NCBI GenBank assembly: GCA_002163245.1
Contig: MAAL01000025.1
Span: 248,001-312,000 of the forward strand
Source of the DNA: Gammaproteobacteria bacterium 42_54_T18
GTDB lineage: Bacteria > Pseudomonadota > Gammaproteobacteria > Pseudomonadales > Ketobacteraceae
Length of the DNA: 64,000 nucleotides
Direction: 5' to 3'
A program made the translations under genes and the position numbers. This document shows positions 1-64,000 of the stretch, in pieces (position 1 is the stretch's first letter; each line of letters starts with the position of its first letter). A model generated the notes under the pieces. It ran no database searches and was not told the DNA's origin. It saw only the letters and a program-made list of their open reading frames with translations.

Positions 1-787
1 CTCCCAATAACAACGCCAAAAGCAACGCCTTTAACCGAGTAGGCTGAAAAAGCGCTGTATTTCCATCGGACCGTTGTGTATTAGGCTCCTGCTTATTAAC
101 AGTTGATAACAACCTTTGTTTTAACTCAAACCTAATGCTGTGATAGGTTGGCTCAATTCCAATTTCTTTTGGATACAGCTCGCTTTTTCTTACATACCCA
201 TTCCCAGAAACACTAACCGACTCACTTGGCCTTAAATGCAAAGACAGACGCCATATTTGACCTGGCCCCACTCCATTTTTCGGATTTTTCCACCTAACTC
301 GCAACAGCATCCCACGAAATTTTTCAGCAATATCCTCTGTATTTCCGATGCGAAATAAAAAAGTCACTCCCCCCGCTTGTGACTCCGGCAACCCTACAAT
401 CACTCCCTGCACTTCAACAATCTGAGGGACTTGTACTCTGCTTTTAACGAAGTGATTGTGCGCAGACAGAGACCACAATAAACCCACAATCAACGACAAC
501 ATCGCACTAATCAACAACCATTTAAAGTGGGGTACCGGTTGTCCACGCGAACACTCCCCCCTCGAAAAACACAAGGAGGGCAGAGAAAAAGCGTTATATT
601 TAACAATGAGATAGCAAGAGACACCCAAAACAACTCCCCCGACACTAAGGGGCTTGGCTATGCTAAAAAAGATTAGCCACTGTGCGGGTGGGGGTACATT
701 CGTCAAGGGCATTGAAAAACCAAGTGTAACCCAGCAGAAATACCCTGCCACAGCACAACAAAAAGCAGTTAATGCCACAACTAACAT
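1..787 (-). CDS. comEC: ComEC/Rec2 competence channel, N-terminal part (runs off window)
   Basis: Reading leftward from an ATG at 787, one open frame continues without a stop to the window edge (262 codons), so only the N-terminal part is present. It has hydrophobic segments near residues 1-20, 38-58 and 85-105, then a soluble stretch containing VEVQGVIVGLPESQAGGVTF and GPGQIWRLSLHLRPSE. That layout is typical of the DUF4131/OB-like extracytoplasmic region of ComEC, the inner-membrane channel that imports single-stranded DNA in natural transformation. Its start lies about 30 bp from the divergent DUF2062 gene. The comEC, DUF2062, lolD neighbourhood is common in pseudomonads and relatives, from memory. 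The competence and metallo-beta-lactamase domains would lie outside the window. The frame was translated by hand. Confidence 0.8.
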   Translation of the reverse strand, partial: MLVVALTAFCCAVAGYFCWVTLGFSMPLTNVPPPAQWLIFFSIAKPLSVGGVVLGVSCYLIVKYNAFSLPSLCFSRGECSRGQPVPHFKWLLISAMLSLIVGLLWSLSAHNHFVKSRVQVPQIVEVQGVIVGLPESQAGGVTFLFRIGNTEDIAEKFRGMLLRVRWKNPKNGVGPGQIWRLSLHLRPSESVSVSGNGYVRKSELYPKEIGIEPTYHSIRFELKQRLLSTVNKQEPNTQRSDGNTALFQPTRLKALLLALLLG

Positions 788-817
788 TGAATCGACCTAG
801 TGTTAATTGCGGTATTT

Positions 818-1423
818 ATGCATAATAGCTTGCACTCAATTACCAGAACGACCCACAAACAACAGCATAAACTACAGAAAAATACGCCATTGAAAAAGTT
901 TTTCAAAAAACATATGCCGGATCCACACACAGTCATGCAAAACAAATGGCTAAAGGTGTTAAGTCCATTAGTCAATGATCCGAACTTATTGCATTTCAAT
1001 CGACGTTCGGTATCTGCTGGCATGTTTGCGGGCATATTTGCGGCATTTATTCCTTTGCCAATACAAATGTTCCTTGCGATAAGCCTTGCATTGGTTGCTC
1101 GCGGGAATATTGCTGTTGCGGCAGCATCCACCTGGATTAGCAATCCGTTCACCTATGGCCCGTTATATTATTTTTGTTATCTAGTCGGTACGTTTTTTCT
1201 AGGAGAACCACTTGGCGCTGATGGCCAACCTATAGCATTTGAGCTCGCGTCGATTGTCGAACATATATGGACAATCGGTAAACCATTACTATTGGGGTGT
1301 TTCATTATCGGTACCATCCTTGGTTTCATTAGCTATATAGCTGTTCGTAATCTTTGGCGCTGGCACATATTACGTAGTTGGAATACCAGGCGACTTCAAC
1401 GAAAAGCAAACAATAAAGGTTAA
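818..1423 (+). CDS. DUF2062 membrane protein
   Basis: A protein of about 200 residues of the DUF2062 family, whose function is not established. The N-terminal basic segment ends in KKFFKKHMPDP and is followed by NLLHFNRRSVSAGMFAGIFA, the usual family opening. Two to three hydrophobic segments follow (about residues 70-95, 110-135 and 165-190), with the family-like WISNPFTYGPLYYF between them, so it is an inner-membrane protein. I chose the ATG at 818. An in-frame GTG at 800 and a TTG at 890 are alternatives, and none has a clear Shine-Dalgarno sequence. It is divergent from comEC and convergent with lolD. Confidence 0.75.
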   Translation: MHNSLHSITRTTHKQQHKLQKNTPLKKFFKKHMPDPHTVMQNKWLKVLSPLVNDPNLLHFNRRSVSAGMFAGIFAAFIPLPIQMFLAISLALVARGNIAVAAASTWISNPFTYGPLYYFCYLVGTFFLGEPLGADGQPIAFELASIVEHIWTIGKPLLLGCFIIGTILGFISYIAVRNLWRWHILRSWNTRRLQRKANNKG

Positions 1424-1458
1424 GAAAGATATTCTTGAGATTTCTTACCTAATGCTTC

Positions 1459-2181
1459 TTAGAAGCTATCTACACTTTCAACGCTCATCAAGTGCCCATC
1501 TTCCATTTTTAACACTCGCTCAACTTTACCTGCCAACCCTAAATCGTGAGTCACAATCAAGAAAGAAACCCCTAAATCTCGATTAAGCTCTGACATCAAC
1601 TGTTGTATTTCTTTTGCAGTATGTATATCTAAATTCCCTGTAGGCTCATCAGCCAACACAACTGTAGGCTCCGTTACCAAGGCTCGCGCTATCGCTACTC
1701 GCTGGCGCTCGCCTCCAGACAGCTCTGCTGGTTTGTGCTCTAATCGATGAGATAAACCTACGCGCTCCAACATTTTTTTCGCTCGATCCTGAGCGGATGT
1801 CACAGACTCGGACTTGCGCAACATCAGAGGCATTGCTACATTTTCTAATGCTGAGAATTCTGCCAGCAAATGATGAAATTGATAAACAATACCCACATGC
1901 TGGTTCCTCACGTTTCCGCGCTGACGGTCGGACAACGCACTAAAATCTTGCCCATTAACCTCTACTAACCCTGAGCTAGGAATATCCAAACCACCTATCA
2001 TATGTAGCAGGGTAGTTTTTCCAGACCCAGAGTTGCCTATAATCGCGACAAACTCACCTTTTTTTAACTGGAAACTTATGCCCTTTAATACATCAACACT
2101 GATAGGGCCTTCGGCGTAAGACTTCTTTAAATTTACGCACTCTAAAGCAATATCACCGCCACCTTCAACCCGATTAGTCAT
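1459..2181 (-). CDS. lolD: Lipoprotein-releasing system ATP-binding protein LolD
   Basis: ATPase of the ABC complex that extracts outer-membrane lipoproteins from the inner membrane and hands them to LolA. The 240-residue length is normal. Walker A is GNSGSGKTT (residues 49-57), the ABC signature is [15 protein letters not shown], and Walker B with its continuation is [12 protein letters not shown]. The LolD-type phrase [20 protein letters not shown] follows the Q-loop. Its start overlaps the end of the permease gene by 8 bp, so the two are translationally coupled. No second permease gene follows: the next gene downstream is on the opposite strand. Confidence 0.93.
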
Positions 2182-3409
2182 AACGCAAGGCCTCTGCTGG
2201 TTGAACTTTAGAGGCCTTTAAGGCTGGATAGATTGTCGCTAGAAAACTCATAAAAAATGCAACCACACTGACAAAAATCACGTTATCAAGTCGCAATTCT
2301 GATGGTAGATAATTAACAAAATACTGGGCAAACAAAGGAGTATCCAGCACTTTCTCTAACCACGATGCAAAGTCACTGATATTCAGCGCGACCAACACGC
2401 CAAGCGAAGTACCTAAAAAGGTTCCCATAAAACCAATAAACGTACCTTGCACCATAAAGATACCCATAATTGTTTTGGGGCTGGCACCTAAGGTGCGTAA
2501 TATTGCGATATCAGATGTCTTATCAGTAACAACCATCACCAAACTAGACACAATGTTAAATGCTGCGACTGCAACGATAAGCAACAATAATAATGCCATC
2601 ATGGTTTTTTCTAACTTAATCGCCTGAAACAAATTTCCGTGGGTTCGAGTCCAATCTGAGGCATAGTATTTGCCGGGTAGGTTAGCAACGATATCCCAAG
2701 ATACACGCCCTGCTTTAAAAAGATCATGCAAACTAAGCCTGACCCCGTGCACTCGCCCTTTAATTTTCCCTAGCTTTGCCGCATCAATCAAATTCACGTA
2801 AGCCATCAAACCATCCAGCTCAGCGCCTACTTTAAAAATGCCACTTACAGTAAAACGCTTGAAGCGAGGCAGTACACCTGCAGGAGTAACCGATGCCTCT
2901 GGTAACACCAACGTTACCTTATCCCCCACCGCCAAGCCGAGGTTGCTCGCTAACCCTGCACCAAGTACCATATTAAATGAACCTGGAGTTAAATCATCAA
3001 CCCGTCCAGCTTGCATATGATCAGCAATAATAGAAACATCCTTCTCCAGCGAGGGCTCCACACCAGTCAAAAAAACGCCACTTACTGTACCTTGATGAGT
3101 CAGCATACCCTGTAATTGGATAAAAGGGGCCGCTGCTTTGACTTCTCCGTTCTTTTTAGCCTCATCAACAACTTGTTCCCATTCAGAAAATGGTTTGTAG
3201 CCCAAAATACTGGCCTGGGGAACCATTCCAAGAATGCGCTGTTGCAATTCACGATCAAAGCCATTCATAACAGAAAGTACAACGATTAACACCGCCACAC
3301 CCAGGGTCAAACCCATGATGGAGGTAAGAGATATAAATGAGATAAAGTGGTTTCGTCGCTTCGCTCGGGTATAGCGCAGCCCCACGTATAAGGATACAGG
3401 TTTAAACAT
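2174..3409 (-). CDS. Lipoprotein-releasing system permease, LolC/LolE (possibly LolF) type
   Basis: Inner-membrane permease of the Lol ABC transporter. One TM segment lies near residues 30-55, then comes a large periplasmic domain, then three TM segments near 265-395, the standard LolC/E topology. The N-terminus [20 protein letters not shown] is highly typical. A segment reading [12 protein letters not shown] resembles the LolC Hook loop that binds LolA. The ATG at 3409 (MFKPVSLY) fits family starts; an upstream in-frame ATG at 3433 would add eight residues. Only one LolC/E homologue is here, next to lolD, so the transporter may be a LolDF-type homodimer, or the partner is encoded elsewhere. 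Confidence 0.9.
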
Positions 3410-3569
3410 TCGCGCATTAAACCATAGGGGCAATACAAATGCACACGATAATCAACAACTTGCCTTCAACATAGCAACACAAAAGGGTAGCAATTACTGG
3501 TGGATCTGCTGTCAAAAATGTCTAAATCCAACTAAAGTAATAAAAACAGACCAAAGGCAAACACTCAAT

Positions 3570-4166
3570 ATGCTTCATGATGATATCAATCGACGGGATT
3601 TTTTTCGGCTTGAAGATCGGGTTCACCTGATCAAGCGCCCTATTGAAAAGCACCTCATCAGTGAAGACCCCTACAACGAGAAGTTTTGCATTCCCAAAGA
3701 GGCGTTACTTTTCAGCCAATTACGCGCACTGGAAAGTGATGCTCAAAGCCTCATGCCCCTCATTGCAGACACTAACAACGCAGTAGCCACATACCTCAAG
3801 ACGATCGATCAAAAAATAGACTGCATCACTCGATACCTTGTTAGTGACAGCAAAGGGGAGAATATTGCAAAAAAAGAAAATGTATCCCTAAGCGAAGGGG
3901 GGATTTCATTTGTTCATCACGCCCCCCTTGAGCTTGATAGCTACATCCATATAACAATGGTGCTATTTCCTTCTTACAGCTCAATTTCTACCATTGGCCA
4001 GGTAAAGGGAAGCTGCGTGTTAGAAGGCCTACCTACAATTTATCGTATTGGCGTAGAGTTCACCGTTCTACTTGAGAATGACCAAAAACAGCTATCACGC
4101 CACATCCGACGCAAACAATCATTGGAATTACGTGAACACTCGCCTAAAAGCGGCGAAAATAGGTAG
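3570..4166 (+). CDS. PilZ domain protein
   Basis: A 198-residue protein with PilZ features. The arginine motif RRDFFR lies at residues 8-13 (RxxxR from R9 to R13), and SLSEGG later stands where the canonical D/NxSxxG motif would be. The C-terminal half (about 100-190) alternates beta-strands as expected of a PilZ barrel, with YRIGVEFTVL near the end. Residues 40-95 look helical. PilZ domains bind cyclic di-GMP; replacement of the leading Asp/Asn may lower affinity. A PilZ gene occupies the same place beside the lol genes in Pseudomonas, from memory. It is divergent from the lol genes. Confidence 0.72.
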   Translation: MLHDDINRRDFFRLEDRVHLIKRPIEKHLISEDPYNEKFCIPKEALLFSQLRALESDAQSLMPLIADTNNAVATYLKTIDQKIDCITRYLVSDSKGENIAKKENVSLSEGGISFVHHAPLELDSYIHITMVLFPSYSSISTIGQVKGSCVLEGLPTIYRIGVEFTVLLENDQKQLSRHIRRKQSLELREHSPKSGENR

Positions 4167-4228
4167 TAAAATCCGCAAGATATCTGCTATAACTAACTGA
4201 AGAGCTGTCATTTTCAAGGAGTGTCGTC

Positions 4229-4522
4229 ATGAACAATTTTTTGGGTTTCGCGGTTGCAACACTGCTAAGTTTTTCCAGTTGCTATTCCAGTTTAAGTTTT
4301 GCGGAGTCCATTGCCGTTCCTGCTGGACAACAAGGGGCCACAAATCAGAATATTGAACGCCCCGCTCGTGGCAGCTCAAAATCACAGGTATCCAATCAAT
4401 TTGGCAACCCTGGTCAACAAACCGCTTCCGTGGGTCAGCCGCCTATTTCACAGTGGGTATACGATGATTTCACTGTCTATTTTGAAGATAACTATGTCAT
4501 CCACAGTGTTATTCATCCCTGA
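4229..4522 (+). CDS. Small exported protein, BamE/SmpA-like motif
   Basis: A 97-residue protein with a clear signal peptide (hydrophobic residues 6-22, likely cleavage after SLSFA). The mature part is Gln/Gly/Ser-rich. It ends with RGSSKSQVSNQFGNP, then GQPPISQWVYDDFTVYFED and VIHSVIHP. The pattern of a small helix with a GxP turn followed by strands resembles the SmpA/BamE fold found in outer-membrane accessory proteins, but similarity is short and I do not assign a function. A good Shine-Dalgarno (AAGGAG) precedes the ATG. It sits between the PilZ and GDPD genes on the same strand. Confidence 0.65.
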   Translation: MNNFLGFAVATLLSFSSCYSSLSFAESIAVPAGQQGATNQNIERPARGSSKSQVSNQFGNPGQQTASVGQPPISQWVYDDFTVYFEDNYVIHSVIHP

Positions 4523-4794
4523 ACACAAAATGGCATAGCAAAAAATCAACAAAAACATCTCCCCTCTAGCAAGTATGACTGCATAGAATGTCCAATATAG
4601 TTACGCCCGGATTAATACCGGAATGAGTCCTACAATGTGCAACAATGTAAGAAATACGAGTCCAGCCTAGACGACCAACCTTGAGACCACAAATATCAAC
4701 GAGGCCTGCTCAACAACTTAATTATACCGATAGACTTTGTACTAAAAGGTGAAGACATTGACGCTTATTCGGATTTATCACGACGGGTTATTGA

Positions 4795-5547
4795 ATGAGC
4801 AGCGTACAAACACCCTTCGCTAAAACTGTCATAGTAGGCCACCGCGGTGCTCGCCAAGAAGCCCCCGAGAATACGCTTGCGGGGTTTCAACTATTGCGAG
4901 ATTTAGGCATACACCACGTCGAGCTTGACCTGCGCCTTTCAAAAGACAATCAGTTGGTCGTCATTCACGACAAAACTGTTGATAGAACAACAGAGCACTC
5001 CGGCGGTATATCAGATTTTACCGCTGCTAACCTAGCCAAAATGAACGCAGCCCATCACTTCTCCAACTGGGATTCGCACCTTGGCATCCCCCTACTGGAT
5101 GAGGTATTAGCGAAGTGGCAAGAACTTAAAAGCATTCAACTGGAAGTAAAACCACCCAGTAAAGACCAATTTCCTAAATTAGCCATGGAGTTAACAAACC
5201 TTGTTCAGCTACACCACCTAGAAAAACAAGCTATTGTCACTTCCAGCGACACTCGTTTCTTGGCGTATATGCAAAAGCATTGCCCCTCAATTAAACGTGG
5301 ATTTGTAGCTACACGTTTTAGCCGAAACCCTATTGATACCTGCAAACAACTCCGTTGCTATTACCTAGTTTTAGATTGGCGACGGTGCAACAAAAAACTT
5401 GTGCGCAAAGCCCACGCACTCAATCTTCATATTTCTGTATGGACAGTAAACACAATCAACGCCGCACAAACAGTTTCATCCTACGGAGTTAACAGTATCA
5501 TCACTGATGTCCCTTCTCGATTAGCGCCACTTTTTCATACAAGATAA
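4795..5547 (+). CDS. Glycerophosphodiester phosphodiesterase (GDPD)
   Basis: Hydrolyses glycerophosphodiesters to glycerol 3-phosphate and an alcohol. The 250-residue TIM-barrel has the diagnostic sites: HRGA with H16, PENT at 24-27, the metal ligands E43 and D45 in VELDLRLS, and H58 in VIHDKTVDRTT. ELKSIQLEVK and a C-terminal ISVWTVNT strand complete the family pattern. It has no signal peptide, so it is the cytoplasmic UgpQ-like form rather than periplasmic GlpQ. It is followed 14 bp later by the aminopeptidase gene, probably co-transcribed. Confidence 0.88.
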   Translation: MSSVQTPFAKTVIVGHRGARQEAPENTLAGFQLLRDLGIHHVELDLRLSKDNQLVVIHDKTVDRTTEHSGGISDFTAANLAKMNAAHHFSNWDSHLGIPLLDEVLAKWQELKSIQLEVKPPSKDQFPKLAMELTNLVQLHHLEKQAIVTSSDTRFLAYMQKHCPSIKRGFVATRFSRNPIDTCKQLRCYYLVLDWRRCNKKLVRKAHALNLHISVWTVNTINAAQTVSSYGVNSIITDVPSRLAPLFHTR

Positions 5548-5561
5548 AACTTATACAAACA

Positions 5562-6656
5562 ATGGATATGTCATTGAAAAACACTCCTTTCGTCTCAATT
5601 TCACAACGTTCAGCTACACGCCTCATAGCCTCGTTAGTTTTAAGTTTAGGGTTATTCGGGTGTGAAAGCAGTCGCTACTATTACCAAGTTGCTGAGGGGC
5701 ATTTAAAAATCATGGCGGCCAGAGAGCCGATTAGAGATTTGATAGACAACGATAGACTCCCCGCAAAAGAAAGGGAACAACTTAAACGCGTCATGGTGTT
5801 ACGCTCATACGCCGAAACGGAGTTACAACTTCCCGTCGGGGATCACTACAGCGAATACGTGGACCTAAAACGCTCCCACGTTGTCTGGAACGTGGTGGCT
5901 GCCCCAGAATTTTCCATGACTCCACAAAAGTGGTGCTTTCCAATTGCTGGTTGCGTGAATTACAAAGGTTACTTTTCTGAAGCAGATGCAAAAGATTACG
6001 CCGCACAACTTAAAAGCAACAATCTCGATACATATGTGGGGGGCGTTGCGGCCTATAGCACATTAGGTTGGTTCGACGACCCAGTATTAAATACCTTTTT
6101 ATTTAGAGGCGATGCAAGCTTAGCAGGCTTACTGTTTCATGAGCTCAGCCACAAATTGGTCTACATTAAAGGTGACTCTGTATTCAATGAAAGCTTTGCC
6201 ACAATCGTTGAGATCGAAGGACTAATGCGCTGGCTTAAAACCCAATCAAAAGATGAGTTATTGGCAAAACATTTAACCCGAAAAAAACGACACCAACAAT
6301 TTATCGACCTCATCCTTCAACATCGAAAACACAGAGTGTCTCTTTATAAAAGTGATATAAATGACGTTCAAAAACGACTAAAAAAGCAGAAATTCATCAC
6401 AGCCCTAAGAGAAGAATACCAACAGCTAAAAGAACACACTTGGCACGGGTACTCAGGATATGACAAATGGTTCGAAGGTCCACTCAACAATGCGCAACTA
6501 AGCACAATAGCGACGTACAATGCATTGGTTGCAGGACTCCAAGGTTTATTAGAGCAAAACAACCACGATCTTTCTGCGTTCTATCAACAATGCAAAGAGT
6601 TGATAGAACTGGATAAAAAAGCCCGCCATGCTTATTTAAAAAGTATCGCCATTTAG
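5562..6656 (+). CDS. Predicted lipoprotein aminopeptidase (COG4324 type)
   Basis: A 364-residue protein of the putative aminopeptidase family (Pfam Aminopept). The lipobox LFGC at residues 31-34 follows a hydrophobic signal, so it should be a lipoprotein. The metallopeptidase motif HELSH is at 193-197 and the further glutamate region NESFATIVEIEG lies about 20 residues on, as in gluzincin-like peptidases. The family phrases WCFPIAGCVNYKGYFSE and TLGWFDDPVLNTFL are present. Substrate is unknown. The start could also be the second Met at 5568. It probably forms a transcription unit with the upstream GDPD gene. Confidence 0.82.
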   Translation: MDMSLKNTPFVSISQRSATRLIASLVLSLGLFGCESSRYYYQVAEGHLKIMAAREPIRDLIDNDRLPAKEREQLKRVMVLRSYAETELQLPVGDHYSEYVDLKRSHVVWNVVAAPEFSMTPQKWCFPIAGCVNYKGYFSEADAKDYAAQLKSNNLDTYVGGVAAYSTLGWFDDPVLNTFLFRGDASLAGLLFHELSHKLVYIKGDSVFNESFATIVEIEGLMRWLKTQSKDELLAKHLTRKKRHQQFIDLILQHRKHRVSLYKSDINDVQKRLKKQKFITALREEYQQLKEHTWHGYSGYDKWFEGPLNNAQLSTIATYNALVAGLQGLLEQNNHDLSAFYQQCKELIELDKKARHAYLKSIAI

Positions 6657-6871
6657 ATCTTCCAAAGCTAAAGCTTGGCCTTACCATCAACTTAGTGTCT
6701 CAACACCCTACCTACTACCGCCAAATATAACAACTATCCATAGAAACAGGAAAGTTAATACCTGAATACAAGCAATTAACCTTGCATTTTACCTAAAACC
6801 GATACCCCTAGAATCTTGGTCTATACTTTACGCTAAGCGCTTGAAATCTAAGGGCTCCAAACTAGGCGAAA

Positions 6872-7801
6872 GTGTTCATGGTTATCAAGAATAAGAAGAT
6901 TGACCCCTTTACTCAACTGGATAGCTTGATCCCGCTGATCTCAGATTTATTCGCCGCCATTAAGCAAAAAAGTGAAAAGTCTCGTGACATCATGCAACAC
7001 ATTATCGACAGTGTTGTTCTCATTTCAGACAACAAGCCCGATGCCACCCTAGCAGCCATACATTTAAGTAATCAGGTATCACCTTTAAAACAGCCCATCT
7101 ATTGCGCTGCATTAGCTCATATGATCGGAAAGCAACACGAAATAAAACCCGATATACAGCAATCACTCATGAACGCCATTCTTACCTGTAACATTACGTT
7201 TTATGAATTACAGGTACTGTTGAATACAATTGAAGGTAGACTCACGGATGATCAACGGGAAAAAATGCAAAAGCATGCTTTAAAGGGGGCGCAGCTCGTT
7301 GAAGCCGCTGGCTTTATGAACCCAGCAATGACAAAAGCAATGCGTCAACACCATGAACGCCCTGACGGTAGTGGATACCCTAACCACCTCAAAGGCGACG
7401 ATATATCCACTCCAGCACTGATAATAGGTATTTGTGAGACTTACACAGCGAGAATAGATAATCGTGCCTACAGAAAGTCCATACACCCTAAAGAGGCGCT
7501 CTCACACCTCTTTAGAGAAGAAGACCCTCGCATAAAAAAGCTAATGCTTAATTTTGCCAAAGCAATAGGCGTATACCCCCCTGGCACCTGGGTTAAACTT
7601 GCAACCGGTGAAACAGCTATTGTTACCCACGTACAAAAAACCAGCCCCGTCCCTATCGTTATCGCTTTATTTGATCCAGAAGATACTCCATACATGGGAG
7701 CCGTCGCTCGAGACTGCTCACAGAAAGAAGCACGAGTCATCGGCGCAGCAACTCCCCCATGCCGGCCATCAGTCGACCTACCAGTATTATTTGAGTCCTA
7801 G
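6872..7801 (+). CDS. Degenerate HD-GYP domain protein
   Basis: A 309-residue soluble protein whose middle is an HD-GYP domain, the c-di-GMP phosphodiesterase fold. The second half of the active site is preserved (HHERPDGSGYP, residues 160-170, and H135). The HD pair is lost, with AHMIGK at residues 82-87 where LHDIGK is expected, and the late DxxDA element reads CETYTA. It therefore likely lacks full metal binding and may act as a sensor or binding protein; this is inference. The GTG start at 6872 is well spaced from AGG at 6864, and an ATG at 6878 is also possible. Residues 1-75 look helical and have no assigned domain. Confidence 0.75.
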   Translation: MFMVIKNKKIDPFTQLDSLIPLISDLFAAIKQKSEKSRDIMQHIIDSVVLISDNKPDATLAAIHLSNQVSPLKQPIYCAALAHMIGKQHEIKPDIQQSLMNAILTCNITFYELQVLLNTIEGRLTDDQREKMQKHALKGAQLVEAAGFMNPAMTKAMRQHHERPDGSGYPNHLKGDDISTPALIIGICETYTARIDNRAYRKSIHPKEALSHLFREEDPRIKKLMLNFAKAIGVYPPGTWVKLATGETAIVTHVQKTSPVPIVIALFDPEDTPYMGAVARDCSQKEARVIGAATPPCRPSVDLPVLFES

Positions 7802-7963
7802 TTGATTACATTCCTTAACGCCTACTTACACTGGTAACACAGAAGCAACAGGGGTTATCAATTCTAATATCCACTGTCATTGACCTTTAGCCTTAGCCAC
7901 TTATAATCCTTTGTATGTTTTTTGGCCTCCTCGCCTCTAACAAACGAATAAAAACTGGATTAA

Positions 7964-8656
7964 ATGGCAACCATGAATCTATCAATACGCATCATAAACA
8001 TTTGCTCCACAATACTATTATCTAGTGCATTGCTAACAGGTTGTGGTGGGGGCGGCAGCTCAAGTGCTCCTGATACTAGCGAGGAACAAGCAGATTCACG
8101 CGGCGGATTAGTTAATCAAAATGAAGAAAATACGGTAGAGCAATCCAAAACCGGCAACTTTATCGATAGCCCCGTAAGCGGAATACGATACAAAACGCTA
8201 ACATTTACCGGAGTAACGGATACCTCTGGCACGTTTCAGTACAGCACCAACGAAATTATTGAATTTTCCATAGGTAGCTTAACGCTAGGGGCAGCGATTG
8301 CCGACAGCACGGTAACACCTCTTGAGCTTGGTACACTGAGCGGGTCACTACAAGATGGCGAATTAGATTACCAAAACAACCACCAAGATAGAGCAACCAA
8401 TACCCTTCGGTTATTACAAACACTCGACAGTGACAGCTACCCTGATAACGGCATTAGCATATCTGAGAATACTCGCTTCTCTATTAACTCCCTCGTTAAC
8501 AACACTATTAACTTCAACCTAGCAGGGGATGCGTTTGAAACCCAACAGGCTCTACTTGACTTACTTTCGTTAGCAACCAACACCGGCGAACTCGTTTCTG
8601 CCAAGCAAGCAATAGAGCACTTCAAAACCACCCTGGAAAGTTTACGTTCCCGTTAA
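7964..8656 (+). CDS. Outer-membrane-type lipoprotein, function unknown
   Basis: A 230-residue lipoprotein with signal peptide and lipobox LLTGC (C27), followed by a Gly/Ser linker (GGGGSSS) that would space it from the membrane. The first part of the mature protein contains GNFIDSPVSGIRYKT, then GVTDTSGTFQYS and a phrase close to FSIGSLTLGAA and VTPLELG. This module recurs in surface lipoproteins of marine gammaproteobacteria, from memory. The second half is helical, with LRLLQTLDSD. There is no catalytic motif. A second Met three codons in is an alternative start. It is convergent with the VanZ-like gene. Confidence 0.6.
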   Translation: MATMNLSIRIINICSTILLSSALLTGCGGGGSSSAPDTSEEQADSRGGLVNQNEENTVEQSKTGNFIDSPVSGIRYKTLTFTGVTDTSGTFQYSTNEIIEFSIGSLTLGAAIADSTVTPLELGTLSGSLQDGELDYQNNHQDRATNTLRLLQTLDSDSYPDNGISISENTRFSINSLVNNTINFNLAGDAFETQQALLDLLSLATNTGELVSAKQAIEHFKTTLESLRSR

Positions 8657-8665
8657 AAGAAGTGC

Positions 8666-9061
8666 CTAGGTTATCGAAGGGGGCTTTTCGGATAGAAAAA
8701 AAGTACTCACCGTCCAAATTGGCTTATGACAAACCCAATACAAAAGCACTCCGGCGCCATCAGCCAAAAAATCCAGTAATGAAAAATCTCGATGCGATAA
8801 TTGCCACTGTACGAGTTCAATAAAAAAACCATACGCCAGTAGCGAAGGAAACACCACCTTCCAGAATGATTGGGCCGGTAAAGCACCAGCAAGCAGATAT
8901 GCAAGTACCACGAAAGCTACCCCGTGTAGCACCTTATCACTTACTGTAGCCGCAATATTACTGGGAGGTGAGCCAAACGCCAACCAACTAACCGCAATCA
9001 CACACACGAAAAAACCCAATCGATAAATACCAAGATACACATTGGACGGTACTGAAATCAT
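8666..9061 (-). CDS. VanZ-like family membrane protein
   Basis: A 131-residue protein with four hydrophobic helices. The VanZ-like signature is visible as SDKVLHGVAFVVLAYL, GFFIELVQWQLSHRDFSLLD and FLADGAGVLLYW; the charged residues in these helices are conserved in the family. The family is named for teicoplanin-resistance VanZ, but most chromosomal members have no known function, and nothing here suggests antibiotic resistance. It lies immediately downstream of sthA on the same strand, 32 bp away, so it may be its last operon member. Confidence 0.7.
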   Translation of the reverse strand: MISVPSNVYLGIYRLGFFVCVIAVSWLAFGSPPSNIAATVSDKVLHGVAFVVLAYLLAGALPAQSFWKVVFPSLLAYGFFIELVQWQLSHRDFSLLDFLADGAGVLLYWVCHKPIWTVSTFFLSEKPPSIT

Positions 9062-9093
9062 TTGCCACTAACCTGCCTGAAAGAAATGCCTGA

Positions 9094-10491
9094 TTATAAG
9101 CTATCTACTCGGTACAAGCCATTTAGCGCAGCAACTCTATACGCCTCCGCCATAGTAGGGTAATTGAATGTTGTATTCACAAAATACTCTAACGTATTAG
9201 CAGAACCTGGCTGGTTCATTATTGCTTGTCCAATATGCACAATTTCCGCAGCCTGATCCCCAAAACAATGAATACCCAATAGCTCCAAGGTCTCTCGATG
9301 AAATAAGATTTTTAACATCCCCACAGTTTCACCAGATATTTGCGCCCGAGCAATGGTTTTGAAAAAAGCTTGCCCTACGTCATATGGCACCTTCTCTTTT
9401 GTCAGTTCTTGCTCCGTCTTTCCTATAGAACTAATCTCAGGGATCGTATAAATCCCTGTAGGAACTTCTTTGACTACGTACAAATCTTCTATTTCGGATA
9501 CAGCTCCACCTATGGATCGCCCTTGATCATATGCGGCACTGGCTAAACTTGGCCAACCAATAACGTCTCCTGCCGCATAAACATGCGGAACCATTGTTTG
9601 ATAAGACTCATTAACCTCCAAAAGGCCACGTTCATTTGCACTTAAACCAACGGCTTCCAAATCCAATCGATCCGTATTCCCAGAACGACCATTGCACCAT
9701 AAAAATGCCCCTCCCCTCACCAACTTGCCAGATTTAAGGTGCACTAACACATCATTTTCTCTGCACTCAATGCGCTCATATTCCTCATGATTTCGAATTA
9801 ACACTCCTATGTCACGCAAGTGATAACTTAAGGCATCAGATATTTCTGTATCGAGAAAATCCAGTAAATGCTCTCGAGTATTAATAAGCTCAACTCGCAC
9901 ACCTAAACCACAAAAGATTGAAGCATACTCACACCCAATAACCCCGGCGCCATAGATGACGATTTTTCTTGGTGTATCCACCATATTTAGGACCGAATCA
10001 CTGTCATAAATTCTTGGTGCATCGAAGTCTACATTGTTTGGCCGATAAGGCCTGGAGCCCGTCGCGACAACCACTTTATCGGCAATAAGCGTTTCGATTG
10101 AGCCATCACTATTTACGACCTCAATAATATGTGCATCGGTAAACCTCGCCTCACCAAAATACAGCTTCACATGATTACGACCATAGAAAGTAGTCCTGAG
10201 TGCCACCTGCTTACCAATAATACGTTCAGCACGCTTTAACACTTTGGGGAAAGAGAACGACCTTGGTTCTCCAATATCACGAAACATAGCGTCAGTATTA
10301 AACCGAATAATCTGCTTAACCGCATGCCGCAACGCTTTTGATGGAATGGTTCCAAGGTGTGCACAATTACCACCAACAGCCAGTTTCTCTTCAACCATCG
10401 CGACAGACTTACCGCTTTTGCTCGCCCGCATTGCAGCCCCCTCTCCCGAAGGCCCTGAACCAATGACAACAACATCAAAATGTGTAGGCAT
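9094..10491 (-). CDS. sthA: Soluble pyridine nucleotide transhydrogenase
   Basis: Flavoprotein that transfers hydride between NADPH and NAD+, balancing the cytoplasmic pools. At 465 residues it has the usual length. The FAD-binding motif is GSGPSGEG (residues 11-18). The flavin-proximal segment reads [14 protein letters not shown] and lacks the redox disulfide of lipoamide dehydrogenase and glutathione reductase, which distinguishes SthA. The NAD(P) domain has [17 protein letters not shown], and the C-terminal dimerisation domain has [18 protein letters not shown]. It lies directly beyond the nqr operon terminator on the same strand, the arrangement remembered for Pseudomonas. Confidence 0.93.
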
Positions 10492-10537
10492 ACACTAATT
10501 ACCCAGTAGGTGTGGTTGTATTTAGCGTAGCACATAT

Positions 10538-10574
10538 AAAAACCCCCATTAGGTATGGCCTAATGGGGGTTTTT
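10538..10574 (-). terminator. Rho-independent terminator of the nqr operon (bidirectional)
   Basis: A perfect 16-bp inverted repeat (10538-10553 with 10559-10574), loop TATGG, containing AACCCCCATTAGG and flanked on each side by A/T runs that give a U-tract in either direction. It lies between nqrM and sthA, both on the minus strand, so it ends the nqrA-to-nqrM transcript and isolates sthA, which needs its own promoter. Confidence 0.9.
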
Positions 10575-10660
10575 ATATTCTTGTCGAGAGCTTCGTAGTA
10601 CTTATCCCTGAATCGTGTGCAAACCTTCGATTTCGGTAAAAGTTGCTAGACGGGAAAACA

Positions 10661-10906
10661 CTACGACTTTTTAACGGCATCATAAGCCATTGAGGTATCG
10701 GTAACGGAGTCACTTCTTAACGTTGCATCAGTCTCGTCTTCACATTTGGTAGTATCGCTACCACAAATGTCACACTTCCCACCTAAACCAATATTATTCA
10801 ACCCCCCACAAGAACCCTTAATAGGCTTATCTTGAAAAATAACTCCAACAGCCATTCCCGCGATAACGAGTCCAAAAATAATTGCTGTTAGTATGAAAGT
10901 TGCCAT
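10661..10906 (-). CDS. nqrM: NqrM, Na+-NQR maturation factor
   Basis: Small membrane protein (DUF539 family) needed for insertion of the iron centre between NqrD and NqrE. It has one N-terminal TM helix (residues 4-24) and the four-cysteine signature GSCGGL with C33, then KCDIC with C45 and C48, and C55. AVGVIFQDKPIKGSCGG is the family hallmark. I chose the ATG at 10906, which lies 8 nt after AGGG; the ATG at 10912 is too close to that site. It is the last gene of the nqrABCDEF-apbE-nqrM unit, just before the terminator. Confidence 0.92.
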   Translation of the reverse strand: MATFILTAIIFGLVIAGMAVGVIFQDKPIKGSCGGLNNIGLGGKCDICGSDTTKCEDETDATLRSDSVTDTSMAYDAVKKS

Positions 10907-10969
10907 TGCCATCGCCCTATTTAAAATAATCGATCAAAAAAGTGAAGAATGCCCAGTTTATCAGACATA

Positions 10970-12007
10970 TCACCTCATGAGGTAGTTCAAAAAACCATCA
11001 GTTGCTTTTACCTCAAACCCCGATGATGTTTTATAGATAAAGTATGCTGATATTCCCAACTTATTTGCCAAAGCAAAACCTTGCTCAGTACCGAGCACCA
11101 TTAATGCGGTTGCTATCCCATCTGCATACGCGACACTAGGGTGTAAAACAGACACTGACGCTAATGTATTTGCAACAGGCTTTCCCGTTCTCGGGTCAAT
11201 TGTGTGAGAATACCGTTCTCCCTCAAACTCATAGAAATTCCGGTAATCCCCCGAGGTTGCCACCCCCATACGTCGTAAAGAAATCACCTTTTGAATGGCG
11301 CGCTGATGCGCGTCTGGTTGCTCAACCGCAACCTTCCAGTTTTGACCTGGCGACTTTTCCTCTCCCGCTAGAAGCTCCCCTCCAATATCAACTAAAAAAC
11401 GAGAATACCCCTGCTCACGTAATAACGCTGCGATTTTGTCAACCGCAAAACCTTTTGCAATTGCAGACAGATCCACATACACAGGCTTCGACTTGGACAA
11501 TTGATTATCACTATGCCAAACCAACGCTTGGTACCCAACCTGAGAAAGAGCCTCATTAATAGCGATTTCAGAAGGTTTGTTTTTTAAACGGCCATCTGGC
11601 CCAAACCCCCACAAATTAACTGCAGGTCCTACCGTTACATCAAAAGCACCCTCAGTTTCTACGCTAAGATCTAACGCCATTTTCAGCACTATTACGGTAT
11701 CAGAAGAGAACTCCATAGGTGTATTGATGGGTAATTGGTTAAAACGAGATAACTCTGAGCCATGGTCATAAGTAGACATCAAACCATTTATGTCAGAGAG
11801 AACAGTTTTGATTTTTTTCGACAGAAAATCGCGATTAACACCGACCTCAGAGACAACCTTTATATTATACCAAGTCCCCATTGTAGGGCCTGACAAATGC
11901 AACGAAGTCTCTAACTTCTGAGGCTCAGAAACGTCACAGCCCGCAAGACAAAATACAATAAATAATAACCATCGTATTTGTGTTGCGGGCTGCAGATATC
12001 TAACCAT
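10970..12007 (-). CDS. apbE: FAD:protein FMN transferase ApbE
   Basis: Attaches FMN covalently through a phosphoester to threonine in NqrB and NqrC. This 345-residue protein has a signal peptide with lipobox LAGC (C24), so it is a periplasmic lipoprotein. The family markers are GPTMGTWYNIK, VGPAVNLWGFGP, VDLSAIAKGFAVDKIA, FLVDIGGEL and SHTIDPRTGKPV, which together form the FAD- and Mg-binding site. It sits 33 bp downstream of nqrF, among its substrates' genes. Confidence 0.93.
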   Translation of the reverse strand: MVRYLQPATQIRWLLFIVFCLAGCDVSEPQKLETSLHLSGPTMGTWYNIKVVSEVGVNRDFLSKKIKTVLSDINGLMSTYDHGSELSRFNQLPINTPMEFSSDTVIVLKMALDLSVETEGAFDVTVGPAVNLWGFGPDGRLKNKPSEIAINEALSQVGYQALVWHSDNQLSKSKPVYVDLSAIAKGFAVDKIAALLREQGYSRFLVDIGGELLAGEEKSPGQNWKVAVEQPDAHQRAIQKVISLRRMGVATSGDYRNFYEFEGERYSHTIDPRTGKPVANTLASVSVLHPSVAYADGIATALMVLGTEQGFALANKLGISAYFIYKTSSGFEVKATDGFLNYLMR

Positions 12008-12040
12008 GATACTTTTAATCTTAATGTTCTTAAGACCTAA

Positions 12041-13270
12041 TTAACCGCCAAAGTCATCCAGGAAGATATTATCACGCTCGACACCAAGATCTTCTAACAT
12101 CTTAATGACAGCAGATGTCATCATTGGAGGCCCACACATGTAGTATTCACAGTCCTCTGGTGCTGAGTGATCCTTAAGATACTCATCATACAGAACATTA
12201 TGAATAAAACCGGTCAAACCATCCCAGTTATCTTCTGGTTGCGGATCTGATAACGCGATATGCCATTTAAAGTTATCATTCTCAGCAGCAAGATCGTCAT
12301 ACTCTTCTTTATAGAAAAGTTCACGTAAGCTTCGTGCACCATACCAATAACTCATCTTGCGTGTTGCTTTCAAACGCTTAAGCTGATCAAAGATATGGGA
12401 GCGCATTGGTGCCATTCCAGCACCACCGCCAACAAATACCATTTCGGTATCATTATCTGATGCAAAGAATTCACCGAATGGTCCGTATACTGCTACTTTG
12501 TCACCTTTCTTAAGATTAAATACCCAAGAGGACATCAAACCAGGCGGAATACCTTGTGAACCAGGGGGTGGGGTTGCCACTCGAATGTTAAATTTGAGCA
12601 AGCCTTTTTCATCAGGATAGTTTGCCATTGAGTAGGCTCGAATGATCGGCTCAGTTGTAATGGACTCATAATTAAAGAATCCAAACTTTTCCCAATCTTC
12701 GCGATACTCAGCATCAATATCGAAGTCTTTATATTGAACATTTGATGCAGGACGCTCTAACTGAACATAACCACCGGCACGAAAATTCACATTTTCACCT
12801 TCGGGCAAATCTAGAACTAGCTCCTTAATAAAAGTCGCCACGTTGGGGTTACTGTTAACCGTACATTCCCATTTTTTAACACCAAAGAACGCTTCATCAA
12901 GTTCAATTTTCATGTCTTGCTTAACCGCAACTTGACATGCCAAACGCCAACCCTCTTTTACTTCACGAGGAGTAAAATGCGTTTCTTCCGTCGGAAGAAT
13001 ATCTCCGCCACCATCAGACACGATGACTTTACATTGGGCACAAGTACCACCGCCGCCACAGGCCGAAGATACAAATATCTTCTCATCAGCAAGAGTGTTC
13101 AGCAACTTGCCGCCAGCAGCAACTTCGATTCCTTTTTCTGGATCATCATTGATATCAATGTGGACCGCACCCGTACTTACCAGCTTAGAGCGGGCAATCA
13201 AAATCAGTACCACAAGACTTAATACTATGGCGGTAAACATGCCAACACCAAGCAGAATTGTATTTCCCAT
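12041..13270 (-). CDS. nqrF: Na+-NQR subunit F (NADH-oxidising)
   Basis: Entry subunit of the sodium-pumping NADH:ubiquinone oxidoreductase. It takes two electrons from NADH into FAD and passes them singly to a 2Fe-2S centre. Residues 3-27 form the N-terminal TM helix. The 2Fe-2S ligands are C71, C77, C80 and C112 in a vertebrate-type ferredoxin domain. The FAD motif is RAYSMANYP and the NADH-binding domain carries [15 protein letters not shown] and [12 protein letters not shown]. The 409-residue length is standard. It is separated from nqrE by 21 bp. Confidence 0.96.
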
Positions 13271-13291
13271 TATGCTAACTCCTCCGCTCGA

Positions 13292-13900
13292 TTAAAGTTG
13301 TACGCCAGAAAATGACATAAAGCCCAAAGACATCAAACCTACTGTAATGAAGGTAATGCCCAAGCCCTGTAGCCCTTCTGGTACATCGCTATATTTCATT
13401 TTTTCTCGGATACCAGCCAACACTGCAATTGCTAATGCCCAACCAACACCTGCACCAACACCATAAACCACACTTTCACCAAAATCATAGTCACGCTCCA
13501 CCATAAAGAGGGAGGCACCCATAATGGCACAGTTCACAGTAATCAATGGAAGGAATACACCCAATGCGTTATATAACGCAGGCATGTACTTATCCAATGT
13601 CATTTCTAATACTTGGACTACTGCAGCGATAACGCCGATGTAACACAATAATCCTAAGAAGGATAAATCAACATCAGGCATACCCGCCCATGCTAACGCT
13701 CCATCTTTTAATAAGTATTGAAATAGTAAATTGTTAATAGGCACAGTAAGCAGCTGCACAACGATAACCGCAATACCCAACCCAATAGAAGTTTGTATTT
13801 TTTTCGAAACCGCAATAAACGTACACATACCCAAGAAAAAGGCCAGCGCCATATTTTCTACAAATACCGCCTTAACAAAAAGGCTTATATAATGTTCCAT
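13292..13900 (-). CDS. nqrE: Na+-NQR subunit E
   Basis: Hydrophobic 202-residue integral membrane subunit, homologous to RnfA and to NqrD in inverted topology. It has six predicted TM helices. The central motif [10 protein letters not shown] and the later [12 protein letters not shown] hold the cysteines that, with those of NqrD, bind the intramembrane iron centre. The N-terminus [20 protein letters not shown] is typical. It lies between nqrD and nqrF with short spacers (17 and 21 bp). Confidence 0.96.
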
Positions 13901-13917
13901 TAGATACTCCTCCTCGC

Positions 13918-14592
13918 TTAGTGGTGAGATGCTTTAGTATTAGGTGAAATTTTAAAATCCGGCTCTTCTACCTGTTCAGGCTTCCAAGCGCGAAGCACCC
14001 AAATAATTAAACCAATCAGAAAAAATGCGCTTGGCGGTAATAACAACATCCCGTTAGGCACATACCACCCGCCATCATTTACGACAGGAAGAACCTCAAA
14101 CCCAAACAGCTTACCAGACCCAAGAGATTCCCTGATAACACCAAGAATGATTAAGATTGCGCTATAACCAAGACCATTACCAACACCATCAATGAAACTG
14201 GGGATTGGCGGATTTTTCATCGCGTAGGCTTCAGCGCGCCCCATTACGATACAGTTAGTAATAATCAAACCAACAAATACCGATAGACTTTTACTTATTG
14301 AATAAGCATAAGCCTTGAGGAACTGATCTACTACAATAACCAATGAAGCAATAATTGCCATCTGCACGATGATACGAATACTACCGGGTATTTGATTACG
14401 AATAATACTGATAAAAAAGTTAGAAAACGCCGTTACCAATGTTAATGCAATACACATGGTAATCGTTGTATTTAAGTTGCTCGTTACCGCTAGCGCTGAA
14501 CATATACCCAATATCTGCAATGCGATTGGGTTAGTATCTGCGATAGGTCCAAACAGAACTTTCTTAGTATCAGTCATACTAATATCAGACAT
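13918..14592 (-). CDS. nqrD: Na+-NQR subunit D
   Basis: Integral membrane subunit of 224 residues, RnfE-like, with six predicted TM helices. It contains [16 protein letters not shown] and [17 protein letters not shown], the two cysteine-bearing half-helix motifs that share the iron centre with NqrE. The charged C-terminal tail ([14 protein letters not shown]) is cytoplasmic in models. It is followed 17 bp later by nqrE and preceded by nqrC with a 1-bp spacer. A second Met five codons in is less likely. Confidence 0.95.
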
Positions 14593-14593
14593 A

Positions 14594-15403
14594 CTACACC
14601 CCTTCTGCTTTCAGTTTTGCTAAGTAAGGACCAAACCCATCTTTACCTAACCAAAAGTTAACAAGATTATGAACACCCACACTGGTCAGTGTCGCACCGG
14701 CTAAACCGTCAATCTTATGTTCTGCATTCTTTGTCGTAGAACCAACTGAGCCCTTGATAATCGAAATATCTACACTGCCTTCAGCATCAAAAACTTGTTT
14801 GCCAGGCCACAATCCTTTCCATTTAGGATTGTCTACTTCACCACCTAGACCAGGCGTTTCAGCGTGCTCATAAAACCCAAGTCCTACCACTGTTTTTAGA
14901 TCAGTTTCCAATGCAATAAAGCCGTATAACGTGGACCAAAGGCCGTAACCATGCACTGGTAGTATGACAGTTTCAACATTGCCATCGGCACCTTTGGCAT
15001 GATAAACCGTTGCGTATTTCGCCTGCTTACGAATACTGGCAGTATCTTGCTCAGCAGTAAGCTCAGTAAATCGCCCGATTGTCTTGGCAGCTTTACGTTG
15101 ATCGTACGTTTCAGGGTCATCTAGAATTGATTTTTCCCACGCTTCTAGCGTTGGGTCAGACTCTAGGTACTTACCTGTCTCACGGTTAACAATTTTGACT
15201 TCGATATTTTTGAATGACTCTTCAACGTCAACGCCTTCTTTGAGAAGCCCTGCCGCTGCAAGAATGTTCTTTTTCTTATCGAGAAGTTTGTTTTCTAACT
15301 GCATCGGTTTCAATATAACCGCCGCACTTGAGACAACAATCGAACAAACAATACAAAGAATGAACGCCACTGTTAGCGTTTTGCCAGTACTATCATTAGA
15401 CAT
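14594..15403 (-). CDS. nqrC: Na+-NQR subunit C (covalent FMN)
   Basis: Membrane-anchored periplasmic flavoprotein. A TM helix lies at residues 10-30, and an FMN-binding domain near the C-terminus carries [17 protein letters not shown], whose final threonine is the ApbE-modified site. The ATG at 15403 is 8 nt behind AGGAG and overlaps the end of nqrB by 8 bp; an upstream in-frame GTG at 15412 overlaps the ribosome-binding site itself and is unlikely. The length of 269 residues is normal. Confidence 0.95.
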
Positions 15404-16616
15404 TACGTGCACTCCTACGCTTAATGTTGGCTTGAATTACAAAATGATCGATTAAGGGTGCGAATAAATTAGCGAATAAGATCGCCAACATCATACCTTC
15501 TGGAAACGCAGGATTAATCACACGAATCATCATCACCATGGCACCTATCAATATTCCGAACACCCACTTGCCTGCATTTGTCATGGAAGCTGAAACCGGA
15601 TCAGTTGCCATAAAAAATGCGCCAAATGCCCAACCGCCTATCACGTAGTGCCAGTAGAACGGTACAGAGAACATTGGATTACTGCTTTCTACATTATTAA
15701 AAAGCAAGCCCACTGCCGCGGTCCCGAGGGTAACACCTGCAATAATGCGCCAAGATGCTATTTTAGTCATTACCAAGAAACCACCACCGATGATGATCGC
15801 TAACGCTGACACCTCTCCCATGGATCCTTGCATGTTCCCTAAAAATGCATCAAACCAAGTAAAGGCAGCGCCGGAAGCTGTAGGTAGTGAAGCCAAACCT
15901 TCAAGACCTCCTGATGCTGCAGCACTTAATGCTGTTGCTCCACTAAACCCATCCACCGCAGTCCATACTGTGTCTCCAGACATTTGTGCGGGATACGCAA
16001 AAAACAGGAAAGCTCGACCGGCAAGAGCAGGGTTAAGGAAGTTTTTGCCCGTACCGCCAAATACTTCTTTACCGATAACAACACCGAAAGAAATACCTAG
16101 AGCAACCTGCCATAAAGGAATCGTAGGAGGACAAATTAATGCAAACAATACAGATGTCACAAAGAACCCTTCGTTAACTTCATGTCCACGACGCATGGCA
16201 AACAACACTTCCCAAAAACCACCAACAATAAAAGTCACTAGATAAACGGGAACAAAATATACAGCGCCGTATACAAAACAATCCCAAAGGCTTGCAGGAT
16301 TGTAACCCGACAACATACCAATAAAGAAGTAATGCCAGTCACCGACCGGTACAGAACCGAGTGATGCTATATGGGTTAACGCCTGGAATCCAACGTTATA
16401 CATGCCAAAAAACATGGTTGGAAAAGTACACATCCATACTAGAATCATTATACGCTTAAGATCGATACCATCGCGTACATGAGACCCAGTGTGTGTAACC
16501 GAACTCGGGCTGTAAACAAAAGTGTCTGCTGCTTCATATAGCGCATACCACTTTTCATATTTACCGCCTTTTTCAAAATTCGGCTCAATTTTGTCTAAGA
16601 ATGCTCGTAGCCCCAT
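15396..16616 (-). CDS. nqrB: Na+-NQR subunit B (covalent FMN, riboflavin, quinone)
   Basis: Largest membrane subunit (406 residues), with about ten hydrophobic helices. It forms the sodium pathway with covalent FMN and riboflavin cofactors. The FMN attachment motif SGATALS is present around residue 230. [20 protein letters not shown] and [18 protein letters not shown] match the NqrB/RnfD family. It starts just 4 bp after nqrA and overlaps nqrC, consistent with strict co-translation of the complex. Confidence 0.96.
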
Positions 16617-16620
16617 TCTA

Positions 16621-17958
16621 TTAACCCTCCGTCTCTATTCGTGTCAGGTTATCGCGAAGTATTGGGCCATGCTCATATTTACCAGGGCAAACATAAGTAC
16701 ATAACGCAAGATCTTCTTCGACTAACTCTAAGCATCCCAACTCTTGGGCTGCTACAGCATCCCCAACAATCAGGGCTCGCAGTAAATGTGTTGGCAAGAC
16801 ATCAAGAGGTACAACCTCTTCATATGCCCCGACTGGCACCATCGCTCTTTCACTACCATTAGTTGTAGTTGTAAACGAAAATAACTTGCGAGGTGTAAAT
16901 TTCGACAAGAAAACATTCATCACAGAATGCTTATTACTACCAGGAACGACGTATTCTAGAAGTTTTCGTTCACGACCTTCTGCAATCACACTCACTTGCA
17001 AGTGATAACGCCCAAGGAATGCAAACGGGCCTGCCGCTGTCTCACCCGACAATACAGAACCAGAAATAACTCGATTCTCACCATCTCTAAGCTGGCCACT
17101 CGCTAACTCTGTTAGAGACGCGCCAATACGTGTCTTTATTAAGCGCGGACTTTCGACCTGAGGGCCAGCTAGAGAAATAACGCGATCTACCGATATCTTG
17201 CCGCTTGTAAACAATTTGCCGACAGCGATCACATCTTGATAATTGATCGACCATACCGTTTTAGTCGCGCTAACAGGATCTAGGAAATGAATATGCGTTC
17301 CAGTTAACCCTGCTGGATGAGGCCCGGAAAACTCTTCAATTTTCGCAGTACCATTACCTCCAATGCTTGCCCCGGCCGCCTTACACAGATATACATTACC
17401 TGATGTTAAGTTACCCAGAACATCCAAGCCCTGTTGAAAGGCTTCAGCCTCTTCAGCAATCACAACTTCTGGATTAGCTGCTAACGGATTAGTATCCATC
17501 GCATTAACAAATATAGCTCGAGGTTCAGTACCCGGGGCCGGAATCCTACCAAAAGGACGAGCCTTAAAAACCGTCCACAACCCAGAGCTCAGCAAGTTCT
17601 CTTGAACTTTTTCAGCACCTAGATTACTTAAATCAGTGGGAGCGTAGGCAGAAAACACCTCTTCTTCATCACCTTCGACATCAATCACTACAGATTGAAG
17701 TACGCGCTTCTGGCCACGATGAATCGCAGAAACAATACCAGACGCAGGTGAGGTGAAATGCACACCGTCGGTTTTTTTATCGGAGAATAGTATTTGACCA
17801 AGTTTAACGCGATCGCCAACTTGAACTTTCATTGTGGGCTTCATGCCCACGTAATCTCGACCCAACACTGCTACTTGACGAATCGACGGACCTACTTCTA
17901 CGGTCTGATTCGGTGTACCAGTTATGGGGAGGTTCAGACCTTTTTTGATCTTTATCAT
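16621..17958 (-). CDS. nqrA: Na+-NQR subunit A
   Basis: Cytoplasmic subunit A, RnfC-related, involved in ubiquinone reduction or binding, of about 445 residues. The N-terminus [16 protein letters not shown] is diagnostic, and a lipoyl/biotinyl-like domain (about 30-110) includes [20 protein letters not shown] and FTSPASG. The C-terminal part has a cysteine-containing segment ([15 protein letters not shown]). I chose the ATG at 17958, four codons inside a TTG at 17970, because it matches the family start and follows TAGGG. It is the first gene of the operon; its promoter should lie within the next 430 bp upstream. Confidence 0.96.
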
Positions 17959-18394
17959 TTTCCCTACCAAGTTGCTGAGGCTAGGTGGATGCCCAATAGG
18001 TTTCCAATAGTTAGGAATAGCCCATTTACAGTCTAGACGGAAAAATCAAAGGTGTACGGATAGATACGATCAACCTATTTGAAACCAAATGCTGTGAACA
18101 TTAAAGATACTAAAAGCACATTTTCAATACGGAACAATTAATGACCAGGAATCACTTAACAACGTCAAGGTAATCACAGGACAATAGCTCATAGTTTATT
18201 TACATCAACAGAATTACAGCAACAGAATAAGCGACCTCTCTCTCAGGCAGCAGGTGAATTTACGAACAACTGGGCCTTCAAAACCCAATCCTCAACCCCT
18301 AATTTTGGTGCAGAATTATACGGCCATATTAGAAAATTAGCCAGCAACGAAGCCAGTTAATTGAGAATGAAACAAAATATATACTTGGATCAAC
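17959..18394. other. Long intergenic region upstream of nqrA
   Basis: About 436 bp without a convincing gene, between the start of nqrA and the gap terminator. It must contain the nqr promoter. One weak candidate on the minus strand is TTGAAA, 16 nt, TTTAAT in the 18100-18130 area. A 66-codon open frame without any start codon runs from 18160 to 18360 on the plus strand. No riboswitch or RNA gene is recognisable. Confidence 0.35.
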
Positions 18395-18426
18395 AAAAAG
18401 GGCTACCAATGATGGCAGCCCTTTTT
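18395..18426 (-). terminator. Rho-independent terminator after gap
   Basis: The arms AAAAAGGGCT (18395-18404) and AGCCCTTTTT (18417-18426) pair perfectly, with two further G:C pairs inside past one mismatch. Its A/T runs give a U-tract on both strands. It lies 43 bp past the gap stop and isolates it from the nqr promoter region. Confidence 0.85.
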
Positions 18427-18469
18427 ATACAGCCTATATCAGGCCAATCTTTCGACCTATTTAAGACCC

Positions 18470-19915
18470 CTATTTAGGAAACCCAGGTCGAGAGACACCG
18501 CCAAGCTTTTGTAGCATGCGAATTACCTGGCAGCTATAGCCAAACTCATTGTCATACCATACATAAAGCACACAGCGGTTGCCGTCAGCAATTGTTGCCA
18601 ACCCATCAACGACACCTGCGTAACGTGAGCCAACAAAATCTGTTGATACCACCTCAGGAGACATCACATAATCAATTTGCTTACGTAATGAAGAGTTCAA
18701 TGATGTTTCACGCAAAAACTCATTTAATTCATCAACCGTTGTCTCTCGACCCAAGTTTAGATTCAATATTGCCATCGACACATTGGGGGTAGGAACACGA
18801 ATCGCGTTACCAGTCAGCTTACCATCAAGTTCTGGCAACGCTTTACCAACAGCTTTTGCCGCGCCAGTTTCAGTAAGCACCATATTTAACGCAGCACTAC
18901 GCCCACGACGACTGCCTTTATGGTAGTTATCGATCAAATTTTGATCATTAGTGTAAGAGTGAACCGTTTCAACGTGTCCATTCAATACACCAAATTCATC
19001 GTTAATCGCTTTGAGCGCAGGAACAATCGCATTGGTTGTACAGCTCGCCGCCGACAACACAACATCTTCGTCAGTGATAAGATTATCATTAACGCCGTAT
19101 ACTACGTTCTTGATATCACCTTTGCCTGGAGCGGTAAGTAGCACTCGAGACACGCCGGGGCACTTAAGGTGCTGACCTAAACCCTCTTCATCACGCCACA
19201 TACCGGTATTATCAACAACAATAGCGTTATTAATACCGTACTGGGTGTAATCAACACTCTCTGGAGATCCGGAATAAATAACATTGATATAAGTACCATT
19301 TGCTATCAATGCGCTATTTTCTTCGTCAATAACAATAGTGCCGTCGAATAGCCCATGCACAGAATCACGACGCAATAAGCTTGCCCGCTTCTCTAAGTCG
19401 TTCTCGGCGCCGCCTTTGCGAACAACGATAGCCCGTAATCGCAGGTTGTTTCCGCCGCCTGATTTTTCAATAAGGATGCGAGCCAACAAACGTCCAATTC
19501 GTCCGAAACCGTACAGTACGATATCTTGAGGGTTAGAGTCGCTTGCGTTAGACCCATCAAGCACTTCAGCCAACTCATTTCTTAAGAACGTTTCTAAGTC
19601 TTGACCTTCGCCTTCTTTCTTATATTTATTCGCGAATTTACCGATATCAATACCGGCAGCCTTCATGTCCATCTTGGAGATGGCCTCAATAACTGGGAAT
19701 GTCTCTTCCACAGAAAGCGGCTCTCCGCCTAGCTGACGCCCAAAGCGATGTGCTTTGAGAATATCAATAACGGAACGATTGATTACAGCGCGTCCGTAAA
19801 CAGAGGTTACAACTTCTTTATCTCTGTATAAACCGCCAACTAACGGGATCATTGCCTCAGCTAATGCTTCGTGGCTTGCCCATGTTTGTAAATGTTCTTT
19901 CTGCTTATCAGACAC
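18470..19915 (-). CDS. gap: Long-form glyceraldehyde-3-phosphate dehydrogenase
   Basis: A GAPDH of the long class (481 residues, against about 335 for the classical enzyme), oxidising glyceraldehyde 3-phosphate to 1,3-bisphosphoglycerate with NAD(P)+. Residues 1-130 are the extra helical N-terminal domain of this class (ALAEAMIPLVGGLYRDKEVV). The nucleotide-binding motif GFGRIG lies at 136-141, the catalytic cysteine is C292 in SAASCTTNAIVP and the general-base histidine is H319 in VHSYTNDQ. It is divergent from a TetR regulator. Pseudomonas has a homologue next to nqrA, from memory. Confidence 0.93.
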   Translation of the reverse strand: MSDKQKEHLQTWASHEALAEAMIPLVGGLYRDKEVVTSVYGRAVINRSVIDILKAHRFGRQLGGEPLSVEETFPVIEAISKMDMKAAGIDIGKFANKYKKEGEGQDLETFLRNELAEVLDGSNASDSNPQDIVLYGFGRIGRLLARILIEKSGGGNNLRLRAIVVRKGGAENDLEKRASLLRRDSVHGLFDGTIVIDEENSALIANGTYINVIYSGSPESVDYTQYGINNAIVVDNTGMWRDEEGLGQHLKCPGVSRVLLTAPGKGDIKNVVYGVNDNLITDEDVVLSAASCTTNAIVPALKAINDEFGVLNGHVETVHSYTNDQNLIDNYHKGSRRGRSAALNMVLTETGAAKAVGKALPELDGKLTGNAIRVPTPNVSMAILNLNLGRETTVDELNEFLRETSLNSSLRKQIDYVMSPEVVSTDFVGSRYAGVVDGLATIADGNRCVLYVWYDNEFGYSCQVIRMLQKLGGVSRPGFPK

Positions 19916-20227
19916 CAGAAATACCCTATATGGAATAACGAACCTTTGCTCATATCGGAGTGATATTGAGCCCCCTACCTCTTGCGGTCGTTATTATCTT
20001 CACATAACCGCCATAGATCAAATTTTAGTGTGTATTTTTAGTCACTAATTTACTAGCACAAATACCTATTGCAACAATGAAACAACTATTAACAATTAAC
20101 AATCTGCATATTTATCAATCAGATAGCAGATTTGGTTGTTTTTTATCTGATGACTTTGACAATTCGCTCACGTATCCTTCACTAATATTAAGGAATTACT
20201 TTTGGACGAATAACATAGTCACTGCAC
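19916..20227. promoter_or_regulatory. Divergent promoter region of gap and the TetR gene, with an inverted repeat
   Basis: This 312-bp region lies between the divergent starts and must hold both promoters. An 8-bp inverted repeat ATCAGATA/TATCTGAT (20118-20125 and 20144-20151) flanks an AT-rich core and could be a regulator site, such as autoregulation by the adjacent TetR protein. The spacing is wide and I give it low weight. A TTGACA occurs at 20156-20161, but no well-placed -10 follows it. Confidence 0.35.
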
Positions 20228-20851
20228 ATGAAAACACGCGACCGCATCTTACATACCACTCTTGAGCTATTTAACCTTTGTGGCGAACCAAACGTCACAA
20301 CGATTGATATTGCCAATGAAATGGACATCAGTCCTGGTAATTTGTACTACCACTTTCGCAACAAAGACGAAATTATCTTTGAATTATTTGTGATGTTCGA
20401 GTCAAGTATCTCTGATGTGCTAGACACACCTCAGACGATTGATTTGGATATGGTGGACTATTGGATGTATACCCATATGATTTTTGAAAAAATCTGGGAA
20501 TATCGCTTTTTCTACCGCGACATCGTTAGCATCTTGGAGCGCAATGAGAAATTGCAAAAGCGCTTCAACCGAATTATCGATAAAAAGGCCCAAGTCAGCA
20601 AAAGCATTCTAACAAATATGGTCGAACTTGGCTCAGTCTCCTTAAACACCCAACAAATAGAATCCATCGCTACCAATATGGTAATCACTGGCACCTATTG
20701 GCTTAATTTTCTGCAGATGAGAAATATTGGCAAAACATTACCGGAGGAGGATTTAGGAAAAGGCGTATATCAAGTAATGTCGCTAGTCGTTCCTTACTTG
20801 CCCGATGAAAGCAAAGAAGCCCTCGAAGAAGTTGCCGCTAGCTATCTCTAA
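20228..20851 (+). CDS. TetR/AcrR family transcriptional regulator
   Basis: A 207-residue regulator. The N-terminal helix-turn-helix spans about residues 5-50, with TTIDIANEMDISPGNLYYHF followed by RNKDEII, the classical TetR signature. The C-terminal ligand domain is helical, with MVDYWMYTHMIFEKIWEYRF, a feature of a proteobacterial TetR subgroup with a YWM motif. The ligand is unknown. It is divergent from gap, whose expression it may affect, and from memory the pairing recurs in related genomes. Confidence 0.85.
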   Translation: MKTRDRILHTTLELFNLCGEPNVTTIDIANEMDISPGNLYYHFRNKDEIIFELFVMFESSISDVLDTPQTIDLDMVDYWMYTHMIFEKIWEYRFFYRDIVSILERNEKLQKRFNRIIDKKAQVSKSILTNMVELGSVSLNTQQIESIATNMVITGTYWLNFLQMRNIGKTLPEEDLGKGVYQVMSLVVPYLPDESKEALEEVAASYL

Positions 20852-20873
20852 AACTCGCCTCAACAGGCAAGCA

Positions 20874-23024
20874 TCACTCCATATCGAAATATTCTTCCAC
20901 CGCTAGCGCAATCCTTGTCACTTCTGACAACAGCTCGCAGTGCAAATTTTCGATAAACGCCAGGCTCGAGTGACTCACTCTGAACACCTGAGAAACACTC
21001 ACATCCGAGTGATTTTGTTGAAAACCAACTATTTGCTGCTCCATCACGTCCGCAATAGATTCAAATTCGTCCGTCCGAGACCCTCCCAGTTTATTTTTGT
21101 TTATTAAAGGGTAACTTACCGCACCCAGGGATTCCGATATCATCCCCAGCTCAACCACACAATAATGATAGTATCTCTCAATATACATATCTAAAGGCTC
21201 ACCCACTCGACACTGCCACTCTAATAGTTTACCCAAAATTTGCGCATAAGAGCTCAATCGCTTCACGGACTCCTGTATTCTATGCATGAATGTAAATGCA
21301 TCCTGAAGTAACTCAACGTGCATCAACATATCATCAATGCCTAACTGCTTTGAAAGCACGTCGCTTTGCAAAGCTAGGGACAATGCAATTGAAATGCGCT
21401 GCGAGAGCAACGTTTCAAAATAGGACAAATCCCCTTTAAGCGCACCCTCTTCATTTAACGTGCGCAACCACGACAACTCCTGCTCTTTGAGGCGAGACAG
21501 ATTGGCCCTTTCGCCTTTTTCCTTAAGATGCAACTTCACCGCAGTTAAGGTTTTATCTACATGTAATTGCTGGCTTCTCTCGCTAAGATTGACGTAACGC
21601 AATGACAACAAGCCAATTTGATCTTGAACCCCGGAAATCTTTACAATGAGGTTTTGTAAATCCTGCACACGAGACTCAGAACTTAACTCACTATATGAGT
21701 TAACACCTTCAATTCGAATATATCGCCCGCTTGACTCCCACCCACAAAATGTCTGAGCAAGGGTTTTGGCTGCACTTTGCTCGCGCTCTTCTTGAATGCT
21801 GTTTTGGTGTAAAAAAGCCCCCGGTTCCTTAATCCCCAACCACTGATAATGTTTTATCGATACATCTTGACTGATTTGATCCAAACCATTCAATAATCGC
21901 GTTGCATTGCCCAGCAAAAAACAACTAGCATCAAATTGTTTACGTTCAACGTTCACGATACGTCCTAAATCAACTACACGACTGCGCGACATAGGCGTTA
22001 CTAGGTCTTCCATTTCTCGAATTAATGTTGGGCGCAACTCCAATCTCAAAGAATTTGCGAGCCTCACTACATGCTCAGCATAATTTGGTGAAAGCTCCCC
22101 CCGCTGAAACCCGTCAGCCAACGCTTCATTCGCGGATTTTTGACCGTAAAACAAAGCTCGAAGCTTAAATTGCGTAGTTCTAAACTCTGTTGACCCCGTC
22201 ACTTGTGCGCTGGTTAAATCTGCAGCCATATCCATTTGACGACTAACATTAAAGCTGATGGCGCTGGATAAGCGATACAATACGTGGAAAAACTGTTGAG
22301 CTATACGATCAAACGGCCATTGAACAAACCAGACAACCTTTAGCAATGCACTAGAATTATAAGCAACAACCTGTTGCTGAGTTGACACCCGATAAAGCCA
22401 ACTATTCACCGATGCGATGAAAGGATAACCATTCACACTTGCTCTAGCATCATGCCCACTAAATGCATGGCTAATCACTCCAGCCAACTGCCTCACACTC
22501 AGACTGTACAGCAAGGGTAAACCAATAATAAGCTCTGTTCGGCCACTGCGCTTTTGGAACAATGCCAACTCTTTGGACTTCAACAACAAACCAACCTGAG
22601 CATCCAATCTAATAACAGATGGTGCAGCGACCCCCACCAACAAAGAAATCTTTTCGACAAACGCATAAAGTTCTGGTTGCTCATCCCGACGTAACGTCAC
22701 ATAACGATGGTTTGACTTGGTGGTAAGCAATACCCGCTGCACTAGCCCTGCCAATACACCAACACCAAATAACGAGCACCCAAAATACAGGTAAACATCT
22801 AAAGACCGCCCACCCTGAACAAACTGAGTGACTGCATAAGTGTTGCTGGTAACCAACCACGTTATCAATGCGCCTATCACCGCCATACCAATCAATGGCA
22901 CAAAACCTATCGCTATCGACAAAAACCAATAACGGGAGTGCATCAAGGCTGACGAGGTCATTGGACCAATATTTTGGCCAAAACCCTCTTCAATATCCTC
23001 TCTTGTGTACCCTAATCCATCCAT
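20874..23024 (-). CDS. M48 peptidase-like membrane protein with degenerate zinc site
   Basis: A protein of 716 residues with two TM helices (about 32-56 and 77-99), then an M48-like segment resembling the active-site region of HtpX-type proteases. That segment is ELIIGLPLLYSLSVRQLAGV, followed by SHAFSGH (185-191) where AHExGH is expected. The glutamate is replaced by alanine and one residue is inserted, and the third ligand region reads MDMAAD with Asp in place of Glu. It therefore lacks a normal HExxH zinc site. The C-terminal 350 residues are long, helical and unassigned. The ATG at 23024 avoids an unlikely hydrophobic leader that a GTG at 23078 would add. It is convergent with the TetR gene. 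Confidence 0.6.
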   Translation of the reverse strand: MDGLGYTREDIEEGFGQNIGPMTSSALMHSRYWFLSIAIGFVPLIGMAVIGALITWLVTSNTYAVTQFVQGGRSLDVYLYFGCSLFGVGVLAGLVQRVLLTTKSNHRYVTLRRDEQPELYAFVEKISLLVGVAAPSVIRLDAQVGLLLKSKELALFQKRSGRTELIIGLPLLYSLSVRQLAGVISHAFSGHDARASVNGYPFIASVNSWLYRVSTQQQVVAYNSSALLKVVWFVQWPFDRIAQQFFHVLYRLSSAISFNVSRQMDMAADLTSAQVTGSTEFRTTQFKLRALFYGQKSANEALADGFQRGELSPNYAEHVVRLANSLRLELRPTLIREMEDLVTPMSRSRVVDLGRIVNVERKQFDASCFLLGNATRLLNGLDQISQDVSIKHYQWLGIKEPGAFLHQNSIQEEREQSAAKTLAQTFCGWESSGRYIRIEGVNSYSELSSESRVQDLQNLIVKISGVQDQIGLLSLRYVNLSERSQQLHVDKTLTAVKLHLKEKGERANLSRLKEQELSWLRTLNEEGALKGDLSYFETLLSQRISIALSLALQSDVLSKQLGIDDMLMHVELLQDAFTFMHRIQESVKRLSSYAQILGKLLEWQCRVGEPLDMYIERYYHYCVVELGMISESLGAVSYPLINKNKLGGSRTDEFESIADVMEQQIVGFQQNHSDVSVSQVFRVSHSSLAFIENLHCELLSEVTRIALAVEEYFDME

Positions 23025-23316
23025 TGCCAATAATAGTATCCAGTTCGCGAATAGATAAATGCAGATATCGCTATCCACAACGTTAATTTTGAGACAACAC
23101 TATAGCAGTCAATATAGAGATACTAAGTTGATGTCATAGGGTGATTCTGTGAACAAATGTTGTTGATTGTAACCTGTGGAATTAGCTGGTGTTTTTTAGA
23201 ACAATAAGTATATTTTTTGTGACAAACATCTAAGAAAAATACCGTCTACTCTTAAATCAATACACAAGTACCTGAGTACACATACCGTTACCTGGGCCTC
23301 AATACAGGAAATCCGC

Positions 23317-23679
23317 ATGGATGAGTTATCAAAACATCAGGAAACAACATTACACTGCAAGCTACTTGAACAGAAAAATACTCTCAAAGGCCACCTTGTT
23401 AACAATGCAGATACCAGTAAACCCGTACAACTGGACCAACAGGCTCTTGGACGGGTATCCCGCATAGATGCAATACAGCAACAAGAAATGGCTATCGCAA
23501 ATAGAGCAAATCAAGAGCTTACATTGGTGAAAGTAATGAAAGCTCTTCGAAGAATTCAAGAAGACGATTACGGCTATTGCCAGGAATGTGACAAATGTAT
23601 CCCCTATGAGCGCCTACTTATCAAGCCTGAAACAAACCTTTGCATTCAATGCCAAAGCGCTCTAGAAAACAACGCTTAA
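23317..23679 (+). CDS. DksA/TraR-type zinc finger protein
   Basis: A 120-residue protein with an N-terminal helical hairpin (residues 10-82) and a C-terminal four-cysteine zinc finger (C88, C91, C109, C112), with the TraR/DksA phrase YGYCQECDK and ERLLIKPETNLCIQCQ. The segment GRVSRIDAIQQQEMA is typical of the short DksA-like proteins rather than of DksA itself. Such proteins bind the RNA polymerase secondary channel. AGGA 8 nt before the ATG supports the start. It is convergent with the CBS gene. Confidence 0.82.
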   Translation: MDELSKHQETTLHCKLLEQKNTLKGHLVNNADTSKPVQLDQQALGRVSRIDAIQQQEMAIANRANQELTLVKVMKALRRIQEDDYGYCQECDKCIPYERLLIKPETNLCIQCQSALENNA

Positions 23680-23703
23680 CCGCACAGCCAATTAACAACA
23701 CGA

Positions 23704-24111
23704 CTAACGGCAGTCCGCTGCCCCCGCAACCAATGCTCTCAGAACATCAGGTCGAGTTATCAAACCGACAAGTTTACCCTCTTCTATCACCGGGTACATT
23801 TTTGGCTTATCACCACACATCTGCTCTGCCAATACAGATATCTCCATGTTTGCATCAACCGTCAATACCTCCGGCCTCATAATATCCGCAGCGGTTGCCG
23901 TAAGCTCACAATGAAACGCGGTGTTAAGCATTTCCTTTATACAGTCCTGCTCAGAAACAAACCCCAATACAACACCACCAGCTCCCAAAACAGGTGCTCC
24001 GCTCAACTCGTGCTCCACTAAGGTTGCAGCAATATCAGCAACATCATCCCGCACATCAAAACTGAGATCTTTCTTGCGCATATAATCCCGAACCAAACGA
24101 ATACTATCCAT
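23704..24111 (-). CDS. CBS-domain pair protein
   Basis: A 135-residue protein made almost entirely of two CBS domains, the first about 8-65 and the second about 70-130. Typical strands are visible: GAPVLGAGGVVLGFVSEQD, then MRPEVLTVDANMEISVLAEQ and VGLITRPDVLRAL. Stand-alone CBS pairs bind adenine nucleotides and regulate partners; none is obvious here. It is convergent with the DksA-like gene, with a 24-bp gap. Confidence 0.82.
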   Translation of the reverse strand: MDSIRLVRDYMRKKDLSFDVRDDVADIAATLVEHELSGAPVLGAGGVVLGFVSEQDCIKEMLNTAFHCELTATAADIMRPEVLTVDANMEISVLAEQMCGDKPKMYPVIEEGKLVGLITRPDVLRALVAGAADCR

Positions 24112-24310
24112 AAAACCTCCTACACAACCTGATGAGAGAATAACAACACTAATACCTTAGTAATATATACAATTAGCCTCACTGTCTACCCTTTCCGCAC
24201 ATCAATTAAATGACTTAGGGGTACCGTACAGAATTCACTCAACGCGCTCCCGCAGACATAAACTCCAGCACCTCGATATTGTTACTATTATGTAGTTACG
24301 TTTATTTACA

Positions 24311-24339
24311 TTGTACAAAACATAGTGTATCCCTATAAG
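24311..24339 (+). promoter_or_regulatory. Candidate sigma70 promoter of the saccharopine-dehydrogenase-like gene
   Basis: TTGTAC (24311-24316), a 17-nt spacer and TATAAG (24334-24339). Transcription would start near 24346, downstream of the TTG/GTG-type extensions, which supports translation from the ATG at 24370. Confidence 0.5.
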
Positions 24340-24369
24340 CTATTAATAATCACAAGGCGCAAATTCTGT

Positions 24370-25593
24370 ATGTCTCAAGCGAACACGAAAAGACCCTACG
24401 ATATCGTAGTTTTTGGAGCAACTGGCTTTACCGGGTATTTAACCGCCGAATACTTATCGCAGTGTAAAGAGCAACCTGCTCTGTCATGGGCTCTGGCCGG
24501 AAGAAGCCCAAGCAAATTGGAAGACACCAAGCGTAAATTGCTAGATGGCAATTCAAAGTGCGAGACAATTGGCATCATTAATGCCGATATTAATGATGCC
24601 AAAAGTTTGCGCTCGATGGCTGAACAAGCCCACGTGGTTATCACCACCGTTGGCCCTTACTTGAGCTACGGTGAAGCCCTTGTTAAAGCCTGCGTTGAAG
24701 CGGGCACACATTACGTTGACTTAACCGGCGAACCCGAATTTGTTGATGCCATGTCACATTACTACGATGAGGTAGCATCAAAGAAAAACATCAAAATTGT
24801 AAATAGCTGCGGGTTTGACAGTATCCCTCATGATTTAGGGGCATTATTTACCGTCAATGCACTCAACGACCTCATTGGGCCTGAGTATGCTGAACGAGAA
24901 AGCATCACTGTTGAAGGTTTTGTCAGGGCTGGTGGAACTTTTTCTGGCGGCACTTGGCACTCAGCTATCACCCAGTTTTCACGCATGCGCGGTTTTTACG
25001 AAAAGAAAAAGCACTGGGTACAATCAAAAAAACAAGACTCATCAAAGCGTCGTCGACGGGTCGGGACAACCCCCATGCGCATTCACTTTAAACCAGAATT
25101 TGGCCGATGGGCCTGCCCTCTCCCCACAATAGATCCTCAAGTTGTACGGCGCACCGCAAAAGCAAGAACAAACTACGGCCCCAATTTCAAGTACGGTCAC
25201 TTTGCTCTTGTAAAAGAGCTACCAACGGCACTAGCTGGAATGGCGGGTGTCGGCGGACTTGTTGCTTTATCACAAATAAAAGTAACACGAGACCTATTAC
25301 TAAAAGTGAAAGACCCTGGTCAAGGGCCAACGCTGGCTCAACGTCAAAGTGGCTGGTTTTCAGTTAAAATGCTTGGCCAAGCACGTAATTTAATGGTGTG
25401 GACAGAGGTATCAGGTGGCGACCCCGGTTACGGAGAGACATCAAAAATGCTAGCCGAGTCTGCATTATGCCTGGCATTTGACACTGACAAAACGCCTGCA
25501 ATTTATGGCGTCGTAACACCAGGGGCAGCAATGGGCGAAGCACTGATTGAGCGCTTGCAGGAAGCGGGCATGACATTCCGCATCATGTCATAA
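24370..25593 (+). CDS. Saccharopine dehydrogenase-like oxidoreductase (trans-acting enoyl reductase family)
   Basis: A 407-residue NAD(P)-dependent oxidoreductase with a Rossmann motif GATGFTG near residue 15. ALAGRSPSKLE, TVGPYLSYGEALVKACVEAG and HYVDLTGEPEF follow, and NSCGFDSIPHDLGA is highly typical. These features define the saccharopine dehydrogenase-like family that includes mycobacterial trans-acting enoyl reductases and many uncharacterised proteins. The substrate is unknown. It is followed 62 bp later by a SRPBCC-fold gene, so the two may act together on a lipid or polyketide-like substrate; this is inference. Confidence 0.8.
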   Translation: MSQANTKRPYDIVVFGATGFTGYLTAEYLSQCKEQPALSWALAGRSPSKLEDTKRKLLDGNSKCETIGIINADINDAKSLRSMAEQAHVVITTVGPYLSYGEALVKACVEAGTHYVDLTGEPEFVDAMSHYYDEVASKKNIKIVNSCGFDSIPHDLGALFTVNALNDLIGPEYAERESITVEGFVRAGGTFSGGTWHSAITQFSRMRGFYEKKKHWVQSKKQDSSKRRRRVGTTPMRIHFKPEFGRWACPLPTIDPQVVRRTAKARTNYGPNFKYGHFALVKELPTALAGMAGVGGLVALSQIKVTRDLLLKVKDPGQGPTLAQRQSGWFSVKMLGQARNLMVWTEVSGGDPGYGETSKMLAESALCLAFDTDKTPAIYGVVTPGAAMGEALIERLQEAGMTFRIMS

Positions 25594-25655
25594 CCTCAAA
25601 GCCAAGACCACTACTACAACGAACATCACAATCTCAGCCAACATTGGAGCAAACA

Positions 25656-26093
25656 ATGTCTGTACAGAATATTTCCATCACACAAGAGTTTAATGCACCG
25701 GTAGAAACAGTATTTGGAACGCTCACCGACCATGAGTCCTTTGGCAACCTTATGTCGGGGGCACAAATAACTCGTGTTGTGGACAGTACTCAAGATAATG
25801 TAAATGGCACCGGTAGCGTCCGTTCCATTAAAATACCGCTAGCACCGGCATTTGAAGAAACCGTCCTCTCCTATGAGAAAAACAAACTAATGGAATACAC
25901 AATTAGTAAAGGCAGTCCGATAAAAAACCATCTAGGCCGCATGAACTTCAGTGAAGATAACGGTAAAACTAAGCTTCACTACACCATTCAGTTGGAATCA
26001 AAACTCCCAGTTCCTTTCTTAGGCTCAGTATTAAAGTTAGGCTTGGAAAAATCTATATCTTCCCTGCTTTCCAAGCTTGCTGCGCAATATTAA
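25656..26093 (+). CDS. SRPBCC-fold protein (polyketide cyclase/START-like)
   Basis: A 145-residue protein with the START-like helix-grip fold. ITQEFNAPVETVFGTLTDHE at the N-terminus, a central strand with GTGSVRSIKI, and a long C-terminal helix (GLEKSISSLLSKLAAQ) match the polyketide_cyc2/SRPBCC pattern. This family binds hydrophobic ligands. The ATG at 25656 follows GGAG by 6 nt, so it is preferred over an upstream TTG at 25644. Probably co-transcribed with the upstream reductase. Confidence 0.78.
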   Translation: MSVQNISITQEFNAPVETVFGTLTDHESFGNLMSGAQITRVVDSTQDNVNGTGSVRSIKIPLAPAFEETVLSYEKNKLMEYTISKGSPIKNHLGRMNFSEDNGKTKLHYTIQLESKLPVPFLGSVLKLGLEKSISSLLSKLAAQY

Positions 26094-26125
26094 AGAACTG
26101 CAACTTTCAGCAAAGCCATGATGGC

Positions 26126-26161
26126 ACTCAACTGGAGCTTTTCTAAAACCTCCAGTTGAGT
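26126..26161. repeat. 12-bp inverted repeat (hairpin) downstream of the SRPBCC gene
   Basis: ACTCAACTGGAG (26126-26137) and CTCCAGTTGAGT (26150-26161) are perfect complements with a 12-nt loop. No U-tract follows on the plus strand, so it is not a classical terminator. It could protect the 3' end of the upstream mRNA. Confidence 0.6.
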
Positions 26162-26228
26162 ATGGGCTAGAAGTCCCGATGCTTAATGACAATAAAATGT
26201 GCATTAATACCGTTCTTCACTGTTTTTT

Positions 26229-26255
26229 TTGACTTCCAGCAACTTACTGTAATAC
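26229..26255 (+). promoter_or_regulatory. Candidate promoter of the TIGR04219-type OMP gene
   Basis: TTGACT (26229-26234), a 15-nt spacer and TAATAC (26250-26255); reading the -35 as TTTGAC gives a 16-nt spacer. It is well placed, 28 nt upstream of the OMP start codon, whose ribosome-binding site is AGGAG. Confidence 0.4.
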
Positions 26256-26282
26256 TTAGGAAAAACAGTTTAGGAGATAAAA

Positions 26283-27026
26283 ATGAAAAAGCGCTTTATT
26301 CCTCTTATTTTAGGACTCGCCCTTCCTTACAGTAGTGCGCAGGCAGATACCATATTTGGGGTATACGCTGGCGGCGGCACTCAGAATTTTGATTTTACTG
26401 GGGATTTTGAAGATGACACCTCTACCTCTGGCGATATCGACCTCGAAGATGATCTAAATCTTAGCGACGAATCAGGTACCTACGTTTATATCGCAATCGA
26501 ACACCCCATACCTTTTCTCCCCAACGTATTATTAACGTCCGTTGAAATCGATCAAAGCGGTAGCGGCACCGTTACTCAGACATTTGATGGCGTAGACTTC
26601 TCTGGCCCTGTCGACTCTACAGTAGACCTAAGCCATACCGACGCCACATTTTACTATGAACTTTTAGATAACTGGGTCAACCTTGACCTTGGTTTAACGG
26701 TTCGTAAGTTTGACGGAGAAGTTAAACTCGTTAGCGAAACCGCCGGTACAGCCCAAGAAGACATTGATTACACAATTCCCCTTCTCTACGGAAAAGCTCG
26801 ATTTGACCTGCCGCTCACAGGAGTCTACGTGTCAGCATCCGGCAACTGGCTAGGGGCAGGCAGCAACAGCTTTTTAGACTCAATGGTTATCGTCGGCTAC
26901 GAATCAACAATTGGCTTAGGGCTTGAAGCGGGCTATCGAAATATCGCGCTATCAGTTGATGAAGATGATTTCGAAGCAGATATGGGGTTTTCTGGAATAT
27001 TTGCAGCAGCCACATTCCACTTCTAA
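26283..27026 (+). CDS. Outer membrane beta-barrel protein (TIGR04219-type)
   Basis: A 247-residue exported protein with a signal peptide (cleavage near SSAQA) and alternating amphipathic beta-strands ending in phenylalanine (ATFHF), the C-terminal signal for BAM-dependent insertion. The N-terminal DTIFGVYAGGG and a central GYESTIGLGLEAGYR match the TIGR04219 outer-membrane protein family as I recall it. The acidic loop (DFEDDTSTSGDIDLEDDLNL) would be extracellular. Function is unknown. It has its own strong ribosome-binding site and a downstream terminator, so it is monocistronic. Confidence 0.78.
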   Translation: MKKRFIPLILGLALPYSSAQADTIFGVYAGGGTQNFDFTGDFEDDTSTSGDIDLEDDLNLSDESGTYVYIAIEHPIPFLPNVLLTSVEIDQSGSGTVTQTFDGVDFSGPVDSTVDLSHTDATFYYELLDNWVNLDLGLTVRKFDGEVKLVSETAGTAQEDIDYTIPLLYGKARFDLPLTGVYVSASGNWLGAGSNSFLDSMVIVGYESTIGLGLEAGYRNIALSVDEDDFEADMGFSGIFAAATFHF

Positions 27027-27054
27027 CAAAATCATACCAAAACAGAACAATTTT

Positions 27055-27085
27055 AAGCTAGTCAGGAGAACTGACTAGCTTTTTT
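27055..27085 (+). terminator. Rho-independent terminator after the OMP gene
   Basis: An 11-bp perfect stem AAGCTAGTCAG/CTGACTAGCTT with the loop GAGAA, followed by TTTT. It begins 28 bp after the OMP stop codon. Confidence 0.9.
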
Positions 27086-27146
27086 GTTTTAGAACCCTTC
27101 AAATACCTCAATCAAGACAATTAACGGAGTATTCAGCGAGGGAACT

Positions 27147-27449
27147 ATGAACACAGAAAAAACACCTTTTGTTGTTATCGTAAAATTTGAAACCACCGCG
27201 AAATCACAAGAAACAGCTCTTTCTGCTATAAAAGTCTATATTTCTAACTTTCTCAGTCAGCAACCTGGGTTCATATCTGCAACATTACATCGTAGTTTTG
27301 ACGGCCTCTCCATCGCTAATTACACTCACTGGGAAAGCGCTTACGATTTTAAGAATTTTGCAAAACTTGCCAAAGATCACCCTGACCTGCCCAAATTAAT
27401 CCAGTACAACCCATCCCCCTGCTTTTACGAAATTACAGAGCAGTTTTAG
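27147..27449 (+). CDS. Antibiotic biosynthesis monooxygenase (ABM)-fold protein
   Basis: A 100-residue protein with the ferredoxin-like ABM fold. It has a first strand FVVIVKFETT, helix SALSAIKVYISNFL-like, the characteristic PGFISATLHRSFDG, and a YTHWESAYDFKNFAK segment that matches the SNYTQWESREAFEA pattern of the family. ABM-domain proteins include small heme-degrading enzymes and unknown monooxygenases. No heme-ligand histidine is obvious, so I leave function open. It is convergent with the MBL gene. Confidence 0.75.
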   Translation: MNTEKTPFVVIVKFETTAKSQETALSAIKVYISNFLSQQPGFISATLHRSFDGLSIANYTHWESAYDFKNFAKLAKDHPDLPKLIQYNPSPCFYEITEQF

Positions 27450-27469
27450 CTCCAATCCAAATAAGCACT

Positions 27470-28276
27470 CTACAAGGAAGCCTCTTCAAGAATTCGTTCA
27501 TTACGGGTTAATACTTGCCACCCAATGCCTGTATCTTGGTCGGCAATCTGTATCCAATCTGAGCGACAGTTCACCGCACGAACCAACGCATCTTTAACCC
27601 GGTCAAGCGCATTGTTTTTTTGACTTACATGTGTAATCACTAAATGCCGTAACCGCTCACTATAAACCGCCTTTAGCAACAGTGCCGCCTGCTGATTATT
27701 CAAGTGCCCAAAGTCACCTGCCACTCGCCGCTTTAGCGACTGCGGGTAAGGACCGCTCATCAACAATTCCAAATCATGATTGCACTCCAATAACAAGGCA
27801 TCGCAATCTTTATAAACACTGATAATATGAGACGTGATACTTCCAACATCAGTTAATACACCAACCCGCCACTGTGCTGTCGAAAAGACAAACTGTGTTG
27901 GTTCCCTAGCATCATGAGGCACAGGTACAGGTTGCACCTCTATATCACCAATCATAAACATTTCATGAGGAGTGATAATAGTTACCAAGGACTCAATGAG
28001 CGGCCGCTGCTGCAGCGGTTTACAACAAAAAGTCCCCCACGTCAGGTAGACGGGGATATTATACCGCGACGACAACACTGAAACACCTTTAATATGATCA
28101 GCATGCTCGTGAGTAACCAATATGGCTGTCAACTGCTCAGGCTCGACACCTTTCTCTCGTAACCGTCTTACAGTCTCTTTTGCACTGAAACCGCAATCAA
28201 GCAATATGAGAGTATCGCCACAAGCTAGGAGAGTACCGTTACCCTCACTGCCACTGCCAATCGAGGCGAAACGCAT
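27470..28276 (-). CDS. MBL-fold metallo-hydrolase (YycJ/PhnP-like)
   Basis: A 268-residue metallo-beta-lactamase-fold hydrolase. Its N-terminus is RFASIGSGSEGNGTLL, and the metal-binding motif THEHADH follows the ILVTHEH strand. Later metal ligands lie in HDAREPTQF, LLLECNHD and FGHLNNQQ, then LVITHVSQKN. The SxSSGNxT-like start and this set of histidines fit the YycJ/PhnP-like subgroup, phosphodiesterase or nuclease-like enzymes. It overlaps the bamC stop by 1 bp, in the dapA-bamC-MBL order remembered for Pseudomonas. Confidence 0.85.
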   Translation of the reverse strand: MRFASIGSGSEGNGTLLACGDTLILLDCGFSAKETVRRLREKGVEPEQLTAILVTHEHADHIKGVSVLSSRYNIPVYLTWGTFCCKPLQQRPLIESLVTIITPHEMFMIGDIEVQPVPVPHDAREPTQFVFSTAQWRVGVLTDVGSITSHIISVYKDCDALLLECNHDLELLMSGPYPQSLKRRVAGDFGHLNNQQAALLLKAVYSERLRHLVITHVSQKNNALDRVKDALVRAVNCRSDWIQIADQDTGIGWQVLTRNERILEEASL

Positions 28277-29361
28277 TAACCTAGCTGCTTGCTAATCGCA
28301 GATAATAGCTTGTCGCTAACATCAATGGGTGCCAAAGTATCATCGTCCACCTGCACAGCAACCTGAACACCGTTTTCAGCACTAATCAGCTTTATTTCAT
28401 ACACAAGAGGTTCATCTTCACCCTCAACATCAACCTCTATGTAATAAATACCTAGACTTAAATTCAAATCACTTTGCACAAGTTTGGCTTTTTTTATGGC
28501 GGATCCTACTTCAATCCATGCACGATTCAAATCCATTTGCATCATTAACACCGGATACCCATTGCCATCACGAGTCATCAAATAACTTGGCATTGCCGTC
28601 AGGCTCTGCGCCATAATAGATGCATGCCCTCTGCGGCTTTTCTCATCCGCGATATAGTCACTTACTTCATCATAAAGTACGCCCAAAAGCTCAGGATTCT
28701 CTGATTCTTTAGCCCAATCAGATGTCGTCAATTCTGGCAATCCATCTTCATTTCGAATTCGAGTAACATGATCAATTCTTACAGAATACCGCTGCTGCTC
28801 GCCTACCTGCTCCAGGGTGACAAGAAATTTCTCTCGAGTATTTTCTTTATCATCACCCGTAAACAAATTAACGAACGATGCCCATACCCCTTCTTCTTCA
28901 ATAATTCTTGGTTTTAACCATAACGTTTCGATCTTCCCGGCCTGTCTGTCCTGGTGATCAAGCTCCATACCAGAAGCCACTAAAAAATCGGACACTGTCG
29001 CCCACAACTTATCGTAGCTTTGTTCCACCACAAGCCAGGTGGCAGAGCCGTCAGTACGCAACTCAATCCCAAGATCTTCATCAACAGACAAAATCGATTG
29101 AGGACGCGGAATATCTTCTGCAGACTCAGGGACAAAACGTCCTTTTTTAATCACATGCGGGATCGGATATAATTCAACAACACCCTTAGCGTGAACACCT
29201 TTTGGAAAACGAAGCGGATTTGCTTCTTGAGCCTTTTGATAGTCCATTGTCCTTTCTCGAAAATGCCCTTGATCACCAAACAACCAAGAACACCCAGAAG
29301 ACAGCACAACAAAAGGTGCCAATAAAGCTATACCCCAAACGCGAACGCTTTGTATTTTCAT
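28276..29361 (-). CDS. bamC: Outer membrane assembly lipoprotein BamC
   Basis: Lipoprotein of the BAM complex. The signal peptide ends in lipobox LSSGC (C24 from the ATG at 29361). Two NlpB/DUF3576-like helix-grip domains follow: PRPQSILSVDEDLGIEL and TWLVVEQSYDKLWATVSDF in the first, YPVLMMQMDLNRAWIEVGSAI in the second. The length of 361 residues is normal for the family. The GTG at 29376 would overlap dapA by 8 bp; the ATG fits a normal signal peptide. It lies between dapA and the MBL gene. Confidence 0.88.
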   Translation of the reverse strand: MKIQSVRVWGIALLAPFVVLSSGCSWLFGDQGHFRERTMDYQKAQEANPLRFPKGVHAKGVVELYPIPHVIKKGRFVPESAEDIPRPQSILSVDEDLGIELRTDGSATWLVVEQSYDKLWATVSDFLVASGMELDHQDRQAGKIETLWLKPRIIEEEGVWASFVNLFTGDDKENTREKFLVTLEQVGEQQRYSVRIDHVTRIRNEDGLPELTTSDWAKESENPELLGVLYDEVSDYIADEKSRRGHASIMAQSLTAMPSYLMTRDGNGYPVLMMQMDLNRAWIEVGSAIKKAKLVQSDLNLSLGIYYIEVDVEGEDEPLVYEIKLISAENGVQVAVQVDDDTLAPIDVSDKLLSAISKQLG

Positions 29362-29368
29362 GTTTTTA

Positions 29369-30250
29369 TTATTCACTTATACAGCTAGCAGAAATTAACG
29401 CAGCTCGCAGTGGTGCTTGAAACTGCAAGCTAAACGGTGTTAATGGTAGTCGGATACCGCCATCAATTAGCCCCATCTCTTGAAGCGCCCACTTTACTGG
29501 AATCGGGTTAGCTTCTAAAAACAAGTTATTATGGAGGTCTGACACCAATCCATTCAGCGCTTCTGCCTTTTCACGATCACCTGCAATTGCTGCAATACAC
29601 ATGTCAGACATTATTTTAGGGGCAACGTTCGCAGTAACCGAGATATTCCCTTTTGCCCCGCCCAGCATCAGCTCTGTACATGTGGCGTCATCACCAGAAT
29701 ACAACGCAATATTGTCACCACATAACGACAAAATCTGCATTCCACGTTCAACATCACCTGTCGCCTCTTTAATCCCCACTATATTTGGGTGGCCAGCAAG
29801 ACGTGCAACGGTTTCGGGTAACATATCAACCATCGTTCGGCCTGGTACATTATAAAGTATTTGGGGGATTGCCACAGCATCAGCAATTGCCATATGGTGT
29901 AAATAGAGGCCCTCTTGAGTAGGCTTATTATAATACGGAGCCACCAATAAGCAGGCATCAACACCAACCGACTTTGCTCGCTCCGTCAACTCTGTAGCCT
30001 CACGTGTACAGTTCGCTCCCGTACCAGCAATAACAGGCATGCGTCCTTTAATTTGCTCAACTGTAAATTTTATTACTTGGCAATGTTCATTTACATCCAA
30101 GGTCGCGGATTCACCCGTAGTTCCCACTGACACAATCGCATCTGTACCTTGCTCGACGTGCATATCTAACAGATTCGCCAAACGATCCCAATCAATACTG
30201 CCATCAACCAACATTGGGGTAATGAGCGCAACAATACTTCCAGTAATCAT
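29369..30250 (-). CDS. dapA: 4-Hydroxy-tetrahydrodipicolinate synthase
   Basis: Condenses pyruvate with aspartate semialdehyde in lysine and meso-diaminopimelate synthesis. At 293 residues the length and numbering follow the E. coli enzyme. The Schiff-base lysine is K161 in GIKEATG, Y133 lies in YNVPGRT, and T44/T45 are in GTTGESATL. It starts the dapA-bamC-MBL unit. Confidence 0.96.
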   Translation of the reverse strand: MITGSIVALITPMLVDGSIDWDRLANLLDMHVEQGTDAIVSVGTTGESATLDVNEHCQVIKFTVEQIKGRMPVIAGTGANCTREATELTERAKSVGVDACLLVAPYYNKPTQEGLYLHHMAIADAVAIPQILYNVPGRTMVDMLPETVARLAGHPNIVGIKEATGDVERGMQILSLCGDNIALYSGDDATCTELMLGGAKGNISVTANVAPKIMSDMCIAAIAGDREKAEALNGLVSDLHNNLFLEANPIPVKWALQEMGLIDGGIRLPLTPFSLQFQAPLRAALISASCISE

Positions 30251-30505
30251 TTACCTAAATTCTCCAGCCTAAAAAGCAAACGCGTATGATAATTTCCCTC
30301 AGCGCGAATAACAAGAAGCAAACCCCCTCCGAGGGGATATATCAGGTAATTTTATCAACAAAGTACCTAATTAATTTAATCACCGTCAATATTGTTAACA
30401 TTTTCAGCTAGTTGTTCCCGAAAACCGGTGCTACACTCTTTTTCATGACTATTTTCTTAAGGCAACACGACTTACCCATCACAAGTACCAACATGAGCAT
30501 CAATA

Positions 30506-31033
30506 ATGGATGAACATCTCGTAATATCTGCCCTAGGGAGCGACAAACCCGGCATTATCAGCGAGTTATCTCGATTTGCCCTAGAGCAGCAGTGCAACAT
30601 TCTGGACACACGAATGACCGTGCTAGGAGAGGCATTTGCATTACTTATGATGGTATCTGGAGACAATGGTGCAATAGAGCAGCTCAAGCGAACTTTATCA
30701 AAAGCCGCAAGTAACCTCGAGCTAACGATCACTCTGCAAAATACACAACAAAAACAACAACAAGAACCCGCCCTGCCTTATCATGTTGACGTAGTGGCTA
30801 TTGATAACCCCGGCATTGTCCATGAAATAACAGGCTTTTTCAGTGATAGAAAAATTAATATAGAAGAAATGAATACAGGCACATATTCCGCCGCACACAC
30901 AGGTACACCAATGTTTTCGCTAACCGTAGAAATCAAAATCCCGGGGAGCATTAACATCAGCAATTTAAAAGATGAGTTTATCTCGTTTTGTGACGAACGA
31001 AATCTCGACGCAACCATTGAACCGTGCAAGTAA
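30506..31033 (+). CDS. gcvR: GcvR-like ACT-domain regulator
   Basis: A 175-residue protein with two ACT domains. The first spans about residues 3-75 with HLVISALGSDKPGIISELSR, the second about 93-165 with VDVVAIDNPGIVHEITGFF. The family includes E. coli GcvR, the glycine cleavage repressor partner of GcvA. No DNA-binding domain is present, as expected. It is divergent from dapA and upstream of bcp, the gcvR-bcp arrangement remembered for Pseudomonas. The in vivo partner is unknown. Confidence 0.82.
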   Translation: MDEHLVISALGSDKPGIISELSRFALEQQCNILDTRMTVLGEAFALLMMVSGDNGAIEQLKRTLSKAASNLELTITLQNTQQKQQQEPALPYHVDVVAIDNPGIVHEITGFFSDRKINIEEMNTGTYSAAHTGTPMFSLTVEIKIPGSINISNLKDEFISFCDERNLDATIEPCK

Positions 31034-31086
31034 ACATACTAAAAACGGGTTCGATGATATCAACAATAAAGGCTTAGGAGGAGTCA

Positions 31087-31551
31087 ATGGAAACGGTCAA
31101 ACTTAATCAACATGTTCCTGATTTCGTAGCTCAGGCAACCAGTCAGAAAGACGTGCTCTTATCTGCTCTTCGCGGATGGAAAGTGGTTTTTTATTTCTAT
31201 CCAAAAGACAACACCCCCGGCTGCACAATAGAATCTCAGGACTTCCGAGACAATTACGAGGATTTTAAAGCAGCAAAGACCTGTATCTTTGGGATATCAA
31301 AAGACCTACTAAAATCCCACGAATCGTTCAAGGAAGACCAAAAACTTCCATTTGAACTAATTTCAGATACAGATGGACAGCTCTGTAAGCTGTTTGACGT
31401 TATTCGTGCACACTCAATGCACGGACACCAAGTAACCAGCATGGAGCGAAGCACGTTTCTAATTGACGAACACGGTGTCTTAATAAATGAATGGCGAAAA
31501 GTCCGGGTTAATGGTCACGCGGAAGAAGTCCTTGAGGCAGCGCAAAAATAA
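31087..31551 (+). CDS. bcp: Peroxiredoxin of the Bcp/PrxQ family
   Basis: Thiol peroxidase of 154 residues. The peroxidatic cysteine is C46 in NTPGCTIESQDFRD, and FGISKDLLKSHESF and FELISDTDGQLCKLF are family landmarks. The resolving cysteine usual at +5 is replaced by Q51, so this is a 1-Cys-type member or uses C66 or C100. AGGAGGAG before the ATG gives a very strong ribosome-binding site, suggesting abundant expression. It lies 53 bp after the gcvR-like gene. Confidence 0.9.
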   Translation: METVKLNQHVPDFVAQATSQKDVLLSALRGWKVVFYFYPKDNTPGCTIESQDFRDNYEDFKAAKTCIFGISKDLLKSHESFKEDQKLPFELISDTDGQLCKLFDVIRAHSMHGHQVTSMERSTFLIDEHGVLINEWRKVRVNGHAEEVLEAAQK

Positions 31552-31598
31552 ATCAAAGTACTTACTCAATACAATAACGAGGGTGGAGCATTTTTGCT

Positions 31599-31683
31599 CC
31601 TATTCCTCGCTCTTTTCTATTCTGTCCTATTCCTCGCTCTGTCCTATTCCTCGCCCTTTCCTATTCTGTCCTATTCTTCTTCT
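31599..31683. repeat. Pyrimidine-rich tandem repeat, units of 27 and 17 bp
   Basis: Four imperfect units start at 31599, 31626, 31643 and 31670, each beginning CCTATTC and continuing CTCGCTCT in the complete copies. Their lengths alternate (27, 17, 27, then a degenerate copy). The array is almost pure pyrimidine on the plus strand. It fills the gap between the convergent bcp and perM genes and runs into the perM stop codon. A short hairpin GGAGCA-TTTT-TGCTCC lies just before it (31585-31600). Confidence 0.8.
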
Positions 31684-32765
31684 AACCAATCGGTTCCCAC
31701 CCCATCAGAAGGCGTTTCTAACCTAGGCCAAGCACTCATCACTGCCTTTACCAACGTTGCCAACGGAATCGCAAAAAACACACCCCACACACCCCACATC
31801 CCACCAAATAACAATACGGATGTAATAATGGCTACTGGATGAAGATTTACCGCCTCTGAAAACAATAACGGCACCAATAAATTGCCATCAAGCCCCTGAA
31901 TAATGCCGTAAACCATCATTACCCAAAAGAACTCACCTCCCCATCCAAACTGAAAGTATGCCACCAACGCCACAGGCACAGTAACAACCGCGGCGCCAAT
32001 ATAGGGTATAACCACCGACAACCCCACAAGCAACCCAAGCAATGCTGAGTAATTCACACCAAAAATAACCAAGCCAATATAGGTAGCAACCCCGACCACA
32101 AGTATCTCAATTGCCTTTCCTCGTACATAATTAGATATCTGCTCATCCATTTCTTGCGTTACTTTACGAATAAAAGGCCTGTCATCCGGCAAAAAACCCG
32201 TAAACCAACCAATCATTTCATCCTTATCTTTTAAGAAAAAGAAAACCAATAAAGGTACTAAAACCAAAAAAATCAACACCGCCATCAAATTAGGGATATT
32301 TGCAAAAGAAAAGGTCAGTACAGTTTCTACAACATCTTTTAACGCAGTTGTTGTCAGAACCGTAATCTCTGCCACCCATTCTTCGGATACAAATTCCGGA
32401 TACTGTTCTGGCAACTTAATCAGCTGCTCATTGGCTTGATTAATCATCATAGGCATCTGCTCTTTGATTAATCGAATCAACTGCCCCCATGTTAATGGCA
32501 CCAAAACAAAGAGAAATGCACCAAGCATTGTCAAAAACAACATATATGACAAAACAATAGATGGCATTCGAGGAACACCGCTCTTAATTAAGAAATTAAC
32601 AGCTCCTTGCAAGAGATACGCTAACACAATCGCCGTTAACACTGGTGCCAACGGCACCCCCATAGACAACACCACACTAAAACCAACAACAAGAAGCAAT
32701 AAGAGAATAATTGCTTCTTGATTAGAGAAATAACGCGTATACCACAATTGAACCAGTTTGAGCAT
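31671..32765 (-). CDS. perM: AI-2E family transporter (PerM-like permease)
   Basis: A 364-residue membrane protein with eight predicted TM helices and the AI-2E exporter topology. N-terminal helices lie at about 20-75, a periplasmic-type loop with MPMMINQANEQLIKLPEQYP at 100-165, then hydrophobic segments with LLVFFFLKDKDEM and LGLLVGLSVVIPYIGA, the family hallmark. The family is generally annotated as permeases and substrates are mostly unknown. Its C-terminal codons fall in the tandem repeat region. From memory it lies at the same place as the Pseudomonas perM-bcp-gcvR cluster. Confidence 0.88.
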   Translation of the reverse strand: MLKLVQLWYTRYFSNQEAIILLLLLVVGFSVVLSMGVPLAPVLTAIVLAYLLQGAVNFLIKSGVPRMPSIVLSYMLFLTMLGAFLFVLVPLTWGQLIRLIKEQMPMMINQANEQLIKLPEQYPEFVSEEWVAEITVLTTTALKDVVETVLTFSFANIPNLMAVLIFLVLVPLLVFFFLKDKDEMIGWFTGFLPDDRPFIRKVTQEMDEQISNYVRGKAIEILVVGVATYIGLVIFGVNYSALLGLLVGLSVVIPYIGAAVVTVPVALVAYFQFGWGGEFFWVMMVYGIIQGLDGNLLVPLLFSEAVNLHPVAIITSVLLFGGMWGVWGVFFAIPLATLVKAVMSAWPRLETPSDGVGTDWLEEE

Positions 32766-32809
32766 CGAACAGCCTTATAAACACCATGTTTAAACTCATG
32801 ATGATATTG

Positions 32810-33046
32810 TTATTTTTTTATAATAAATACGAACTCACCGCCGCATTCTTCTTGAAACAGCAGCTCGTGCCCCACCTGAGCAACAAAAGTGGCAAAGTCC
32901 TTTACTGAACCACCGTCAGTGGTTTTTATTTTTATCACCTGCCCCACCGCCATCTTATTGAGCCGCTGCTTTAATTTTAGCAGCGGCATGGGACAATGTA
33001 GACCAGATGTATCCAATTCTATATCGATTCGATCGCTTATATTCAC
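32810..33046 (-). CDS. TusA-family sulfurtransferase
   Basis: A 78-residue TusA/SirA-like protein. The catalytic cysteine is C18 in SGLHCPMPLLKLKQRLN, the persulfide site. VGQVIKIKTTDGGSVKDFATF and the C-terminal strand EFVFIIKK complete the family fold. Small sulfur carriers of this kind serve tRNA thiolation or molybdopterin maturation. It is downstream of no operon partner on its strand except perM (44 bp), and the two are likely co-transcribed. Confidence 0.88.
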   Translation of the reverse strand: MNISDRIDIELDTSGLHCPMPLLKLKQRLNKMAVGQVIKIKTTDGGSVKDFATFVAQVGHELLFQEECGGEFVFIIKK

Positions 33047-33269
33047 TTACGTTCCTTCTTTCTCCTGTAAATTGATTTTCTCGGTAAACCCTCGCCAACA
33101 AAACCAAACATCAACATATTATCGCTACCTTAAGGATACTCCTGTTCATTCAACGGGTTAAGCCCCATACTTGAACATACGCAGAGAAAACCTACCTTTC
33201 ACCCTATCGCTAGGGAACTTTTAAAAGCCAAAGCCGTCTGGACTACATACCTATTCATTAACCTAATTG

Positions 33270-34775
33270 ATGTGCGGATCATTGAATACAGACTTCAAAG
33301 CAAGAGTTAGCTACTACACATACAGCGCCCGCACATATATTACTCATATATTTGCATTTTTGTGCATCACGCTCCTTACTCCCACCTCAACCCTAGCAAG
33401 CTCATCAGGTCTACCCCAACTCAGGGATAGCACATCGGGAATTATTAGCCCAGAAAAAGAGCGCACCCTAGGAAAGGCCTGGCTAAGACAGCTTAGAGGG
33501 CAAGCCCCCACCATATCAGATCCACTTCTCTACAACTATCTGGAGCACCTGCTTTACTTACTAGCCTCTAACAGTGAGCTAACTGAACCCCAAATTGAGC
33601 TCGTTATTATCAATAGCTCGCAAATTAATGCCTTTGCAGTTCCTGGCGGCATTATTGGCATTAACGCAGGCTTATTGCTTCACGCAAGGTCCGAAGATGA
33701 GCTTGCTGCCGTCATTGCCCACGAAATAGCCCACTTAAGCCAAAGGCATTTTGCTCGCGGCCTTGATTTCAGTCGAAAAAATAGCTGGACCAATCTAGCC
33801 GCATTACTTGCAAGTGTCGCAATCATGGCCACTGCAGGTGGCGAAGCTGGCATGGCGGCCCTAGCAACAACGCAAGCTGCTGCGATAGATCAACAACTCA
33901 GGTTCAGCCGCCACAATGAACGCGAAGCTGATCGGATTGGTGTGCAAACACTCGTTCGCTCCGATTTATCCCCTCATGCAATGCCGGATTTTTTCGAACA
34001 ACTACTAAAAACAACACGGTACTCAGGAGAGCAACCTCCAGCCTTTTTATTAACCCACCCCGTCACACAAGAGCGTATTTCAGACGCTCGAAACCGAGTT
34101 CAACACCTCCCCACAAAGAACTCAAGCCAAAACCTCGCTTACTACCTTATGAAAATGCGAACCAGCGTGGAATACGCCCGAGACAAAGCATCCTTTAGTA
34201 AAGAGTTGGAGAGCAATCTATCTCAAACAAATACAGCAAATGCTGAAGTAACCCGGTACGGCCTTGCAAACACTCTACAAGAATCGAACCTTTTCGACAA
34301 AGCACTTGTACATATCAACCTTCTACTCCAAAAGCGCCCGGAAAACATTATTTACTTAACAACAAAGGCTGAGATATTAAATGATGCTGGACGCTACCAA
34401 GAAGCTCAAAACATTAGCGAAGCAGCCCTAAAAATCAACCCAAACAACTTCCCACTCAGTATTGCTTATGCTGAATCGCTTACCCGAAACAAACACCCCG
34501 CCAAAGCAATCGAGGTATTAAAGCATCAAATTAGCAACCGACCTGAAGCCCCCTTCTTATGGTACCGGTTATCAGGGGCTTACGGTAAACTTGGGGACAT
34601 ATCTGGTGTGCACGAAAGCCGAGCAGAATACCTATTCCTCGTTGGGAGGGTCGACAAGGCACTTGAACAGCTACGATACGCAATTGCAGCATCAAAAGAT
34701 AACTTTGTTTCTCAGCGTAAACTTAAAAAACGAATGGAAGAAATCAAAGCATCTCGAAAGGATATGGAACTGTAA
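33270..34775 (+). CDS. bepA: M48 metallopeptidase with TPR repeats, BepA-like
   Basis: Periplasmic protease and chaperone that helps assemble LptD and degrade misfolded outer-membrane proteins. A signal peptide ends near STLA (residue 43). The M48 zinc site is HEIAH (H151-H155), the third ligand lies in NEREAD (E217), and the AFAVPGGIIGINAGL strand is typical. Residues 310-495 form TPR helices (KALVHINLLLQKRPENIIYL and later repeats). Total length is about 500 residues, as in E. coli. It is divergent from tusA. Confidence 0.92.
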   Translation: MCGSLNTDFKARVSYYTYSARTYITHIFAFLCITLLTPTSTLASSSGLPQLRDSTSGIISPEKERTLGKAWLRQLRGQAPTISDPLLYNYLEHLLYLLASNSELTEPQIELVIINSSQINAFAVPGGIIGINAGLLLHARSEDELAAVIAHEIAHLSQRHFARGLDFSRKNSWTNLAALLASVAIMATAGGEAGMAALATTQAAAIDQQLRFSRHNEREADRIGVQTLVRSDLSPHAMPDFFEQLLKTTRYSGEQPPAFLLTHPVTQERISDARNRVQHLPTKNSSQNLAYYLMKMRTSVEYARDKASFSKELESNLSQTNTANAEVTRYGLANTLQESNLFDKALVHINLLLQKRPENIIYLTTKAEILNDAGRYQEAQNISEAALKINPNNFPLSIAYAESLTRNKHPAKAIEVLKHQISNRPEAPFLWYRLSGAYGKLGDISGVHESRAEYLFLVGRVDKALEQLRYAIAASKDNFVSQRKLKKRMEEIKASRKDMEL

Positions 34776-34804
34776 AAGCGCCCGATAAGAACAAGAGGCT
34801 CGCA

Positions 34805-34835
34805 AACGCCTAGTGACCTATGAGCACTAGGCGTT
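34805..34835. repeat. Hairpin between convergent bepA and nadA
   Basis: AACGCCTAGTG (34805-34815) pairs perfectly with CACTAGGCGTT (34825-34835), loop 9 nt. It overlaps the nadA stop codon. Neither strand has a run of at least five T after the stem, so it is at best a weak bidirectional terminator. Confidence 0.55.
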
Positions 34836-35885
34836 CCCCTTTACCCCAAGCTTCAAGCTTTGTGCAAAATCCAACATTCGAGTCAATGGCTTCATCGCTT
34901 TAACTCTCACACCCTCGTCGACAAAAACCTCTACATCTGATCGTTTAAACACTGTAGAAATACCCTCTAGCTCATTCATCGCCATCCAAGGGCAATGTGC
35001 GCATGAACGACAGGCAGCGCCATTCCCTGCCGTAGGCGCCTCTAAAAAGGTCTTATTAGGTGCAAGTTGCTGCAATTTGTAGAAGATACCTCTATCAGTA
35101 GCAACAATAAACGTCGAGTTATCCATAGCAATGGCTGCATCAATAATCTGAGTAGTTGACCCTACAAAATCTGCAATCTCAACAACGGACGCAGGTGACT
35201 CTGGATGAACCAGCACACCAGCATCAGGGTGAAGCGCCTTTAGATCAAGAATCCCTTTTGCTTTGAATTCTTCATGAACAATACAGGCGCCATCCCACAT
35301 CAACATTTCAACGCCCGTTTCACGCTGAACATAACCACCCAGGTGCTTATCTGGCGCCCAAATAACCTTTTTACCTTCCGCTGCCAGGTGATCAACAACA
35401 TCCAATGCAATACTCGACGTCACCACCCAATCAGCCCTAGCCTTAACCGCAGCCGATGTGTTCGCGTAGACAACCACTTCGTGGTCAGGGTGCTGGTCAC
35501 AGAAGTCCGAAAACTCGTCGGCTGGACAGCCCATATCAAGAGAACATGTAGCCTCTAATTCAGGCATCAGCACACGCTTCTCCGGGCTAAGAATCTTGGC
35601 GGTTTCACCCATAAACTTAACCCCAGCGACAACCAACACCTCTGCCGGATGATCCCTGCCAAATCGAGCCATCTCCAAGGAGTCAGAAACACAACCTCCC
35701 GTCTCCTCCGCCAACGCCTGAACTTCTGGCTCAGTGTAATAATGTGCGACCAGAACAGCATTATGTTGCTTTAACTGCTCTTTTATAGACGCAATATACT
35801 CGGCCTTTTTCTCTAATGAGAGCTCTCCAGAAAGGTGTTCGTTTTTTAGATGCTCTTTTACAATTTCAGTGGCAGTGGTAGTCAT
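34827..35885 (-). CDS. nadA: Quinolinate synthase NadA
   Basis: Condenses iminoaspartate with dihydroxyacetone phosphate to quinolinate in NAD synthesis. A 4Fe-4S enzyme of 352 residues. The three cluster cysteines are visible: in [15 protein letters not shown], in [10 protein letters not shown] and in [38 protein letters not shown] and [13 protein letters not shown] are NadA motifs. It starts 165 bp downstream of the tRNA-Lys gene but behind that gene's terminator, so it needs its own promoter. Confidence 0.96.
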
Positions 35886-36008
35886 AATGCGACAGCCTAA
35901 TCCTCTTATTATGTAATGGATGGTACTTACAGTTTCCAGCTATAGCGCGATATAATACCACCGCGCTCTGCTATAAACAAAAAAGGGTTTTATTTGAGGG
36001 GAGAGAAA

Positions 36009-36042
36009 CAAAAAGACCCCGAACGATTACCGTCCGGGGTCT
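36009..36042 (-). terminator. Rho-independent terminator of the tRNA-Lys gene
   Basis: AGACCCCG (36014-36021) pairs with CGGGGTCT (36035-36042), with a few inner pairs (ACG/CGT). On the minus strand the stem is followed by TTTTT, interrupted further on by a G. It begins 8 nt after the CCA end of the tRNA. Confidence 0.85.
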
Positions 36043-36049
36043 CTAAATA

Positions 36050-36125
36050 TGGTGGGCCGTGTGCGACTCGAACGCACGACCAATTGGTTAAAAGCCAACT
36101 GCTCTACCAACTGAGCTAACGGCCC
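36050..36125 (-). tRNA. tRNA-Lys (anticodon TTT)
   Basis: A 76-nt tRNA on the minus strand with the 3' CCA encoded. The acceptor stem pairs GGGCCGT with ACGGCCC. The D-arm region is TTAGCTCAGTTGGTAGAGC, the anticodon loop is CTTTTAA (anticodon TTT at its centre), and the T-arm carries GTTCGAGTC. A good promoter precedes it and a terminator follows directly, so it is a single-gene unit. Confidence 0.97.
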
Positions 36126-36139
36126 GGTAGAAGACGCGT

Positions 36140-36167
36140 ATAATACGGATATTCTTTCTTCGCGCAA
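36140..36167 (-). promoter_or_regulatory. Promoter of tRNA-Lys
   Basis: On the minus strand, TTGCGC (-35, 36162-36167), a 16-nt spacer and TATTAT (-10, 36140-36145). It is followed by the GC-rich discriminator ACGCGTC, which marks stable-RNA promoters subject to stringent control. The -10 lies 14 nt before the tRNA 5' end. Confidence 0.75.
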
Positions 36168-36266
36168 GTTTTTTCTTGGTTTATTTGTTTGATTTTAAAA
36201 ACGTTTTTAGAATCAGGCTACATTAAGAGATGTCAACAAATTTAAGCTGACATCAAGACCTATCGG

Positions 36267-36950
36267 TCACTGGTATTGCGTAGGGTCTACCATCCCAGCT
36301 GCCACAAACCCTTCTTTTCGCAATCGGCAGCTTTCACACGCCCCACAAGCTTTCCCGCTATCACTTGCCTGATAGCAAGAAACCGTCAGCGCATAATCAA
36401 CACCCAATTCCACGCCTTTTTGGATAATTTCGGCCTTACTAAGGTCGATTAACGGCGTTTTTATGCACAATGAATTCTCCTCAACACCTTTTTTTGTTGC
36501 CACATTCGCTAAAGATTCAAACGCAGCAATAAACTCAGGCCTACAATCAGGGTAACCCGAGTAGTCAACCGCATTAACCCCTATAAAAATATCATTTGCA
36601 TCCAACACTTCAGCCCAGGCAAGAGCCAAAGATAAAAACACCGTATTACGTGCAGGAACATAGGTAACAGGTATGCCATCACTAGCGCCATCCACAGGCA
36701 CAGCAATATCATCATCAGTTAATGCAGAGCCGCCAATGCCCCCCATATCAATACCTATCACTTTAAAAGCCTCCGCTCCTAACGTATTCGCCACATTTTC
36801 TGCTGCCAATAACTCAGCCTTATGGCGCTGACCATAATTAAAACTCATGGCGTAACATTCATAACCTTGGCTTTTGGCAATCGCTAAACAGGTTGCTGAA
36901 TCCAACCCCCCAGATAACAATATAACGGCTTTCTTTTTATCTGTACTCAT
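36267..36950 (-). CDS. queC: 7-Cyano-7-deazaguanine synthase QueC
   Basis: Converts CDG to preQ0 in queuosine synthesis, using ATP and ammonia. The PP-loop motif is [11 protein letters not shown] near residue 15. The zinc-binding cysteines lie in SCYQ, CGAC and CRLR near the C-terminus. [19 protein letters not shown] is a family phrase. The ATG at 36950 overlaps the queE stop as TAATG, so the start is well fixed, and an in-frame upstream start at 36974 is unlikely. The length is 227 residues. Confidence 0.95.
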
Positions 36951-37594
36951 TAGTGTCCCGGAGCATCCGCCCACAATAACTTATGCTGCTGCAATTGAAA
37001 TCTAACGGGTAAGCGATCTTCTAACACCCACTCAGCAAGTTGACGTGCCTCAATTTGCTCAAAACTTGGAGAGAAAAGTACATCACTTACTCTTTCCGCC
37101 AATTTATGGGCTTCAAGCTGATCCTTCGACCACTCATAATCCTTTCGATCACATATAACAAACTTAACCTGATCGTTTTTTGTCAAATGCTTGATATTAT
37201 CGTAAAGATTTTTATCGAGCTCTAGCGAACCTGGGGTTTTTAGGTCCATAACCCTAACAACACGAGGATCCACACTGGAAATATCTATTGACCCACTAGT
37301 TTCTAATGACACCTCATAGCCAGCATCACAAAGCTCTTTACATAGAGGTATAGCTCCCGGCTGAGCCAATGGCTCTCCTCCGGTTACACACACATAATGC
37401 GCGCCAAAAGATGACACTGTATCCAGGATTTCTGACATCGATACTAACTTTCCACCATTGAAGGCATAAGCAGTATCACAATAACCGCAGCGCAATGGAC
37501 AACCCGTCAAGCGTACAAACACCGTAGGACAGCCTACCGTTCTCGCTTCACCTTGTAGGGAATAGAAAATCTCTGTAATTCGTAATTGTTCCAC
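36950..37594 (-). CDS. queE: 7-Carboxy-7-deazaguanine synthase QueE
   Basis: Radical SAM enzyme producing CDG from carboxytetrahydropterin. The CxxxCxxC cluster motif is CPLRCGYC (about residues 32-39), and N-terminal [20 protein letters not shown] and [11 protein letters not shown] are QueE landmarks. The length of 214 residues is normal. Its stop overlaps the queC start by 1 bp (TAATG), so translation is coupled. The two-gene unit lies between cpoB and tRNA-Lys. Confidence 0.95.
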
Positions 37595-37702
37595 ATCTCA
37601 CCCAACAAGTAGCGCTAACACCAACAGGGTGCAAGCAATCTGGGCGACGAATGTTACAGGAAGGTGGCAACTTATGCCATTAAGAGAGCCTACAGGATAA
37701 AA

Positions 37703-38650
37703 CTAGAGGCCTTTTAAGTATGATTTCGCCAGTTTTGCTGCCTGCGACCCAGGAAAGTCCTTAATTACACGCTTCAATGTCACCCTAGCCTTTGCATTAT
37801 CACCAGCTTTATCAAATACGGTTCCCAACTTGTACATGCCATCAGGCACCTTACCGTGCCCAGGGTATTGCGTAAGAAGCCTGACAAAATGCGTTTTCGC
37901 ATTATCTAGATCTGACGGCGTACTCGCGAGATGCAACTCACCCAACCAATACTCGCAGTAAGGGGCTTTCTTACCACTCGGTGAATCTGCAAGCAAAGCC
38001 TGAAAGGCAAAAATAGCCTCGGAGAATTTGCGCTCTTTCAATAACTGATAAGCGGCATCATATTGCTTAACATCTTTGGCAACCCTACCCTCAACACTCA
38101 ACGCTACAGGTAACTCATTGACCAGTGCCCCCTTGATGCTGGGTACAGGGTCCTGAGCCGTCGTTTTCTTTAGCTGACCAATCCGGTGGTCCAAATCTAA
38201 ATACCGCTCTCGCTGCTGCCGTTTCATCTGTTCAAGCTCATGAGCCTGACGCTCCAAAGAGCCTCGCAACACCTGCAATTCATCTTGCATTTGTTGCAAC
38301 TGATTATAAAGCTCCCACTGCTCACCACTGGATATCAGAGGTTTATTGACCTGAACACCAGCAGTGGAAGGAGCCGATATGACATGTTGATCACTATTCT
38401 GACCAGCAGGCTGAGTAGCGTTTTGAGGACGAATGGGAGCATCATTAGTTGTTTGCTGCGAATCATACCCAATTGCAGAAGGGTAGTTAGTATCTACCGC
38501 CTCTCTCTGCTCTACAGGTAACGGATCATAACGAGACGCAGCAATACTTACAGGTGCCACCAATACGGCAGCAACCATGATAAGAACTCGCATTCCTGCG
38601 CAGTTACATACAGACAAAAGATTCAATAATGCTATTCCAAACACTCTCAT
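37703..38650 (-). CDS. cpoB: Cell division coordinator CpoB (YbgF)
   Basis: Periplasmic protein that links Tol-Pal with PBP1B-dependent septal peptidoglycan synthesis. It has a signal-like N-terminus, a coiled coil (about residues 110-160, with repeated Leu/Gln/Glu heptads from WELYNQLQQMQDELQ onward) and three TPR repeats in the last 120 residues (AAYQLLKERKFSEAIFAFQA and following). The ATG at 38650 leaves 19 bp to pal; a second Met at 38593 or one at 38578 may be the true start, since the N-terminal 20 residues are unusual. Confidence 0.88.
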   Translation of the reverse strand: MRVFGIALLNLLSVCNCAGMRVLIMVAAVLVAPVSIAASRYDPLPVEQREAVDTNYPSAIGYDSQQTTNDAPIRPQNATQPAGQNSDQHVISAPSTAGVQVNKPLISSGEQWELYNQLQQMQDELQVLRGSLERQAHELEQMKRQQRERYLDLDHRIGQLKKTTAQDPVPSIKGALVNELPVALSVEGRVAKDVKQYDAAYQLLKERKFSEAIFAFQALLADSPSGKKAPYCEYWLGELHLASTPSDLDNAKTHFVRLLTQYPGHGKVPDGMYKLGTVFDKAGDNAKARVTLKRVIKDFPGSQAAKLAKSYLKGL

Positions 38651-38669
38651 ACCCGATACTAGCCCTATA

Positions 38670-39239
38670 TTAAGGTGCTACAGCAGTATACTTTAATTCA
38701 ACTCGACGATTTTTCGCCCAAGAGCTTTCATTGCTGCTCATTACTGCAGGACGCTCTTCACCATAACTAATAACTTCTAGCTGTGAACGTGATGCCCCAT
38801 TTGCAGCCAAATAGCTTGCTGCTGCTTTTGCTCTTCGCTCACCTAACGCCAAATTGTACTCTCGAGTACCACGCTCATCAGCATGGCCATCTAAACGTAA
38901 ACGAGCAGCAGCATTTGCAGATAGGTAAACGGCGTGCGCTTTTAATGCTGCATATGCATCAGGGCGTATATTGGCTTTATCAAAATCAAAATACACGGTT
39001 GTGTAAGATAACAAAGCATCTACTTCAGATGTTGCACTGAAATCAGTTGTTACCGACGAACCTTCAACTGTGTTATCTCCGACACCATAGGATGTTGCAG
39101 AAGAATCTTCTGTTGTTGTTTCTGTTGCGGCAGTATCCGTGCCATTTGCTGAGCCTGTTTCATTAGGGACAGTTGTACAACCTGTGATTGCTGCGGCGGC
39201 AACAAGTGCTAACAAGTGATTTCGATTAAAGATAGCCAT
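38670..39239 (-). CDS. pal: Peptidoglycan-associated lipoprotein Pal
   Basis: Outer-membrane lipoprotein that anchors peptidoglycan and binds TolB. The lipobox is ITGC with Cys at residue 21. Next comes a Thr/Ser/Glu-rich disordered linker (about 22-75), then an OmpA-like domain with TTVYFDFDKANIRPDAYAAL, RLRLDGHADERGTREYN and ERRAKAAASYL, whose Asp and Arg hold diaminopimelate. Length 189 residues. It is part of the tolQRAB-pal-cpoB unit. Confidence 0.95.
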   Translation of the reverse strand: MAIFNRNHLLALVAAAAITGCTTVPNETGSANGTDTAATETTTEDSSATSYGVGDNTVEGSSVTTDFSATSEVDALLSYTTVYFDFDKANIRPDAYAALKAHAVYLSANAAARLRLDGHADERGTREYNLALGERRAKAAASYLAANGASRSQLEVISYGEERPAVMSSNESSWAKNRRVELKYTAVAP

Positions 39240-39302
39240 TTTAAGCTCCTATTTTTAGATTCTTGCGAAGTTTATAGTGTAACTTCCTAAATTCAAACAA
39301 TT

Positions 39303-40643
39303 TTAGTAGAGAAACGGCGACCATGCCGGTTCTCTAACGTGTCCTTTGCTGGATGGAAGCCTAACTTTTACCCTTTTGTCCATCGAAACAGCCTCTAAAA
39401 CCCCTTTTCCATGACGCTGCGTTGCATATATCACCATCACACCATTGGGTGCGACACTAGGCGATTCATCAAGAGACGTTTCTGTAAGCACATCAAAACT
39501 ACCTCTCAGCAAATCTTGAACAGCAATATGAAACACTCCTGCATTACGATGAACCATGATCAAAAAACGACCATCCGGTGTAATCGAAGACCTGGCATTG
39601 TAATTACCCGTGAATGTTAATCGCTCAACCTTATGTGATGCAAGGTCAACCCGATAAATTTGAGGCCCTCCTCCACGACTGGACGTGAAAATAATGCTCT
39701 GGCCATCCGGTGCCCAGTTTGGCTCTGTGTCAATACCATAATGATTTGTTAGACGGGTCAGCTTGCCACTAGAAAAATTCATTGTATAAATTTCTGGGTT
39801 TCCATCTTTCGACAAAACCATCGCCAACTTCTTTCCATCGGGGGAGAATGATGGCGCACCGTTTAATCCAGGAAAGCCGGTTATTTTTTGCTTCTTTCCC
39901 GTCAGTGTATTCTGGATATAAATGCCTGGTCGGGTACCTTCAAAAGATACATACGCAACATCGCGACCGTTTGGTGCCCAACTTGGAGACAATATTGGCT
40001 CCGGCGAACGCAAAATAACCACATCATTAAAACCATCGGCGTCCGCATGATGAAGCTTAAAAAGCTGCTTGCCTTTGCCTAATTGCTCCATTGTTACGTA
40101 AACCAGGTGTGTTGAGAATGCCCCCTTAACACCTGTAAGATGCTCATACACTAAATCGCTGATGTAATGACTGATAGCCCTAAGCTTCTTTCCTGACGCC
40201 TTACCATGCTTTACAACAACTCCCCGCAACACATCAAACAACTCAAATTCGACTAAATAGCGCCCCCCTTGATCTCGGTCCAGCCGCCCTATCAATAAAA
40301 ATTCAGCACCTAAAACCCTCCAATCTCGAAAATACACCTGATCCTTTTGAGAAGGACGACTCAGCATTTTTTTTCTTTCTATAGGACGAAACTGACCACT
40401 TCGATGTAAATCTGCAGCAACTACACTGGCAATATCTGTCGGTACTCGACCATCCCCCTTCCATTCAAATGGCACAATAGCGACAGGCTGCGCATCATCA
40501 AGCCCCTGAGTAACCTCCACTACAAGCTCTGCATGTGCGCTTTGAGCCATGACCCAGCAACACAACATTACCAAGTAGCTCAGATTTTTTTTTACCTTCA
40601 ATATCGAACCCTTTTTCAGTTCGAAACCTAAACATTTTTCCAT
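39303..40643 (-). CDS. tolB: Tol-Pal system protein TolB
   Basis: Periplasmic beta-propeller protein of the Tol-Pal system. It has an N-terminal domain (about residues 38-180) and then WD40-like blades with repeated [31 protein letters not shown] and [17 protein letters not shown]. The ATG at 40643 overlaps the tolA stop in TAATG, but the resulting signal peptide has a long leader. A TTG at 40601 lies 7 nt after AAGGG and yields the shorter signal [15 protein letters not shown], so the start is uncertain. Confidence 0.93.
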
Positions 40644-41407
40644 TAGTACTTCAAATCCTCTGGATTAAACAACATGGAGAACTCTCTAAAATGCTTGTCG
40701 AAAATTTCAGAGTCGGCAGGTACAGTAAAATCCCCTGCTCGTTCTACAGCATTAACTGCCGCTCTATCAAATGCTGCATTGCCACTACTGCGGCTAATAC
40801 TAACACTATTTAGCTCACCACCTGGAAGCAAACGGATCTTTAACTTCACCTGCATGCCATTTCGCGCACTCGGGGGGCGATTCCAATAACGCCGCACTGT
40901 TTGGCTTATAAGCGCTGAATAGGTATCAATTTCTGATGCAATGTACTTTGCTCTAGCTTTTGCCTTTTGCTCCGCAGCTTTATCAATCACCGGCACCTTT
41001 GGTAGAGGCTTCGGTTCTGATTTTTTTATTTTTTTAGCTTCGGATGCCAACAGATCCTCAAAGCTCGGCTCTTCAGCTTTGGGTTCAGGTTTTGGCTTTG
41101 GCTTTGGTTTAACTTTCGGCTTAGCCTTAACCTTTGGCTTTACTTTCTTTTTAGGTTTGGCTTTAGGTTTAGGCTTTTTCTTAACCTTCTTCTTTACCGT
41201 TTTTTTCTTAACGATCGCTTTTTTCTTCACCTTGGGTTTTGGCTTAGGCTTTTCAACAACCACAGCCATAATATGTTGCGGCACAGGTTTAGGCTTTACA
41301 ACAGACTCAGAGGAATGGAAGCTAAATAGCACAACACCCACTAAAACAAGGTGGATTAGCAGCGCTTTTGCAAAAGCAAGCTTGTCCATTTTTTTCCAGA
41401 ACGTCAC
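40643..41407 (-). CDS. tolA: Tol-Pal system protein TolA with Lys/Pro-rich spacer
   Basis: Inner-membrane protein that spans the periplasm to Pal/TolB. It has one TM helix at residues 10-30, then a very basic low-complexity spacer of Lys-Pro-Val repeats (about 38-115), then a C-terminal TonB/TolA-like domain (about 150-254, with [20 protein letters not shown]). At 254 residues it is far shorter than the 421-residue E. coli TolA, and its spacer resembles that of TonB more than the Ala/Lys helix. The GTG start at 41407 follows GGAG by 7 nt and is one base past the tolR stop. Confidence 0.9.
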
Positions 41408-41408
41408 T

Positions 41409-41849
41409 CTAACGCTCCGACACAGGGCTTTCAGTAATTAGGCCGACATTAGGCACGCCAGCCTGCTGCAATGAAGCCATAATAGTTACAACAACACCAT
41501 AAGGCACTCTAGAATCACCTTCTATTAGCACCGTTGTTTTAGGTTTTTCTTTAACAATCTTCGAGATTATATCGGTAACTTGCTCTTTGCTCTTTGGGCG
41601 CTTAGGGTCCCCCCCAACATTTAAGTAGAATGTACCTTTATCATCAATCGAAACAATAACCATCTCATCTTTCTGTGACAGTTCAATCGGTTTGGCATTA
41701 GCATCAGGAAGCTCAACTTTAACACCTTGCACAAGCATCGGCGCGGTGATCATAAAAACAACAAGTAGTACCAGCATGACATCAAGATAAGGTACAACGT
41801 TAATTTCCGATACCGGCTTTCGCCTTGGCATTAGTTTTGATTTACTCAT
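41409..41849 (-). CDS. tolR: Tol-Pal system protein TolR
   Basis: ExbD/TolR family subunit of the proton-driven motor with TolQ and TolA. There is one TM helix (about 18-40) with VVPYLDVMLVLLVVFMITAP, whose Asp is the conserved proton-carrying residue, then a periplasmic domain of about 100 residues (ELPDANAKPIELSQKDEMVI). Length 146 residues. It starts 33 bp downstream of tolQ and ends one base before tolA. Confidence 0.94.
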   Translation of the reverse strand: MSKSKLMPRRKPVSEINVVPYLDVMLVLLVVFMITAPMLVQGVKVELPDANAKPIELSQKDEMVIVSIDDKGTFYLNVGGDPKRPKSKEQVTDIISKIVKEKPKTTVLIEGDSRVPYGVVVTIMASLQQAGVPNVGLITESPVSER

Positions 41850-41882
41850 AGCAACATATCTCGCAACATCTTAACTCACAAC

Positions 41883-42584
41883 TTAATTAGCCGCTGTTTC
41901 CGTGGCCTCTGGAGCGTGTGCTTTACGGTGTAATATACCCGAAAATTCATCTGAAAAAGTCTCATATCGATGCAACACAGAATCAACAAGTGATGAGTAG
42001 CGGTTATAGGCGATAACGGCAGGTATCGCTGCCACAAGGCCCATAGCGGTTGCAATCAAAGCCTCTGCAATCCCAGGGGCTACCGCCGCTAAAGATGCTT
42101 GCTGCTCATTAGCTAATGACAAAAATGAGTTCATAATACCCCATACCGTACCAAACAAACCTACATATGGGCTTGTTGAACCAACAGTGGCAAGAAACGG
42201 TAGATTCTCATCTAATTTCTCTTGCTCTCGCAATAAAACAACGCGCATCGCACGCTCTGCACCTTCCATTACCGCATCGGGGTCTGAATTGGGGTTCTTT
42301 CTTAGGCGTGCAAACTCCTTAAATCCAGCTCTAAATAGATTCTCTTGACCGCTGTTAGGGTTAGCAGCAGAGTTGATCTGTACATATAAACGACTTAGAT
42401 CAATCCCCGACCAAAAACGCTCTTCAAATTCAGCTATTGATCGTTTAGCTGCACTAAGCACTGTTTGCCTTCGCCAAATAAAATACCAAGAGGTAAAAGA
42501 GAGCCCCAATAAAATCAACATAACGAATTGCACCACCAATGTAGCATTGGCGATCAAACTCCAAATAGACATGGACTCTGACAC
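41883..42584 (-). CDS. tolQ: Tol-Pal system protein TolQ
   Basis: MotA/ExbB family proton channel subunit with three TM helices (about 12-34, 130-155 and 170-192). ATVGSTSPYVGLFGTVWGIM and GIAEALIATAMGLVAAIPAV are the two family hallmark stretches. Length 233 residues. The start is the GTG at 42584, which follows GGAG by 8 nt; an ATG at 42572 is too far from it. It follows ybgC by 92 bp, and that gap may hold a promoter. Confidence 0.95.
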   Translation of the reverse strand: MSESMSIWSLIANATLVVQFVMLILLGLSFTSWYFIWRRQTVLSAAKRSIAEFEERFWSGIDLSRLYVQINSAANPNSGQENLFRAGFKEFARLRKNPNSDPDAVMEGAERAMRVVLLREQEKLDENLPFLATVGSTSPYVGLFGTVWGIMNSFLSLANEQQASLAAVAPGIAEALIATAMGLVAAIPAVIAYNRYSSLVDSVLHRYETFSDEFSGILHRKAHAPEATETAAN

Positions 42585-42676
42585 GTTTATATCTCCTATT
42601 CCTGACGTTACCTATGACCCCCCTATAAACGAAGGGAATCACAAAAAGGGTTATTTACAATCTAATTATTTTCTTG

Positions 42677-43141
42677 TTATTCTGCACGCTCTTCCAAAAG
42701 TCGCCCCAAGCACTGACCAGAGAAAGCGTTCGCAACCAATGTAGGCATTGCCATTGGTCGCCCTGTATCACTATTTACACAAGCAACTTTCACGGTACCG
42801 ATGCATAATAATTCTTCATCCTTACCGCTATTTTTTTCTTCACTCAGAGCAACGTCTCGGTATACCTTCTGGGAAAAAACGACGTATGTTCTGGCCGCTT
42901 TCAACGTTGATACTGTTATTTTTAAGTTATCGTCAACTCGAGCCGGCTTAAGATACCTAACATCAAGGCTATGAACAACAAAATGCCCCTGCTGTTCTTG
43001 TAATTGTTGAAAATCAAAACCCAACTCTCGCAAAAATTCAGTGCGAGCCCGCTCCATAAACTTCAAATAATTCACATAGTACACAATACCCTGTGCATCA
43101 CTGTCTTCAAGATAGACACGTGTTTGTATGAAAAATTCCAT
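42677..43141 (-). CDS. ybgC: Tol-Pal associated acyl-CoA thioesterase YbgC
   Basis: Hot-dog fold thioesterase of 154 residues, consistently linked to tol-pal. The catalytic aspartate is D15 in YLEDSDAQGIVYYVNYLKFM. The family phrases ARTEFLRELGFDFQQLQE and VVHSLDVRYLKPARVDD follow. Its start overlaps the ruvB stop as TAATG at 43141, so ruvB and ybgC are translationally coupled, which is the usual ruvCAB-ybgC-tolQRAB-pal arrangement. Confidence 0.93.
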   Translation of the reverse strand: MEFFIQTRVYLEDSDAQGIVYYVNYLKFMERARTEFLRELGFDFQQLQEQQGHFVVHSLDVRYLKPARVDDNLKITVSTLKAARTYVVFSQKVYRDVALSEEKNSGKDEELLCIGTVKVACVNSDTGRPMAMPTLVANAFSGQCLGRLLEERAE

Positions 43142-44220
43142 TAACTTGCTCCATCAAACGCATCGCCATTCGGACTTAACCTGTCAACATTGCCCTGCCC
43201 GAAACCGGCATTCTTTGGGGGGTTAATACCAAAATGTAAATATGCTAACCTTGTAGCAACCCGCCCTCTAGGCGTACGCATGATAAACCCCTGCTGGATC
43301 AAGTATGGCTCAATGACATCTTCCAATGTTCCTGACTCCTCACTGATCGCAGCCGCTAGACTTTCGATACCAACAGGGCCACCATCAAATTTCTCCAACA
43401 TTGTTAACATCATCCGTCTATCCATAGAATCAAATCCCTGGGCATCCACATTCAGCATATCTAGTGCTTTTTCTGCAATATCTTTAGTGACCTTCCCCTG
43501 ACCTTTCACTTCTGCATAGTCACGTACTCGACGTAATAATCGATTCGCAATACGAGGAGTCCCTCGAGATCGCTTTGCAATTTCTAGAGCCCCCTTATCT
43601 TCCGTCGGCACTCCCATAATCTGAGCTGAACGTAACACGATGTGGGTAAGCTCTTCGACAGAATAAAACTCTAATCGCTGAACAATGCCGAAACGGTCCC
43701 GCAAAGGGGAAGTTAACAAACCAGCACGAGTTGTTGCTCCTACTAATGTAAACGCTGGCAAATCAATTTTGATAGAGCGTGCTGCTGGCCCCTCCCCTAT
43801 CATGATATCAAGTTGATAGTCCTCCATGGCGGGGTACAATATTTCTTCTACCACCGGGCTTAAACGGTGAATTTCATCCACAAACAATACATCGCCTTCT
43901 TCTAAATTTGTCAGCAATGCTGCCAAATCGCCTGCTTTTTCCAATACTGGGCCAGAAGTAGATTTAAGATCTGCTCCCATTTCATTCGCAATGATGTTCG
44001 CGAGTGTTGTTTTGCCTAACCCAGGAGGGCCAAATATAAGCGTGTGATCCAATGCTTCGCTTCGTTTTCGTGCCGCGGCAATAAAAATTCCCATTTGTTC
44101 ACGCACCACTGTCTGCCCGGTATATTCAGATAAACGGGTAGGTCGTATAGCTCTATCAACGGGGTCTTCTTGAGAACGATGGGGTGCAGCTGCGCTAATG
44201 AGTCGATCGGATTCTATCAT
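43141..44220 (-). CDS. ruvB: Holliday junction branch migration helicase RuvB
   Basis: AAA+ motor that drives branch migration with RuvA. 359 residues. Walker A is [12 protein letters not shown], Walker B is DEIHRL in [12 protein letters not shown], sensor 1 lies in [20 protein letters not shown] with the arginine finger, and the C-terminal winged helix ends in [13 protein letters not shown]. It stands in the ruvC-ruvA-ruvB order with spacers of 9 bp (ruvC-ruvA) and 59 bp (ruvA-ruvB). Confidence 0.97.
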
Positions 44221-44279
44221 GACAGAATAATGCGCGTGTTATGTTAGGTAAGAGGGTGAATGCGTGAAGCTTACTGCAT

Positions 44280-44912
44280 TCACTTAGACTTCACCATCCC
44301 TTTCAATGCCATACGAATAACTTGCTCACTGCTCAACCCTGCTATATCAAATGCATTTATCGCCTTACTTGCTTCCGCTGGCTTATAACCTAGAGCCATT
44401 AACGCGCTTTCTGCATCTGCTCTCACATTTCGCTCGTTTACATGCCCCGACTCAGAAACACCTTCGGAGTCTCCTCCCTGAAAAGAAGCTAATGCAGGTT
44501 CAATTGCCAGTTGTTTTAGCTTATCTCTCATTTCAATAATTAATCGTTCTGCGGTTTTTTTACCAACGCCGGGCACTCGCACCAAAGTGGCAATATCGTT
44601 ACTTTCGACACACCGCACAAACTCATCCGATTCAATGCCTGATAAAATAGCTAATGCCATTTTAGGCCCCACTCCATTGACTTTAATGAGGGCTCGAAAC
44701 AATGCTCTTTCGGTTTTATCATGAAACCCATATAAAAGGTGTGCATCATCACGAATGGTTAAATGGGTATACAGGGCTACATTCTCATTCACCACAGGCA
44801 ACCGGTAAAATGTTGTCATCGGTGCTGTAATCTCATAACCCACACCGTTTACGTCAACCATAAGTTCTGGTGGTTGCTTTTCTATTAATATTCCCGCTAT
44901 TCGCCCAATCAT
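44280..44912 (-). CDS. ruvA: Holliday junction DNA-binding protein RuvA
   Basis: A 210-residue tetrameric junction-recognition protein. Domain I is at 1-62 ([20 protein letters not shown]), then helix-hairpin-helix domain II with [19 protein letters not shown] and [18 protein letters not shown]. An acidic/flexible linker ([15 protein letters not shown]) leads to C-terminal domain III, which contacts RuvB ([16 protein letters not shown]). It is 9 bp from ruvC. Confidence 0.96.
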
Positions 44913-44921
44913 ATTGTCTTT

Positions 44922-45443
44922 TTACCTTATTCGGCGCTTACGTACTTTTTGAGCACCAGCCATTCTAATTAAACTTTGCTGCATATGGGTATGACATAAA
45001 GCCACGCCAAGTGCATCTGCAGCATCTTCCTGCGGGGTTTGACTTAATCTCAACAGGTGACAAACCATCCGCTGCACTTGTTCTTTCTGTGCTGCCCCCG
45101 TACCAACTACCGCCTGCTTTACTTGTCGTGCTGAATACTCAAAAACAGGTATGTGATGTGTAGTACAAGCAACAATAGCAGCGCCTCTTGCTTGTCCAAG
45201 CTTTAACGCAGAATCGGCATTTTTGGCCATAAAAACTTGCTCTACCCCAACTTCCTGAGGCAAATGCAAACGAATGACTTCATTTATACCCTCAAATATC
45301 TGCCCTAACCGCTCAGATAGTTCAGCCTTAGTATCCGTACGTATACAACCACTATCGATATACGTAGATTTACCCCCATGAACTTCCACGACACCGTAAC
45401 CGGTAATACGCGAGCCGGGATCAATCCCCAAAATAATCGACAT
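44922..45443 (-). CDS. ruvC: Crossover junction endonuclease RuvC
   Basis: Resolves Holliday junctions after RuvAB. 173 residues from the ATG at 45443, whose product [17 protein letters not shown] is the family start; the open frame continues further upstream, but that leader has no homology. Catalytic residues are the first Asp (in GIDPGS), the glutamate in VEQVFM, and the pair in [13 protein letters not shown]. It is followed by ruvA 9 bp later and separated from aspS by a terminator. Confidence 0.95.
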
Positions 45444-45587
45444 AGTTAACCTTGGTACTGTGATAAGAGGTTGGTATTTAAAAGGGTGTATATATATGAA
45501 CCCTTTTAAATACTGGTTATTTGAACAGTATAGTGAAAAATATGAAGAGAATCCACCCAAGCGGCAAACATACAATTTACTGACATT

Positions 45588-45622
45588 AAAAAACCCTTAA
45601 AGAGTATCCTTAAGGGTTTTTT
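45588..45622 (-). terminator. Rho-independent terminator after aspS (bidirectional stem)
   Basis: A perfect 13-bp stem, AAAAAACCCTTAA (45588-45600) with TTAAGGGTTTTTT (45610-45622), and a 9-nt loop. Both orientations give a T run. It lies 116 bp beyond the aspS stop and upstream of ruvC, so it ends the aspS unit on the minus strand. Confidence 0.85.
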
Positions 45623-45737
45623 AATTCGCACAAGACACTAACAAAACATCGTTAAATAAGCACTAATCCTACTGATCCATAAACTTAGTGAATACCTTAC
45701 CTCATTTTGCATCTTGAGCTGTTTTACATTTGTCCGT

Positions 45738-47510
45738 TTATTTTTTGTCTTCTTCAGGTTTACGAACTCTAATCCCCACTTCTCGAAGTTGCTTTGGTTC
45801 AACTTCAGACGGCGCTGCAGTCATAACACAAGCCGCTGTTTGCGTTTTAGGGAAGGCAATCACATCACGGATTGACGAGGAACCTGTCATTAACATTACA
45901 ATACGATCAAGACCGAAAGCCAACCCACCATGAGGAGGACACCCATACTTCAATGCATCCAACAAGAAACCAAACTTCTCTTGCGCTTCTTCATCACCAA
46001 TATTTAATGCTTTAAATACTGTTTTTTGTAACTCTGGCTTATAAATACGTAATGAACCGCCGCCAAGCTCAGTACCATTCAGCACCATGTCGTAAGCACG
46101 AGATAGTGCAGCGCCAGGGTTACTTTCTAACTCTTCAGCAGAACATGAAGGTAATGTGAATGGGTGGTGTATTGAAGTCCAACCATGATCAGTTTCTTCA
46201 AACATTGGGAAATCAACAACCCACAATGGAGCCCAATCGCCTTTAATCAGTCCTAGGTCTTCACCCAGTTTAACGCGTAATGCACCTAAGGATTCACTAA
46301 CGATATTCGCTTTATCAGAACCGAAGAATACCAAGTCACCTGTTTCAGCACCAACTCGCTCCATAATTGCTTCAACAACATCATCTGGAATAAATTTCAG
46401 AATCGGGGACTGCAACCCCTCCTTTCCTGCCGCTCGATCGTTGACCTTAATGTAAGCCAATCCCTTAGCACCGTATATGCCTACATATTTGGTGTAGTTA
46501 TCAATATCCTTACGACTAAGTTTAGTACCTTGTGGCAACTTCAATGCAGCAACACGGCCCTTAGGGTCATTTGCAGGTCCGGAGAATATCTTCGACTCAA
46601 CACCTTTCATTAAATCATCAACATCTTGAAGCTCTAACCCAATACGTAGATCCGGTTTATCGCTACCAAAACGAGACATAGCTTCTGCATATGGCATACG
46701 TGGAAATTCTGGCAACTCTACATCCAGCATTTCTTTAAACAATCCACGGATCATACGCTCCGCCACTGCCATGATCTGATCTTCACTCATGAATGAAGTT
46801 TCGATATCAATCTGTGTAAACTCAGGCTGGCGATCCGCTCGCAAGTCTTCATCACGAAAGCACTTAGCTATTTGGTAATATCGATCAACACCGGAAACCA
46901 TTAACAATTGCTTAAATAGCTGCGGTGACTGAGGCAATGCAAAAAAACTACCCTGATGGGTTCGACTAGGCACGATATAATCGCGCGCGCCTTCGGGTGT
47001 TGCTCGAGTAAGGATTGGCGTTTCTACATCTAAGAACCCGTCGCTATCAAGGAAACTTCGTATTGCAGAAGTAACCTTTGAACGAAAAACTAATTTATTC
47101 AGCATCTCTGGACGACGAATATCCAAGAAACGGTACTTAAGACGAATATCTTCACCCACTTTCTGATGATCATCCATCTGAAAAGGAGGCGTCTCTGACG
47201 CATTCAAAAGCACCAGCTCTTTACCTAAAACTTCAATTTTGCCCGTTGGCATATCTTTATTGAAGGTACCCTCTGGGCGGTAACGGACCAAACCCGTTAT
47301 CTGTAAAACATATTCACCGCGAACGCTATCCGCTAATGCAAACGCTTCTTCGGTATCAGGGTCAATTACAACTTGCGCCACACCTTCTCTGTCACGAAGA
47401 TCTAAAAATATAACACCGCCGTGATCCCGGCGATTATGGACCCAACCACACAATGTTACTTCTTCATCAATGTGTGTTTCGTTAAGATGGCCACAGTAAT
47501 GGCTACGCAT
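45738..47510 (-). CDS. aspS: Aspartyl-tRNA synthetase
   Basis: Class II synthetase of 590 residues, the bacterial type with an N-terminal OB-fold anticodon-binding domain ([20 protein letters not shown]) and the inserted GAD domain around 290-410. Motif 2 is [20 protein letters not shown], motif 3 is [15 protein letters not shown], and [14 protein letters not shown] lies in the active site. Whether it also charges tRNA-Asn cannot be told without searching for asnS or gatCAB. It follows the FmdB gene by 26 bp. Confidence 0.96.
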
Positions 47511-47536
47511 ATCGTTATCCTGTTTTAACTTGGTTA

Positions 47537-47797
47537 TTAATCTGCTGTTTTTGCAGCAGTTGAACTGTCAGTTGTCGATTTCTTGGAATCGCTTTCTGCT
47601 AAATGCTTCTTCTTTCCAGTCTTAAAATCGGTTTCATACCAACCGGAGCCTTTCAATCGAAAACCTGCAGCAGATATCATTTTTTGCAGCTCATCTTTAT
47701 CACAGGCAGGGCAAGTTACGAGCGGCTCGTCGCTTAATTTCTGTAACTTGTCCATTTGATGGCCACAACCACCACACTCGTATTCATATATAGGCAT
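47537..47797 (-). CDS. FmdB-type zinc ribbon protein
   Basis: An 86-residue protein with a zinc ribbon, C8 and C11 pairing with C29 and C32, and the family phrases [13 protein letters not shown] and [31 protein letters not shown]-like residues follow ([13 protein letters not shown]). The tail is Lys/Ser/Thr-rich and disordered. The role is unknown; the family is named after FmdB and is often next to aspS, as here. Confidence 0.88.
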
Positions 47798-47984
47798 ACG
47801 TCTGTACTCTTTCGATCACTCTATTAGCTATAACATACTGGTTTAACATGCATTATTCCGCCAAACAAAGTCGTTTAGCCAATCAATACAGAAAAAGGGG
47901 CAACATTATAGCGATTTCGAGCGCCGAAAGCAGCCCCAACCTATACTTAGTTTAAGCACTCAACAGCATTTTGGTGGTATTGGC

Positions 47985-49211
47985 ATGACAAACATACAAA
48001 GCAACCAGCAAGAAGATGATGATGACTCCATTGACACAGACTTAATGGAAGACTTTTTTTATGACTTCAAAGAAGCACATCAAAACTGTGAATCTATCCT
48101 CATCAACTTGGAACATGACCCAAGTAACAAGGAATTACTCAACGGCCTATTTCGCTCAGTCCACACCATCAAGGGCAACTTAGTTTACGTTGGCTTAAAG
48201 GACCTTACGCCTTTAATTCAAAGTATGGAGGACTTACTGGACGCTATTCGTTCCGAACAGATTCTTTATGATAACTTATTAAGTGATGTTATTTTGCTTG
48301 CAATGGATAAGACAAAGCAAATGGTTCAAGCTAAACAAGCTAAAACCTTCTCGCCTATTATTTCAGACGAACAGCTGTTACTCCTCTGCCAGAACATTAG
48401 CAGCATTGTTGAGGTTGAAGGCGACACTCGAACAGAATATATAAGAAATGCCATCATTTCGCTGGATCCGAGTACTCATATATTTGATGATTCTCAACCG
48501 GCAACACCAAAGCTGGGCAAAAAGGTGCCAAAAGGTTTTGATGCACCTAGAAAAACACCTACATTGCAAACAACCATCCCTACGCCAATTCAACAGCCAT
48601 TAAGTGTTATCGAAATTCTACAACATCATCATATTGAAATTGACGAGGATATTATATTTTTTGAAAGCATTGCCTCGCCTATGGAAAACCGCTCCCTTTA
48701 TTGGAAAGGCCGAACTGCACGTTTGCTAACATTGGCTTTGGATATGAATAAAAAAGCCGGCGATCCAGTTGAACCGGCTCAGCTCGTAGCTGCAATTTTA
48801 TTGCATGACATTGGCATGGCCTTTTTACCGCTCCCATTACTTCACAAAGCGGGTTCATTTAACGAAGAAGAGCGTAATGCACTTTTTAGACACACTGAAT
48901 TAGCAAGCCAGTTGTTAAACCAATCATCAAAATGGGAGCAAGCAGCGACCATAGTGCTCCAACATCACGAACGAGTTGACGGCTCCGGTTACCCAAAACG
49001 ACTGACGGGCATCGACATTTGCCATGGGGCAAAAATACTGAGTATAGTTGACACCTTTGACGCAAGAACCCACGAACGAGCCTATAACACACGCTTAAAG
49101 CGTCCCTTTATTCGCGCGGTAATAGAGGTAAATAACTGCAAAGGCTCTCAATTTGACGCTAGCTGGGTTGAGGTTTTTAATGAAATAACAAGAGCTTCTC
49201 GCAACAATTAA
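47985..49211 (+). CDS. Hpt and HD-GYP domain protein
   Basis: A 408-residue signalling protein that joins two modules. The N-terminal Hpt domain has the phospho-acceptor H60 in HTIKGN. The C-terminal HD-GYP phosphodiesterase domain has the intact pair HD at 274-275, QHHERVDGSGYP around 326-337 and IVDTFDA at 354-360. A Pro/Gln-rich linker (about 170-205) joins them. The fusion suggests that phosphorelay input controls c-di-GMP breakdown; this is inference, as no kinase is adjacent. A 17-bp-stem terminator follows the gene. Confidence 0.88.
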   Translation: MTNIQSNQQEDDDDSIDTDLMEDFFYDFKEAHQNCESILINLEHDPSNKELLNGLFRSVHTIKGNLVYVGLKDLTPLIQSMEDLLDAIRSEQILYDNLLSDVILLAMDKTKQMVQAKQAKTFSPIISDEQLLLLCQNISSIVEVEGDTRTEYIRNAIISLDPSTHIFDDSQPATPKLGKKVPKGFDAPRKTPTLQTTIPTPIQQPLSVIEILQHHHIEIDEDIIFFESIASPMENRSLYWKGRTARLLTLALDMNKKAGDPVEPAQLVAAILLHDIGMAFLPLPLLHKAGSFNEEERNALFRHTELASQLLNQSSKWEQAATIVLQHHERVDGSGYPKRLTGIDICHGAKILSIVDTFDARTHERAYNTRLKRPFIRAVIEVNNCKGSQFDASWVEVFNEITRASRNN

Positions 49212-49240
49212 CAAACATGCCTCGTACCTTTTACTATGCA

Positions 49241-49284
49241 AAATAACGAAAAAAAGCGCAAAAATGGGCTTTTTTTCGTTATTT
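49241..49284 (+). terminator. Rho-independent terminator after the Hpt/HD-GYP gene
   Basis: A perfect 17-bp inverted repeat with arms AAATAACGAAAAAAAGC (49241-49257) and its complement (49268-49284), loop of 10 nt. The A/T-rich arms supply the U-tract. It starts 30 bp after the stop codon. Confidence 0.85.
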
Positions 49285-49328
49285 CTTAAAAAAACCCTAT
49301 AAATACAGTGTTAAATACCGTTATTTAC

Positions 49329-49356
49329 TTGCGAGAGTGGGAAATTAGATTAATAA
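49329..49356 (+). promoter_or_regulatory. Candidate promoter of the HU-like gene
   Basis: TTGCGA (49329-49334), a 16-nt spacer and TAATAA (49351-49356). It would leave about 110 nt of untranslated leader before the HU-like start at 49474. No alternative is better in the 189 bp between the terminator and the gene. Confidence 0.4.
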
Positions 49357-49473
49357 TTATCGGCGATTGCTACGCACAACTACCCAACTCAAAAACAAAC
49401 TCTAGCTTTGCTTTTATATATTTATGCTGCTTTGCTCTTGAGTTGGAATACTTACAAAAAATAGGACATCAAT

Positions 49474-49878
49474 ATGCCTGCTAAGAAAAAAGCCCCTGCC
49501 AAGAAAGCTCCTGCTAAAAAAGCCCCTGCAAAAGCTGCAGCACCAGTGAAAAAGCTTCCTGCAGTTAAAGACGCAATGACAAAAACCCAAATTATGAATG
49601 AGCTTGCAGAAAGCACAGGCCTTTCCAAAAAGGAATGCCAGAGCGTTCTAGATGGACTAGGGGATCTAATGGAGCGTCACGTGAAGAAGCGCGCTGTTGG
49701 GCACTTCACAATTCCAGGCTTAATGAAAGTTCAGGTAGTTCGCAAGCCGGCAACTAAAGCCAAAAAGAACGTACCAAACCCTTTCAAGCCAGGTGAATTA
49801 ATGGACGTTGCAGCTAAGCCTGCCCGTAACGTTGTTAAAGTACGCCCATTGAAAAAGTTGAAAGATATGGTTGTATAA
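49474..49878 (+). CDS. HU-family DNA-binding protein with histone H1-like basic tail
   Basis: A 134-residue nucleoid protein. Residues 1-32 are a Lys/Ala/Pro tail of AKKAP repeats, like eukaryotic H1 or AlgP-type tails. Residues 35-127 are an HU/IHF-like domain with MTKTQIMNELAESTGLSKKE, a dimerisation helix and the beta-arm region GHFTIPGLMKVQVVRKPATK. It should bind DNA non-specifically and may compact the chromosome; the tail's role is inferred. It has a candidate promoter and a strong terminator, so it is a single-gene unit. Confidence 0.85.
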   Translation: MPAKKKAPAKKAPAKKAPAKAAAPVKKLPAVKDAMTKTQIMNELAESTGLSKKECQSVLDGLGDLMERHVKKRAVGHFTIPGLMKVQVVRKPATKAKKNVPNPFKPGELMDVAAKPARNVVKVRPLKKLKDMVV

Positions 49879-49894
49879 GCAAATCATCGCTTAT

Positions 49895-49940
49895 TGAACC
49901 CCATAAAAAAGGAGCTTCGGCTCCTTTTTTATGGGGTTCA
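49895..49940 (+). terminator. Rho-independent terminator after the HU-like gene, UUCG loop
   Basis: A 21-bp perfect stem (49895-49915 with 49920-49940) closed by the tetraloop TTCG, containing AAAAAAGGAGC and GCTCCTTTTTT. It begins 16 bp after the stop codon. Because both arms have A/T tracts it can work in either orientation. Confidence 0.93.
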
Positions 49941-50101
49941 TCAATTTCAACCACACCTTTACGCTACAATTTACCCTCTAAACCAAATCAAGACTAGCCT
50001 TGCCTTCTGCTTCCTTTTACAATCCCGTCTAACGAATACGCCATACCTAAACCCGTATGCCGCCCCTTATTGCCGTCCCTATTGCCACAGGATTCATCTC
50101 T

Positions 50102-51844
50102 ATGCGCGCCACTCAATACTTATTAGCCACTCAACGCGAAGTCCCTGCAGAAGCTGAAGTTATCAGTCACAAGCTAATGCTAAGAGCAGGCATGATACGT
50201 CGGCTCGCATCCGGCCTTTACACTTGGCTCCCCACAGGATTACGGGTACTACGAAATGTAGAGAAAGTTGTCCGTGAAGAAATGAATAAAGCAGGGGCAT
50301 TAGAGATGCTGATGCCTGTGGTGCAGCCAGCAGAGCTTTGGGAAGAATCCAAGCGTTTGCAGCAATATGGTCTTGAATTATTACGCATTAACGACCGCCA
50401 CGGTAGGGGCTTTGTTTTAGGCCCAACTCATGAAGAAGTCATTACCGACATCGTCAGAAATAACATCCAAAGCTATAAGCAACTGCCCTGCAATTTCTAT
50501 CAAATCCAGACCAAATTCAGAGATGAAGTTCGCCCACGTTTTGGAGTAATGCGAGCTCGTGAATTCACAATGAAAGATGCCTATTCATTCCATTTAACGG
50601 AAGGCAGCCTGAAAGAAACCTATCAGGTTATGCATGATACCTATAGCAAGATATTCACACGCCTAGGTTTGGACTTCAGAGCCGTTCAAGCGGATACCGG
50701 CAGTATTGGGGGCAACGCTTCTCATGAATTTCATGTATTGGCCGATTCCGGTGAAGACGACATCGCCTTCAGCAACTCAAGCAACTACGCTGCTAATATC
50801 GAAATGGCAGAAGCATTTACGATTGGTGATTCTCGCCCCGCTCCGACAACGGACCTTACTGAAGTACCAACACCCAAGCAACATAGCATTGCAGAGATCA
50901 GTGAGTTTCTTGGTGTTTCCCCTGAAAAAATTGTAAAGACGCTGATTGTTCACGGTATAAAATCAAAAGCAGACAGCAAAAAAGAAAACTCCTCTACGCC
51001 GTTAGTTGCTATCGTTATCCGTGGAGACAAATTACTGAACGAAATTAAAGCAGTGAAACATCCGTTAATAGCAGAACCTTTAACAATGGCTAGCGATGAA
51101 GAAATTCAAGATGCCGTAGGTTGCCAACCTGGTTCCATTGGCCCTATAGGGTTGACACTACCCATCATTGCAGACCTTAGTGTCATCAACATGGCTGACT
51201 TTGTTTGTGGCGCAAACAAAAATGATAGCCATTACACTGGGGCGAATTGGGAAAAAGATGGCGTATTTACCGAACAGTTCGACTTACGTGATGTTGTTGA
51301 AGGCGACCCCAGCCCTTGTGGCGAAGGGCAACTAGAAATCAAGCGTGGCATCGAAGTGGGCCATATCTTCCAACTAGGTACTAAGTACAGCGAAGCATTA
51401 AAAGCATCAGTTTGTGATGAGTCTGGCAAAAACAAAATCATGACTATGGGCTGCTATGGCATTGGGGTTTCTCGTGTTGTAGCCTCAGCTATAGAACAAA
51501 ATTATGATGATTACGGAATCATCTGGCCCGAATCATTAGCGCCGTTCCAAATCTCTCTTGTACCGATGAACATGCACAAATCCATTCGTGTCCAAGAAGC
51601 CAGTGAAAAACTTTACCAGAACCTTACTGAATTAGGATTTGACGTGTTATTTGATGATAGAAAAGAACGCCCTGGCGTGAAATTTTCTGATTCGGAGCTT
51701 CTCGGAATCCCCCATCGAATAGTCATAAGCGAAAAAGGTTTGGATGCAGATACCCTTGAATACAAACATCGCCGAAATAATGAGAAAATTGATGTACCTG
51801 CAAACAACATTATTGACTTCATCAAGGAGCGCGTCAGCCTATAA
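50102..51844 (+). CDS. proS: Prolyl-tRNA synthetase (bacterial type)
   Basis: Class II synthetase of 580 residues from the ATG at 50102 ([20 protein letters not shown]), the usual family start; an in-frame ATG at 50057 would add 15 residues. The catalytic core has [13 protein letters not shown] and [20 protein letters not shown] (motif 2 region). The inserted editing domain spans about 225-400, and [15 protein letters not shown] carries motif 3. [13 protein letters not shown] lies in the C-terminal anticodon domain. It is followed by the slt-like gene 21 bp later. Confidence 0.96.
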
Positions 51845-51865
51845 TCGACAGCGCTTGCTCACCCA

Positions 51866-52528
51866 ATGACGCCGGTTTATAAAAAAGCTCACAACAAGAG
51901 ACTCTCTATTGTTTTTTGTTGTGAGCTGTACCGCCTTTCTCTTTCCCGTCTAGTAATACCTGCTGTGTTAATTGTCTGCGTACTATCGCCCACTTTTCCC
52001 TCGTCACTCATGGCCGCATCCTCAGAAGTCCCGGATGACATTATGAGAAGCATTCTTCTAAACACCATCAAAGATGCAGAAAGCTTCGAAGATCGTTTTG
52101 ATGCTGAAGTCTGGCTACTAGATATGTCTACACGAATGTCCCGCTACATCAAAGACCCAAATCAACGAATGGAAATTTTGCGAATTGCTCACAAAGAAGC
52201 GCGCAGAATGAATTTACGCCCCGAACTCGTACTTTCAGTAATGCATGTAGAAAGCTTGTTTGACCAATATGCTGTCTCTAGTGCGGGCGCCCAAGGTTTA
52301 ATGCAGGTTATGCCTTTTTGGAAAAAAGAAATAGGTACCACAGAAGACAACTTAACCGACATCGCAACCAACATCCGTTATGGCTGCACTATTCTAAAAG
52401 CCTATTTAAAAAGAGAGCGCGGTAACGAACGAAAAGCTCTTGCACGATATAACGGTAGCACCGGAAAAAATTGGTACCCTGAACGCGTTTTTAATGCTTG
52501 GAAAAAGTATTGGTTTGTGCAGAGATAG
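51866..52528 (+). CDS. Soluble lytic transglycosylase-like protein
   Basis: A 220-residue exported protein with an SLT/goose-lysozyme-type domain (about 105-215). The catalytic glutamate is E129 in VMHVESLFDQYAVSSAGAQG, followed by LMQVMPFWKKEIG and LARYNGSTG. The N-terminus is a long signal anchor or signal peptide (hydrophobic 25-48, likely cleavage near SSLMA). It cleaves peptidoglycan glycan strands with anhydromuramyl formation. It is shorter than Slt70 and resembles the small membrane-type transglycosylases. The first 60 nt contain a 12-bp hairpin. Confidence 0.85.
   Translation: MTPVYKKAHNKRLSIVFCCELYRLSLSRLVIPAVLIVCVLSPTFPSSLMAASSEVPDDIMRSILLNTIKDAESFEDRFDAEVWLLDMSTRMSRYIKDPNQRMEILRIAHKEARRMNLRPELVLSVMHVESLFDQYAVSSAGAQGLMQVMPFWKKEIGTTEDNLTDIATNIRYGCTILKAYLKRERGNERKALARYNGSTGKNWYPERVFNAWKKYWFVQR
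51886..51927 (+). repeat. 12-bp inverted repeat inside the 5' end of the transglycosylase gene
   Basis: AGCTCACAACAA (51886-51897) pairs perfectly with TTGTTGTGAGCT (51916-51927), leaving an 18-nt loop. It lies in the coding part just after the ATG at 51866. No U-tract follows, so it is not a plain terminator; it could damp expression of the downstream gene. Confidence 0.6.
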
Positions 52529-52595
52529 TTAATTCATTATATACAAGATGTACAGCTAACACTTTCTATCGACAGTATCAAAACAACATCAACTA

Positions 52596-53633
52596 TTAGT
52601 CCTCACCGCCATCAGCAGCAGAGCCAGATTCTACTTCATCCTTTTCATTTTTATCAACAATATAGTTTTCATCACAATCATCCACCGATGAATAGGGAAC
52701 CACCTGATTTCTACCCTTTTCTTTTGCATGATACAAGCAAGCATCCGATGCGGAAATCATCGCCTCTACATCTGAAAAAATTGGGCTATATTGAGCAACC
52801 CCTAAACTTGCCGCCGTTGATATTTCACCATCCGAAAAAGGTACCGGCGTACCTGCAATCGCTGCACGAATTCTCTCAGCTACAACGCACGCCCCCTCCT
52901 CGTCAGTATTAACAAGCACAATACCAAATTCTTCGCCGCCATAACGACCCGCAATATCATTCTCTCGTAAGGATTCCCTAATAATCCTAGCGACTTGAAT
53001 CAAAACAGCATCGCCACCCAAATGACCATAAGTGTCATTTGTTATTTTAAAATGGTCAAGGTCAAACATAATCAATGATAAAGGTGAACCATAACGAGCC
53101 GCACGACTAAATTCTTCATTTAACCGCGACTGCCAATGACTACGATTAAACAGCTGGGTTAACCCATCCACCCGACTAACCATTTCCAGTTTAGTCATAG
53201 CGGCTTTATGCATCGTTTGATATATAGCAGTATCGGTCACATCAAATACCACCACACACACAGACGTCACAGTGCCGTCGTCATCCTTTATTGGCATCAA
53301 AGTCAAATCTTGACACATGTATTCCAAACCACTTGTCACCGGACGATTATGATTGAATGCAAACAAATGTGGCCGCTGTTCCCAAGAGGTAAAAGCAAAA
53401 TTTTTCAACATAAAAACACTGCTGAGTTTTTTTGCCAACCAACGTTTAGGTAAATCAGGAAAACAATCGAATAGGTTTTTGCCAACAACATCCTCTGGAT
53501 TTAAGCCACTATTTGTGGACATGAAATTATTCCAAAGTTGTATTTCTTGGGCTTCATTAACAATGAATACGCCGACATTCACTCGATCGACAATAAACTC
53601 TAACAGCTCTTTAGAGGGAGCAAATTCTGACAC
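52596..53633 (-). CDS. PAS-GGDEF diguanylate cyclase
   Basis: A 345-residue cyclase that makes cyclic di-GMP. The PAS-like sensory domain spans about residues 8-130, with NVGVFIVNEAQEIQLWN and VVGKNLFDCFPDLPKRW. A GGDEF domain spans about 150-315 with the active motif GGEEF (232-236). The inhibitory I-site RxxD is R223-D226, exactly five residues before it, so product feedback is expected. No TM helix is present. Its start touches the end of the CheC-like gene (no gap), in a RR-CheC-GGDEF unit. Confidence 0.9.
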   Translation of the reverse strand: MSEFAPSKELLEFIVDRVNVGVFIVNEAQEIQLWNNFMSTNSGLNPEDVVGKNLFDCFPDLPKRWLAKKLSSVFMLKNFAFTSWEQRPHLFAFNHNRPVTSGLEYMCQDLTLMPIKDDDGTVTSVCVVVFDVTDTAIYQTMHKAAMTKLEMVSRVDGLTQLFNRSHWQSRLNEEFSRAARYGSPLSLIMFDLDHFKITNDTYGHLGGDAVLIQVARIIRESLRENDIAGRYGGEEFGIVLVNTDEEGACVVAERIRAAIAGTPVPFSDGEISTAASLGVAQYSPIFSDVEAMISASDACLYHAKEKGRNQVVPYSSVDDCDENYIVDKNEKDEVESGSAADGGED

Positions 53634-54269
53634 TTATAAGTCTTCCAGCAGTTTATCCAGCTCTTCCTTCATCACCAAAATAGATTCACCTGGCATCAAT
53701 AAGAACATGGTGCAGTTAAACGAACGATCCTCAAGAGTATATGAGATCTCCACTAACAGCGCATGACCCCAGCTCAATTTCTCATGCTCTAATAAATCTG
53801 CAATAGGTACATGCTGACCTAAAATTGTAGGTGGCGAGTAAGCCAGCTCTGTTTCGATCTGCTCACCAATACCATTTAGGCATGCGCCATTTAGAACATT
53901 GGTCACATCCATTAACAACTCTTTTTCAGCAGCATCCGTAAGCTCTTCATCATAAGCAAGCAGATCAGCCAATTCTTTAAAAGAAGTATCATTAAAAACA
54001 ACGATTGCCTCTCCTCGAATTCCTTTTCCATCCTCAATATGATAAAACCCCTGACTTACTCCAGAAACTTTGGAGCCAACACCACCAACCAAACCTTCTA
54101 GCTCTGTACCAAGATCCTCTTTGGCGACTAATCGAATTCTAGGCACTGAGAGGTGGATAAACACCTCTAAAAAACGTGCTAACGAATCACCCGCCTGCCC
54201 CATAGCAACATTGACAACTTCCTGTAAGCAGTCCCGTTGATCTTCTGTTAACGCTAATTGCTCACTCAT
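53634..54269 (-). CDS. CheC-like CheY-P phosphatase
   Basis: A 211-residue protein with two copies of the CheC/FliY phosphatase motif [D/S]xxxExxN(x22)P. The first is D13-E17-N20-P43, exactly spaced. The second reads E117, D121, N124, P147, with Asp in place of Glu, so one site is canonical and the other variant. GGVGSKVSGVSQGFYHIEDG lies in the middle. This family dephosphorylates receiver domains. It overlaps the response regulator by 4 bp and abuts the GGDEF gene, so the receiver is the likely substrate (inference). Confidence 0.75.
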   Translation of the reverse strand: MSEQLALTEDQRDCLQEVVNVAMGQAGDSLARFLEVFIHLSVPRIRLVAKEDLGTELEGLVGGVGSKVSGVSQGFYHIEDGKGIRGEAIVVFNDTSFKELADLLAYDEELTDAAEKELLMDVTNVLNGACLNGIGEQIETELAYSPPTILGQHVPIADLLEHEKLSWGHALLVEISYTLEDRSFNCTMFLLMPGESILVMKEELDKLLEDL

Positions 54270-54631
54270 AGCAGACCGTACTTATTCAGAACTTCAGTTA
54301 ATTTTTTGCCATCTATAGGCTTCTTCACAAAATCCAGCGCCCCAAGCCCCATCACACGTTCTCGAGCCTCAGGCTGGATATCGGCGGAAATAACAATAAT
54401 GATTGACTTGTGCCCTTCCGCTTTAACTTTCTCTAGAACACCATATCCATCGAGCTCAGGCATGGTTAGGTCTAAAAATACCATTTCACCCTTACCAGAA
54501 CGAATCGCTTCAATCCCCTCCACACCATTTGTTGCTAGTGTGATATCGACATCCCACCCGTCCGGTATTGCCCGTTTAACTTGCTTTCGGGCCATTGCTG
54601 AGTCATCGCATATAAGCAATGGAATCGACAT
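54266..54631 (-). CDS. CheY-like single-domain response regulator
   Basis: A 121-residue stand-alone receiver. The acidic pocket is D9/D10, the phosphorylation site is D54 in VFLDLTMPELDG, the switch Ser is S82 in VISADIQPEAR, and the conserved lysine is K103 or K104 in FVKKP. There is no output domain, so it acts by protein binding. Its stop overlaps the CheC-like start by 4 bp (ATGA). It is the first gene of the unit with cheC-like and GGDEF genes. No histidine kinase is near. Confidence 0.92.
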   Translation of the reverse strand: MSIPLLICDDSAMARKQVKRAIPDGWDVDITLATNGVEGIEAIRSGKGEMVFLDLTMPELDGYGVLEKVKAEGHKSIIIVISADIQPEARERVMGLGALDFVKKPIDGKKLTEVLNKYGLL

Positions 54632-54834
54632 AACTTTCCTTCTCTATCCGCTATTTTGGCGTTTTAAAACGCTTGTAATTTTCAGTATAGACGTATATCA
54701 AAATTAAACAGGGCATTTTCACCGGCTTTTACTTCTCAAACTCTTACCCGGCTCACCACCAATTCAACACTAACGCATACCCTAAACATCTTAATTTTAG
54801 CGTAGTTCAAATTTCACCCTTTGTTAAACCCAAA

Positions 54835-54875
54835 AACACAAAAGCCCCGACATGTTATGCCGGGGCTTTTGTGTT
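54835..54875 (-). terminator. Rho-independent terminator after the fumarase gene
   Basis: A 15-bp perfect outer stem, AACACAAAAGCCCCG (54835-54849) with CGGGGCTTTTGTGTT (54861-54875), plus three inner pairs and a small loop. It starts 14 bp past the fumarase stop on the minus strand. Confidence 0.9.
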
Positions 54876-54888
54876 AACCACCTAAGAA

Positions 54889-56409
54889 TCAATCCTCTAC
54901 AGGGATAATACCTATCTTCTTTTGCCAAATTTTAGGGGCAGTATTGTGTACAGATTCTCCTGTCACATCCACTGCAACGGTCACTGGCATATCTTCCACT
55001 TCAAATTCATGGATAGCTTCCATCCCCATATCTTCAAAGGCAACAATACGAGCTTTCTTAATTGCTTTTGAAACAAGGTAAGCTGCGCCGCCGACAGCCA
55101 TTAAATATACTGATTTATGCTTTTTGATAGCCTCTATGGCGGTAGGGCCACGCTCAGCTTTTCCGATCATGCCGATTAAACCCGTATTCTCTAACATTGC
55201 ATCAGTAAATTTATCCATACGAGTTGCGGTTGTTGGTCCCGCTGGCCCTACTGCCTCATCACGTACCGCATCTACTGGACCAACGTAATAGATGAACTTA
55301 TTAGTAAAGTCTACTTCTTCAGGAAGTGACTCTCCTTTTGAAAACATATCAACCATTCGTTTATGCGCCGCATCTCGGCCTGTCAGCATTTTACCTGACA
55401 AGAGCAAAGTCTCACCAGGCTTCCAGCCCAAAACATCTTCTGGCTTCAACGTATCTAAGTTCACTCTACGAGCAGAATCACCGCCAGCCATTGCAATTTC
55501 CGGCCAGTCTTCTAATTTCGGAACTTCCAGCTCAGCAGGGCCGCTGCCATCCAGAGTAAAATGTACATGGCGAGTAGCTGCACAATTAGGAATCATAGCC
55601 ACTGGCAATGACGCTGCATGAGTTGGGTAATCCTTGATTTTGATGTCCAAGACTGTTGTCAATCCACCCAAACCCTGAGCACCAATCCCTAATCCATTAA
55701 CTTTCTCGTACAACTCTAAACGCAGCTCTTCTACCCGATTAGAAGCACCTTTTTCGATGAGGTCTTGAATGTTTACAGGATCCATAAGCGATTCTTTTGC
55801 TAATAACATCGCTTTTTCTGCTGTTCCACCAATACCAATACCCAACATACCCGGCGGGCACCAACCTGCGCCCATTGTAGGTACGGTTTTTAATACCCAA
55901 TCAACAATGCTATCGCTAGGATTAAGCATCGCAAGCTTGCTCTTATTTTCCGAACCGCCACCCTTGGCAGCAAGCGTGATCTCCACCGTGTCACCAGGAA
56001 CAACTTCGAAATGAATCGTTGCTGGAGTATTATCTTTGGTATTTTTTCGCGCACCAGCTGGATCTTCAAGGATAGATGCTCGTAACACGTTATCGGGATT
56101 GTTATAGGCTTGACGCACACCTTCATTTACTAAATCGGCAACACTCTTATCGGTATCCCACTGGATATTCATACCAATCTTCAAGAACACCGTCACAATA
56201 CCGGTATCTTGGCACAGTGGACGCTTGCCCTCTGCACACATACGAGAATTGATTAGAATTTGAGCCATTGCATCTTTGGCAGCTTGGGATTCTTCCCGTT
56301 CATAAGCTGCCGTAATGGCTTCAATGAAGTCTTTGGGGTGGTAATAGGATATATATTGCAACCCATCTGCAACACTCTGTATAAAATCTTGTTCGCGAAT
56401 AACAGCCAT
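54889..56409 (-). CDS. Class I (iron-sulfur) fumarate hydratase
   Basis: Interconverts fumarate and malate in the TCA cycle. The 506-residue length and the Fe-S cysteines (in RPLCQDTG, GAGWCPPGM and NCAATRHVHF) identify the class I enzyme, with N-terminal alpha and C-terminal beta domains in one chain. SGKMLTGRDAAHKRMVDMF and VGPAGPTTATRMDKFTD are typical. It is oxygen-sensitive in general for this class. Cluster ligands and start are clear; isozyme naming (fumA or fumB) is not justified. It is monocistronic, with a downstream terminator. Confidence 0.93.
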   Translation of the reverse strand: MAVIREQDFIQSVADGLQYISYYHPKDFIEAITAAYEREESQAAKDAMAQILINSRMCAEGKRPLCQDTGIVTVFLKIGMNIQWDTDKSVADLVNEGVRQAYNNPDNVLRASILEDPAGARKNTKDNTPATIHFEVVPGDTVEITLAAKGGGSENKSKLAMLNPSDSIVDWVLKTVPTMGAGWCPPGMLGIGIGGTAEKAMLLAKESLMDPVNIQDLIEKGASNRVEELRLELYEKVNGLGIGAQGLGGLTTVLDIKIKDYPTHAASLPVAMIPNCAATRHVHFTLDGSGPAELEVPKLEDWPEIAMAGGDSARRVNLDTLKPEDVLGWKPGETLLLSGKMLTGRDAAHKRMVDMFSKGESLPEEVDFTNKFIYYVGPVDAVRDEAVGPAGPTTATRMDKFTDAMLENTGLIGMIGKAERGPTAIEAIKKHKSVYLMAVGGAAYLVSKAIKKARIVAFEDMGMEAIHEFEVEDMPVTVAVDVTGESVHNTAPKIWQKKIGIIPVED

Positions 56410-56506
56410 TGAAGCCTCTCTCTTCTCTAAAAATCTAATTGTACACCAGAGGGAAGAGACAGGATAGGGAGCGCAAGAACAGAGGGTACTAAAGGGTTTC
56501 TACCAA

Positions 56507-56532
56507 CAAAAGGGCCAAAAGCCTAAGCCCTT
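56507..56532 (-). terminator. Candidate terminator of the minor pilin operon
   Basis: AAGGGC (56510-56515) and GCCCTT (56527-56532, plus strand) form a short stem with an 11-nt loop, followed on the minus strand by TTTTG. It lies 38 bp after the pilE stop. The stem is only 6 bp and I treat it as weak. Confidence 0.4.
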
Positions 56533-56569
56533 GGTCCTTCAATGAATTTCAATTATCTGTACGTCATAT

Positions 56570-57013
56570 CTACCAACAATCCCCCCCTCCAGTTGATGTT
56601 TTATCCCCCAGGTAATCAATCGTCATTGTTGCACAGTCGGTATCTGCAGCTTGTGTTCCTACCGCTGTAGCCGTTATAGAGAAGCAAGTGTACACGGTGC
56701 CATTCGTACAAGTAGTCGGTGAAGCAGGAATAGTGACTTTCAGTGTGTAATAACTCTCTGGCGAGCTAAGCCCATCAGTATTCGTCACCAGCTTACTCAA
56801 GCCCGTATTATTTACATAACTCAATGTTTCAGAAAAAAGCCTCTCTTGGCGAGCCATTGCTTCCGTTAGTGCAATTACCCCGTCTGCTCGGTGAGATTTT
56901 TGCACGCTTTTCGTATAAGCAGGATAAGCAACAGCCGAAAGAATTCCTATTACAGCTATCACTATCATTAATTCAATTAACGTAAAGCCGCGATACTTTT
57001 TTAATATACTCAT
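56570..57013 (-). CDS. pilE: Type IV minor pilin PilE
   Basis: A 147-residue type IV pilin-like protein. The prepilin site is [18 protein letters not shown] with G9, F10 (+1) and E14 (+5), and the hydrophobic N-terminal helix continues to about 35. Two pairs of cysteines in the C-terminal half (CTNGTVYTC and DCATMTIDY...GDCW) would give disulfide-bonded loops. Position downstream of pilY1 and the RSHRADG-like region ([11 protein letters not shown]) match the PilE minor pilin. It is the last gene of the operon. Confidence 0.88.
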
Positions 57014-57057
57014 AATCTTCCCAACTCTTGTTTGTCTCTGAAAATACTGCTCGCAAA

Positions 57058-60000
57058 TTAAAATTCAATTTCTCGCCAACTTTGGCGTCCCTGTATTACC
57101 ACTCCGACTTTTGCATCTTCAGTATTAATCTCACCTGTAGATTTCTGAATGATCACCGACACGTGCTGGGAACTCGTTGAAGTACCAATAATAGGTGCTG
57201 ATGCCATACCTCTTCCCAGGTCAATAGAAGGGCTTGCCAAAAAGCCTACATCGCCATTTGAATCTATTTTCTTACTTCCCGAGTCAACACCAAAAGTAGC
57301 AAAACTAGAAGCCGTACCTGTACGGTAATCTACGGCAAACAATTTACTATCACCTTCTGGCTGGCAAGTGGTATCACTCGGAGTGTACTCAGTAAAAAAC
57401 ACCACTGTTCGGGCCTGAGCTGACGCTGTTATATTACGTCCACTAGGGTTAGCGACAACCGTATCCAAGTCCCGATACCAGCCAGGGTGAAAGTCTGGAA
57501 GCGCAACCGCCAACTGGTTAAATGTGGTAATAGATTCACCATCAATAGTTATTGGCGACCCGGACCGGTCAACTGCGCCATTATCAAACACTCTAATATC
57601 GGTAGAATCAAAGAGGCTCAAAGTAGATATCGTTCCGTACAAACCATCCGTATTTTCATAGACTCCGTAATATCGTTGCTGCTCTGCACTTGTATTATCA
57701 TCCTCATCCAACAAACGACCCGTACCAAAGTGCACCCAAGCCCTACCCTTCCCATCGGTACTTAGGTGCGGACGAGCAAATGTAGGCCTACCCGTATTCA
57801 TTAATGTAGATAAACCAATTGGCGTCATACTAGTAGATAGTGAATCAAACCGAATTCGCATAACCCTCCCCGTTGACGCTGCCGGCGTCCCTCCAACCAA
57901 CCCAAAATATGAAATATCATCATGATAATCAGCTCCCCAATCAATTGAGGCTATATCACCCACGAATGCATTGCCAACACCGCTAATAACTTTAGGAGAA
58001 AAACCCGAATCAAATGACTTAGATGTTAGATCAAACATATAAAACCGAGGATCTTGATCGCTTGTAACATCAGATAATTCCGTCGGGCCAGAGCCTATAA
58101 CTAACTTCCACACGTTACTTGTCATTGATCCTTTAAAATCATTCTCTACCGCTGGAACACGATTTTTCACAACAGAAGGCACCCCCGTTGTATAACCCAT
58201 ATCAAGATCGCTTATCTCTGCCATTAACACCGGTGGTTCCTCTGGGTTTGTTATATCCAGAACAACATAAGAAGAATAAAGTGTTGTATCAGGCGTGCCA
58301 TCATTATCAGAGTCAACATTAAAGTCCCCGCCACCCAACCGCATTCCCATAACAAGAATTGTTCCCCAACCATAAGGATGGTCATCATCTGTAGCGAACA
58401 CATTAGCATCAAAAATTATAGGCTCGCCATCTACATAATATATATGAGAATACCCAGTGTCCTTCAGCCATTGTAGATGAGGTAGCGCCGTTCTTGGAAT
58501 ATAAGCCCACAATTCAGCTCCCAGCGGGTGGGCAACTTCAGAAGTATCTGTTGTTGTATACGCTTTTGTACTGTCATCCCAAAACCCCCCATTAAACGCA
58601 TGAATCATCCCATCATTCGCCCCCACGTACACCATCTGACGGCGGTTTTCGTATTTTTCCCTAAACGCTGCATAGGTTGCATCTTTATTTTTTGTATCGT
58701 ACAAAGCCGAAGGGACTCGAACAGTAGCGGGAGATGAGTGAACAATATCCCCTAATCGATGTACCTCAGCAGTTCCGTCACCATCGATATCGATTACGCG
58801 AGAGCGATATCCAGATATTTCTTTGCCGCGAATGTAGTTAATCAAGTTATAGTCATCTGCAGCACTCCCTGGAAACATCAAATGACTTGTTAACGGCCCA
58901 TTCGTAACAGCTTCTGCTTCGGAGAATTCAACCGTATTCTCGCCATCCAAAGATGTCAAAATATAACGCCCCGATGATGCCAATGCCTCGTAAGTACGCT
59001 GGTTTGTCACGTCAGATACCAATGACAATTGCTCCTGCGCTTTCCAGACAGCATTCAGCTCTGAAAGCTCCACTGTACTGGTAGGACTACCTGAAAACGT
59101 AGGGGGAGTTGTTGATAATCCACTCTTATATAAACCAACCTTGGTACGTCCAGCAGTATCATCATAAAAATACTGCACACTCATATCAACAAGGTAATCA
59201 TCAATCACTCCATTTTGATTAGTGTCTTCACGAAGAACACCATTTCTATCTATGAAGAGCGCGTTTAACCCCCCTGTCCACTGCACTGTATTTCCCAATA
59301 TATCTTCTGTCTCTGGGCTATAAACCGCCTGAATAACAAGGCCATCCCCACTGGCATTGTTCGCTAACACTGCAGCACCAGTAGCAGAAGACGTTCTATT
59401 AATAATATTAAGAAAGATATTACCAAGGGCTGTATTTAACGAATCTGAATCAGAGGCGAGATAAGCTGTACCGGTTCCTCCCGCCTCTGCTATTTTATTA
59501 AGCGATTCGGCATCCGCTCCAACAGGCAATGCAAAACCTACCACGTACGTTTTTACACCTTCATCCGCCAGGTCTTGGGCTGCTTGCGCAACCGCAGCAA
59601 TCCCTGTTGCAGCATCAGCAACATCAGCTCCGCTGGAATCAGTAGAAGGCATGCCATCAGTGACCAACACAACATAATTTTGCGTGGGACAGCCCGAAGC
59701 AGACACAGGAGGACTTGTGCGGCTTACGCCGGACACAGCTTCGCTAGATGCCAGGCTTCCACAAAAATAATCTTTAGCGCTTTGTAATGTGCCCTCCAAA
59801 GGAGTAAGGCCAGCATTTCTAAGAGGTAAAGTGGCAGACTCCCCTGATGTAACAAATTGAGATGTGGCTAATTTGTTGAATAATTTCGTCGTTTGGGATG
59901 TATCTACATCATCAATCGCCACATGTAACATTCCTTTACCTGGTGATTGATTAGAGAACCAGGTAGGCCCAACTGGAAACCAAGTAATGAACTTACCAAA

Positions 60001-60714
60001 GTCAGAAATCCCTAGCGCCGTATCACTGTCAGTAGGTGAAAACGATGTATTAAAGATATTTGTACTAAATTCATTCAAATCCGTATCTGAATCACCTACT
60101 TTTTTTGAATAGCAACGATAAAATTCAGAGTTATCCCCACCATCAGGGAACTGCACTTTGGGGTCAGTTGTATAGCAGAAGGCTGTACTAGAACTCCCCG
60201 AATAAAATGGTAGCGCCACATTATAATAGATTCGTGCATCCGGATCTGGATCTGATGTATTAGCAACTTCAAACTGCTTCTTTTGTGATGCTATACCTTC
60301 CTCATGATCCTCATCAAAATTACTTTTATCAAAACTCACGTCATACTGTGAATCGTGCAACTGTTGGCTTGATACACTCTGCTGTTTATAAGCCATCAAC
60401 CCCATTCGAGAACTGGATCCAAAATTGGTTATCATCGTTTTCAAAGCATTACGAGAAATCTCTGACTTACTAATAGCGTTGTCACTACCAACAGCCGATC
60501 CATTATCTCGTTCATCCATACTGTTGGAGTTATCTAAAATCATCAGTATATTAGGTTTCTCTACCGCTCCAGACACATCAACTAACGGGGGAGCGGAGAA
60601 AAAATCACTAGCCACCTCTGCAACGGCATCCCTCCAGGGGAACGTTACCAAGGAAAATATTACTGCCACCAAGTAGCTTCTGCGGCCTTCTATTTGCTGT
60701 ACTTTATTCATCAC
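57058..60714 (-). CDS. pilY1: Type IV pilus tip adhesin and mechanosensor PilY1
   Basis: A 1218-residue exported protein with a signal peptide ending near residue 32. The N-terminal von Willebrand A-like domain has the MIDAS motif DNSNS (D61, S63, S65). The C-terminal half is a beta-propeller (about 640-1150) with repeated [17 protein letters not shown] and similar strands, and Ca-binding Asp-rich loops occur ([30 protein letters not shown]). It caps the pilus with the minor pilins and signals surface contact. It is in the minor pilin operon between the 103-residue gene and pilE. Confidence 0.93.
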
Positions 60715-60755
60715 ATCTACCTTTGTTAGATCGGTCTTTATTGATACTCATGAAA

Positions 60756-61067
60756 TCAATAAATAGTAATACTCACAAGCTGACCCTTACTAAATCCTAA
60801 CGAAACATTTGCTTTATTTTGTTCTGAAAACCACTCACCTATCGGGCGTCGATCATCAACCGATATACCTGCAGCAATCTGAAAGTCACCGACCGTAGTA
60901 CTCACAAGACCTTCTCGTGAGCGCCGAATCAACTCCCCCCGAAGATAAGTTTTATCCGATTTCAATTGCGATTCTTTGATATCTCCTTTATCAATGGTTA
61001 ACGCAAATACGGTACAACTTATTCCCATAAAAAACGCTATGCTAAGCAACTTTAATAACCTGATCAT
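60756..61067 (-). CDS. Small exported protein of unknown function in the pilus operon
   Basis: A 103-residue protein with a signal peptide (hydrophobic 5-21, cleavage near VFA at 23) and a mature part of about 80 residues with no cysteine. Its late part has YLRGELIRRSREGL and GVSVDDRRPIGEWFSEQ-like residues (GISVDDRRPIGEWFSEQN), then SLGFSKGQLVSITIY. It is not a pilin: there is no G/F-x3-E site. Position between pilX and pilY1, on the same strand with spacers of 26 and 41 bp, suggests a role in pilus or PilY1 assembly. PilY2 of Pseudomonas is similarly small but lies on the other side of pilY1; homology is unproven. Confidence 0.6.
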   Translation of the reverse strand: MIRLLKLLSIAFFMGISCTVFALTIDKGDIKESQLKSDKTYLRGELIRRSREGLVSTTVGDFQIAAGISVDDRRPIGEWFSEQNKANVSLGFSKGQLVSITIY

Positions 61068-61093
61068 TTCCTTAACCTCACTCTACTTCATAA

Positions 61094-61699
61094 TCAATCA
61101 TTTGGATCTACTTTATACGTAGATTGCACTACTGAAATCGAACCACTTCCTTCACCTTTTGAGTACGCCGTAATACGATACATAAAAGACCACTCAGCGC
61201 TAGGGTAATTCGATGTCGGATTTGGCGTATTCTCAGGATCAGACGGTATAAAACACATAAACTCGATTATATATTTCGGGCTTTCCGACAAACTGGTAAA
61301 ACTTAGCGTTGACACCGCAGCTACACCAGAACTCTCCCAAGTACTTGCATCCATCCATAATGGCGTTGACGGTGGGTTTGATGCACAATCATTAGAGGCA
61401 GGATAATCGCCATTAAAACAAAGTCCACCATTACAACTTGCAGTAAAGCAATCATCACCACTGCAATTGGAATCAAAATTTTCCCATTCATGAGTCGCTC
61501 CCAAATCAATGACCACCTCTTCCGCCTCTTTCAATACGGCTTCTGCTGCCTGAAAAGAAATATTCTTATCGCGATAATTTGCAGAAATACGTTGATTCAA
61601 ACTTACATCACCAATCGACGCTACACCCAATACCGTAAACACTAACAACAATATTAACGTTACAACCAACACATTACCTTTTTGACGATAAGACTTCAT
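61094..61699 (-). CDS. pilX: Type IV minor pilin PilX
   Basis: A 201-residue minor pilin with the prepilin leader MKSYRQKG/N followed by VLVVTLILLLVFTVLGVASI. Glu5 is missing, as is usual in PilX. The N-terminal helix continues with RISANYRDKNISFQAAEAVL, the PilX_N signature. The C-terminal globular part has several cysteines (CSGDDCFTASC and others). PilX helps assemble the pilus tip with PilV, PilW and PilY1. The spacer to pilW is 4 bp. Confidence 0.88.
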   Translation of the reverse strand: MKSYRQKGNVLVVTLILLLVFTVLGVASIGDVSLNQRISANYRDKNISFQAAEAVLKEAEEVVIDLGATHEWENFDSNCSGDDCFTASCNGGLCFNGDYPASNDCASNPPSTPLWMDASTWESSGVAAVSTLSFTSLSESPKYIIEFMCFIPSDPENTPNPTSNYPSAEWSFMYRITAYSKGEGSGSISVVQSTYKVDPND

Positions 61700-61703
61700 G
61701 GCA

Positions 61704-62792
61704 TCACCCTCGATTCCTGATTTTTACGGTGCTGGTAAACTCTTGGCGAAGATAGTTATCAAGCGAGGTATAATCATCACCAACAAAACGAAACGTTTGA
61801 TGCTCACTTGTGATTTCCGTTATCGATCTTGCCAACACATGTATCTTGACCGACACAACATTAAGCCAATCAGAAACATCGTCAGCATTTACATAACGAT
61901 CTGCAATAGTGTCACTATCAGAAGTCAAATCTTCACCATAAGTTATTTGAATATTTTCAATCCCTTGAGCAAGTTGCTCATCATCTGTTCCAGAGGAGTC
62001 ATCCAAAAACTTTCGAAATAAAACTGGTAGCCCTGAAGCTGCTGTATCCACATAGTATCCATTTGCAATCGCGGCCATTACTTTTGCCTGCCCATCTGCA
62101 TCAAAGTCATAAGCAGGGTTCCCTGGCTGATTAGCATTTGAACATACGACGGGAAAACGGATTTTCTGTGTACAATTACCTGGCGTTCCTCCTCCAGTAT
62201 TATGTCCAAACTTTATCGAGTTGTTACCTGTCGTTTGGAAAATCGCTGTCTTTGAACAATTAGAAATAACTAATATCTTCCCCTTTGAATATGGATGCGA
62301 CCCATCAATACCAATAACAGCCGAGTTAGGGTTATGACTAGTAACCAAAAATTCATTATCAGAGTCCCCTCGAGAGATTATAACAACATCACTTAATGGC
62401 ATGCTCGAACCACTAAAGGAAGGCATGTTAGCCGCAGGAAATGTTGCCGTAGGATAATCAGTTTGATCACCATCATAACCTCCAATAGCATCCGTAAAAC
62501 TCGAATACCATTCACTGCCAGGGTTCAAAGTGTTTGCGGTAGAAGAAGCCTCGTTGTTACACCCCCAATAACCCGCCATCCTTATATCCCTAGTTAGTGC
62601 ATCAACAGCATAACGAGCATTTTCCTGCATCCAACTTAAGTCACTATTAAGCTGATAAGTCTGTTTGCTTGTCATTAATACTTGAATTGCTCCGGCCATT
62701 AGAAACAATCCCAACCCCATTGCAATCATCAACTCGACTAAAGTAAGCCCTTTAGCATTTTGCAGTTCGCCACATTGAATATGATGTTTCAT
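61704..62792 (-). CDS. pilW: Type IV minor pilin PilW
   Basis: A 362-residue large minor pilin. The prepilin site is KG/LTLVELMIAMGLGLFLM, with L16 at +1 and E20 at +5. The PilW-type continuation LMTSKQTYQLNSDLSWMQEN and ARYAVDALTRDIRMAGYWG follow. Its long C-terminal globular domain is typical of PilW. It overlaps pilV by 4 bp (ATGA). Confidence 0.9.
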   Translation of the reverse strand: MKHHIQCGELQNAKGLTLVELMIAMGLGLFLMAGAIQVLMTSKQTYQLNSDLSWMQENARYAVDALTRDIRMAGYWGCNNEASSTANTLNPGSEWYSSFTDAIGGYDGDQTDYPTATFPAANMPSFSGSSMPLSDVVIISRGDSDNEFLVTSHNPNSAVIGIDGSHPYSKGKILVISNCSKTAIFQTTGNNSIKFGHNTGGGTPGNCTQKIRFPVVCSNANQPGNPAYDFDADGQAKVMAAIANGYYVDTAASGLPVLFRKFLDDSSGTDDEQLAQGIENIQITYGEDLTSDSDTIADRYVNADDVSDWLNVVSVKIHVLARSITEITSEHQTFRFVGDDYTSLDNYLRQEFTSTVKIRNRG

Positions 62793-63280
62793 AACGTTGT
62801 CCTAAAGCTTACAAGTTTCGATTCTACAGTTGTACCTTGGCCGGATTTTGCAGACAGGTCTAAACGACTATCGTTATATCTAATATCAATTACATACGTT
62901 AATCCTGGCGGATCATTCTGAACACGTATATCGGCATTAGGCAATACAGCAACCACCTCCTCTAACCAAGTACCCTTATCGTACGCAGCTAATTCAGCAA
63001 CAGTACAACTGGCCGTCGCCTGCTGGCAATCAATATAACTATCAATAGCGTCACCAAATCCAACAGCATACAGGTTTTCCGAACCGGGATTACTCCGCAT
63101 TCGATCAAAGTAATCTTCCGCTAATATAGTGGCCTTAATCTGAAAAGTTGAACTGTGATTAAATTGTGTTGACCTAGCCTGCAACCCCATTACACCTAAT
63201 ATTCCGACACTTAAAATTACCAAAGAAACGAGTACTTCAATCAATCCTGTACCACGCTGTTTCCATTCAGGGAGAATCAT
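62789..63280 (-). CDS. pilV: Type IV minor pilin PilV
   Basis: A minor pilin with the prepilin site KQRG/TGLIEVLVSLVILSVG (E at +5). A segment reading GVMGLQARSTQFNHSSTFQI and the PilV-type DYFDRMRSNPG follow. It is 163 residues from the ATG at 63280, which lies 9 nt after GAGG. An ATG at 63307, overlapping the fimT stop by 7 bp, would give a longer leader. It initiates tip assembly together with PilW and PilX. Confidence 0.88.
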   Translation of the reverse strand: MILPEWKQRGTGLIEVLVSLVILSVGILGVMGLQARSTQFNHSSTFQIKATILAEDYFDRMRSNPGSENLYAVGFGDAIDSYIDCQQATASCTVAELAAYDKGTWLEEVVAVLPNADIRVQNDPPGLTYVIDIRYNDSRLDLSAKSGQGTTVESKLVSFRTTL

Positions 63281-63300
63281 ATGATGTAACCTCGCAATAA

Positions 63301-63858
63301 CTAACATGATATATTGTTTCCGTCCATGTCCTCTCTGACACCATCGTCATCGTTATCAATCCCTGGTCGCATGCTGCCCGTTCCATAAAGTATTAATGCT
63401 CTTGCAAGCAAGCTACCTGAACTAGACCCGCAAAAGATGAACGTCCCAGAGCTTCTTGCAGAACCATCAGCATCAAAGGCTACCTCCGATCCACCACCAT
63501 CCCACGAAAGGCTATTGTTATCATCAATACCTTCAGATACTTTTAATAACGTATCAGTCGCCGTAACAAATTTATCAATATCAGGGCCACCTTTAAGAAA
63601 CACAATCCAGCCACTTTCCCAATCACCTGTTTTATTACAGTTGGCTTTGTCAGAACTCGCACACACAACCACAGTGCCATTGTTAGCGGCAGCTGCAGAC
63701 CGAGCCAACCGCAAATGTCCCGCCAACTCATCCCTTTCGCTTAAAATACGATTCCTTTCAATCGTCGTATTAAACGAAGGTACAGCCGTCGCGGTAATAA
63801 TTCCCGCTATTGCTATGGTCACCATTAGTTCAATTAAAGAAAAACCTTTGTTACGCAT
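63301..63858 (-). CDS. fimT: GspH/FimT-type minor pilin
   Basis: A 185-residue pseudopilin with the prepilin site NKG/FSLIELMVTIAIAGIITA (F6 at +1, E10 at +5). GHLRLARSAAAANNGTVVVC is the FimT/FimU/GspH hallmark. Glycine-rich strands (SLSWDGGGSEVAFDADGS) and SGTFIFCGSSSGSLLARAL complete the fold. It heads the minor pilin operon, and the stretch to the window end (142 bp) should contain its promoter. Whether it is FimT or FimU cannot be decided here. Confidence 0.87.
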   Translation of the reverse strand: MRNKGFSLIELMVTIAIAGIITATAVPSFNTTIERNRILSERDELAGHLRLARSAAAANNGTVVVCASSDKANCNKTGDWESGWIVFLKGGPDIDKFVTATDTLLKVSEGIDDNNSLSWDGGGSEVAFDADGSARSSGTFIFCGSSSGSLLARALILYGTGSMRPGIDNDDDGVREDMDGNNISC

Positions 63859-64000
63859 AACGCCACCAAATAATTAACAGCTCATGAATTTAGACTAGCC
63901 CTCTGCTAAGTAAACACCAGATGCTATGGACGAAAGAGTACAAAACTCGGACAGATGGTTTTCTGATCTATTAAAATTATATAGGCGTAATCGCTTAAAA

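Follow-up and report, generated by a model that had tools for sequence, protein, structure and literature searches.

A conserved gene module of a receiver, a CheC-type phosphatase and a PAS domain with exchanged outputs, and a possible adaptor role for CheC

Classical CheC has two active sites and CheX has one, and in chemotaxis CheC is established to bind CheD, in a manner coupled to receiver phosphorylation. The CheC/CheX/FliY phosphatases (such as T. maritima and B. subtilis CheC) are the nearest described counterparts of a protein encoded in the window, the whole 64,000-nucleotide stretch of Gammaproteobacteria bacterium 42_54_T18 that was analyzed. Fold, a first site of the form D-x3-E-x2-N...P and a presumed CheY-like target are shared with these phosphatases, but unlike the T. 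maritima and B. subtilis proteins the window protein is encoded outside a chemotaxis operon, and in its second site E is replaced by D. Its apparent partner, unlike that of chemotaxis CheC, is a PAS protein, and the chemotaxis system of the host has CheZ. The CheC-CheD complex (PDB 2f9z) is comparable in that CheC couples receiver phosphorylation to a second bound protein, which for PAS is a proposal; in place of the deamidase CheD, however, a PAS-GGDEF protein, a PAS-kinase or a lone PAS is found. In PleD and WspR (REC-GGDEF) a receiver controls a GGDEF domain, as is proposed here, with I-site feedback, but there receiver and GGDEF are fused, whereas the window encodes receiver, phosphatase and PAS-cyclase as separate proteins, and the enzyme can be exchanged.

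In Shewanella, CheY3 has diguanylate cyclases as interaction partners (PMC7666153), so that a coupling of receiver to cyclase is plausible, but CheY3 is the chemotaxis CheY, and neither a CheC nor a dedicated PAS is described there, while the window module has both. P. syringae Psyr_0886 / PSPTO1039 has been named as a response regulator with a CheC domain (PMC2222644, PMC5654926). Likened by domains, its architecture resembles the fused form of P. asturiensis pCC1524; unlike the window genes, Psyr_0886 / PSPTO1039 is fused, and the P. asturiensis counterpart is followed by a PAS-only gene. A description of the REC-CheC-PAS module was not found in the open-access literature. VC1215/VC1216, considered as a candidate, was not confirmed by a literature search.

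All three genes of the window locus are on the minus strand. A single-domain CheY-like receiver (54266..54631; 121 aa, ATG start; Response_reg, E = 2.9e-21) overlaps by 4 bp a CheC/CheX-type phosphatase-like protein (53634..54269; 211 aa, ATG start; CheX PF13690, 3.9e-7), the stop codon of which is followed directly, with a 0-bp junction, by the GTG start of a predicted PAS-GGDEF diguanylate cyclase (52596..53633; 345 aa; GGDEF, 3.1e-45; PAS_9, 7.9e-9). Domains of the trio were called with Pfam and NCBIfam, and coordinates and junctions were as the sequence-only reading had given them. An intrinsic terminator (54835..54875, minus strand; 19-bp stem, 3-nt loop, T tract) is located between a fumarase gene and the trio. 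As this strong terminator separates fumarase from the receiver, the trio probably forms a separate transcription unit, and co-transcription with fumarase is unlikely. A sigma-70 promoter scan of the locus returned nothing convincing. Fumarase and SLT were rejected as functional partners, since their conservation was confined to the window's own family. The module is present as a single copy in the host genome (6.66 Mb, 199 contigs). A Hpt-HD-GYP gene (47985-49211, plus strand) lies a few genes beyond the trio and possibly encodes a c-di-GMP phosphodiesterase with a phosphotransfer domain; close relatives (L003-L009) have homologs of it in the corresponding region, and one more, at 29% identity, lies near the trio at another locus (L068).

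Within the receiver, D9, D10, D54, S82, D84, Q86 and K104 are present and were invariant or nearly so across 58 aligned relatives. D54 is the phosphoacceptor predicted from these conserved residues, and S82-Q86 carries a module signature, S-[AG]-D-[IV]-Q. The DD pair, phosphoacceptor D, T/S and K of single-domain response regulators are all in place and Response_reg is the only domain, in agreement with the initial description of a receiver that has no output domain.

For the CheC-type protein, sequence matches in the PDB included 4hyn (CheC/FliN fusion protein, FliY; 3.7e-8) and 1xkr (CheC; 8.8e-4). The AF2 single-chain model of a fused REC-CheC relative, L016 (pLDDT 79.8, pTM 0.71), matched 2f9z, 1xkr, 3qta and 4hyn with E values of 7e-10 to 2e-8, Foldseek placing it with T. 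maritima CheC (2f9z/1xkr), and it also matched receiver structures. The first site, D13-x3-E17-x2-N20 with P43 (54141..54233, minus strand), is canonical by residue conservation; E17 and N20 did not vary in any of the copies compared, whatever the output type, and P43 hardly did. The CheC/CheX/FliY family is characterized by one or more intact D/S-x3-E-x2-N catalytic helices with a downstream P, and this site provides one. Residue comparison indicated that the second site (E117, D121 replacing E, N124; 53898..53921, minus strand) is altered, so that the window protein lacks the two canonical sites of a classical CheC, having D121/N124 instead. A two-site CheC had been proposed from sequence; the canonical first site was upheld, but the second carries D121 for E, as it does in most GGDEF types, and many relatives lack N124. 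In kinase-type modules the second site is canonical (E121 in 25/29, N124 in 29/29), in split GGDEF types it is mostly D/N (30/41 and 37/41), and N124 is kept in 26/53 fused GGDEF types and 4/12 fused PAS-only types.

The third protein starts with a module-specific PAS domain (residues 1-138; 53220..53633, minus strand), delimited by a custom profile search. On the host's own genome this profile gave 5.5e-64 for the window protein and 1.4e-4 for the second-best match; across 27 genomes that have no close CheC relatives it gave no full-length match, and the short generic matches there reached 4.6e-6 at best. A solved relative of the PAS is PDB 3mxq (9.1e-38), listed as 'Sensor protein', which we take to be the PAS of a Vibrio cholerae sensor kinase. 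A loop of the form WEQRPxLFxFxxxRPxTxxxxxMxQ (residues 84-108; 53310..53384, minus strand) is a candidate docking surface on the basis of conservation; its WEQRP...RPxT...MxQ pattern hardly varies between GGDEF, PAS-only and close kinase types, and the AF2 model gives the loop little regular secondary structure, at moderate confidence (pLDDT about 63-76). Distant kinase types share with this PAS only a shorter core and the general motif WN.WM...FP; that all kinase types have a homologous PAS is accordingly likely, but less well supported. A LOV or heme PAS was weakly ruled out, as conserved Cys/His were not noticed in the PAS alignment. The GGDEF domain follows (residues 149-312; 52698..53189, minus strand; TIGR00254, 3e-50). 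Conservation marks its I-site RxxD (R223-D226) and GGEEF active site (232-236) at 52926..52967 (minus strand), and both, as first noted from the letters, were invariant in 55 sequences, which is consistent with the GGDEF family. The structure nearest to this domain was 3ign, a GGDEF with c-di-GMP (1.2e-69), and the AF2 single-chain model of the whole protein (mean pLDDT 83.6, pTM 0.58) matched PA0861 and GGDEF structures.

The CheC protein was found in 14/15 genomes of the host family; at class level 65/369 genomes matched the single CheC sequence, and at phylum level 100/398 matched the CheC profile. From fetched flanks, 156 distinct CheC copies were classified with custom profiles, 154 of which had enough flank. 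The receiver was fused to, or immediately upstream of, CheC in 139/154, a PAS-bearing gene was immediately downstream in 141/154, and both were present in 128; with the window's own family excluded, the respective counts were 126/141 (receiver) and 129/141 (PAS), all of which are descriptive given uneven phylogenetic sampling. Conservation of the order, proposed at the outset as a check on the locus, therefore extends widely through the Gammaproteobacteria and beyond. The genes flanking the trio vary between lineages, and recurrence of the trio amid unrelated flanks rules out chance adjacency. The REC-CheC-PAS module is very likely real.

Downstream of CheC, 97 copies had a PAS-GGDEF or longer GGDEF form, 29 had a PAS-histidine kinase and 16 a lone PAS. 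HisKA/HATPase, GGDEF and GAF-GGDEF outputs were confirmed with Pfam, and GGDEF-EAL cases came from translations. As the third gene is variable and the PAS is retained, REC, CheC and PAS form the constant unit, and the cyclase is an output that can be swapped. In a quickly built tree of CheC, with many open forks and a few long branches, the difference between fused and split REC needed 2 changes, which implies few origins of the fusion, and that between GGDEF, histidine kinase and PAS-only outputs at least 9, counted without direction. The PAS-only form arose repeatedly within GGDEF clades of this tree, and PAS was retained through the output changes. In Vibrio coralliilyticus p319 the row reads REC-HDOD, REC, CheC, PAS-kinase, REC-EAL and REC-HD-GYP, then a gene annotated Hpt. 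In plasmid pCC1524 of P. asturiensis and in Vibrio sp. HDW18 an annotated response regulator, most of the length of which is matched by a fused REC-CheC query, is followed by a PAS-only gene. At the level of sequence the module, its conservation, its output swaps and its catalytic motifs are established. Seven loci of one lineage (L070, L071, L074, L075, L078, L079, L085) have the trio followed by M23-type peptidase-like and anhMurNAc kinase-like genes, as assigned by eye.

Distance correlations were calculated for 87 GGDEF-type loci, 69 of which remained after thinning to <80% CheC identity. CheC and PAS distances correlated at 0.81, with a partial correlation given the other domains of 0.59 (95% of subsamples 0.52-0.66), which is not in itself proof of a CheC-PAS contact. 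The remaining partial correlations were REC-CheC 0.36, PAS-GGDEF 0.25, REC-PAS 0.18, REC-GGDEF 0.18 and CheC-GGDEF 0.09. Within the fused clade CheC-GGDEF distances were nearly uncorrelated (0.14) and CheC-PAS distances correlated at 0.77. With the cyclase optional, the PAS nearly constant and CheC, not the receiver, co-varying most with PAS, the data point to CheC as a bridge to PAS. The best reading of these comparisons, drawing on co-varying distances, exchanged domains and a single loss, is that CheC bridges the phospho-receiver to the PAS domain and so gates the attached enzyme, to which we assign a probability of about 0.5.

Under this reading, a cellular kinase would place phosphate on receiver D54; in kinase-type relatives the phosphorylating enzyme is probably the PAS-kinase itself. 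The phospho-receiver would dock at the invariant first site of CheC and be dephosphorylated there too, and CheC would bind the N-terminal PAS of the third protein, probably via the WEQRP...RPxT loop. Phosphorylation of the receiver would then change the PAS-linked enzyme, here the output of the diguanylate cyclase, on which c-di-GMP may feed back through the I-site. By analogy with CheC and CheD in Bacillus and Thermotoga, CheC would act as both a phospho-gated adaptor and a timer. Contact between CheC and PAS, the direction of cyclase control and the kinase are inferences in this scheme. More tentatively, at a little under even odds, the module may represent a widespread undescribed phosphoswitch, in which a CheC-type phospho-gated adaptor stands between a dedicated receiver and an equally dedicated PAS subtype, the PAS-linked enzyme is exchanged (histidine kinase, diguanylate cyclase or nothing) and the second site is altered where there is no kinase. 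If so, CheC-type phosphatases, beyond their part in chemotaxis, would have a widespread second function where two-component and c-di-GMP signalling meet, and the kinase-type, cyclase-type and PAS-only modules would be a natural series for output change with a constant interface. As the three window proteins are small, their domain matches include no membrane segment and the PAS has a solved relative (3mxq), the model is directly testable.

Several observations count against CheC as the bridge. The contrast in co-variation was much smaller among 26 split loci (CheC-PAS 0.46 vs. REC-GGDEF 0.43), the output enzyme of PAS-only modules is not obvious, and Psyr_0886, the one REC-CheC protein assayed and by its domains a presumed relative, was not labelled detectably by BphP1 (PMC5654926). 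The arrangement first suggested for the locus, in which the phospho-receiver directly binds and controls the PAS-GGDEF cyclase and CheC merely resets it by dephosphorylation, appears unlikely. The invariant catalytic residues of the first site, the REC-PAS distance correlation of 0.67 and the binding of diguanylate cyclases by Shewanella CheY3 are in its favor, but its partial correlations (REC-PAS and REC-GGDEF) are low against that of CheC-PAS, and receiver and CheC are kept in PAS-only modules that have no cyclase. As originally stated it is unsupported, since the cyclase is optional (a kinase in 29, nothing in 16) and CheC co-varies most with PAS.

PAS domains are often sensory, and PAS could instead be the input, sensing a ligand or redox state and controlling the CheC phosphatase; receiver phosphorylation would then be the main output, acting on another target, with the cyclase a side branch. 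The strength of the CheC-PAS co-variation and the repeated loss of GGDEF from proteins that retain PAS would fit this equally improbable arrangement. However, every GGDEF domain compared keeps GGEEF and the I-site unchanged, which suggests a selected cyclase output, and the conserved Cys/His that mark a flavin-adduct or heme pocket were not seen in PAS.

The loss event that bears on CheC as a bridge comes from one genome (G002) of the host's genus. Its locus L034 has REC and CheC, and a PAS-GGDEF match is absent from the 1.5 kb downstream. Compared with the window, its REC is 93% identical and its CheC 61%, and the CheC changes include M23I, E87Q and G128E, three positions that hardly vary elsewhere. 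This single case, a possible natural loss experiment, reads as relaxed selection on CheC after loss of its partner. The same genome (L035) and another of the genus (G001, L036) have a second, divergent locus of REC, two tandem CheC and a PAS-bearing gene.

Inspection by eye of the ORFs between 48 and 60 kb showed no MCP, CheA or CheW, which bears out the reported absence of chemoreceptors, kinase and adaptor nearby; for the kinase this changes in the kinase-type relatives, which hold a PAS-histidine kinase in the PAS-GGDEF slot. In the host genome a CheZ gene adjoins cheA on another contig. As CheZ is situated beside the chemotaxis CheA elsewhere, the module CheC is probably not the chemotaxis phosphatase of the host; a plain chemotaxis operon at the locus was rejected on the same grounds, and a role other than that of textbook chemotaxis, as had been surmised, is probable. 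A further alternative, that the module is a chemotaxis accessory, with CheA phosphorylating the receiver and the trio serving as a phosphate sink or a motor-to-c-di-GMP link, is highly improbable. It would agree with the distribution of CheA, found in 40/40 module-positive genomes and 42/80 negatives (36/47 of the negatives of at least 2.3 Mb by hand count, P = 7e-4; at flagellar-type length, 39/40 vs. 25/47, P = 1e-6), a lead only, as this co-occurrence is confounded by a motile way of life, by the size of the genomes and by common ancestry. It would also agree with a plasmid of Nostoc sp. C052, where a REC-CheX-PAS kinase set is divergent from an adjoining cheA/cheW/mcp cluster; this set suggests that the kinase-type module reaches Cyanobacteria. 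Against it, che genes were not seen near the window trio, and kinase-type modules carry their own kinase. In V. cholerae, the CheX-family protein VC0377 was mutated in a motility suppressor (PMC8789113).
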